Source: Brachyhypopomus gauderio
Lineage: Eukaryota > Chordata > Actinopteri > Gymnotiformes > Hypopomidae
NCBI RefSeq assembly: GCF_052324685.1
Contig: NC_135220.1
Span: 1,174,906-1,238,905, forward strand
Reading direction: 5' to 3'
DNA: 64,000 bases
This document shows, one piece after another, positions 1 to 64,000 of this stretch; within the stretch, counting starts at the first letter, position 1, and each line of letters begins with the position of its first letter. The position numbers were made by a program, and so were the translations under genes. Below the pieces are notes generated by a model. The model was not told the origin of the DNA, ran no database searches, and worked only from the letters and a program-made list of their open reading frames with translations.

Positions 1-235
1 CTCTTACCAGTCCTGGTAATAAAAGAGAACCAGTGAGCGATAATATTGTAGGTGGACTCCAGAGTTTAATGGCTGACATGTTTGGGCCTTTGTGGGGTCA
101 AAGGCTGATCGTGCTTGAACCAATATGTCTTCAAGCTGCATTTCAGGTGGAGACTTGGAGTGCTAAATCAAGACAAACCTTCTTCCCAACGTGCATGGGA
201 ATGATACTTAGTTTTTTCCTTGCTCCATGTGAAGC

Positions 236-1093
236 TTTCTTCAATTGAATGACAGTAAAACAGAGGTTATTCTGTTTGGGCCTCCTTCAATAACTAACCA
301 TCTAAAGGAAAATCTAGGCCCTTTAAAACCCTATCTGAAAACTCAGGTTAAAAACCTTGGGGTCATCTTTGATTCAGAATTCAAATTTGAGAAGCAAATT
401 AATGCAATAGTCAAGGGCTGCTTTTTCCAGCTAAGAACAATCTCCAAATTAAAGTCGTTTCTTAGTACTTCAGATCTTGAAAAGGTCATTCATGCTTTTA
501 CTACATCTAGATTGGATTACTGCAATGCACTGTATTTTGGTATTAATGGAGCTACTCTGTCACGCTTACAGTTGGTTCAGAATAGTGCAGCCAGATTATT
601 AACTGGTACCAAAAAAAGAGAACACATCACCCCAATTTTGGCATCCCTGCATTGGCTCCCAGTGCATTACAGAATCCAGTACAAAATAGCATTGATGGTT
701 TTTAAAGCCTTAAATGGACTTGCACCAGCATATATTGTGGACATGCTCTGTATGTATGTGCCCTCAAGAGCTTTAAGGTCTTCGACCCAATCATTTCTAA
801 CAGTTCCAAGATCTCGTCTTAAACAAAAAGGGGATCGTGCCTTCACTGTTGCTGCACCAAGGCTTTGGAATGGACTTCCAACTGATGTCAGAAATGCACC
901 GTCTGTGACGAGTTTTAAATCCAAACTTAAAACACACTTTTATTCTTTAGCATTTGGCAGCTGACAAACTGTGGATTAAGGATTGTGTAAATGTTAATGT
1001 TTGTTCTGTGTTTGCGGTGGGTGATTAGGGGTGGGAATGTCTTTTTTCTATTGTGCAGCACTTTGTTTTAAACGTGCTATATAAATAAAATTT
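236..1093 (+). mobile_element. 3' end of an L2-type LINE (truncated ORF2 and 3' UTR)
   Basis: An open frame of about 239 codons (245-964, no internal stop) reads as the C-terminal part of a non-LTR reverse transcriptase ORF2. Recognisable blocks are QLNDSKTEVILFGP, LGVIFDSEF, TSRLDYCNALYFG, LQNSAARLLTG, ILASLHWLPVHYRI and RLWNGLPTDVR, a run seen in many fish L2/CR1-type LINEs. The first codon is TTG, so this is no gene start; homology fades left of about 236, which suggests 5' truncation. A short 3' UTR ends in a GTGCTATATAAATAAA-type terminus. The element lies on the plus strand, probably upstream of or in intron 1 of DFFA. It is a dead fragment. Confidence 0.85.
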
Positions 1094-1118
1094 TACTTAC
1101 TTACTTACTTACTTACTA
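1094..1118 (+). repeat. (TTAC)n tail of the LINE
   Basis: Short tetranucleotide run directly after the AATAAAATTT terminus of the LINE. L2-clade elements typically end in simple repeats instead of poly(A). Confidence 0.75.
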
Positions 1119-2520
1119 CTACTGCTACTACTATTACCACTGTTACTACTACTATTGCTACTAGTAGTATTACTGCTACTACTACCACCTCTACTACTGC
1201 TACTAGTAGTATTACTGCTACTACTACCACTGCTACTACCACGGTTACTACTACTGCTGCTACTACAAGTACTACTGCTACTACTACTATTACTGCTACT
1301 ACTAGTACTGCTACTACTAATACTACTGCTACTACTACCACCTCTACTGCTACTACTACTACTACTAATACTGCTACTACTACTACTAATACTGCTACTA
1401 CTACTGCTACTACTACTATTACTGCTACTACTAATACTACTGCTACTACTACCACCTCTACTGCTACTACTAGTACTAATTCTGCTACTACTACTACTAA
1501 TACTGCTACTACTACTACCACCTCTACTCCTGCTACTACTACTACTACTACCACTGTTACTAGTACTACTACTACCACTACCACCCCTACTACTACTACT
1601 ACTACTGCTACTACTAATACTACTGCTGCTACTACCACCTCTACTGCTACTACTACTACTACTACTACCACTGTTACTAGTACTACTGCTGCTACTACTA
1701 CTATTACTGCTACTACTACCACCTCTACTGCTACTACTACTAATACTGCTACTACTACTACCACCTCTACTCCTGCTACTACTACTACTACTACCACTGT
1801 TACTAGTACTACTACTACTACCACTACCACCCCTACTACTGCTACTACTACTACTACTACCACTGTTACTAGTACTACTGCTGCTACTACTACTATTACT
1901 GCTACTACTACCACCTCTACTGCTACTACTACTAATACTGCTACTACTACTACTACTACCACTGTTACTAGTACTACTACTGCTACTACTACTATTACTG
2001 CTACTACTACCACCTCTACTGCTACTACTACTAATACTGCTACTACTACTACTACTACTACCACTGTTACTAGTACTACTACTGCTACTACTACTATTAC
2101 TGCTACTACTACCACCTCTACTGCTACTACTACTAATACTGCTACTACTACTACTACTACCACTGTTACTAGTACTACTACTGCTACTACTACTATTACT
2201 GCTACTACTACCACCTCTACTGCTACTACTACTAATACTGCTACTACTACTAATACTGCTACTACTACTACTAATACTGCTACTACTACTACCACCTCTA
2301 CTCCTGCTACTACTACTACCACCTCTACTCCTGCTACTACTACTACTACTACCACTGTTACTAGTACTACTACTACTACCACTACCACCCCTACTACTGC
2401 TACTACTACTACCACTGTTACTAGTACTACTGCTGCTACTACTACTATTACCGCTACTACTACCACCTCTACTGCTACTACTACTACTACTAATACTGCT
2501 ACTACTACTACTACTACCAC
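1118..2520. repeat. 1.4 kb ACT-type trinucleotide array with higher-order structure
   Basis: About 1.4 kb built almost only from ACT, GCT, ATT, ACC and AGT triplets. Marker variants such as GTTACTAGT recur about every 100 bp in the right half, so blocks of roughly 33 triplets have been duplicated. Three long open frames cross it (poly-Val and poly-Ser on minus, poly-Leu on plus) because the triplets make no stops in those frames; none is a gene. The array starts right after the LINE tail and may have grown from it. Confidence 0.95.
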
Positions 2521-3925
2521 ATGGGTTAAAGTTCTCCGTCACTACGACGGATTTCCGTCATTTGATTTTTTTGGGGAAAAAATCCGTCAAATCATAATAA
2601 ACCACACGCGCGTGCGTGCTATCTTTTGTGGCCGAAATATGATTCTCACTGGCGCTCATCAACGCTGGATGGATGACGGCGGTGTCATTTGATTGACTTG
2701 CGGGTCATTCCGCCTTCAGATTTACGGACATTATGTAGAAAAGTGACCTCCCTCCTGCCTGGCGTGACCGTAGCGCGCGACTCTGTACACCTCGTGCAAA
2801 CTTGCGCGAACGGCGGAGGCTAGTTGACGCGTCACATTCTTTTTGCAGTCTTGTCCGAAACGATACGTGGTAGTATAAAGAAACACCGCTCAAAAACAGG
2901 AGAATTTTAATGTTGCTATGTGTTCCAGGTTTGAAAAGTGCTGGAATTTAGGCTAAAGTACTTTAAAATGTTGAAATTGTAACTACTTCGTTTCACAACA
3001 AATATCTGTCTGACTGAACAGTTTTCTTGCATTACGTTAACAAATACGAGCCTCTTGTAATTCCAGGAAACATGAGAGAACGTGAAGACATTAAGATTGG
3101 GTGTTTTGAAAATAAACAACCATTAAAAAATGTGATAAAAAGCGAATTATTTCGAATCATTTCGAGTATATGTATAAATATTTAACTTAATTAAATGTAA
3201 CATTGAAAACGTGTTGAAATGGACCTTGAAAGTGACGTGCAAGTGCTTTAATTCCACCTTATAAAGGTGTATGAACCCTGCAAACATGACTTTGTTCATT
3301 GTGCTGAGGCGCGGCGCGTGCGAAGTTACAAAATTCGAGAGGTGCACGACCTTGCGAATCACCAGCGCGCGAGGCTCTCGCGCACGGGTGGAGCCACCGC
3401 GATTACGTCATTTTCGGCGCACGCACCGCCCGCGTCGCCCGCGACGCCCGCACGCGCCGCGTCAAATATAATGGCTTAAACCAGGCTTAACATGGATGGT
3501 TTTGTTCTGTTTGTATTTAAAAGCTCTATCCAGTGTAATTTTTTTGTAACATACCTACTTAAAGCAGGTAATCTTACGGCTTATGTTTTTGTGCATAGTG
3601 AATTTGATAAAAACAAGAGAGCTTCATACCTTTTAAAACTCACCAGGATTCACTAAATTTGACTTGATCTTTAAATAGTTTTCTGAAGAGGACCCCCAGA
3701 TTTATGTACATTTATTGCTCAGGTGTTGCATTTTGTCGCTTCATAGATTCTCTCTTCTCTCCTTACACAGGCTGTTTAGATAAATATACTTTATAAATGT
3801 GTTTATTGTGTAGAATTAGGCAAAAGAGGTCGTGTCCCAACTACACCACATTTTCAGTAATTGCTAGCATTGTCTTTTGCCAGGAAACATTTTCAGTCAA
3901 ATGAAAATTTCTTGCTTTAACCCAT
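2521..3925. other. Non-repetitive stretch with a CpG-rich patch; no exon identified
   Basis: Unique-looking sequence between two ACT arrays. Positions 3300-3475 are GC- and CpG-rich, with a TATAAA at about 3259 just before. That could be a promoter, but no open frame here looks like the missing first exon of DFFA. A smaller CpG-containing patch lies at 2600-2850. Nothing else is recognisable. Confidence 0.4.
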
Positions 3926-4107
3926 GTACTACCACTGTTACTAGTACTACTACTGCTACTACTACTATTACTGCTACTACTACTACTACTGCTACTACTA
4001 ATACTACTGCTACTACTACCACCTCTACTGCTACTACTAGTACTAATACTGCTACTACTACTACCACCTCTACTGCTACTACTAATACTGCTACTACTAC
4101 TACCACT
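3926..4107. repeat. Second, shorter ACT-type array
   Basis: About 180 bp of the same ACT/GCT/ATT/ACC triplet mixture as the 1.1-2.5 kb array, beginning with the same ACCACTGTTACTAGTACT marker. It ends about 95 bp before the first recognised DFFA exon. Confidence 0.9.
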
Positions 4108-4201
4108 ATCTCTCCATGACTAAGACACTGTATCTTCTTTGTTCTTTCTATATGCTGTCTTCTGCTGTTATTCACCTTTTTTTCTTTTGTTTTACATATA
4201 G

Positions 4202-7200
4202 GACGTGAAAAGTTAGGATTTGACGTCGGCACACCAGTGCTGGTGACGCTTGAGGATGACGGGACTATTGTGGAAGACGAAGACTACTTTTTGTGTTTGC
4301 CGTCAAATACCAAATTCATTTTGCTGCGTCATGGGGAGATGTGGAAACCTGACAGCAGATGTAAGAATGTCTCTGGATGCAGACTTTTCTCTGAAGCTTA
4401 TCTCTAATCCTAATCGAGCACACCGTCCTCTGTAGGTGATGAGCGCACAGCCTGGCCCAGCCATGATTCGGGTGCAGTGGAGACAGACGTGGTGGACAGT
4501 GCAGAGGCCTGGCCCGGTTTAGCTCACCAGCTCAAGCAGGACCTGGCCAGCATCATTTTCATGTCTGAAGCAGACCTGCAGGTCTCTTGAAATCACGGAA
4601 TCATCTCCGGTCCACCATGCCACACTGACGTTCTCTGTTAATCGCTCTGCTGCCTCTGACCGCGTGCTGAAATGTGTGTTCACGGCAGAGTCTGGTAGAT
4701 GTACCTTGTGCAGACCTAGCCACAGCGCTGGGCTTCCCTGAGAAGAAGGCCCATGATTTACAAGACACCTTGCAGAGAGTCCTGGACCGTAGGGAAGAGG
4801 AGAGGCAGTCCAGAGACCTGCTGCAGCTCTATCTGAAGGCCGTGGAGAAGGAGTCTAGCCAGGCGGTGCTGCCAGACGGTAGGAATCTGTTAATTGAAAT
4901 ATAACATTTGAAATGGTTTTAAAAATAAACATTTCTGACATGAAATTGTCCGGTGGTCTCAGAACATGGATTTGCCTTTTGACTTATTGGCGGTCTACAG
5001 CCACAAGGTGGTGCAATTGTGCAATGAAAAACAAAATTATTCTTCAATAACGAATGCATTTGCTTTTCCAATCAGGGATTAAGTAGTAAAAAGTGTCAAT
5101 TTTCTAATTCTTATGGTTAAATTAATGTCTTAACTAATGCCCATGAAATAGATCACGTGCTTTTGGTGAACTTGTGTGATGTGTGCTGGGTGTTGGGTGC
5201 AGTATGATGTGTGCTGGTTGATGTGTGCTGGGTGCTGTATGATGTGTGCTGGTTGATGTGTAATGTGTGCTGGTGATATGTGATGTCTGCTGGGTGATGT
5301 GTAATGTGTGCTGGTGATATATGATGTCTGCTGGGTGATGTGTAATGTGTGCTGGTGCTGTCTGATATGTGTGCTGGGTGATGTGTAATGTGTGCTGGTG
5401 ATATGTGATGTCTGCTGGGTAATGTGTAATGTGTGCTGGTGCTGTCTGATATGTGTGCTGGGTGATGTGTAATATGTGCTGGTGATGTGTGCTGGGTGAT
5501 GTGTAATGTGTGCTGGTGATGTGTGCTGGGTAATGTGTAATGTGTGCTGGTGCTGTCTGATATGTGTGCTGGGTGATGTGTAATTTGTGCTGGTGATGTG
5601 TGCTGGGTGATGTGTAATGTGTGCTGGTGATGTGTGATGTCTGCTGGGTGATGTGTAATGTGTGCTGGTGCTGTCTGATATGTGTGCTGGGTGATGTGTA
5701 ATATGTGCTGGTGATGTGTGCTGGGTGATGTGTAATGTGTGCTGGTGATATGTGATGTCTGCTGGGTGATGTGTAATGTGTGCTGGTGCTGTCTGATATG
5801 TGTGCTGGGTGATGTGTAATATGTGCTGGTGATGTGTGCTGGGTGATGTGTAATGTGTGCTGGTGATGTGTGCTGGGTAATGTGTAATGTGTGCTGGTGC
5901 TGTCTGATATGTGTGCTGGGTGATGTGTAATGTATGCTGGTGCTGTCTGATATGTGATGTGTAATGTGTGCTGGGTGATATGTGATGTCTGCTGGGTGAT
6001 GTGTAATTTGTGCTGGTGATGTGTGCTGGGTGATGTGTAATGTGTGCTGGTGCTGTCTGATATGTGTGCTGGGTGATGTGTAATATGTGCTGGTGATGTG
6101 TGCTGGGTGATGTGTAATGTGTGCTGGTGATGTGTGCTGGGTAATGTGTAATGTGTGCTGGTGCTGTTTGATATGTGTGCTGGGTGATGTGTAATGTATG
6201 CTGGTGCTGTCTGATATGTGATGTGTAATGTGTGCTGGGTGATATGTGATGTCTGCTGGGTGATGTGTAATGTGTGCTGGTGCTGTCTGATATGTGATGT
6301 GTGCTGGGTGATGTGTAATGTGTGCTGGGTGATATGTGATGTGTAATGTGTGCTGGTGCTGTCTGATATGTGATGTGTGCTTGTGCTGTGTGATGTATGC
6401 TGGTGCTGTCTGATATGTGATGTGTGCTGGGTGCTGTGTGATGTGTGCTGTGTGATGTGTGCTGGTGCTGTCTGATATGTGATGTGTGCTGTGTGATGTG
6501 TGCTGGGTGCTGGTGCTGTGTGATGTGTGCTGGTGCTGTGTGATGTGTGCTGGTGCTGTGTGATGTGTGCTGGGTGCTGTGTGATGTGTGCTGGGTGCTG
6601 TGTGATATGTGATGTGTGCTGTGTGATGTGTGATGTGTGCTGGGTGCTGTGTGCTGGGTGCTGTGTGATGTGTGCTGGGTGCTGGTGCTGTGTGCTGTGT
6701 GCTGGTGCTGTGTGATGTGTGCTGGGTGCTGTGTGATATGTGATGTGTGCTGGTGCTGTCTGATATGTGATGTGTGCTGTGTGATGTGTGCTGGGTGCTG
6801 GTGCTGTGTGATGTGTGCTGTGTGCTGGTGCTGTGTGATGTGTGCTGGTGCTGTGTGATGTGTGCTGGGTGCTGTGTGATATGTGCTGTGTGATGTGTGC
6901 TGGGTGCTGTGTGATGTGTGCTGGGTGCTGTGTGATGTGTGCTGGGTGCTGGTGCTGTGTGCTGTGTGCTGGTGCTGTGTGATGTGTGCTGGGTGCTGTG
7001 TGATATGTGATGTGTGCTGGTGCTGTCTGATATGTGATGTGTGCTGGTGCTGTGTGATGTGTGCTGGTGCTGTCTGATATGTGATGTGTGCTGGGTGCTG
7101 TGTGATGTGTGCTGGGTGCTGTCTGATATGTGATGTGTGCTGGGTGCTGTGTGATGTGTGCTGGGTGCTGTGTGATGTGTGCTGTGCTCTTCGCCTGTTG

Positions 7201-7927
7201 CAGGTAAGAAAGCAGAGGATGAAGTCGATGGCGTGGAGATGGACTCCGTGGAGATGGACTCCGTGGAGATGGACTCCGTGGTAGCTATCAGCTCCAGGAC
7301 ACTCCAGGTCCTGAAGACCAAAACAAGGCCTGAAACTAGACTCTCCAATAAAGAACTGCAGGTTTGGGAACCCTGTGCCTAGCCTTCCTCACTAAAGATC
7401 CCCAACACCCACATCTTGGGAGCAAAAGCTATCCTTGATGCATTTTCATCTATATTCCACCTGGGGGCACTAGCGTCCCACATTCCATATCAGCACCATC
7501 CAGTTACACCTCGGTGAAAGCGACTGTTCCTTATTACCCACTATGATTTGCGCAACTAACAAAACCCTGTGAAATAATGAACATTAACATATGGAGTACT
7601 TGGAGATGGAATAATATCATATTACATGAATAGCGACATAAACCATTTGGGGTTTTTTTACATTGACTACGTTTTTTTAGATGAGTGAAAGTGCGAACTA
7701 AACCTGTGTCTGGTGTGCATGTGCAGCTGGTCCTGGACGAGGGTGTGGTGGCCATGGCCGAGACGCTGGGCTGGGACAGGGAGAGGACCGGCGTGCTGAT
7801 CCACGCCTGTGGGGCTGAGCTGGAGAGACGCGTGCAGCAGGTCCAGTCCTTACAGGCTCTTTGTGCTCACGCGAAGAACGAGGCCACGCCCCCCAAGCGA
7901 GCGCAGAAACGGGCCAAACGCAGCTGA
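4202..7927 (+). CDS. dffa: DNA fragmentation factor subunit alpha (ICAD/DFF45), 5' exon missing
   Basis: Chaperone and inhibitor of the apoptotic nuclease CAD (DFFB); caspase-3 cleavage of it frees the nuclease. Five exons: 4202-4360, 4436-4581, 4689-4878, 7204-7361, 7727-7927 (stop TGA). They sum to 283 aa plus a split first codon, all in phase. Exon 2 gives most of the CIDE-N domain (LEDDGTIVEDEDYFLCLPSN, nearly invariant in the family). Exon 3 has DVVD followed by S where mammals carry the DETD cleavage site. Exon 5 has DEVD followed by G, then three VEMDS copies. The middle part (LLQLYLKAVEKE) and the basic end (TPPKRAQKRAKRS, NLS-like) also match the family. Human DFFA is 331 aa, so only about 45 N-terminal residues are missing; exon 1 is left of the window or unrecognised. 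Donor GTCTCT at 4582 is weak. Confidence 0.93.
5160..7190. repeat. 2 kb GTGTGCTGG-type minisatellite in a DFFA intron
   Basis: Nearly the whole 2.3 kb intron between DFFA exons 4 and 5 consists of variants of TGTGCTGGGTGATG and TGTGCTGGTGCTGTC. The left half (to about 6350) is richer in TGTAATGTG spacers, the right half in GTGCTGTGTGATG. The array ends about 13 bp before the exon 5 acceptor. The minus strand has a 731-codon open frame across it, explained by repeat composition. Confidence 0.95.
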
Positions 7928-8389
7928 TCCGTTGAGCTTAGCTGCTGCGATGTGCACAAACCAGTCGTGGCTGATGTGGGCTGGTTCTTATGTCACTTGG
8001 TTTAAGAGTCGTGAGCCATGTCGGCTCATGCGGTCTGGTGTTGGAGAAGAAAAGAAAAGTCTCCTACTGGGTGGTATTGATTTGTGTGAAGTTTCATGGT
8101 TCTCTCTCTCTTTTGTTTGTAACATGAACGTGAATGCTGCATTGAATGAGTATAATGGTGCTGACATCACAGTGGTTTGTAGTGCGCTCCTTTGATAAAC
8201 AGGCATGAAATGTTAAGGAATATTATGAATAGATATGTAAATTATACACCATTAATTACTTGGGTTTCTAAATGGGATTGTTGTTTTATTTCTTCTACAG
8301 TTGATAATAGACTTTTTATAAATGCTTAAATTTCATGTAAAGAAAAATGTTACCACAAATGCACATTGTATTTGTGGGCTGCAAGCACT

Positions 8390-8420
8390 AATAAAATGTT
8401 TTTTTATTTGTCAAAATAAA
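8390..8420 (+). terminator. DFFA polyadenylation signals
   Basis: Two AATAAA hexamers (8390-8395 and 8415-8420) lie about 465-490 bp after the DFFA stop, a normal 3' UTR length. They are the first canonical signals on this strand after the stop. Confidence 0.6.
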
Positions 8421-10498
8421 ATATGCTTAGTTTGCCATATAAGACATCTGGCAAAGAGATATTATTGCTATAAATGATTCAAATGAGAGCAAAGTAGAAG
8501 AAAAAAAATTTTTTTTTGTGATACAATAGCATCTTTCAAAAAGGTAAGGTTTAGAATTTTTTGACCTTACATAATTTTATCTTTAACACATGACATTTGT
8601 TTTAACATGAAATCAGAGATTGCAGACATTTTATAGATACATGTACAAAAGTGGTCTATGCTTTCTGCTCTTTAACTATAATATTAAATATAAAATTTAA
8701 ATTTAAAAAATTGAGCTGTAGTACACGAGATCTAATTATGGTTAAAGTTTGGTGATTGTGATGGCCTTTCAATGATTGTTTCAGTTTTTGGACAAATTCC
8801 TGTTGATTTTCAATTATTCATATTTTTATATGGACACCTGAAAGGATGTCAAAATTGTCCCATTTCCCATGAATCTATTATGCCTGTTTCATACACAACA
8901 CCTGGTTTAGCTTGTTAAAATACCTTCACTCAGTCATAATACATTTTTAAATAGAGCACACATTTACCGTGCTGCTAATAAGGACTATAATGGAAGACGA
9001 AATTTGTTCATGGAAATGCTTGTTAAAAGCACAGAGCACAAGCCCGAAGTGATCGTTCCGCCTTACGTTGTAATGAGCACATGACTTCCCACTGGTACAG
9101 AGGATCTTGGGTCTGTTCAGTCCACCAATAAGCTGCCAAACCTGACCCAGGCCACCTCTTCCCTCCGTGCTACCAGTGAGACCTTGGCACTCCTAGATTA
9201 ATGGCGGTAGTGCATGTTCTACCACTCTGTTAACTGCAGCATGGTGCTACAATGATTAAGAGCTGGTTAGAGTGGTGCTCTGTAGGCAGTCTCACAGCAC
9301 CGGGTCCTGCGGTTGGCACACATGTAGTAGCTGATGCATAAGTCTTCTGTCTTGAAACCTTTATTAGCTAACAGAAGCTCATCACCACAGCCTGCGCATC
9401 AGACGCCCTACCACTGGGTTATTGTGGAGGGGCTGAACCTCTGTCTTAAAGGGTCTTACTCTGTTCCCCATTCAATCTGGAAGGCATGCGGGACATAGCT
9501 TGGTAAAAGCTTAATCTGTGTTTTCTTTGTGTCATTTCAAAGCATGCTAAATTGTCACTTTTTTTGTTTTGCGATTTGGGTTTGTTTATCATGCATAAAG
9601 TAGAACATTCACCTTCTTTACACACCTGATAATGTGTAGGACAAAGAAATGTATTATTCTAACGATTCTACAAAAATATCCATATTAGGTGTTTTTCATA
9701 ATGCTGTAGATATGGCTGCGCACGGCCGCTCACCAGATCACTCTGACTCTACCGTGGCTTGTACTTCAATGATTTCTTATTTCGCCAGAGGCCAATAAAA
9801 TGAGAACTCCTTGCTTCTATAAAAGCATAACTACAGTCACATCAGAAGCCCTAGTCTACTGTATATGGGATTGAGTTTTGCATTCACAGAGGTCGACTAT
9901 TAAAATGAGGATGACTATTAAAAGAGCTTCAGATGTTTAAATCACAGTTTTGCAACTCTTTCAATGTTCTCTTCATACTTTATTAAGTGTGTGTATGTAT
10001 GTATCTGTGTATATATGTGTATGTGTGAGTGTGATATATATATATATATATATATAAGTTTGATGCTAATTGTGCTTCTACAAGACCAAAATTCCACTGG
10101 ATAGGCAATTCCGACCAAGTCAAGAGGCCTGAACGGTTGTGCTGGACTGATAGATGGTATATGTCACATTCATATTAGATGCATAATGCATAGGCAGTAA
10201 ATGAGCGTGAATCATGAAGCTGAGGAAAGGTGGCTTAAAGGCTCATTTCACTCGTCAATGACACCTCGGCATTAGGACTAGTGTTCCAGAGCTCTCCAAA
10301 CGCAACAAGTGCCTCTTGGTTATGCTAAATCCATCTACAGCCATGATTGTTTCCAGAAGACTGGCCATAATCTACTTGGTTGTGTGATGGCTGCTGAAAA
10401 TCAAGGCATTTAAACAGACAATGAAAGAAATGTGGTCTTAAAACAATTTTAGCATCCCCATTTCACACGTACGACATTGCAAGCTTTTTGTACCTAAC
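8421..10498. other. Intergenic DFFA-MASP2 stretch
   Basis: Two kilobases between the DFFA 3' end and the MASP2 stop codon. Contains a (TA)n run at 10031-10056 and, at about 9040-9450, several degenerate tRNA-like segments (see findings). The MASP2 3' UTR must extend leftward into it; I could not choose its poly(A) site. No coding region seen. Confidence 0.5.
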
Positions 10499-13400
10499 CT
10501 AACTGTTTTCCAACATGGTTTGTTCGATCCAGGGGAGATAGTTGGTCACTTTGGTGTAAACCCCGTAGTATCCTGCTTCTGCACATGTATATCCCCAGGA
10601 CACGATGCCACCGACGTACCAGCTGCGGCTTTGCCTGTCCTGAAACACATACGGTCCCCCGCTGTCCCCTTGGCAGGTGTCCACACCCCCTTCTGCCAGT
10701 CCTCCACACATCATATTCTCTGTTACCACCAGCTTTCCTTTTGGCAAAACTAAGGAGTCGTACTTCGCTTTACATACATCGAAATCCACAATTGGTATTT
10801 CCGCAAACTTGAGATCGGAAGAACCCCGGCCGCTAGTCATCTGCCATACGCCCCATCCGCTCACTATCCCGTAATCATCGGTCTTCGGCAGGAATCGTGC
10901 CTCTTTCCCTGGCAGGCACACGGGCATGATGGTGGCGCTTATGGACACCTTGTGCTCCAGTTTGATCAGGGCGATGTCGTTATTGAAGTTGAGGTTGTCA
11001 TGATGGTAACTTGGGTGTATGAAGATGTCTTTGGGGATGCCCACCACCGCCTCGGGGTCCTTCCGTTTCACCAGGCCCAGTTTCACCTGCACTTCGGACA
11101 TTTCGTCATAGCCTTGCAGGATGTGGGCGGCGGTCAACACCCAGTTGTCATGGAGCAGGGCGCCGCCCCCCTGTAGAAAGCCCGCCTTCAGAACCATCAC
11201 TTGCCAGGGGATCTCATTCTTCTCCACGTTCTCCCCTCCGATCACCTTGGCCAGTCTCCCGCTGGGCTTACCGCAGACTGCCAGAAAGGGCCCCGGGGTT
11301 AACATCAGGAAATGGAACATGAACGGAAAGTCACCGAACCACGTAGGTGAACAGCTTGTTCGAAGTCCTACTTTAAGTGATTTCATTGTTGTGAAGCAGG
11401 GTGATGACTAAATAGAACCATGCTATTAGTAGGAATAAGGAGGACTCAGGTAAGAGTTTCTTACCAGGTGCACACGTAGGAACCTTTTTTCCACCCAGAG
11501 AGTCTCTCCAGTAGCCATCATGAGCACAGGTATAGACTCCTCAATAGTGGGGGGAGAAAAAGACGGTAATTTCATGAACTATGGTAATTGTCTATCAGTT
11601 TTGTGACGGATATAAAGTGTCCAGTATGTTTGTGTGATAAACTCACCATTGTTGGTGGCCTCCATGGTGTAAAACTCCTTACAGTTGTACGTCACTGAAG
11701 ATTTATATGTGGTTGTAGTGAACTGACGACTTCCACTTTGAATTTCTTCAGGGTTTCCACAGTCAACCACTCCAAAGGAAATCTAAATGTTATTGCTGTC
11801 CAAGAGGGTACCTTTATTCCATTTTAGGTGTGTTCAGTTATTAAATGTCAACTCAAAATCTGGCAGCTTTAAATGTTGGTTCTCTCCAGCTCAGTTTGTT
11901 AGCAAAGGATTCATGATAACTCCAGTAAACCCCTACTGACAATTGAACGGGTTGTTTGAATTCTAATTACTTACTTTTACAGAGAGGCATTGGACCATCC
12001 CAGAACCCACCCTTCAGGCATTTGGCTTCATAGGAGGTCAGTATTTCGTCTCCCTACAAATACAAAAGTCACTAAAGGCCACGGAGGTTTAATTTTGCTG
12101 CTCACCATTGAAATCTGAGACACAAGCCATTTACCAGAGTTAACTCATAGCCGAGGTCACATGTGACGCTGAAGCTGTCTGTAAGGATGTACCGGTCTTG
12201 TTGCGGGTTAATGTGACCATGGAGAGGAGCCGCTGGGTTTGGGCATGGTTTGGCTGGGAGGGTGAAAAAGCAGTGAACATTAGGTCATCAAACAGTGCCT
12301 CTAATGGTAGTACACTCCACGGTGTGCACAGGAAATCAGACCATTAACTTTCTGAAACTAAACATTGATGTGAGTTTGAATGTTTCACATTTAAAATGGC
12401 TGCAAGGACATCCATCAAATTTGAATAGTGAATCTAAAAACATGTAAAAATAGAATTGGCACAACATTCATATGGACCATTCTGATGGTCTATCAGATCC
12501 TTTATGGTCAATAAAACATCTACAGGTGCTATAGTCATGCTATTCTAAGTGATGTTAAAGAATACTGAGAGCGTGTCATTGTCAGACACACCTGTGCTAG
12601 AGTACTTTATCTTCCAGCCCCGGTTTTTCCCTGAACCGTCTGAACGGAAGGACACGTGCACTTCATGAGTGCCGGTCTCAATTCTGGCTGGTTCCTTGGT
12701 TCCACAGAATGGGCCATACTCCCTCAACCCCGCAGTGACCTTCAGAGATGAAGTGAAGATTCTTTTGAGGAACATGTCCATTTGACTAGTAAGTAAATGC
12801 AACTTGTCAGCGTGTCCTTTGTGAGAGATGAAGTAGTTTATAGGAGGCGTGAGGCAGCATTCATTGGTTATTCAAGGAAATGTTTAGGGGACATGAGAGA
12901 GCATCTATTGGATATTCATGGACCTTCAGCTCTCTGATTGGTGGGTTTTAGGGGCAACTCTGTAGTGCGGCATCGTGCCTGATGAACCTGGTATTTGTGC
13001 TAAAGATGAGAAAGGTTTAAAGATGGGAAAGATCTAAAGGCATCCCAGTCCAACCTGCAACAACTACTTAATAACATTTTATTTAATGTTTTATGTTTTA
13101 CTTAACTCCTGACGGAACAAACAGTTGCATAATAGCCATGTTTATAACAAGGAACATTTGAATTCAGATGTGCTCTTATCATATGAATGATGGTGCCATA
13201 TCTGAATAAAGAAAGGAGCATTATTTTAGATTTATTTACAAGATTAGTATAAACAAATTAGAGAAACCCATTTTAGACTACTGTAGGGTTTATAGAAACC
13301 GTACATTACCTGTTTGTTTGCTGTTATTTATTTATTCACTTTTCTATTTGTAATATTAGGTTTAGCCTGTGTGCTGTAATTAGTGTACTTGCACCACAAA

Positions 13401-16400
13401 TAAACCATGACTCTCAGCTGGGCTTCTGTGCATAAATTAGGGTTTTAATTTAATTAAAAAAATAAATTTTCAAGACAACCACTTAGCTGCACTGGGTGTC
13501 TCTTAGGACATCTTGCCATTACTGTAGATGACTGCCAGTTTTGATTATGGTGTCAACATTGCGAGCAGCTTTCAGAGTGGAAGACGAAGAAGACGTTTTA
13601 CAGAACTGCACATTCTGTTGTGTACTGAGCATACATGCAATCAAAGATACTGTATGTCTAATAATAAATAATCCTCAATGGAAACTGTGTAGGTGAGGTA
13701 TAGTTACATTTGGTTAAAATGTAACTACTTCAAATGCAATGACAATAACTCATTTACCTTTCTTTTTATTGACAGGAGTTCAGGATTTCTATCAATTAAT
13801 TTGTGCTGTATGTCAACAGGAAGCATTGGTGCGTTTTCCTGTTCAATCCTGTTTGGCTTAAGCTGCCGTCAATACCTGCTGACAGTCAATCCACCAACCT
13901 TCAGGACGTCATAGGGGCAGGAGACCCACCAACCTTCAGGATGTCGTAGGGGCAGGAGACCTCGGGATGCGTCTCCACGTCGAAGGGATCCAGGAAGTCT
14001 AGGCTGACCTGGAAGCCCTCCAGCAGGCGGATGGTGTAGTCACACCGGCTCATTCTGGGGTACGCAGACGGGTACTCTGGACTGCTCAGCTCCCCGGACT
14101 TCTCCACCAACACCTGACCACTGCACTCCACTGTGAAGGGCATGAAGAAGACGCAAATCTATGATTGTCTGCACTGGATTGCCAAAACGGCAATTTTTGG
14201 TACAGCGTATTTGTGATCTTTTGTCACATTCCCTTAATTCATTTTGACTAATTTTTCCTCAGCTTTGGAACACAACAAGAAATTTCAGCACTCATTTAAA
14301 AACAAAAAAAAAATCAATTCATATAGATTGTGGGTATATGATCACAGCATGGACGGTAATCAATAGAGTGATGAGCAGCTTCTGTTTAGGCAAACTGTAC
14401 AGTTAATTTTCAAGTAAAGCAGATGTAGCAAAATGTAACAAATGGACTTGCTCTACAGAGCGTTCAAAGGTTAGGTAATTCATATAATTAGGGAGATTCT
14501 GACGCAGGTCATCACCCATCCTTCTGCATGATATGATGTCACTTCCCTATTGGCAAAGAATAATGATCGAGGGAAACGTCTGGGCTGGTAATTGTGATTA
14601 ATTACTCACCATCACCACTCTATTAAGGCAGCAAACAGGTATCAATTTTCCACTGATCTCCACGCCACTGTTCCCCCAGGAACCGGTGGTAATTAACCCG
14701 CCTCACTCAGACTGACAGAGATCAACTGATTCATACAGAGGTATGACACTGCAGAGTCAGCCCAGCTAACAATCACGCTGCCCACCATAGACAGCCTTTA
14801 ATAATCATTAATGGAGCGCGGTCTCCAACCCCAGCATGCATGGTGCTTTCTTGTCTCTGCATAGATCCATGGATTTATCTAAGATGTTGTGTAGTCTTCC
14901 AGCCAAAGCCTGTGTAGTCCCTTTCAGGTATAGAAGATCACGGTTTTCATGTGCATGTGCTATGCCAACACAATCTACAGCTGTTGACAGTATTATTAGT
15001 ATGTTGTGTACTGGGGGGGCAGTGATGACGCTGATATGACTACACCCTAAACAATGTGTGAACATGTAGCTTTTCTCGAAAAGGCAACACTGTGGAGTGA
15101 CTTGCAAACTGAGCAAAGTTCACTGTTCAAAAGAATCAATACTGCCCTGAGGTTCCAGTCGAAATGATTTACACTAACAATGGGACCAGAAATGAAGTAA
15201 CTATTAGATATTTAAAGATAATGAGTCATAGACGGAGTTTCTTTTAGATGTTTATTGCTACAAAACCTCAATGTTAAGTTTAAAAATGAAAATGCAGTTG
15301 CCATGTTAGTACGAATCACGTGAAATTAACAAATCAGAAGTAATCTACACAGTCCCAGCTGATTCAAAGCCATCACAGTCCTTACAGGTGCACAAACTAC
15401 CATGTCCAATAACTTTCAAAAGAGCTCTTCAGACACTTCACTGGCCCGGCCAGCGAGCTGAGCGATGGCTCCTTCGGACCTTACCTGTACAGTCCCTTTT
15501 GTTGACATGGAGCTGGTACCCCAGCTTACAAGAGCAGTAATAGCCTCCCACATAATTATGGCAGTAATGGTCACACACAGGCTCTCCGTCTACTGTAATC
15601 AGGCACTCATCGATATCTGTGCGTGGTGAGAAAGAATGTAATTAGCACCAGGGCTCTTAGCAAAGTTTGACTCTCACACACTGTAGTGGCTCACAGATCA
15701 CAGGCTTAATAGGGACGGGGGTCTTTATCAGGATGGTGGCCTAACAAACATGTGAACACTCATCATTTGAGGTCAAACTTAATTTTTGCCGCATGGTCAG
15801 GATGTAACACTGCTATTTATTTGTAGAAATTTTATATAAAAGACAATTGCACATTTTGTGAAAGACCCCACATTCTCTATATTAGACCTTCATAATTGGC
15901 TTCACCTTCTGTGGCATAAAAAGCTTGAAAGCCAGTAAATCGGGCCTCGTTAGAGTAATCCGATCTGAAGACCGCAGACATGGAGTTGGTGGTGGAGTAG
16001 AGGACGGTGTTCGGGGAATCCGCATCATTTTTCTCTTTCTCGCCACAGAATCGGACAGGGTTGCTGCCTTCCAAAAACACCTGATACATCAAAGGATGAG
16101 TGACCAGGAAGGAATGAGCCGGATACATTAAGCAAAATACCAGGCAGGCTGTAGCTACAAGTGATGGACCATGAGGCTCATGTGATCTATATGTGGAGAA
16201 TACACATGAAAGCCTTAAATGTCCTCATTTACTGTTGTATTAACAAAATGATTATATGCATATGTTTGGCCAGGCTGAAGCCAACGCTGCTATGTTCCTC
16301 ATTAAAGGTCTAATTAAAAATTTCATTTAAACTATTCTAATCATAATAATGGAAAATAAGCAATGTCAGAAGCCACAAAGCAGGAGACATTAGCAGCATC

Positions 16401-16941
16401 GGCAGAGACGTGTGCTTGAAAACGTCAGTCTGTCTATTCAATAATATTCATTCCTGGCATAGGGGTCGAAGGGCATTTGCGCTTTCACTGTTTTCCAGGC
16501 TGAATCATATTTTTTATGTGTGTTTACTGCGTGGACTTTGACTGGAAGGCTGTCCTGGGCTTACCTGGAGATAGTCGTATTCACAGTGGAGAGAGTGCTC
16601 TAGGCTGAAGTGGGTAAAATAGAGGCGAAGCCTGTGTCCTGCGGGCCCTGTGATGTTCCACACCACCCGTTGGTTATTGGGATAGACATTTGGAAAGTTG
16701 GGTGAAGCGAAGCTACCAAACGGTCCCGTTAACTCCAGGCTCAGTACCACGGGCAGCAGACCGAGCAGTGCCACACGCACACTGAAACCACACGTGCGAG
16801 TTGCACACCTTTAAGAGAAGAGCATTTCCTTCCATTACAAATCACTACATCTTTCACAGACCAAAGGAAAATCAAACGAGCGCTCCAGAGTTCTTGCTTC
16901 ACGCTACACTCGGCCGAGGGCCTGGCTTACCCGTTCATCAT
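10499..16941 (-). CDS. masp2: Mannan-binding lectin serine protease 2 (MASP-2)
   Basis: Secreted protease of the lectin complement pathway, which cleaves C4 and C2 when bound to collectins or ficolins. Coding exons in gene order: 16941-16931, 16781-16565, 16080-15906, 15616-15485, 14130-13934, 12739-12592, 12253-12135, 12053-11975, 11769-11647, 11539-11465, 11277-10499. Total 684 aa (human 686). Start ATGATGAACGG is split from the signal peptide [15 protein letters not shown]. Domains in order: CUB1, Ca-binding EGF (DIDECL...[16 protein letters not shown]), CUB2, two CCPs, S1 protease. The triad is VLTAAH, NDIALI, GDSGGP; specificity Asp is in [12 protein letters not shown]. The protease is in one exon and lacks the His-loop cysteine, both as in MASP2/C1r/C1s and unlike MASP1. 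The activation bond is K-VIGG instead of the usual R-I. MASP2 beside SRM/DFFA/CORT agrees with human 1p36. Confidence 0.95.
13891..13960 (-). repeat. 35-bp tandem duplication of a MASP2 exon end and its 5' splice site
   Basis: The last bases of the first CUB2 exon plus its donor (exon ends TACGACATCCTGAAG, donor GTTGGTGG) are repeated 35 bp further into the intron with a few differences (TATGACGTCCTGAAG, then GTTGGTGG). Only use of the first copy keeps the reading frame. Confidence 0.85.
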
Positions 16942-17576
16942 CGTCCACCTTCTGTCAGTCTCTTATGATGACGGACTTTTCTTTCCCTCCAGCAGAGCTA
17001 CGGTGAGGACCACAACGTGCCCCCGAGGTTGCTGAACCAATCCAGTAACTAAGGCTGCGCAAACACTGATGACCAATAGTCACAGACTTTCTCAAATGTT
17101 GACAGTGGTTCAGAGCCGTCGCTGTCCAGGTTCAAAACATTTCAGGGCAACGACTGATTAACAGTTTGAGCACTGACTATTAATGTGTAGAATGAAAGAT
17201 AGAACGGTTTGGCTTTATCAAACTTATTGATTATAAATAGCCCTTGGAAGAGGAGTTTGAAGAGGGACTGTCAGCTAGTAATGACGTGCATTTATTTCTT
17301 TAACTCTGCCAATATCTCTCCTCTTTGTCAATGATTGATTTCCCTGTCATTTCTATTTAAAGACTTAAAAACCTGATAATGGCTCTGACTTGTTTCTTAC
17401 GCACAAATGCTCTATAAATCTCACAAGTCTGCCGTCTTTGTCAGTGAACACCTACTGATATATCAGGCACAAGGCACAGTAATGGATACATTTGGCCTAA
17501 AGAGTAAAACGAGAGTGAGCAAAATCACCAGAATTGGCATCTGAGAGCGATAAACAGAGAAAGAAATCTTCTGCCT
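16942..17576 (-). promoter_or_regulatory. Presumed MASP2 promoter region
   Basis: The 635 bp between the MASP2 start codon and the 71-bp repeat array must hold its 5' UTR and core promoter. An AT-rich TATTTATAAT-like element on the minus strand near 17230 could be a TATA box. No firmer element can be assigned. Confidence 0.3.
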
Positions 17577-18999
17577 TTTGTCATTCTAGTGTGCCTTGAA
17601 GCATACGACAGGGGTTTAAAAACCTCTTCTTGTAGCCCCTGAACACTTTTGTCATTCTAGTGTGCCTTGAAGCATACGACAGGGGTTTAAAAACCTCTTC
17701 TTGTAGCCCCTGAACACTTTTGTCATTCTAGTGTGCCTTGAAGCATACGACAGGGGTTTAAAAACCTCTTCTTGTAGCCCCTGAACACTTTTGTCATTCT
17801 AGTGTGCCTTGAAGCATACGACAGGGGTTTAAAAACCTCTTCTTGTAGCCCCTGAACACTTTTGTCATTCTAGTGTGCCTTGAAGCATACGACAGGGGTT
17901 TAAAAACCTCTTCTTGTAGCCCCTGAACACTTTTGTCATTCTAGTGTGCCTTGAAGCATACGACAGGGGTTTAAAAACCTCTTCTTGTAGCCCCTGAACA
18001 CTTTTGTCATTCTAGTGTGCCTTGAAGCATACGACAGGGGTTTAAAAACCTCTTCTTGTAGCCCCTGAACACTTTTGTCATTCTAGTGTGCCTTGAAGCA
18101 TACGACAGGGGTTTAAAAACCTCTTCTTGTAGCCCCTGAACACTTTTGTCATTCTAGTGTGCCTTGAAGCATACGACAGGGGTTTAAAAACCTCTTCTTG
18201 TAGCCCCTGAACACTTTTGTCATTCTAGTGTGCCTTGAAGCATACGACAGGGGTTTAAAAACCTCTTCTTGTAGCCCCTGAACACTTTTGTCATTCTAGT
18301 GTGCCTTGAAGCATACGACAGGGGTTTAAAAACCTCTTCTTGTAGCCCCTGAACACTTTTGTCATTCTAGTGTGCCTTGAAGCATACGACAGGGGTTTAA
18401 AAACCTCTTCTTGTAGCTCCTGAACACTTTTGTCATTCTAGTGTGCCTTGAAGCATACGACAGGGGTTTAAAAACCTCTTCTTGTAGCCCCTGAACACTT
18501 TTGTCATTCTAGTGTGCCTTGAAGCATACGACAGGGGTTTAAAAACCTCTTCTTGTAGCCCCTGAACACTTTTGTCATTCTAGTGTGCCTTGAAGCATAC
18601 GACAGGGGTTTAAAAACCTCTTCTTGTAGCCCCTGAACACTTTTGTCATTCTAGTGTGCCTTGAAGCATACGACAGGGGTTTAAAAACCTCTTCTTGTAG
18701 CCCCTGAACACTTTTGTCATTCTAGTGTGCCTTGAAGCATACGACAGGGGTTTAAAAACCTCTTCTTGTAGCCCCTGAACACTTTTGTCATTCTAGTGTG
18801 CCTTGAAGCATACGACAGGGGTTTAAAAACCTCTTCTTGTAGCTCCTGAACACTTTTGTCATTCTAGTGTGCCTTGAAGCATACGACAGGGGTTTAAAAA
18901 CCTCTTCTTGTAGCTCCTGAACACTTTTGTCATTCTAGTGTGCCTTGAAGCATACGACAGGGGTTTAAAAACCTCTTCTTGTAGCTCCTGAACACTTTT
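17577..18999. repeat. 71-bp minisatellite, 20 copies
   Basis: Twenty head-to-tail copies of a 71-bp unit containing GTCATTCTAGTGTGCCTTG and GGGGTTTAAAAACC. Copies are almost identical; the only change I see is GTAGCCCC to GTAGCTCC in four copies, three of them the last three. Each unit has CAGGGG and CCCCTG about 20 bp apart as an inverted pair. The homogeneity means recent expansion or ongoing homogenisation. Confidence 0.97.
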
Positions 19000-21470
19000 G
19001 AAGAAGCCCGGGGTAATTGCAGCACAGTTAAACCCAAAATGCGGGAATCCTAAACACTACTGTCTCATTTCTTTTCACCTGGTTAGCGGTGATCAGCCAC
19101 GCGCTTACATCTGGCAAGCAGGATGTGGGCCTGTGATGAATGGGACCAGATTGCATCACTGAAATGAATGGGGAGGCCTGTTGCCACACCATGTGCCAAT
19201 TATCCTAAGAGCAAAATTAATTCTGTGCTTTTGTATCACCAGAGCCCGATTCATTTCTACCTTTTGGCGTGGAATGAAATGGTTATTTTAGCTGTTATTT
19301 AAAGAGGTGAAAGCTTCCCGCAAGAGGCAGAGAGCGTATGGATGTGACAAATGTTCTCTAAGCGAGCTTATAATAGAGCCCTCATTTCCAATACACTACA
19401 CTGTTAATGGCTGATGTACGTGGAGATTATTATAATTATCCACATAAACGACAATGGTAATTTCCAGTTGCAAACGCCCTTAATGATTGTGAGTGTCTGG
19501 TATAATGCAGTGACCTCTTATGTCCCATCTGCTTGGGAGATCACAGGTTGTTGGGCCACAGCTGAAGTGATTTATAAAGTGGAGGGTGTGCTTTGTCCTG
19601 AGTCACTACACAGCAGTACAGCATAGCTGTCACTTAGGAAGGGAGGGGGCTATCACTTTAGCACTCTGGTGCAGAAATGCAGAAAGCATTTACGGTAAAG
19701 AAACATGAAAACATGGCTTGTTTTGAGAATCAAAAATGTCCCTTGAATGAAAGCACAGCAAGATCTGTTTCAATAAGAGATTAATGAGATTATATCTATT
19801 TCAATAAGAGATTAAAGAGATTATATCTGTTTCAATAAGAGATTAGGGTATGACAGACTAGTCTATCAATATCAGTGTCACGTTGAGGCATACCAGTGAT
19901 TGGGGAGAATAAAACATGCCAAAATCTACTGACTGAAAAGAATGTCAATGTGAATTTTTAGGAACTGTTTAGGAAGCAAGGGTTTCATCCTGCACATTTC
20001 TTTAACTTAAGGACATACATGGAAGTGTTTGGAACCTTCTAAATATGCACATCCTCTATTTACTCATCTCTCCCCTCTCTTGGCTTACTGAGATTTTGTG
20101 CATACTAGTAAAATTTCGCATTTGTCAAAAGACTGCAGTCCTCACACCCCCCACCCGACAGCCTTCATCAGACATGACAGTTGATTCGTTGATTATATAC
20201 CTGTCCTAATTGTACCTTTTTCAACAAGATGACAAGTTTAAAACAGGAAAATGTACTTGCTTTATTAGAACACCTACAGAGACCCGATTGTAAAAGAAAA
20301 AATATATATATAAATAAAATATCTTTGTCATCATGATAATTATATGAAGTTCTGTTGATTAATTTAACATATCTTGCCTTATTTCTGACTGACAGTGTCA
20401 AATGCATCAAAATATTATTGGGTACATGTTGAAATATTAGCTGAAATATTAATTATTTACAGCATGCAAAAACATAACAGTACACAAAAAGGTCCAATAC
20501 AACACTCAAATGTACATCAATCAACTGCATTAATTAGAGGCTTAGTGTATGCCGTTTACAAGTGAACTGGTTATTATTGGCCATTAACACACCAGGACAT
20601 GATGACATTCAGTATCTGGAACTTGTCTATGAGTCACAGGTTGGTCATTTGTCAGGGCATTAGCACCACATTAGGTGGAATGTCTAACTGGAGATTGGCT
20701 GAGATCTCTTCTCTAAAAAGTGCAATGCTGACATAGTACTAACTGTGCAAACATCAGTCACTGATTGATGACTTGTGTCACACACATATCCACAAGAAAT
20801 GGACAGAAATATCTTGATAGAAAATTGAATCAATTTGAAAAGCGTTTTTACAAAGAACCTTTTTGCAGTTTTCAGTGAATAGCAGAAATGACACTCACTC
20901 CAGTGCATGGTCTTGTCATACATTCAAGAAACAGCCCACCATCTATTTCGTTCCAACGAGAAGCTTCTCTCTTCAGAGCTGCTCTCTAAGGCTCAGGGCA
21001 TCCCAGGTAATGAAGTGTGTCCTTACAAGAATCCAGCCAGCCGGTCATTAAAGAGGCAGCAAGTCACTTTGATATGGAAACCAACACAGACCAGCAACAA
21101 AGGGATGGGAAAAATTGTCTAAAAAATGCATGCGAGGAGAATGACTAGATGTCGTCCCTTTTAAAGACATGCACAGAGTGTTTCACAGTAACACAGCTGT
21201 ATTGTGATGCCATGCATATTGCTACATGGCTAAGCAGCTGTCTATAAACATCTGTTTGAATAAGGGGAAGTTAGCTGACATCACGGTGTTAACAGTGTTT
21301 CTTTGCCATGACCCTCTAACACAGCATTAGTCATTATTATAAATTATAAAGTCATTATTTCCAAGCTCAACCACCCACAGAGTCTATAAACAAAAGCTGC
21401 TATGAGCTGTAAAAAGAAGTAGAAGTTCAGAAGTGACGGTCAGAAGAAACCAGGAGCCAGCCGTTGTAGG
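19000..21470. other. Intergenic stretch, no genes seen
   Basis: Unique-looking A+T-rich sequence. At about 19768-19850 a unit with TTTCAATAAGAGATTA is repeated three times at about 32-bp spacing. The open frames here are short and unlike known proteins. Confidence 0.5.
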
Positions 21471-21479
21471 AAGTTTTGT

Positions 21480-22078
21480 TTCGAATGCAATCCATGTCAA
21501 CATCGTTTGCCTCATTTCTATTGTGACTCGTGTCAATGACGTTTGCTTCGTGTCTATTGTGACCCATGTCAACATTGTTTTCCTTATGTCTGTGACCAGA
21601 GGTGTCAATTCCAGGTTCAGAAAGTAATAGTCCTCACCAGGATTTTGCTCAGGCTTCCTTTTACTTTCCGAACCTGGAATTGACACCTCTGCTCCTGTCA
21701 ACATTGTTTGCCTTGTGTCTATTGTGACCCGTGTCTACGTCGTTTGCCTCGTCTATTGTGACCCGTGTCTACGTCCTTTGCCACATGTCTATTGTGACCC
21801 GTGTCTATTGTGACCCGTGTCAATGTCCTTTGCCTCATGTCTATTGTGACCCGTGTCAACATTGTTTGCCTCATGTCTATTGTGACCCGTGTCAATGTCC
21901 TTTGCCTCATGTCTATTGTGACCCGTGTCAACATTGTTTGCCTCATGTCTATTGTGACCCGTGTCAACGTTGTTTGCCTCATGTCTATTGTGACCCGTGT
22001 CAACGTTGTTTGCCTCATGTCTATTGTGACCAGTGTCAACGTCGTTTGCCTCATGTCTATTGTAACCCATGTCAGTTT
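21480..22078. repeat. 36-bp minisatellite
   Basis: Tandem units of 36 bp built on TGTCTATTGTGACCCGTGTC and variants of AACGTTGTTTGCCTCA, regular from about 21700 to 22078 and more degenerate on the left. A multiple of three, so both strands carry meaningless open frames (up to 158 codons). A foldback element sits inside it. Confidence 0.93.
21597..21691. repeat. Inverted repeat (31-bp arms, 33-nt loop) inside the minisatellite
   Basis: Arm 21597-21627 begins CAGAGGTGTCAATTCCAGG; arm 21661-21691 is its reverse complement with a single mismatch (TTCAGAAAG against TTCGGAAAG). The 33-nt spacer is unrelated to the 36-bp unit. The RNA of either strand would fold into a near-perfect 31-bp hairpin. 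Confidence 0.9.
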
Positions 22079-24301
22079 TATTTTGGAGCAAATACAAAGA
22101 AACAGACGTTTTTCCCAAGGGAAATCGGGAAGAACACCTGGGAAAAAATTCAAGACATCACCTCAGAAGGACAGAGAAAGATGTTACGTTTCTTTGTAAC
22201 CTCATGAATCTTCTGTAATGGCATAAACATTTCCTCTTTTCTCCCTATACACACATAGGTGTACCCACTGGCCCTAAGGGCAGAAGACATAAAGCAGACC
22301 AGGTTGAGCGTCTGACTGTTCCTTTGTATTATCTACACAACAATTGTGTTCGCGCTAACGTAACCTCTAGCATTTCTTATGTCAACATGTCAGCTGAAAG
22401 GTTAGAGTGGATCAGAGCTGGAATCATAGCTGGACAGATGAGGTGGACTGTTCTGACCTCAGCTCCCAAATAAATGAGAGAGATGACCTAACAAATTGAT
22501 ATGCTTTATTACATTTTGTCTGCGTTGGGGGCTGGTGTATGTGGGGCACGTGAGCGTGCCTCTCCGTGTGCATGTGAACCTATATCTCTATAATTCCAGC
22601 AATTGTCCTGGAACTGTGGAAGATCAGGCCAATAATCTGTGTCCTAATCTGTATCTATGTCTCTAACTTCTGGAAATATCACTGGTATGGTCATTGATGG
22701 GCTTCACAACATGCCTGCCAATGACAGATCTAAAAGTTCTTTACTTTTAAAAGGCTCTTTGGATTTTTGTTAGCGAGAACGCAAAATGATGAGTGGGAAC
22801 CCGAGCCCTGTCTTCAGTAGGCCTTAATCTGATCCGACATTATTCAGTCATTTACTTCTCCCCGGCCCACCTGAATGAAACTCGGCGGTCAGAGCAGCAC
22901 CTGGGTACCGTTGTTTCTGATCACATCCTCTTACACCGCTGTTGGCTGCAAACAGCGCGTTATATGGGCTGGACCTCGAGTGTCAGGCACACTCAATTGG
23001 CAAATGCCCGCCTGCCCACAGGAGTGCAGGGAGGCCCATATGGGGCACTTTAATTCTCAGAAAAATGCATGAAGGACCAAATTGAAAGAGTAATGGCAAC
23101 GTGACGTCAAGCCTGCGGCTCAGTGCGGGAGGACTCAGCCTCGATTTATCAAGAGTCATTCCGCCATCATTAGCTTTAGGGTTTAAAAGGCCACCCGGCT
23201 GCGGGCCACAACGCTAGCTGACACCCCCCACCCACCTACCACCCTCTCACCCTCACACCCCCCCCCCCTCCCCATCTGTGCCACTCCCAGTTAACACACA
23301 CAGGGGAATACAGGTGTGAGCTATTCTATGGAACCGAACCTCAGCCAATGAAACATCACCAACCACAAAACAGGTATGTACCGCTTATATGTAATAAAGA
23401 GATCTATTTCTAATGTTGTGGATCAGTGGTATGTGCAAGTCAATTGTGCATACATGAGGGTGATTTTTGTGAGTGCTATTACAGTCGAGGCAGAGAGCAG
23501 GTTAGACACAAGGCTTGCCAGAGAGCCAGTGCCTGACTTCAAATTCAACTCAGAGTTGATTCAGGATTATGAGTCTGAACAGTCATGTCTGGGTGTGATA
23601 TGGGTGTGATTTAAGAGCACTAAAAATAAGTTGTTTTAATTATTACTGTCTATTTCTAGCTGGCGAAATAAGAATCGAATAAGTAATTTGGTGAGGCCGT
23701 CATTAAATTCCAGCATTTCAAATTCAGTCCCAAAAACGGAGTTATACAAGCATGTCGTTAAAACATGCCAGTGTGATCAGTCCCAGCAATACGAGGACTG
23801 TTCAAGTGAAGCGAGAACGATCGGCTGGAGAGGCACCACAGGTTCACACTTTTCGCTTGCAATGCCATGAGACAGTGGGAGGTTGACGCTTCCTCGTGAC
23901 CTTTCCACAGCAACCGCTCCCTTAAGCGCTTTCATTTCACGTTATCATCGTGACTGAGACTTAAGGAAAAAGAAAAGAAAAAAAGTGTTAAAAGCAATTG
24001 TTCTACACTACATAATGTGTTATGAATTGGCACGTTCGTGCCGGTACAATAGTGGAACAATAGGTGAAAACCTAATACTCTGTTTTACACTCTTTTATCA
24101 CACTTTCTGAATAATTCTTAAATGGGTTCAAGTTTAGAGATGCAATTTGATCTATATGAAGTCTTTCTTTGATGTGGGATCTATGGGACACCAAAAATCC
24201 AGTAATCCTTTTACTATTTTAAAGCCGTTATTTATTTAAAGACTTCAATTATGTTTAAAGGACATTCTCACAGTACCTTTGGACCACTACAACAGGCCTA
24301 C

Positions 24302-24328
24302 TAACCCTAACCCTAACCCTAACCCTAG
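24302..24328. repeat. Interstitial telomere-like repeat
   Basis: Four perfect CTAACC-type hexamers (vertebrate telomere repeat, C-rich strand) ending CCCTAG, in otherwise ordinary sequence. Confidence 0.85.
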
Positions 24329-24734
24329 CTGAACATAAAATATATTCAGTATTACACACTAGGCTTTAATCGAGGACACTTTTAACTGCATTTTTCATAC
24401 CCACAGAATAGAAAACCTTATTGGAAAAACCTCAGTCTATTACTCAAACATATTACCAAAGTTTGATTGTCCTCTTTGAATCTTGACCATGATGACTTCA
24501 TTTCAGTAAATGGTTTGAGATTCCCCGTTCCCTTGCTATCACAACACATCTATTACTAGTTGAAAGGCTGTGTAAAGCTGGACTAATTTCATGCTTTGTT
24601 CTACAAGTGGCCCAGCTGTGATCGAGACACTTGGAGTACATGTCTGACAGGTCAGTTCGGTGTTTATACAAGACGTTCAATCTCAGGTTCTCTCATCCCT
24701 AGTCCATTTTAAATAATTGCACCAAAACACACAC

Positions 24735-24739
<5 letters not shown>

Positions 24740-24774
<35 letters not shown>
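24740..24774. repeat. (GA)n microsatellite
   Basis: Uninterrupted GA dinucleotide run of about 35 bp. Confidence 0.95.
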
Positions 24775-24780
<6 letters not shown>

Positions 24781-26373
24781 GGAGAGAAAGATTATATGAC
24801 AGCATCATTGGACAGCTAATGAGCTGTACTGTTCAAGCATCCTCATGGCTTGTTTGCTTGGTAGTCTGCGGCTCAGTGTTAGAAAACAAGATGAATTTCA
24901 GTGAAAGTCTTTATGAGAATAATATTTTATTCCTCGGGTTTGTGCCAGTGGTCAAGAAAGACAGATTCCATATTTCTCTGACAGGCACACTAACATGTTT
25001 AGTCAAACTCTGATTATATCAGTGATGTAGTAGACTACTTCAGTGTATGTCATATGTGTATGCCCTATATCAGACCGAGTTGAAACTGAAAGTGTTTTCT
25101 TCCCTTGCTTTTGAATTGTACTACTTTGTTGAGATTATTGCTGGGGTATGTAAGAGTTGCAAAACAGAAAAAAAAGGTCAGTTAAAACAGGTCAAAATTC
25201 TATTAATTCAATGGTTCCCAGCAAGAAGCAATATTTTACAAGATGTGAGTAGTCACAAACTTGAAAAGCTGTGAACTTCTAAATCGTCCCAAGGTTTTAG
25301 CCGCGTAAACACGAGGACCACACTGGGACCGGCTGCTGCTCACATGTCAGCGGAGTGTGTTGACATGTGTTGTGTAGGAGTTTACGTTGTAATAACACAG
25401 GAAGAACGCGTCTAGCAGCCCCTCATTGTCTCATTGCAGGGACCCTATGCCTCCTCCCGGGGTTTCCATGGTTACAGGCATCCCACACCCCTTCCTCATG
25501 GCTGTGACATCTAATTTTCTCGGGGATGGTCTCAGAGAGGCAGAGTGTAGCAGGATAATGATATGCTTTTAGCCTGTGCTGACTAGCAACGCAATCATGG
25601 TCCAGCACCCCGGGGCTCATTAGCTCCTGCATGAATATCTATTACTCCAGAACTGGTCACCTGTTCAGCTCAGCACAATCCCCGTAAGCTCGGTTCGACC
25701 ACAGGGACACCCGCCGACGGGATTCGTTGGTCTCGCTAACACTAATGTTAATGGCCATGCAGTGCTTTTCTGATTAGAAGGCAGATGGGATAAAAACTTG
25801 TATCAGTTGATTTGAATTTGCTCACAGTCACAATGGGATGAGTTCATACGGCACGGCTGATCCATTTTATTTTATGACAAATAGTTAATGTAGCGGCTCT
25901 GTCAATAAAAGCAATTAAAATCATTATTTACAAATGATGAGCAATGCTGAATATTTTAGGTTATAGTCATTGCTTGTTCCTCATATTGTTCACAGCAGTT
26001 TTATGTTTTCAAACAAGAATCTTATATATTGCATCATATTCATCACAAAGCATCATTTTCATGTATGATTCCTAAGTGGCAGTAATCCTGGCACCTAAGT
26101 CCCACTCAAGGGTCTCCTAATATCACTCTGCCGTGTCACCACGGCATGGAGCTGCAGTCTCTTCGTGCCCTCTCATCACGCTCGGGGGAGAGAAGCTGCC
26201 CGTGTTCGTCTGACTTCGCGGTCAGATGTGAGCCAAAGCAGAGACCGAAGCCACGCCACTCCGTGGGGCTCTCTGCACAAACACGCACTCATGGCATAGA
26301 TGGATCGATCCTCTGTCATTTACAGCCATTTTTCCATAGACGACACATCATTCGTCCTCCTTTGTAATTTGTT

Positions 26374-26383
26374 TGTGTGTGTG

Positions 26384-26450
<67 letters not shown>

Positions 26451-26464
26451 GTGTGTGTGTGTGT
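26374..26464. repeat. (GT)n microsatellite
   Basis: About 90 bp of GT with a few GC interruptions. Confidence 0.97.
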
Positions 26465-29400
26465 TTGTTTACTACTACTACTCAGCCCTTATGTGTTTGC
26501 ACAAGGCGTACTACTCCTCCCATCTTCAAATGTCACTGCTAAAACAAATCAGGCATAGCTGACTATGATAGATAAAGTTGCCGGGGGCAATAGACTGCCA
26601 TAGTTACCATGTTGCAGAGAGGGTAACCTTGGAAGCTTATAGCCTGAGTAGCACGGAGCTAACATGTATCCATATGCAGTTTATTTAGGATTTAAAACAT
26701 TAGTTAGCTCTTACCTGCTGAAAAAATATAAAAAGTCTATGAAGGAAGAGGCAGGCCAGATCTTTTGATTTACAAATCTCACTCCACTGACTCGAAACGC
26801 ATTACACACAACGACAAACGAGAACAAAACAAATGCCCAATCTCTTAAAAATGTAACCGTGTGTCCTTTCCGTGTCCTTTGCTATCACCTTCCATTTGTC
26901 ACCTCTGAGGTAATTTCCTCTCACTTAGGTAGTGATATTGTTCTGGCAGGGAGCAGAGGCATCATAATAAATGAGTGGCCCCTGGTCATGCCCTGCCTTC
27001 TCACACGTTTCCTTGAAAGAAAAGGTTTCAGAAATGAGGTGCGAATTTCACTGCCTCAAACTACTCAAGGCCAGAATAAGGGGGAGTGTGGCATTTACCC
27101 CTCCGGAGAGGTACATACTGCGTGTGTGATCTAAACAGGAAAAGACGTGGAGGTGGCGCTCGACACCTGTTCAAACACCGTGCCCGTTACGACTGACAGT
27201 CGTTTAAGGAGGAGCTTTAGTTCAACTTTAAACGAGATAGGACTACGTAACGTACTGATTTAAAAGTGGCACGTGCCTTAGCTGAAAAATCTGTCATTTA
27301 TTAGTTTGAATGCAATGCTCTGTAAATACTAAATGTAGATATTTTTTTAATTAATTGCAATAGCTCAAAAGTTCTTTATAAATAAATATATTTTTCACCA
27401 AAAACATGCATGTTAACCATTGCTTTAAATGGTTACATTACAAGCATATTAAAATGAGAGGCACATACCATATTCACCGGCATTCAGTCTGTGATCTTTA
27501 CACATCTCATCGATGGGTTTAATAAGTGGTTTTGACTAATGTAGAGTGCCAGGGATGTTCTACAGCGATGGAAAGGCCAGCTTCATATTTGTCCAGCACA
27601 GTGTTGAGGTCCTGCAAATAGAGTCCCCAACATTCACAACACACTGGGCATATATGACAGATTATAGATTACACGTCAGAATGTTGCTCTTTAGAAAATT
27701 CTTTTTTCATACAAACCTTACCTTTAACGTCATTCAGTGAGAGAAATTGCAGTCATTTTGCAGTCAGGGAACCTCTTCGTCTGTGGACTTCCCACAACTA
27801 AATGCATCAGGACTTACATACAAATTTCTAATGCACATGTAGGTACTGCATGCCTGTACATCAAAGGGAAAGCAATCAAAAAGATTTGGTTACAGGCTGC
27901 AGCTTTGATGTCTGTTCAGTATGCATTCATCATGGCTTTAGGGCACTTGCATGGTGGACTGGATTTCCTCCAATACACATAGCACTAACTGAAGTCATCC
28001 ATTTTAATCAGTGCATCTATCAATAGTCTAAATAAAAGCGTGGAACTGGAGAGGATGAAAAAGCAGACATGGGCAGCACAGACACAAACAGAAAAATAAT
28101 GACTAGTGGTAGCAAACTAACACTCAGTGCTGACGTTGCCCGGGGCATCGTGATCCCCAGATGAACCCTGACCCTAACGCTAACGCTTCCCTTTACTTAC
28201 CCACAGAGGCCCTGGTTTGAGGAGGGGTGTGCTGACCAAAGTGGCGTGTAAACAGTCTGTTATGACAGCAAATTCACCAAACTGCCGAATGGCATTTGAA
28301 CAGGATATGATCCTGTGGTTTTGTGGTAGTGGGTTTGAGATCACCCCCACAGTCGAGGGAGAAGTGGGAATGTGACAATGTGGCATCCAGTATTCAGTAC
28401 AGTAATCGGTCTCAACATCAGTGTACTTTAGTAACTCCAACGTTTTAACTGATATTCAATATTTGTGTTATTGCTCATGCCAATTATTTACTCCTTTAAC
28501 AAGGGCCGGGGTTCTCTAAGCCTGGTCAGATAGCAGGGGTGGACAATAGTTCTCATTTCTTTTCACCCTGGTACTAATTTGTTCCATGGCTAGAATCATG
28601 ATGCCAGTAGTAACTTGTCTTCTATACATACAAGATTTATATTTTGTACATAAAAGGGGTCATATCTTATATTTTAATAGAAATTAAAGAAGGGTTTTAA
28701 GTGTTTAATGTATCAGTTTCATAATAGTACAGAGTCAAAACTTTAATATAAAAAGTAAAATAAAGTAAAATAAACTAATTTGGCATGTCTAATAATTACA
28801 TTAATTTAAATAAAGCACTTTTTAAAAAAGCACTTTAGAACTTCATAACATTTAACTTCATTTGACTTTGAAGATTCCACCTCAATAATATTTCAATAAT
28901 TTCAATAATATAACAACATTGGAACAAAATTTTAAATATTGGGATATTTAAATGTTGAAATATTTAAATATTGGGATATTTAAATGTTGGCATCTAAATG
29001 GGCACATTTGCTTTGTTGTGCATTGTCTTATTAAACTTTTACTGAACATACAGTCAGCTCTAACTGATACACTGATTTAAATACGCCTATAGCATCTAAT
29101 AAATATTACCAGTCCAACAAAATAAACCAATCAGTCACTACTTTAAAATAATGAAATAACATACTAAATGTTTCTGGAACAGACCAAACCTGGACCTCCT
29201 CACTCAAATGTATCTTCCTAAATGCGTTTCCACCTATTTCTATGATCATGAGAAGGTTTTCATAGCTGTTATCCTCTCTGCTTGTCACTGGACACACGGT
29301 TCTCACGTTTTCAAACCAAACATTTAAAAATGCTGTTTGATATTTTTTGTTAACCAAATGTAATAAATTTCAGAATACATCCAAAACATTAATCGCAATA

Positions 29401-30792
29401 ACAATCTGTCACGGTCTGGGACTAAGCAGTGATGATATGAACAGCAGAGCAACAGGAACAAAATGTTTCTATGCAGATATTCATAGAAGGCAGGAGGACC
29501 CAGCGGGTCAGGGTGACCTGGTGAGGTCGGACCTGAGCACTGTGTGGGTGGGATCACAGTCTGAATGGCTTATCGTGATTGGTGTCAAAGTCATTAATTC
29601 CCTCAGCCTTGTCTCTAGTGCCTTAGGCTATACCATGCTGAGGTGAAATACCATATTTGTTTTCCGCTATTTTATTCAATTTTTTTTTCAGCAGGAGAGA
29701 AGTGATTAAATAAGTAATCATTTGAGGCTTTATTTTCTTTTTCACCAGCACTTTTTTGGCATTTGTTAGACTGGAAATGGTAGCAGTAGCTTTTCTAGAA
29801 CATGTAATACCAGCCAGTAACAAACCAACCGATTACACGTTCAACCCGGTTTGATCATATGCTACATGAGGGCAACCTGAAGCACAAAGAGATTCTTTCT
29901 GAACACACATGAATATAAATCAGGCTTTCACAAAGTCTGCTTTGCAACCTCAAACTTTTCTCATTCAAATGTATGCTGCTGAGTCATTCCTGTGAGCACT
30001 TGGGGTGATTTGCGTTCACTGAAGGTTTTGGACAACTCTGTCATGTCTTGACGTCATTCCTACATGCGTCCATTTCAGGGTGTTGCGGGAGATTAGATGA
30101 AGTAAGATGGAGTTGGGAGGTGTGGAATATATAAGACTTGCTTCACATCTTCTGCTCCAAAATCGAAGGCTTATTTACACTACAGGGAATCAAACATAGA
30201 TGCTGCGTCTACTGTGTTACTCATTCCAGCAGAATTAACGTTGTGTTTACTGACACACGCCTGAGATGTCTGCTGCATTCCTGCTCTTATATAATGTACT
30301 CAACACATTTTAGCCAAGAAGCTCATTTTAAAAACTGTAGAAAAACGAAAATGCTCCGTCCTGCACCTTTTATATAGTGCCATGGTGTCAGAAGGAGGTG
30401 CACCTATCATGAGGAGTGAGTGAGGAGTGTCCAGCAGGTCAGACGCCTCCTACTGGTTGATGGGGGCTCTGCACACTGACGCACATCACATAAGACAATC
30501 TCCTCATTGCTCTTTTGCCCACTGCTTACTCCTGTATCGTTTGAAGTATAGTTTTCAACACGAAAACAGGCAATACAAATAATATAGGACATAAAGAATG
30601 TTCTGGATGAATTAGCATTTCCTAAAATTTTAATTAATCCAGTCTCCCAACATAAAAACACAAGCATCTGACCATGTGATCAGTAATATGTTTATTATCC
30701 ATAGGGATAAAATGGTTTAATGCCTTTCTGGGGGAGTTGACCACAGAGAATGAGACGTATCATCCCGTATCAAAAAGCAAATATCTTAACCA

Positions 30793-30798
30793 TGCTTT
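30793..30798 (-). terminator. Candidate poly(A) signal of the cortistatin gene
   Basis: AATAAA on the minus strand (TTTATT on plus, within GCTTTATTGG), about 240 bp beyond the stop codon. Confidence 0.45.
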
Positions 30799-31036
30799 AT
30801 TGGTTTGTAATGCTCCAAAACAGACAAGGCAATTAATAAAAAATAAATAAATAAATCAGAAGATGAATAAATAGATAAATATTATCATCGATATCTTTAA
30901 CGAACCAGCTGCATCAATAAAGTCCAGTGAGACCCTTCTTTCTGATGGTGCTGATGGTGTGTACACTGTACGGTGTAGACAGTTCATGTTGGATTTTCAA
31001 GGAGGAGGAGAGAGGGGTTTATATGTCAGGAAGCTG

Positions 31037-31744
31037 TTAGCACGACGTGAATGTCTTCCAGAAGAAATTCTTGCAGGGGGCTTTGCGGTCCCTCTGGGGC
31101 AGCTGCGTTAGCCGGTTGTAGACCGCTCTCCGCTCCTCCAGCCGTGGCTCCACGGGTTCCTCCACGTCGAGGGGCATCTCTGCTTCGTTGTCCACCCCGT
31201 CCAGCAGGCTGGAGATCAGTTTCAGGATCAGCTCTTTGCGCTCCTTATTCAGCTCCTGCAGAAGGTGTGCCCGGGTTAGTCATGGGTCGCTTCTCACAAA
31301 AGTGAATTAACGAACCAAAACAACATGTGAGTCAAGTGAACGTGACCAATTAAACACTGGATTCCATGTCAACACTCTAGCACCCTCGTCAACAAGAAAC
31401 ACACATTCAAAATAGGTTGAATTGTGAATGGTCGCATTTACTTTTTTATAAATTTTAAACATTTTAAAGTTTAAATTTAAGTTGAATTGTTTTTAAATCT
31501 ATTTTATGTTAAATTTTAAATAATGCCTGTTTTACAACACTTCAGTGCTGGTTTCCAATACTAGATAAACTAATAATAAGAAAAGAGTGCTCCAGGAAGT
31601 GGAGTGATGGAGCGGAGAGGCAGACAGAAGATGAGTACTCACCCTGGGCTGCACGGGACTCCTCTCCTCCACTGGGAGCACAGACGCTGCTCTCACACTG
31701 TACAGCACCAGCAGACAATTCACCAAGCTGGCCAAAAGCTGCAT
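31037..31744 (-). CDS. cort: Preprosomatostatin-2 / cortistatin-type neuropeptide precursor
   Basis: Secreted neuropeptide precursor. Exon 1 (31744-31643) encodes 34 aa with signal peptide MQLLASLVNCLLVLYSVRA; exon 2 (31255-31037, stop TAA) encodes 72 aa; the intron is 387 bp, phase 0; total 106 aa. The C-terminus is QRDRK followed by APCKNFFWKTFTSC: dibasic cleavage at RK releases a 14-residue peptide that keeps the FWKT receptor-binding core and the two ring cysteines. Pro at position 2 instead of Gly is the hallmark of the fish SS2 peptide, ortholog of mammalian cortistatin. Position near DFFA, MASP2 and SRM matches human CORT on 1p36.22, which supports SS2/CORT over SS1. In-frame sequence upstream of this ATG opens only with TTG codons, so the start is clear. 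A CRE and TATA box lie upstream. Confidence 0.95.
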
Positions 31745-32008
31745 GTTGACCGGAGGACAGGAACCGTGGAGAGAGGACAGGAAAGCACGAGATAGAAGCA
31801 GAGCCGAGAGACAGAGAGAGAGAGTGAGAGAGAAACAGAGGGGGAGAAAGAGAGGGATAGAGATAGAAAGAAAGAGAGAGAGAGTCTGCCCCAAAAACAA
31901 GAGCCCAAGTGTGACAAAATGCCAGTGGTGGAACTCGCGTTCGGAGTGTTGGCAGAGTCAGAGTTAAAAGGTGTGTGTGCTTCTCCTCCTGTTCTCAGCT
32001 GGAAGGTC
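31745..32008 (-). other. Presumed 5' UTR of the cortistatin gene, pyrimidine-rich
   Basis: If transcription starts about 28 bp after the TATA box, the leader is roughly 260 nt. Read on the minus strand, 31810-31885 is almost pure CT, with repeated CTCTCT and TTTCTT. Confidence 0.4.
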
Positions 32009-32034
32009 TTGGGCTGGGGATTCAGGTGGCAGGC

Positions 32035-32044
32035 TCTTATATAG
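32035..32044 (-). promoter_or_regulatory. TATA box of the cortistatin gene
   Basis: GCTATATAAG on the minus strand, about 290 bp before the start codon and 22 bp downstream of a CRE-like site. The spacing resembles the mammalian somatostatin promoter. Confidence 0.7.
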
Positions 32045-32065
32045 CTCCTGCTCCTGCTCTCCTCT

Positions 32066-32073
32066 TGACGTAA
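32066..32073 (-). promoter_or_regulatory. cAMP response element (CRE-like)
   Basis: TTACGTCA on the minus strand (TGACGTAA on plus), one base from the palindromic CRE TGACGTCA and with the CGTCA half-site intact. Its place just upstream of the TATA box is where CREB binds in somatostatin genes. Confidence 0.65.
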
Positions 32074-32928
32074 GGGCTACTGGGAAAGGGGAGGGAGCTG
32101 AGGGTGTAGGAGGATTAGGGAGTACAGAAGCCCCCAGGTACCAACCCCCTAACTGCAGTCACTGCGGTGGAGCACCGGGCCACCGTGCTCACGTCAGAAG
32201 TCTAAAAATGGTCCCAACATCAGTAAAATTAATATGACCCTCACTGACAACCATTTCAAAAAAAGTTTGGCAAGTCTTTCTTTTGGGTGTCAATGCAGAA
32301 TTAAATCTATGTCCAGGATGTCAAACATTCTGACATTGAATTTTCAGATGTGATTTTTATATGTCTTACAACCTAGACTTACTCAGTCCTGTAAAGAGCT
32401 GTCATTTCAACATTAATCAGCTCTCCGAGTTGGATTCTGGTCTCTCCGATGCCCACAGATTGCTATTGAACTGTCTGACACCTATACTGGCTGGGGGGAA
32501 GAGTCATTTATAGCCTTTTGTAAAGGTTAGAAAAAAACAGATGGGAATTCAAAGCACTGCACAATAAAATGTATTATTGTCAATGTAGATTATTTGCATG
32601 GTATGTGGAATCGTCTGATCACTTTGTAAATATATATAATATACTATGATGTGATTGAACCAAATGGTGAAAACAATTATGGTTAAGATTAGGACTAACG
32701 TGTCATTCATCGTTTCATAACTCCATTTGTACAGAATTCTATAATAGTACTTACTGTAGTTCTTGTTTTTTGGTGAGATCCATAATTTTGTGTTTAATGT
32801 GTTAACCAATGTCACCCCAGTGACTGCTGTTTATCTGTATGCTATAAGCGTTTCTGCTAAATGTTTATATGCAATAGAATATTTCAGCCAATCACTGTTG
32901 AGAACTTTGAGTTATGCCATATATATTA

Positions 32929-32930
<2 letters not shown>

Positions 32931-33001
<71 letters not shown>
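32931..33001. repeat. (GT)n microsatellite
   Basis: About 35 uninterrupted GT units. Confidence 0.97.
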
Positions 33002-33002
<1 letters not shown>

Positions 33003-33565
33003 AAATCACAGGCTTTACTGAATTACTAAGCCTTAAGCGATAATGATAAACCACTGCATAATTATAACATGACTGATAAAATGTAAAATTGCAACAAAAC
33101 ATTCTGAACATTTTGTTATTTTCAGAATGTTAGAAATATGACTGATCAAATCTGAGCCATGATTAGAAATTGGTCATCTGATTACTGGCAAAGTTTTCTT
33201 TGTATCCAATAATAATTAGACATCTTTAGCATCACTTCATCATCACTGTATTTCTGGGTTTCTTGCAGTGTTTTGCCCCCTGTTAGCACAGGGAAATGTT
33301 TCATTTGACAAGTAGCTTAAGCTCAAATGCTAATTTCACTAACAGTAAATGAAAGTCAATAGCCACCCAGCAGCATGATATAATTTACATAATACTAACT
33401 GATGGCTGTTCACTTACATTCATTTCTAGTGATACAAGGACAGAATTAGTGTGATTTAGCATAATACTCTCATTAAGGTCATCCTCCTCCCAGGACAAAT
33501 GTGGGATGTTAATGGACACCATTTTGGATTTGCAAGCGTGTGCACACACTCACACATACAAGTAT

Positions 33566-33566
<1 letters not shown>

Positions 33567-33614
<48 letters not shown>
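33567..33614. repeat. (CA)n microsatellite
   Basis: About 24 CA units, with more broken CACA sequence just to the left. Confidence 0.95.
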
Positions 33615-33615
<1 letters not shown>

Positions 33616-34795
33616 CTGATAGTTGAGGCTTTTACCCATTTTTCACAGCAGTTTGGCATGGCCAGATTTTAGGGCCCAGGGCCCTGCAGAGATTAATGCA
33701 GTGCCAAGATGATCTGGCCCAGTAGCACAAAGCTTGACACACGTCGTTTGAAGAATTCATGCCAATTGCCCATCGCTGAACAAATATATGATGTGTGGCA
33801 CAGACGTTTGAAAACAACACCGTTGGCTCTGCTCACTTGACTGTGTTCTACATTTGACTGGAGTTGGGGGGGGGGGCTCTGTAAGATAAGAGGACCATAC
33901 ACTCACTTTCTCATCAACAAAGTGTACTTGAGTCAACAGGACACATGAAAAGTTTTTAAAGTTTGAGGAATGAAACATGATTTGATATGTCTCAGTGAGG
34001 TGGTCGGAAGGTCTTCCAGAGATGAAACTGTTTTATAATAATAATAATAAGAAGAATATTGTTGTTATTAATAATAATAATAGTATCACTATTGATCCTC
34101 TCAAAATTAACTCAAGATTAACTTTGATTTCAATACCATGAAGAGATATTTAAAAAGTATTTTTGTTGACACAGACACAGGAAAATGTACAAGAAAAAGA
34201 TTTTATTTATTGACATTAATTACATCAATTAGCCTCACAAACCCTAGTATTCTTGTAAGCAAGAAAAGGTAGTAACAACTGCTTGACAAAGATTATGCCT
34301 GAGGCAAAACAAAAAAAAAAAAAAACAACTGAATCCAATGTACAATGAACCAAAACATTTTGTGTTACCCATAGTTTATGTTCCAGCAAAGTCACATACG
34401 GTCACATATACTGAGGAGAGTGGAGGCCCTCAATGTTGGCAGCCTGTTGCTGGACAGTGAAGAGGGGAGTTCTGAGACCAAATACAAGCATTCTTCACAT
34501 TTTAAGTGTAATACCAGCTTCATTTAAGCAGTAAACACTTATTGTAAAATGTATTTGATTTGTTAACTTTATAGGAAGTGCAATTCATTCTAAAAACAAA
34601 ATCAATTTCAGTGTAAAAGTATTAAAAGGTCTGCTTATTTTGCTTTGGGAGGAAAATCATTGCTCAGTTTAGTTATTACGATAATACAAATATGAAATGT
34701 AGACCAAAATGTATATACACACCTCTAATATATTTATTTTAAATGCAGGCTTACTCTGCTATAGCTATTTTTATTAGATAAATAAAAAAATGACA

Positions 34796-35986
34796 TACTC
34801 ACCAGCCACTTTATTAGGTATACTTGTTCAACCACTCCTTAACACAAATATTGAATCCCAGGGAATACCCTGTTTAGGCAAACATGATCAAGATGAACTC
34901 AAGATAAATTCGAGCATCAGAAGGGGGAAGAGAGGTGATTTAAGTGACCCTGAATGTGACATGGTTGTTGGTGGTAGACGGGCTGGTCCAAGCATTTCAC
35001 AAGCTGCTGATGTACTGAGATTTTCATACACAAATAAAATAATGTTTCAGAGAATGGAAAAAAAATATCTAGTGACCAGAAGTTCTCTTGAGCAAAGATT
35101 CCTTGTTGATGCCAGAGGTAAATGGCCATACTGGTTTGAGCTGATTAAAAGGTAACAGTAACTCAAATGACCACTCGTCACAAACAAAGAATGCAGAAAA
35201 GCATCTCTGAATATACAACACATCAAACCTTGTAGCAGGTGGGCTACAGCAGCAGACCACACCTGGTGATACTCCTAAGAACAGGAACAGAAGCACGGTT
35301 CACACGAGCGGTTCACACTTCTATCTCTATCCCCCTCTTTCTCTCTCACACTCTCTCTCTGTCTCACGACACCTGTACTGAGGAACAATGAGAAATCATC
35401 TTCCCGTCTGATGAGTGTTGATTTCTGCTATACTATTTAGATGCATTATGAATATGGCATAACGGATCCATCCTGCTTTGCATAAACACGTCAGGTTGGA
35501 AGAAATAATTTCTCTTTCAATAATAATGTAGGGAAAGTTTCTAGGAATACTTTGGGCCCAATAAATACCTAATTTAGCATTAATTAAAGGGCAAATGCAT
35601 TGCTACTTACCACGGTCATCGCTTTATGACCAATGTACCCATATACCACTTCCAGCAGGATAACACGACACATCAAATCATCTCAAATTGGCATCTTGAT
35701 CATGACAAAGAGTTCATTGTACTCAAATGTTCTCACCAGAGCTCAGTCCAATAGAGCGCCTTTGGTGTGTAGGAACAGGAGTCACATCACAGATGTGTGA
35801 ACAACACAACTAGAGCAACTGCACGATTCCATCATGACGGATCCATCATTACAGAACAAAATCTCAGAGGAATGTTTCCAGCACCTCGTTTATTCTATAT
35901 GCCATGAAGGCAGCAGCTGTAAAGGCAGAAAGGGACATATCCTGTACTATCCAAGTGCACCTAATAAAATAGCCAGTGAGTGTATA
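34796..35986 (+). mobile_element. Decayed Tc1/mariner-type DNA transposon
   Basis: The left end reads CTCACCAGCCACTTTATTAG and the right end is its near reverse complement (CTAATAAAATAGCCAGTGAG), with TA at both outer edges. These termini belong to a Tc1/mariner family common in fish. Between them are transposase remnants: 34917-35155 reads RRGKRGDLSDPECDMVVGG and later LVDARG, TVTQMTTRHKQRMQKSI-like and CFQHLV-like pieces, in several frames with stops. Segment 35280-35400 does not match and may be a replacement. No intact transposase remains. Confidence 0.8.
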
Positions 35987-37761
35987 TACTTCAGTGAGTG
36001 GCTACTGTCCTTTTAGAATTCCCAACCTTCCTTTTAACACTTTGGATTTCACAGCAATATTGGCTGTGCTAAAGATTACTGCTGCCATCTTGTGGTCAGC
36101 AATTCCATGTACACCGACACCATGTGTTCATAAATGCTTCAAACGTGCACTCTTACTTCGCAAAACAATTTTTGCTGGTCGTAAATGTGAGATTCCAATG
36201 CTAAGATTTAGATAAATGACAGCATTTTATTTTGTAGTTTATTATTTCAAAAGAATTTATGAATTTTGCAAAATCTGCTTAATCTCATGAATATTATGAT
36301 AAAGGACGGACACGTTTTCATAGCAAAACAACAGCAGGTGGCTGAGGCAAACGTGTGCTCTTGAAAGGTGAAATGCCCTCTCACACAATTTAAAAATGTT
36401 AGCAGTGCCTTGCTAGTTTCGGACTCTTTCATTTGACAGTGTTGCACATTGCACTTGGTGATTTCTTACCACAAAAGGTTAGGAATATGAGTGACAGCTC
36501 ACTTTCCACATGAAACCAAGATGCACACAAAACTTTGCCAAAATAAGAATACACAATTAATACCATATGAGATGCACATAATTCAACACAAGTGTTATAC
36601 AAAATACCTACATTTCTATGCAAGTCAGGCTCACTTTGCGTTTTATCACTACTCAGGGTGCAGGGCGTCAAACCAGCGAAACACAGTTACCTCCTACATT
36701 CAGAGCCCCACAGGTTTAGATCACCCACAGACCAAACACTCAATGATCATAAGAAACAGCATCCACTTTAAAAGGGAGTGCCAGAGGTCATTAATAATTA
36801 AATGGCTATATTAATAACTTTTGAATGAGGTTATTTGCATTAGCCTACATTGACTACAACTAGTAAAATCATATTAGTTCATTATCTTATACTGTCTAAC
36901 TGGCCAATCATTCGCCCTCTCTGGGCTCACCATGAATACAATGTTGTAAACAGATGCAGGATTTCTCTTCAGCTGCGTGTCTTATTGCAGACGGACAGAG
37001 CGACCCAGAATAATGACGGCCTCATTCCTAGCAACGGCAGACTGATCCTTAAACAGTCATCAAATTCACACGCTGCTTCTCCCATTCGACTGCCATTTTA
37101 AAAGTTGTTTGGTTACCTTGGTAGCAGCAAATAACAGCATTAGTGGAATGTAACACCAACTTTCTGAGGTTATCCAACATGATATAAGACTAATTTAGCA
37201 TTAATCCAAGCCAATAACCATGTTATGCTGAACGCGTTCCATAACGCACAGATATGTTTCTGATGAAAAAAATTCACCCGGAAGATACCCATGAATGTGA
37301 TCAGGAACAGAACAAAGCAAATAAATAAACAAACAAACAAACAAACATATGGCAAATGGCAAGTCTGTATCGCAGCAATGAAAGGAATGAGAGCCGAGAA
37401 ACTGTCCAAAACATGCAGAAAGCACCCCCCCCCCCCCCCCCCAACCCGACGTTCCCTTTGTCCTGTTGAAGCAGAGCAGCAGACCGGCTGGGGGTGGGGG
37501 GTGGGGATGTTGCACGGGTGGAGAGAGCCAGGAGAAGCACTGCCACTCACACCTCCACCCTTTTTTTCTTCCCAGAAGGCAGTGCAAGTCAAGATGGCAA
37601 CAGGAAGGTTCCATTTATGCTTCACTAAGTACCTGGAAAACAAAACACAGGTATTCAGATACTGGACTGTTTTTGCATTATTGTGTTTTCCACAACTGTG
37701 TTGTACAAAAATTAGACTACTTTTAGATGACAAAGGAAAATGAATGTTAAGAAACTGGGCA
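35987..37761. other. Intergenic stretch downstream of SRM
   Basis: No convincing gene. Includes a (CAAA)n run near 37325-37347 and a poly(C) run at 37426-37442. Overlapping open frames around the poly(C) tract on both strands look like nothing known. The SRM 3' UTR must run into the right part. Confidence 0.45.
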
Positions 37762-39856
<2,095 letters not shown>

Positions 39857-40130
39857 GGTGAACGAGTATCGGCCCGGTTATCGGCCCAGTTACGCCCGCG
39901 GGTCTCGCGTGTTTCTTCTGAAAACTATCGGTGGATCCGCTACACTGACACGTTGGGCGTTCTCCGCACCGCAACCAACCTAGACACGGGAACTGGCCAA
40001 TGGGAGCGAGGCTACTGCCCGCCCTCGCACCGACACCAGCCAATCAACCGCGAGTACGGCGGGGTCTCCGTACAAGCTAGTGCGGCTTTACAGAGAACAA
40101 AATGAACCCACGTGAAACTTGACGTTCACG
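39857..40130 (-). promoter_or_regulatory. SRM promoter region, CpG-rich
   Basis: Directly upstream of the SRM start, rich in CpG (for example CGCGGGTCTCGCG on the minus strand and similar blocks), no evident TATA box. Consistent with a housekeeping promoter. Exact start unknown. Confidence 0.45.
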
Positions 40131-40241
40131 TTAAAGTGTCGCGACGTACGTTGTGCTATTGCGTATGGGTTTTTTTTTTTTTAGAAAGAAAATGCGTTCA
40201 TATGTATTAGGGAGACGCAAAATCATTGTTTCCGATATGTA

Positions 40242-40266
40242 TTTATTATTTTTCTGTGCATTTATT
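40242..40266 (-). terminator. Candidate SMC1A poly(A) signals
   Basis: Two minus-strand AATAAA hexamers (TTTATT at 40242-40247 and 40261-40266) about 540-560 bp past the SMC1A stop and before the SRM promoter. Confidence 0.5.
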
Positions 40267-40804
40267 AAGTTAAACCAACGATTCAATTTGCAGTTAATAC
40301 ATGCTACATTCAAACTAGATGTGCTAGTTTTCACTTACACAGTAGGTAGTTCAGAAGATCTTGGAATGAGTTTTCTTTGTGTTCATCATAAGAGATGGCA
40401 AAGCAAGGCACGATATTTAAAAAATAAAAACCAACCACGCAATGCATCATTGTAACAATTGCAGACTCTTGGAATGTAAACACACAATATTTGACCACAA
40501 TAACGTAATCAGCAGAATTCTTATTTAAATGTAGTTTTAGGTTTTGTGTGTGTGTGTGTCTAACATATCTGACAAATATTTTGTTGCTGCTCACGTGTCA
40601 CCACACATCACCACTGAACAAACATCATTTAGCCACGCCATCCGTGTTGTGGCTTTTATGCACATGACAACTCTCAGAAGTACAACAACGATTCAAGGAC
40701 ACACACGATGGTGCACACATCACAGAGTGGCTGTCTGTTGGAGACTACAGAATAGTGCTGTCTAAAAACATGTATGTATGTTCTAGTGGTCAAAATCTGG
40801 TGAC

Positions 40805-50689
<9,885 letters not shown>

Positions 50690-51469
50690 ATGTTCAGGCT
50701 GGACCTGCCCGTGGACGAGACCGCCATGAAGGCGCTGCAGCGGCGACGCTCCGCGGAGGCGGCCCGCCAGAAGCGAATCTTCAACACTAGGAACCGAGTC
50801 ATGGGTTTGGACCTGCAGACGCTTGAGCGACAGATGGCCGAGCGGCGTGAGAGGGTCGAGATAGAGAAACAGCGGGACGTGGCCCACGGTAGCCCTTCAA
50901 ATGGGTCGAGGCCCGAACTAGTGAATAAAGCAAAACTATAATGTACAATTTTAAGGTGACTTAAAGCGCATTTTTTCGTTTTCCCTCCGTTATACAGACG
51001 CACTGCGTGTATGCGCTGATGAAATGCTTATGAGGCAGCAGAGAGAAGAGGAGGAGAGGAGAAGAGATCTGGCTCGGGACCTTGTGGAGTATCGGGCAAC
51101 GCAGCAGCGCGCAGGAGACTCTCGTGATGCAGATCTTAACTGCAACCGCCAGGGGGCGCCTGGCGTCAACGCACTTGCTCCAGAGTCATTCGGGCCTGCA
51201 AGCATGCAGGTGTTTCAGGTGCAATATCCCCTGTGCGATTATTAAACATTAATTACTAATTTTATGACCCAAGGAAACGAACTAGGCATTTAGATTTAGA
51301 ATGTTAGAGGTTTTTGGAGTGATCTGTATGTTTTTCGCACATGTGGGTTCAGGGAGAGGGAGTTGGGGAGGTTGAGAGGAGGAGTGTTCAGATGGAGGTG
51401 AACGAGAGAACGCTCCGAGCTCAAAAAGAAGAGCGGGACAGGCAAAAGGAGGAGCAGAAGCACAGAGGT

Positions 51470-51521
<52 letters not shown>

Positions 51522-51598
51522 CCTCATTAGATCAGTGCTATTACCTCTGCCTCTTTATTGCATCCGTAATTATGCGTATGTTGGGTAAGCAGTGAATG

Positions 51599-51634
<36 letters not shown>

Positions 51635-51794
51635 AGCTGCTAAGAGGCAGAGAGGTGCTGCAGCAGGACCTGCGTGCTGTGCAGTTGGATGTTCTGGAGA
51701 CAGAGTGTAGACGAGCTGCCTCCATCGCCCTCAAAAGCTACAACCAGGCACAGGTGGGTGGGAGGGTGGGGTCAGAGGGAGATAGAGAGAGAGG

Positions 51795-51838
<44 letters not shown>

Positions 51839-53149
51839 GGGAGATCGATCTCACAGGGCTCCTCACAGAATCTTAGCACATCAAACAGTGAGCCAGTTCC
51901 TTTGAGTATATATATTTTTTCATGTGACAGAGCTCATTATAGTTTGAAATGTTTTTCAACCCTATTTTTATTATTTTAAACTGCTCGGCTTTCGGTTGGT
52001 CACTGTCATTTTTGATCAATAGTTAATAACCCTCCAAGGACATGAGATGAGATGGGAGGGTAAAAGCTGATGAACTCTGACCTTGAGTGGCATCTTTGTA
52101 GGCGGAAGAGAAGCTGGAGAGAGAGAGACAAGACAGGATGAGACGGGAGGGGGAGGGGCTGGCGGAGATACAGCACATGGTGACCTCTGACCTGCTGACC
52201 GAGTGCCCGGAGGCTGCAGAGAGAGCCCCTCGCGTGCTACCCGACCGCTGGAAAGGAATGAGCCCCAGTCAGCTCAGCGCCATCTACAGGCAGAGAGAGG
52301 AGCAGCGCGCTGAGAGAGAGGTACAGGAACATCTCCCTTGCTTTCAAACGGTGTTCTTCTGTCTCTACTGTGGAAGTACATCCCTGTCCCCCCCCCCCCC
52401 CCCCCCTCCCCGACCCCTCCCCTCACCCCAGAGGCTCACACAGCTTGAGAAACAGAGGGAGAAGGCCTGGGGTTTGCTGCAACTACAGCAGGCCAGGCAG
52501 CAGGTGGAGGAGGAGAGCAGTGTGAGGTTGATGGAGAAGGAGAGGAGAGCACAGCTGGACTGCTACAACCAGCAGCTGGCCAGAGAACAGCAGGCACGGT
52601 AAGGGCCACATGCCATCCGTCACACGCCACACACACGCCACACACACGCAGAGAGCCCCGCCCAATGCTAGCCCACACCTCTCAGACCCTTTAGCTTCTT
52701 CACACTGAAGGTTCCTCTGACAATGTGAATGCTTGTTCTTTTGCCATTTGTGCGGTAGTAAGTCATGGTGGTATATTGTTAAAAGTTTCCTGAGGTGATA
52801 TTTTGTTAAGCTCATATGATGTTCGTCTTTGTCATGTACAATTGAACAAAAATCAACAAAGTATTTTTCAAAATTTGTTTCGTAGATACAAATGCCACAA
52901 AGACATTTTTAAAACATCTGTTTTAGAATAAATTTATAATTTAGGGAGGTTTTGAGCAGGCACTGTACTTTCCTTTAAGTGAAAACTTAATGTTAATCTA
53001 AAAAGAGAATACGTAAGTGATTTTAAGTGGTTTAGTGATTGACACATATATATCCATTCTCATACAGCCAACAGTACCTCAGGAATGAGATTTACACCAA
53101 CCGGCCTACTGCACGCTACTTCACCCAGTTCAGCACAAGCTCACGCTAG
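50690..53149 (+). CDS. ribc1: RIB43A domain with coiled coils 1 (ciliary doublet protein)
   Basis: RIB43A family protein, a microtubule inner protein of axonemal doublets in cilia and flagella. Seven exons: 50690-50888, 50998-51218, 51353-51467, 51635-51753, 52102-52320, 52432-52598, 53068-53149 (TAG). Total 373 aa, in phase (human 379). It starts MFRLDLPVDETAMKALQRRR. Family blocks are RQKRIFNTRNRVMGLDLQTL, VTSDLLTECPEAA, RVLPDRWKGMSPSQLSAIYR, CYNQQLAREQQAR and YLRNEIYTNRPTARYFTQF. It is mostly charged coiled coil with no signal or membrane segment. In exon 2 two donors (51209 and 51219) are possible; the second gives the better join to GEGVGEVERR. Intron 3 is framed by complementary (AC)n and (GT)n. 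SMC1A-RIBC1 head-to-head order matches human Xp11. Confidence 0.94.
51472..51519 (+). repeat. (AC)24 at the 5' end of RIBC1 intron 3
   Basis: Starts four bases after the exon 3 boundary (donor GTAA). Confidence 0.97.
51601..51630 (+). repeat. (GT)15 at the 3' end of RIBC1 intron 3
   Basis: Ends immediately before the GCAG acceptor of exon 4; it sits where a polypyrimidine tract is expected. Confidence 0.97.
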
Positions 53150-53242
53150 ATGCCCCTCTCTACATCTTCTGCCCAGCAGCAGGTGCACTGTGGATATTTG
53201 AATTTCAAACCACACAGAATGTGTGGCCTTGTTTAAATGATG

Positions 53243-53273
53243 AATAAATTATGCTTTTCAAAGCACTAATAAA
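53243..53273 (+). terminator. RIBC1 polyadenylation signals
   Basis: AATAAA at 53243-53248 and 53268-53273, about 95-120 bp after the stop codon. Confidence 0.7.
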
Positions 53274-53279
53274 TCGTGC

Positions 53280-56200
53280 CGCAGTGTCTATTTTAACGTA
53301 ACACGCAGAAATAACAGCTACAGAAGCACAGGCTCAAAAATGTTCTTCAGTGAATCCATAGCGTCTCACAGATTGTTGTGACAACATTGCACCAGGTATA
53401 GATCGCTCCATTGATTTTTATTTTTGAAGCATTTACAATACAGTGAGTGATTCACATGATTCATGATTCACATACACTAGTTTTCCAGGTCAACCCCAGG
53501 CCCACCCGCACCCCTCCCTCAGTCATCACTGACCCCCCCCCCCCCACGCACAGACAAACACACAACAGAAAAAGTGACATGGCCGTTTATCAAGACAGTG
53601 AACTACAGTGCCCTAGTGCACTCATCAATTCTTCTCATCAACTCATCCTCTCACCCTGACCCAATTGCATTTTCTTCTTTATTTTGTCAGATTTCAATAA
53701 CCTTTGATTTATGTCAATCAAACAAAGGGTACATGTGACTATTGAAATATTTTCAGTGAAGTGATGTCTAGTCCTGGACCTCTTCAGAAATTAAACTCCA
53801 GTAGTTTAGGTCAGTTTAAGACGTGACATCATTTAAAACCACATCAAGTAGAATACAACAGCACAAAGTTTAACAATGTTTTACAGAGGCAACCCAATTG
53901 ATATGCGGCCTTGAACTCCTAAACACGAATAGCGAAACAGCAGTATAGTGAAGATGTGTATATCCACGCTTCCCTCCAAGGCCATCACACGCTCGGACAC
54001 CAACAACACAAATGGCTAGCAGCAGTTTGGTTGACATGTCGACATCGTTCACACCACGTATTCCTCCTGTATGAAAATAGACCTCTGCGAGAATTTTGTC
54101 CTGAGTGTGTCTGTACAGCATCAACAAGGGAGGCCGACGCAGAGTCTATTAAAACCAGCAGTTCAGACTGACCACACCACCCCAACCTCCCCTCACACAC
54201 GCCCCCCAAACTACTGCGCACACGGACTGGTTTGAATAAACTCATCAGCACATGGCAAATTCTCCCTGTGTCTATGACTGCAGTGTACAGCCAAAACTAG
54301 AGCATCTCTGACTTTTCTCATGGGTTTTGCAGGAACTGCTTTGTAACAGATACACACAATACCGCAATTTTGAGTCAAACAGAAAACAGTTGGAAATGTG
54401 GGGGAAAGTAACATTATTATGGTTGGCTTGATTTGAGGTTAATGGCCATTAATGCATTACTTTGATTAAAAGTTTTTTTTTTAGCAATTCGTCTTTTATT
54501 CAGGCATTATCAAAGGACAGCTTGTTTAACTTTTTTCCTTTTTTACGTTTTTGAAAACTATTCTCTAGTTATCCAGAACAATTATATCACAACAAACATT
54601 TTAGCCAAAAAAGTCAAAGATTAAGAATCAAAACATCAACAAACTCTAAAATCAAGTCCAAGATAATCAATGGTTACAAATCAGTGCCGTAGCAAAACAA
54701 ACGTTTGGGTTTTATTTACATTCAGGTAAAAACAGAGAAACTTCTGCCCCCCCCCCCCCCCCCCCCCCCCTCATCGTTACTCACTGTAGGTCCTTCATTC
54801 TCGTACTTTACTGGATGACTCTTGTTGCTCTTTGAACGTATGTTCAAGTAACACTGCTCACCAAAACTTATATACCACACAGCGAAACAGAAACAAATGC
54901 CATTTGGTATGCTGGTATGGAATCGTGTTTTCCATCCCAACAAAGCATACATTCTCTGTGTGTGACGTGAATTATAATAGTTACCTATATGATTGTTTTA
55001 CATGATCAAACCAAATTTTTGTTAACAAGTACGAGTGTGTGTTTGTGTGCATGTGTGGCGTCAGAACCGTACCGCACACCCGATTACACCTTTGGAGTGT
55101 GTATTCACGTGGCTTTACACCAACAGGACCGCAAGAGATTTGTCAGTACACATAATTTAATACACTACGCAGAGTACAATAGAAAGACAAACATATAGAG
55201 GGCTACATAAAAATAAATATGGCAGAATGCGATGGCAGGGGGGAGAACATTGAATAACGATGAACCTTCTGATGACATCTGTTATGGAAACAGGGGAACC
55301 AACAGAGATGACGACTCTAATACTGCAAATGGATAACTGCAGGGTGTCACTATGTACAGCTTGATATAAAGCACCTCAAGTTAACATATCATTGCATCTT
55401 TTATATTTACAATATATAGCGTGGATATGGGGACCCAGATGTGTATTTGCTCTTGAAGTATGCAGAAAATCAATCCAAAATCACATATAAGTTATGGGAA
55501 ACAGGAGAAAACATCATAAAAACATAAAAAGGCATACAATCTTAAAACAAAGCAACATAAAAGATTAAAAGGAAGCTGGGCACCAGTCATCCAGCTAACG
55601 GTGCAACATAACAAAATGGCAAAGAACAACTATATAACAAGTCCACCTGTGTAGTCCATATGCAGTGTGCACCGGGGCGTTATGTCTGCATGATGTACCG
55701 GCCAGGGCCTGAAGGCCCTCTTTCTCCCTGTTCTGGTCCTTCTGTACTGACAACTGCTTTCGGTATTTGGCATTAACCGTGGGTTCTCCTGGTGGCTGAA
55801 TTGTCACTCTAATGGTCATCAATAAAGTCATTGGCATTCACTAATTTTTGCTGGCAGGAAACTGGGCGGCCAAGGGAAGCCAGTTGTCACCTGTGTACAC
55901 CTGTTGTTACGTGTGTGTGTGATATTGTTGTGCTTGCTTGGCTGTTTTGATTTGCTTTGGCCCTGTATCTGTCTATCTGTAGCAGAGGTGATTTTAGTTT
56001 AAGGTTCATCAAAATATTGCAATTAATGTTCTGCTGAAAAGCTCAGTGTTGTGGTTGATTGTGTATTGTCTTTCTGCATGGGATTCTTGGGGTTGAACTA
56101 TCATTGCTGTAGTGCTCTGTTGTGTGTATGGCGAGAATATTTATCTTTCCATGTATTGCTGTTTTAGTAATCGCTATTTATAGTGATGTAACTGAAGAGT

Positions 56201-58230
56201 TTATCAGTCTGCTACAAATTAGTTAATCAGCTAGTCGAATTAGATCAAATCATCACAAAGTTATATAATTTCATATGTTTTCATATGTTCTGAACCTATA
56301 CATTACTGTTGTTGTGTGTATGGAGAGATGGAGTTAGCAATAAACCTGATACTACGAGACCGAAAGTCTCGCAGAGTCATTCCTCGCAGAACTATTACAG
56401 GTGCCTAACCCTAATCCTAACCCTAACCCTAATCCTAACCTGGATGGCGGATTAATAATTTTAATCGGCGTTCCAAGACCCGTACGATGGCTGTTGCTGT
56501 CTCCTGCTCGTTTTACGCACTATTACGTCTCTTTGTTTCAGTTTCCGATATTTGGATGGCGATGAGGTTTTGTCAACCGTGTATAAAGTAACTTTTATTC
56601 GGGTTGTTCACTCGAGAGTGAGAATAGGGAAGAATTGTAGGCCTACATCACATAGGTTCGAGCTCACTGTATAGACACATAAAGTAAGTGGGCGGGTGCC
56701 ACCCACCGTATATTCTGGTTAGAATAGAAAAGTGTAGTTTATTCCCGATTCTTTAGGTGTAGGATTAGCTTTAAATTCTGACAAGGATAGATTACGTTTT
56801 TGTTCCTTTCGTTGCTTGGGCAGCACCTTGGTATTCTCTCTAGAGCAACACCCATACAAGGTTTCACTTCTCGTTTGGTTGCTTCTACGTAGTGTTTTGG
56901 TGGGTGTTGTCTTTTGGTGGTTATTACACCTGGCAAAAAAACCCATTCAATGCACTTTCTGTGTCCGTGTGCTGGCTCACACCAGATGCCTTGATGTCGC
57001 ATCCACTCTGCTGCCTAGAACCCAAACCTACCAGGTGGGCGCGTAACACCTTTGTGTACCTGTGTTCACCTGTGTACACCTATGCTACGGTGGGCCGCAG
57101 AGTCACAACACAACGGAAAATGGGAAGCAAACAACAGATGACAAGACAGTGGGTTTAAGGGATGATGCAAACGTAGCACTGAACCACTAAGTGACAACTT
57201 GTTCATATTAAGCCAAGACCGACAGCATTAGCCCAAATCTGATCAAAACCTCACACTCAGAGGTCACGTGCAGCGGACGTTTCTAAAGGCCACTCACTGC
57301 AGACATCACCTGGCACAAAGAAATATATGTGAAGATCTACAACTAACATACATGCATATTTTCCACTAAGTGATGTTTTAAAGATCTCAGTGCAAACAGT
57401 CTATGCAAACACTAATGAGGCATGTCTTTTTCTTTTCCTCTATAGTAGGTTATTAGCCATACATTGAATATTTGCTTAGCATGAATAGATGTGGACACTA
57501 CAGTGTTTTCCCGGCTTGCAAAATATTACAAAAAAGCTCAACTTCTACACGCTGTTAACTTTGCATAGCTAGCTATCATTGGTTACTTCATGGCATAGAG
57601 CATACCTACCATGAGCTCAAAGGCAGAAGATTCACTTTGGCTAATGTTGTCACTTACAGCTTAATGTTGTCATTTCATTCCGCTTGAATTTCTGATTTCT
57701 GATTGGTTCCACAAATGCAGTGATTTTGTTTTTGGTGATGTGTTCACATATAGTGTGTTGGTTATCCCTTAAATTATGATGTTTGTCATCTTTTGTTTGA
57801 TTCGCTGTTACTGCTTTTCCGCCACTCTTTTGGTCACTGTACTGTAAACGATTATGAAATGACATATTTGAAAGAGGAATTATCTGTAAACAGTTCGCAG
57901 GGCAGTCCCTACCCATACGGATGCTTGTCTAATCTATTGTATTTCCCTCCACCTATGCCTGAAGTACATCAGCTGATCCAATTATGTCTAATTTCAGTCC
58001 CAACTCTATATATGGTGTTTCATTACGTGGGATTTGGTTTGAGTGTACATACCGATGTTGTACTGCATCTACTGATCGATTGGTCAGTCCCAGATATGAG
58101 TTAGCGGACACGTGTGTGAATCCCGGTTGGAAGTGTGGCCTACCCTGCCTTGCTAGTCTAAGACCACGGTGGATTTGGGCAGGCTGTGGCTGGCGGGCAG
58201 GACCGTGGCAGGGTGAAGGTCTGAGCTGTC
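53280..58230. other. 5 kb between RIBC1 and L1CAM; L1CAM 3' UTR inside
   Basis: No exon set recognised. The right part must contain the L1CAM 3' UTR on the minus strand; one possible AATAAA is at 56738-56743, which would give a 1.5 kb 3' UTR. Contains a poly(C) run of about 23 at 54748-54770, telomere-like repeats at 56405-56440 with a small hairpin (CGAGAC/GTCTCG) just before them, and otherwise A+T-rich unique sequence. Confidence 0.45.
56405..56440. repeat. Degenerate interstitial telomere-like repeat
   Basis: Six hexamers alternating CTAACC and CTAATC, the second such run in the window. Confidence 0.75.
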
Positions 58231-59311
58231 CTAGGGCTCAGTCTCGAGCACATCTCTGGCACCGCTGTACTGACTCGCCAGGGACTCGTCCATGATCACC
58301 TCCGTCTGGACGCTGTTACTGTTGCCGTAGTCCTCCAGACCTCCGTCGCTGCACAGCTTGCTGTCTTCGCACAGAGACGGCAGACTGGCCGTGTGTTTCT
58401 CCTCGTTATCACTTCTCAGGAGAGACAGACGGAGGGAGAGAGAGAGAGGGACAAGAGAAGAAATTGAGAGATGGAAACGAAGATTGAACAAATGGCACCG
58501 GAGCAAAGAGGGTAAGCTCAGAGCGGCTGGGGAGCTGGGCGGGGTGATGGAGCCAGCGTTTAAAGAAAGACACCACAAGTCATACCTCTCTAGAGATCTG
58601 GAAAGCGTTCGAGTGGGACGGCATTGGGAAGAGAGAGGGAAAGCGTGAGGAACACAGAGAAACTCGCACAGAGGAACACAGAGGAATTCACAGGCAAGCT
58701 TCATCATTAAGGAGAGCACTGCTGAGCATCTCAAGGCACCTCACCTGTACTCCCCGAACGTCTCGTCTTTCATGGGACGCGCCTCTGAGTCCACCTGGCC
58801 CTCCTCCTTCTCTTTGACTGAGACAAAAAAATTTGCAGAGAGTGTCACTTACTGACTGCTTCTACAACAGATACAAGTAAAGTCTGAGTACAATCGTAGT
58901 GCGTGATAAGTGGGTCAGGGCTCACACCTGAGTACTTTCCACCTTTACTCCTCTTGATGAAGCACAGGATGAGCAGTACCAGTAACAAAAGCACAAGGGC
59001 GCTGATGAGTCCAATAAACCAGCCTTCAGTAGCAAAGCCAGTCTGCATCTCCATCACTCCTGCAGAAAGGCGGGTATGGAAGCAGACGCAGGGTACCAAG
59101 GATTAAAACAACACAGAGAAAACCTGTGTAACCTAACAGTCTCATATTTGGAAACAACGACCAGTGACCTGGTCACTGGTCTAAAGGCTGGAAGGCTAGC
59201 TCAGTGCTCTCAGGACCAGCTCTGACCCTTAAGTCCTGATTACACCATTGTAGACTACATTGCTTTGCACCACTGTCTCTGTCTGAAAACCTCTGCTCTT
59301 GCAGTATCAAA

Positions 59312-59346
<35 letters not shown>

Positions 59347-60750
59347 ATGTTACCTGCCCCCGTAGTCTGTATGTCAGTCTCCCAAAAGGAGCCGTTGCTG
59401 GAGATGCCCTGCAGTATGTAGGTGGAGCCAGGCTGCAGGCCCTGCAGGGAGTAGAAGGTCTGGGAGGAGTTCACCTTCTCCGAACGCTGCAAGCCTCCCT
59501 TGCCTTAGAGACGGAAAACCCAACACACACGATCCCATCGGCACGTTAGCAGCAAGCACTGAGCCCCTCGCTCCAGGTCTGGTAACACCAACACACCAGC
59601 GCCAGGACTCCTGAAGTTGGTGAAAACTTTACAGCAAAACTTTACAGCAAAGCTTTACTCCAAACTCCCACCAGTGCATTCACATCGGATGCCCTTTCAC
59701 ATAAGAACAGGGACCATATCAAAGGGTACAGATCTACTCCAGTATGATCGTGTAAACGATAACGGCTCCATTAGCGCGTTCACAGTGTGCTCCGCTCTGG
59801 CAAAGCTCTCACCGTTCTTCCGCTGGTAGTGAATGTGAAAGCCCACATTTCTCTGCCTCTCATGGGAAACCCACGTTAGGTTGACGTACGTTTCTCCAAC
59901 AGACAGACTAAAGTTCCGCGGTGGACCTGTTCACACACACACACACACACGCAAAATCACACAAACACTAAAATGACGGGGTGAAAAAAACATTTCATTT
60001 CATGCAGGTTTCCATTCTGGATGTTTTCCCTGTAACATAAATGGTATCAGTATGGTGTTCTCCCTGCAGGAATAGAGCACGCAGGCATTTCTACATTTAC
60101 CCTGTAATCTCAATCACTGCACTTCTAGTGTGTCCATTACTCATGCACACTGCTTTATTTAGATTAACTTTCATGCTTCATGGAAACTGAAACTGTGTCT
60201 CGGAAATAGCAGATGGTTCGCTGCTGGATTATACTTAGTTTGATAAGATTTTTTTCTTTTTTGTTCTATTCTTGAACGTCATGTTTTATTCATTGTTCAG
60301 TGATTTTCCATTGCTGGGTGATGCTGGCTTATCAGAACACTTGGTACTTGATACCAGATAACAGAACATAAAACTTTGATGCTTGTTTCTTGAAGAGAAG
60401 GAATCAAGCTTCCTTCCTTTCATGGCTGGTCTATCTGTTTACTATTACCATCCAATTTGTAGTAATATAAACAAGATTAAGCAAATGGCTCAAAAGTACA
60501 ACAGATAAAAATAAGCACTCGAGCTCAAGAGCAGAATTCAACTTGTGAGCAAGACTGCTACATAAATGAGGGACCTCCATCAAGGGTGGTTGCTCCCTCT
60601 CGGGTGATGGGCAGGCCATTCCCAGCAGCAGTGAGGCCATGGAGGTAAAACCGATACCGGCCATGGGGGTCCAGCTCTTTAAGAGTGAGCTGGGTCACTG
60701 TGTGGTCATCGATCCTCTTCTCCTGCATCGGACTATATGCATTATCCACT

Positions 60751-60788
<38 letters not shown>

Positions 60789-63700
60789 GAATGGAAAGAT
60801 GAAAGAGAAAGCACAAAGACTTAATGGAGGAGTTCTTAGTGAGGTAAACTTCTACATGTCCGGAGATTGAGGATTTAACAGCTCCCAACACAGCTCAGCC
60901 AATGTGGTTTCAGGACTACAACTATCCCTTTTATAATGCCACATTACTAGAACAGATGTTTATCTTTGTAGAATGAATGACTAATTACAAGGAAATTAAT
61001 GGTATTTGAAAGTAAAGTAGTGCCTCTGATATGCTTTGAAGAAGCACTATAAGGCTTCCTGTACAGCTAATATTCCTTGTTTAAATGCTATGAATCTTGA
61101 AACTGTTATGGTAACAGTGGAAATGAGTAGACATACGTTGCTGGTATTGCACCAAGTATCCAATCAGAACCCCGTTGGGTTGAGCAGGTGCAGTCCAGTG
61201 CAGGGTCATCTCTCTCTCAGAGGGGCTGACCAGCTCCATAGACATGGGTGGACCAGGAACTGTAGGAATACAACGACGCCATAGATGATTGGAAACCGCC
61301 TGCACGCTGGATCTGTTCATCTTTCTCTGTGATTCTGAACAGACCTGAAGAAAAGCTTGAAATGCTCGATAATTTTCGGAGGACCTGAATATCAGGAAAA
61401 GTGCAAAACTTCGACCGGGACTGGGAACCAGTAACATAACTGTACTGGTTGAGACATGAGCGGTGCCTCACCCCCCTCTGGTGTCTGGAAGGTGCGGGCC
61501 TCCGACTCTGGTCCGTCCCCTTTGCTGTTGAACACGCTCACAGCGAGAGCGTAGCAGGAGTACGGCTGCAGCCCGCCCAGATCCTTCTTCTCCTCGTTAG
61601 CGCCTGTCGTCACGACGACAGAACTCAGGGGCGGGCCCTCCGTCTCAGCGTACGCCTGCCCGTGTCTGCCGCAAGGGCCGTAGTTGGTCAGGTGGATCTT
61701 ACGGAGAAAAACAACGTGGGAAAAATTCACTTCACTTTGATTCTCAGCCAGTGGAATGCTGGAAACGAAAGTCTCATTTCATCAGAGTCAAATAAAAAAT
61801 AAGGGCTTGGAAAAAAAAAAAACTTTTGTATCTCTTTCTAAAACTCAAGATTCAAAAAAGAATTTTTATAATCAGCCTTGGATTCGCAGATTAAAGGAGC
61901 TCAAACGTTTCCCTAGAGGAAGGACTGCAGACACACAGATGGACGTCGGCTTTTCACCACCCCGGGAAGTCAGACTACTTCTCCTACATTTTGAGTTGTG
62001 ACGAGTGTGTGATGGGATTTTGGGTGATGGGAATTTGGGAATATTCTACTTAATTCTTATATAACTGAACCTTGTGTTTTTTTTTAAACTAAGGCTGAAT
62101 TTATTAGCTCTTCAATCCTGTGACATCTTATGACATACAAGGGAAAACGTATATCAACCTCACACTCTGACTTTTCTTTATAAACATCTTAGTTTAAAAC
62201 TCCCTTTCGTTCTTGGCTCTGTATCACTGTATCACTGTATGCAGAGCTTACAACAAGTAAGCTGAGTTTTTATTTCTTCTTTGATGAGGGGCTTGTAAAG
62301 GGTTTTATCTCAGTGGTACAGTACCTTATAACCCAACAGTGGTACAGTACCTTATAACCCAACAGTGGTACAGTACCTTATAACCCAACAGGTGGTACAG
62401 TACCTTATAACCCAACAGGTGGTACAGTACCTTATAACCCAACAGTGGTACAGTACCTTATAACCCAACAGGTGGTACAGTACCTTATAACCCAACAGTG
62501 GTACAGTACCTTATAACCCAACAGGTGGTACAGTACCTTATAACCCAACAGTGGTACAGTACCTTATAACCCAACAGTGGTACAGTACCTTATAACCCAA
62601 CAGGTGGTACAGTACCTTATAACCCAACAGGTGGTACAGTACCTTATAACCCAACAGTGGTACAGTACCTTATAACCCAACAGTGGTACAGTACCTTATA
62701 ACCCAACAGGTGGTACAGTACCTTATAACCCAACAGGTGGCCCCTCACTGTCTCCCTGTCCACTGGAGACCACGTCACCCTAATGGCAGTGCTGTTGTGC
62801 AGAATCACGCCCACATTCAAGGGAGATTCCAGAGGATCTGAAAAACACACACACACAAACACACACACACGCAGACACACAGCACATACAGGGAGGCCCA
62901 GAGGACCCATATGAGAATTTGAAACTGAGATGATCAGGACATCTAAACTAACCCAGTCACTTGCATGATTCTAAATATTCCCTTCGGTTTGCTTCATTGA
63001 CCTGTAGAATGGCTGGAACTGTTCAGGTACACCTAGATCAATATAAAGCACTTATCGAAAGCTGAAACCCCTCATCACGCCGTAGCTATCGCAAACAAGA
63101 GAAGCCTGACTCACAGTCCTCTCCAGAGTAGCCGATGGTGGACCTCGGTTCCGGCCCCTCTCCCACGCTATTAACAGCCTGCACCTTGATATCAAAAGCG
63201 GTGAAATGGTCCACGTCCGGGACAACGAAAGGCGGTGAGGTGGTGTTGGCGATGTGCCAGGAGGGTCCGCTGCCAACCACCTTCCTCCACATGACCTTAT
63301 AGCGGAAACCCGGCCCATTGAAGCTCATTTTATCCATCTCCTGCGAGAAGACAGAGCTGTGAGCTTCGTAGAAATCGTTATCGCCTTCAGAAATCGTTAT
63401 CGTACACAGAATTTGCTTATGCAGCTGGAGCGCGGACGTTTATGGCAAAGGCTCAAAGCAGCATGGAAGGAGACGTGATTCAACAGTTGGCGTGGTAGGA
63501 AGAACAGGTGACCAGGGGCACACACACACACACACACATACATACATACATACATACATACATACTTTATTGATCCCAGAGGGAAATTCCTGAACGCACC
63601 TTCCACGTGATGACGAGGGTGTTCGGGTCCATGGACACACTTTGCACGCCTTCAGGGTTACTGTCTGGCCCTACAGAGGACACACGGGAGTCTTAATGCA

Positions 63701-64000
63701 CAGAGCCCTCTCCGATAAAAGCCTGTCACTTCACATCAACAGCAAGGACCAAGGGCCTTCGCAGAGAGAGCTGGGATGATCACTACTCTGAATGACCATG
63801 GCCCCAAAAAATGTTGGCCTCAGTTCTAGGTCGTAATTGAGCATAAAGCTCGCTGTCTTACGGTCGGCAGGTGTAGAGTACGCTTCAGACGGCGGGCTGG
63901 GGTCGCTCTTGCCGACGTCATTGATGGCGATGACCCGGAAGTGGTAAGACAGGAAGGGTCTCAGGGACAGAGACGCACGCTGGGAATCTCCAGACACACG
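58231..64000 (-). CDS. l1cam: Neural cell adhesion molecule L1, 3' half (partial)
   Basis: Type I membrane adhesion receptor of axons. The 5' half lies beyond the right edge. Exons in gene order: >64000-63862, 63670-63600, 63340-63115, 62837-62722, 61697-61472, 61259-61137, 60748-60575, 59926-59813, 59503-59354, 59059-58928, 58817-58745, 58597-58586 (optional), 58411-58231 (TAG). All phases close. They encode fibronectin III repeats (landmarks [49 protein letters not shown]), a membrane helix ([20 protein letters not shown]), then [11 protein letters not shown] and [19 protein letters not shown]. That tail matches L1CAM and differs from NrCAM, neurofascin and CHL1. The C-terminus is short and the ankyrin motif is altered (LASQY). 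Donor GTCCCT at 60574 is weak. Teleosts have two L1CAM copies; I cannot say which this is. Confidence 0.94.
58586..58597 (-). CDS. l1cam: 12-nt RSLE mini-exon of L1CAM
   Basis: ATCTCTAGAGAG on the minus strand, preceded by TTTCCAG and followed by GTATGA. Included, the protein reads FGEYRSLESDNEEK; skipped, it reads FGEYSDNEEK. Both match the two known vertebrate L1 forms. In mammals the RSLE exon is neuron-specific and creates the YRSL signal for AP-2 endocytosis. Confidence 0.9.
59317..59344 (-). repeat. (AC)14 in an L1CAM intron, 9 bases past the donor
   Basis: On the coding (minus) strand the exon ending at 59354 is followed by GTAACATGG and then AC repeats. Confidence 0.95.
59932..59950 (-). 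repeat. (GT)n at an L1CAM acceptor
   Basis: On the coding strand about nine GT units run up to GAACAG, the acceptor of the exon starting at 59926. Confidence 0.9.
60751..60785 (-). repeat. (CT)n tract serving as L1CAM polypyrimidine tract
   Basis: On the coding strand about 16 CT units end in TTTGCAG, the acceptor of the exon starting at 60748. Confidence 0.9.
62313..62737 (-). repeat. 26/27-bp minisatellite made of an L1CAM exon end plus donor
   Basis: Sixteen copies, counting the real exon end, of a unit that on the coding strand reads CTGTTGGGTTATAAG then GTACTGTACCAC. The copy at 62722-62737 is the true end of the exon starting at 62837; the rest fill the start of the following intron. 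Units differ only by one G (26 or 27 bp). Confidence 0.95.
63541..63595 (-). mobile_element. Retroposon 3' tail in an L1CAM intron
   Basis: On the coding strand GGAATTTCCCTCTGGGATC is followed by AATAAAGTATGTATG and then (TATG)n and (TG)n. This is the common 3' end of fish non-LTR retroposons or their SINEs. It begins about 9 bases into the intron after the exon ending at 63600. Confidence 0.65.

Follow-up and report, generated by a model that had tools for sequence, protein, structure and literature searches.

The end of one coding exon of an L1-family gene and the 5' splice site that follows it form the repeat unit of a minisatellite which runs on into the adjacent intron, placing 16 identical candidate donors, separated by 15 full units, along the minus strand of the 64,000-nucleotide stretch of DNA analyzed here (the window). 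It is probable that this array arose by slippage across the exon-intron boundary and is for the most part an intronic passenger, with donor 1 giving rise to the main product and the remaining donors being used rarely or leading to nonsense-mediated decay (NMD).

The right end of the window, whose sequence resembles that of a fish, harbors, on the minus strand, the 3' half of the gene in question. Thirteen exons, placed by eye from the reading frame and splice consensus between positions 64000 and 58231 (minus strand), join to a single open frame of 578 residues with a terminal stop codon only, the first exon extending past the window edge. The product matches the Pfam families fn3 (four stretches, E 4.6e-45) and Bravo_FIGEY (tail, E 1.1e-20), and a transmembrane segment was identified by eye in the translation between the FN3 repeats and the Bravo/FIGEY tail. 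The cytoplasmic tail begins GGKYSVK..., and a 12-nt mini-exon (58597-58586, minus strand) encodes RSLE; this tail, which we take to be of the L1 type rather than of the NrCAM or neurofascin type, returned no matches up to E 1 against solved structures and none in NCBIfam, a prokaryotic library. For the FN3 domain affected by the array, the best whole-chain match among solved structures was 8afo (L1; E 4.6e-19), with 1uen (KIAA0343, presumably NrCAM) at E 4.9e-17. Because the two structures tie when the aligned FN3 domain alone is scored (64.7 versus 64.5 bits), the assignment to L1 rather than to another member of the family is kept soft. The preliminary description had named the gene as L1CAM; membership of the L1 family, judged on the 3' half (the N-terminal Ig domains would fall 5' of position 64000, beyond the window), is supported by the two Pfam matches, while L1CAM is the most likely member within it, a choice that leans partly on the tail type. 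Elsewhere in the same gene, a weak donor, GAG|GTCCCT, is present at position 60574 (minus strand), which scores below the other 11 donors on a weight matrix; the exon edge at this position was fixed by frame alone and may be wrong.

The affected FN3 domain is divided between two exons. The upstream exon (62722..62837, minus strand; 116 nt), delimited by its open frame and gap-free homology, specifies the first half of the domain, with the product ending ...VRGHLLGYK at a codon boundary, and the following exon (61472..61697, minus strand; IHLTNYGPC...PEG), placed by the gene model and homology, specifies the second half. According to the gene model, the intervening intron (61698..62721, minus strand) measures 1,024 nt if donor 1 is used. 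The exon end at 62722 and the next exon start at 61697 had also been proposed in the preliminary description, and agree with this model. Two AATAAA hexamers within the intron, at 62274 and 62105 (minus strand), represent possible cryptic poly(A) signals.

The upstream exon ends CCACCTGTTGGGTTATAAG and the intron opens GTACTGTACC (minus strand), and the boundary, TTATAAG|GTACTG, is repeated from position 62740 to 62311 (minus strand), as read directly by tandem repeat detection (TRF), an exact parse, and a pattern search. TRF reported 16.1 copies, at 62311-62736 with a period of 26 and at 62313-62740 with a period of 53; the array, approximately 430 bp in length, has its edge at 62740 within the exon, from which it takes in 19 exonic nt and then GTACTGTA. 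The 19-mer GGTTATAAGGTACTGTACC occurs in 16 exact copies (62315-62730, minus strand), against an average of 0.01 per shuffle (100 shuffles of the window, three or fewer mismatches tolerated), and AAGGTACTG is found outside the array once, at 24276 (minus strand), and nowhere on the plus strand of the window. The donor G is located at positions 62721, 62694, 62668, 62642, 62615, 62588, 62562, and 62536 for donors 1 to 8 and at 62509, 62483, 62456, 62430, 62403, 62376, 62350, and 62324 for donors 9 to 16 (all minus strand). The 15 inter-donor units comprise seven of 27 bp (A) and eight of 26 bp (B), in the order ABBAABBABABAABB, the two forms differing by CACCTG versus CACTG alone, and the 397 bp from the first to the last donor are fully parsed into such units with no substitutions. 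Both the identification of the exon end and its donor as the repeat unit and the count of 16 identical candidate donors, as originally described, are upheld by this exact parse and by the 16 exact copies of AAG|GTACTG. The order of the units gives no evidence of a higher-order repeat, the longest repeated block (BAABB, length 5) being reached in 2,753 of 5,000 shuffles. The absence of substitutions over 397 bp suggests that the array is young or has been homogenized, and by the rule of three, divergence among the units would lie below about 0.8%.

Between positions 58000 and 64000, TRF identified eight distinct arrays (after overlapping period rows were merged by hand), of which this one alone extends into a modeled exon of the gene. 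The remainder of the window contains a second highly homogeneous minisatellite (17575-19000; 71-bp unit, 20.1 copies, 99% matches by TRF), extended degenerate arrays built from TAC-rich and TGTGTGC-type repeats (1114-2517 and 5173-7186, TRF), and a 36-bp minisatellite (21802-22074; 7.6 copies, 92% matches) through which several frames remain open, as is expected since its unit is a multiple of three. Pfam matches were obtained to a trypsin domain (10505-11407, minus strand), spermine/spermidine synthase (37765-38196, minus strand), an SMC N-terminal domain (48518-48859, minus strand), and RIB43A (52102-52599, plus strand), while three of the seven neighboring gene pieces scanned against Pfam gave no match, and no tRNAs, or RNA families at gathering score, were detected in the window.

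The products specified by the individual donors can be read directly from the frame. Donor 1 (AAG|GTACTG, 62716..62724, minus strand), whose placement follows from protein homology and the open frame, yields an exon of 116 nt, while the exon predicted for donor 16 reaches 513 nt (116 + 397). Translation indicates that donor 2 (62689..62697, minus strand) is the sole downstream candidate without a stop codon, and the in-frame addition of nine residues (VLYHLLGYK) by one 27-bp unit, anticipated in the preliminary description, is borne out. Also in keeping with that account, which considered most alternatives disruptive, 14 of the 15 downstream donors (the candidate donors 3 to 16, 62319..62671, minus strand) lead to a stop codon, located in the next exon for donor 3 and inside the array for donors 4 to 16; donors 7, 12, 13, and 14 do restore the frame, yet only past in-array stops. 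A stop codon upstream of later splice junctions leads to NMD, and mRNAs formed from donors 3 to 16 are expected to be targets of this pathway, since at least eight splice junctions follow in the gene model.

Comparison with solved structures points to donor 1 as both the ancestral and the main donor. The donor 1 protein (GHLLGYK|IHLT) aligns without gaps across the junction to L1 (VKGHLRGYN|VTYW, 8afo) and to 1uen (IRGHLQGYR|IYYW), which argues that the coding exon end is old and that the intronic copies are derived. The Pfam FN3 score, at 38.7 bits without the nine extra residues and 37.2 bits with them, provides a weak hint in favor of the form that lacks the insertion.

The nine-nucleotide splice site cannot decide which donor is chosen, because all 16 copies are identical; donor strength as the chooser is thus ruled out. 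The site, AAG|GTACTG, is also without the usual bases at +4, +5, and +6. Among the 12 donors of the gene, it takes 11th place in weight-matrix score and 8th in U1 duplex energy (register not forced), and the weight matrix favors 10 further GT sites of its exon and intron over it. RNA structure was similarly rejected as the chooser, as the accessibility of donor 1 shifts with the folding settings: by the unpaired probability of the nine-nucleotide site, it ranks 1st of 16 at W150/L100, 2nd at W70/L70, and 13th at W240/L160. A collapsed, single-copy form of the array leaves the donor site more open than does the array itself (0.0185 versus 0.0090 at W150/L100), and the complete array is less stably folded than its shuffled counterparts (z +2.24), 99 of 100 of which match or exceed its stability. 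The candidates that remain are exon length, exonic enhancers, transcription order, and clearance of wrong products by NMD, and the presumed use of the first donor is most likely explained by exon definition together with NMD. The first copy is not always the winner, however, since at the duplicated splice junction of CBS 844ins68 the more distal copy is described as strongly spliced (PMC2630376, in excerpt).

With regard to origin, we propose that slippage or unequal exchange duplicated 19 exonic and approximately 8 intronic nucleotides over the exon-intron boundary, which would have created a second donor, and that later expansion would have produced the 16 identical donors. The two unit lengths may reflect two alternative points of exchange between CCACCTG of the exon and the CCACTG with which the array still ends in the intron: an exchange ahead of the extra C would yield the 27-bp unit and one past it the 26-bp unit, such that one ancestral boundary would suffice. 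When the flanks are joined to give the collapsed form, the spacing between the CCAC of the exon and that of the intron is 27 nt, the length of the long unit; four repeats of at least 4 nt span the boundary in this form, at spacings of 38, 27, 18, and 21, and CCAC alone fits a unit length. Such microhomology is not beyond chance, given that 2,489 of 5,000 single-base shuffles hold a repeat of at least 4 nt at a spacing of 20 to 32, and its involvement at the origin is at most consistent with the sequence. The resulting array would be almost wholly intronic and mostly a passenger. Under exon definition, donor 1 would be favored, being the donor closest to the 3' splice site of the same exon and the first to be transcribed; donor 2 may be used occasionally, giving the nine-residue insertion, and any donor past donor 2 would lead to a stop codon and presumably NMD. 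In the best reading, the array is tolerated because splicing mostly takes the first donor and wrong choices are mostly NMD substrates.

An unlikely alternative, albeit the strongest of those considered, holds that splicing draws appreciably on several of the array's donors, in which case array length and the order of the 26- and 27-bp units would set the share of productive mRNA, acting as a copy-number-dependent poison-splicing rheostat. The identity of all 16 donors and the stop codons that follow 14 of them are compatible with such a function, as are the use of downstream units in IFI6 (PMC4526556, in excerpt) and the lower CBS activity reported with more CBS repeats (PMC5188458, in excerpt); late donors, however, would lengthen the exon to as much as 513 nt, and strong poison splicing in a nerve adhesion gene should face counter-selection. 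In a more specific, length-coded form, for which the prospects appear poorer still, the donors would compete, unit order would determine which are productive, and a polymorphic copy number would translate into dose or into an FN3 isoform with nine additional residues.

It is also improbable that the copy number represents an assembly artifact, with fewer or more units in the real array. While units identical save for one base would lend themselves to such an error, the order ABBAABBABABAABB has no simple period, the flanks run on into an in-frame exon and intron, and the array is short. Least credible of all, to the point of being very improbable, is a role for the array in its own right, in which its repeated AAG|GT boxes, or else the self-complementary GGTACTGTACC, would serve in U1 recruitment, shielding of a nearby AATAAA, or pairing that hides donors: AAGGUACUGU is predicted to retain 5 bp of pairing with the 5' end of U1, the last donor is followed 50 nt later by the AATAAA at 62274 (with the second at 62105), all 15 downstream donors fall under the median accessibility of the region's GT sites at W150/L100, and an intronic VNTR directs TERT splicing via RNA pairing (PMC3948165, in excerpt), yet the donors are weak, the array is less stably folded than shuffles (z +2.24, as above), and the accessibility pattern fails across settings.

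The array offers, in a conserved gene, a naturally occurring set of 16 identical 5' splice sites told apart by position alone, with an ancestral junction that homology allows us to infer. As every donor would give rise to its own product length, the effects of position (exon definition, transcription order, and distance to the 3' splice site) could be read out directly, making this a good natural test case for the choice between identical 5' splice sites. Short-read splice aligners may misplace junctions at this array; errors of this kind at VNTRs are described in the EASTR work (PMC10632439, in excerpt).

Several known systems share elements of this arrangement. The gain of introns via tandem AGGT duplication, as in the Rogers model, ATP2A1, and the 24-bp repeats of fission yeast, likewise involves an AG|GT segment copied in tandem (PMC4974935, in excerpt), whereas here the donor of a preexisting intron was copied. 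That mechanism would produce a new intron with donor and acceptor alike derived from the duplicates; here the reading fails, as the acceptor before position 61697 falls outside the array and its use brings back the homologous protein. The 38-bp VNTR in intron 6 of TERT is an intronic minisatellite as well, and its copy number affects splicing (PMC3948165, in excerpt).

The layout described here is already known in human CBS and IFI6, to which the L1-gene array adds another case. The IFI6 minisatellite has a unit of 12 nt, which resembles the donor consensus and starts near an exon end, and thereby differs from the 26/27-nt units here, which in addition carry a nonconsensus donor and offer only one open alternative. 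The 31-bp VNTR of CBS is reportedly credited to Lievers (2001), and Turri (1995) is said to have described the human 6-16 minisatellite as supplying multiple splice donors. Two downstream repeat units of the IFI6 (6-16) minisatellite act as alternative donors (PMC4526556, in excerpt), and the array resembles it in that its units carry candidate alternative donors, known to be used in IFI6 and recognized here from sequence. The CBS VNTR, c.1444_1467+7(16_21), lies at the exon 13-intron 13 boundary (PMC2630376, PMC5188458, and PMC1395315, in excerpt), and its unit, to judge from this name, consists of 24 exonic and 7 intronic nucleotides, thus likewise spanning an exon end and donor. Copy numbers are also close, with tabulated CBS alleles of 16, 17, 18, 19, and 21 copies (PMC2630376, in excerpt), a range of 16 to 21 versus the 16 donors present here. 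In contrast, CBS is a different gene that is polymorphic between alleles, while the present array was read from one sequence, and CBS units are always 31 bp with single-base differences according to the excerpted text of PMC2630376, whereas those described here occur in two lengths with no substitutions. Among the literature matches listed, for which L1CAM by name was a small part of the topics covered, there was no report of the array itself. What is new in this case is the mixture of 26- and 27-bp units, the identity of every donor, and a donor that lacks the +4/+5/+6 consensus.
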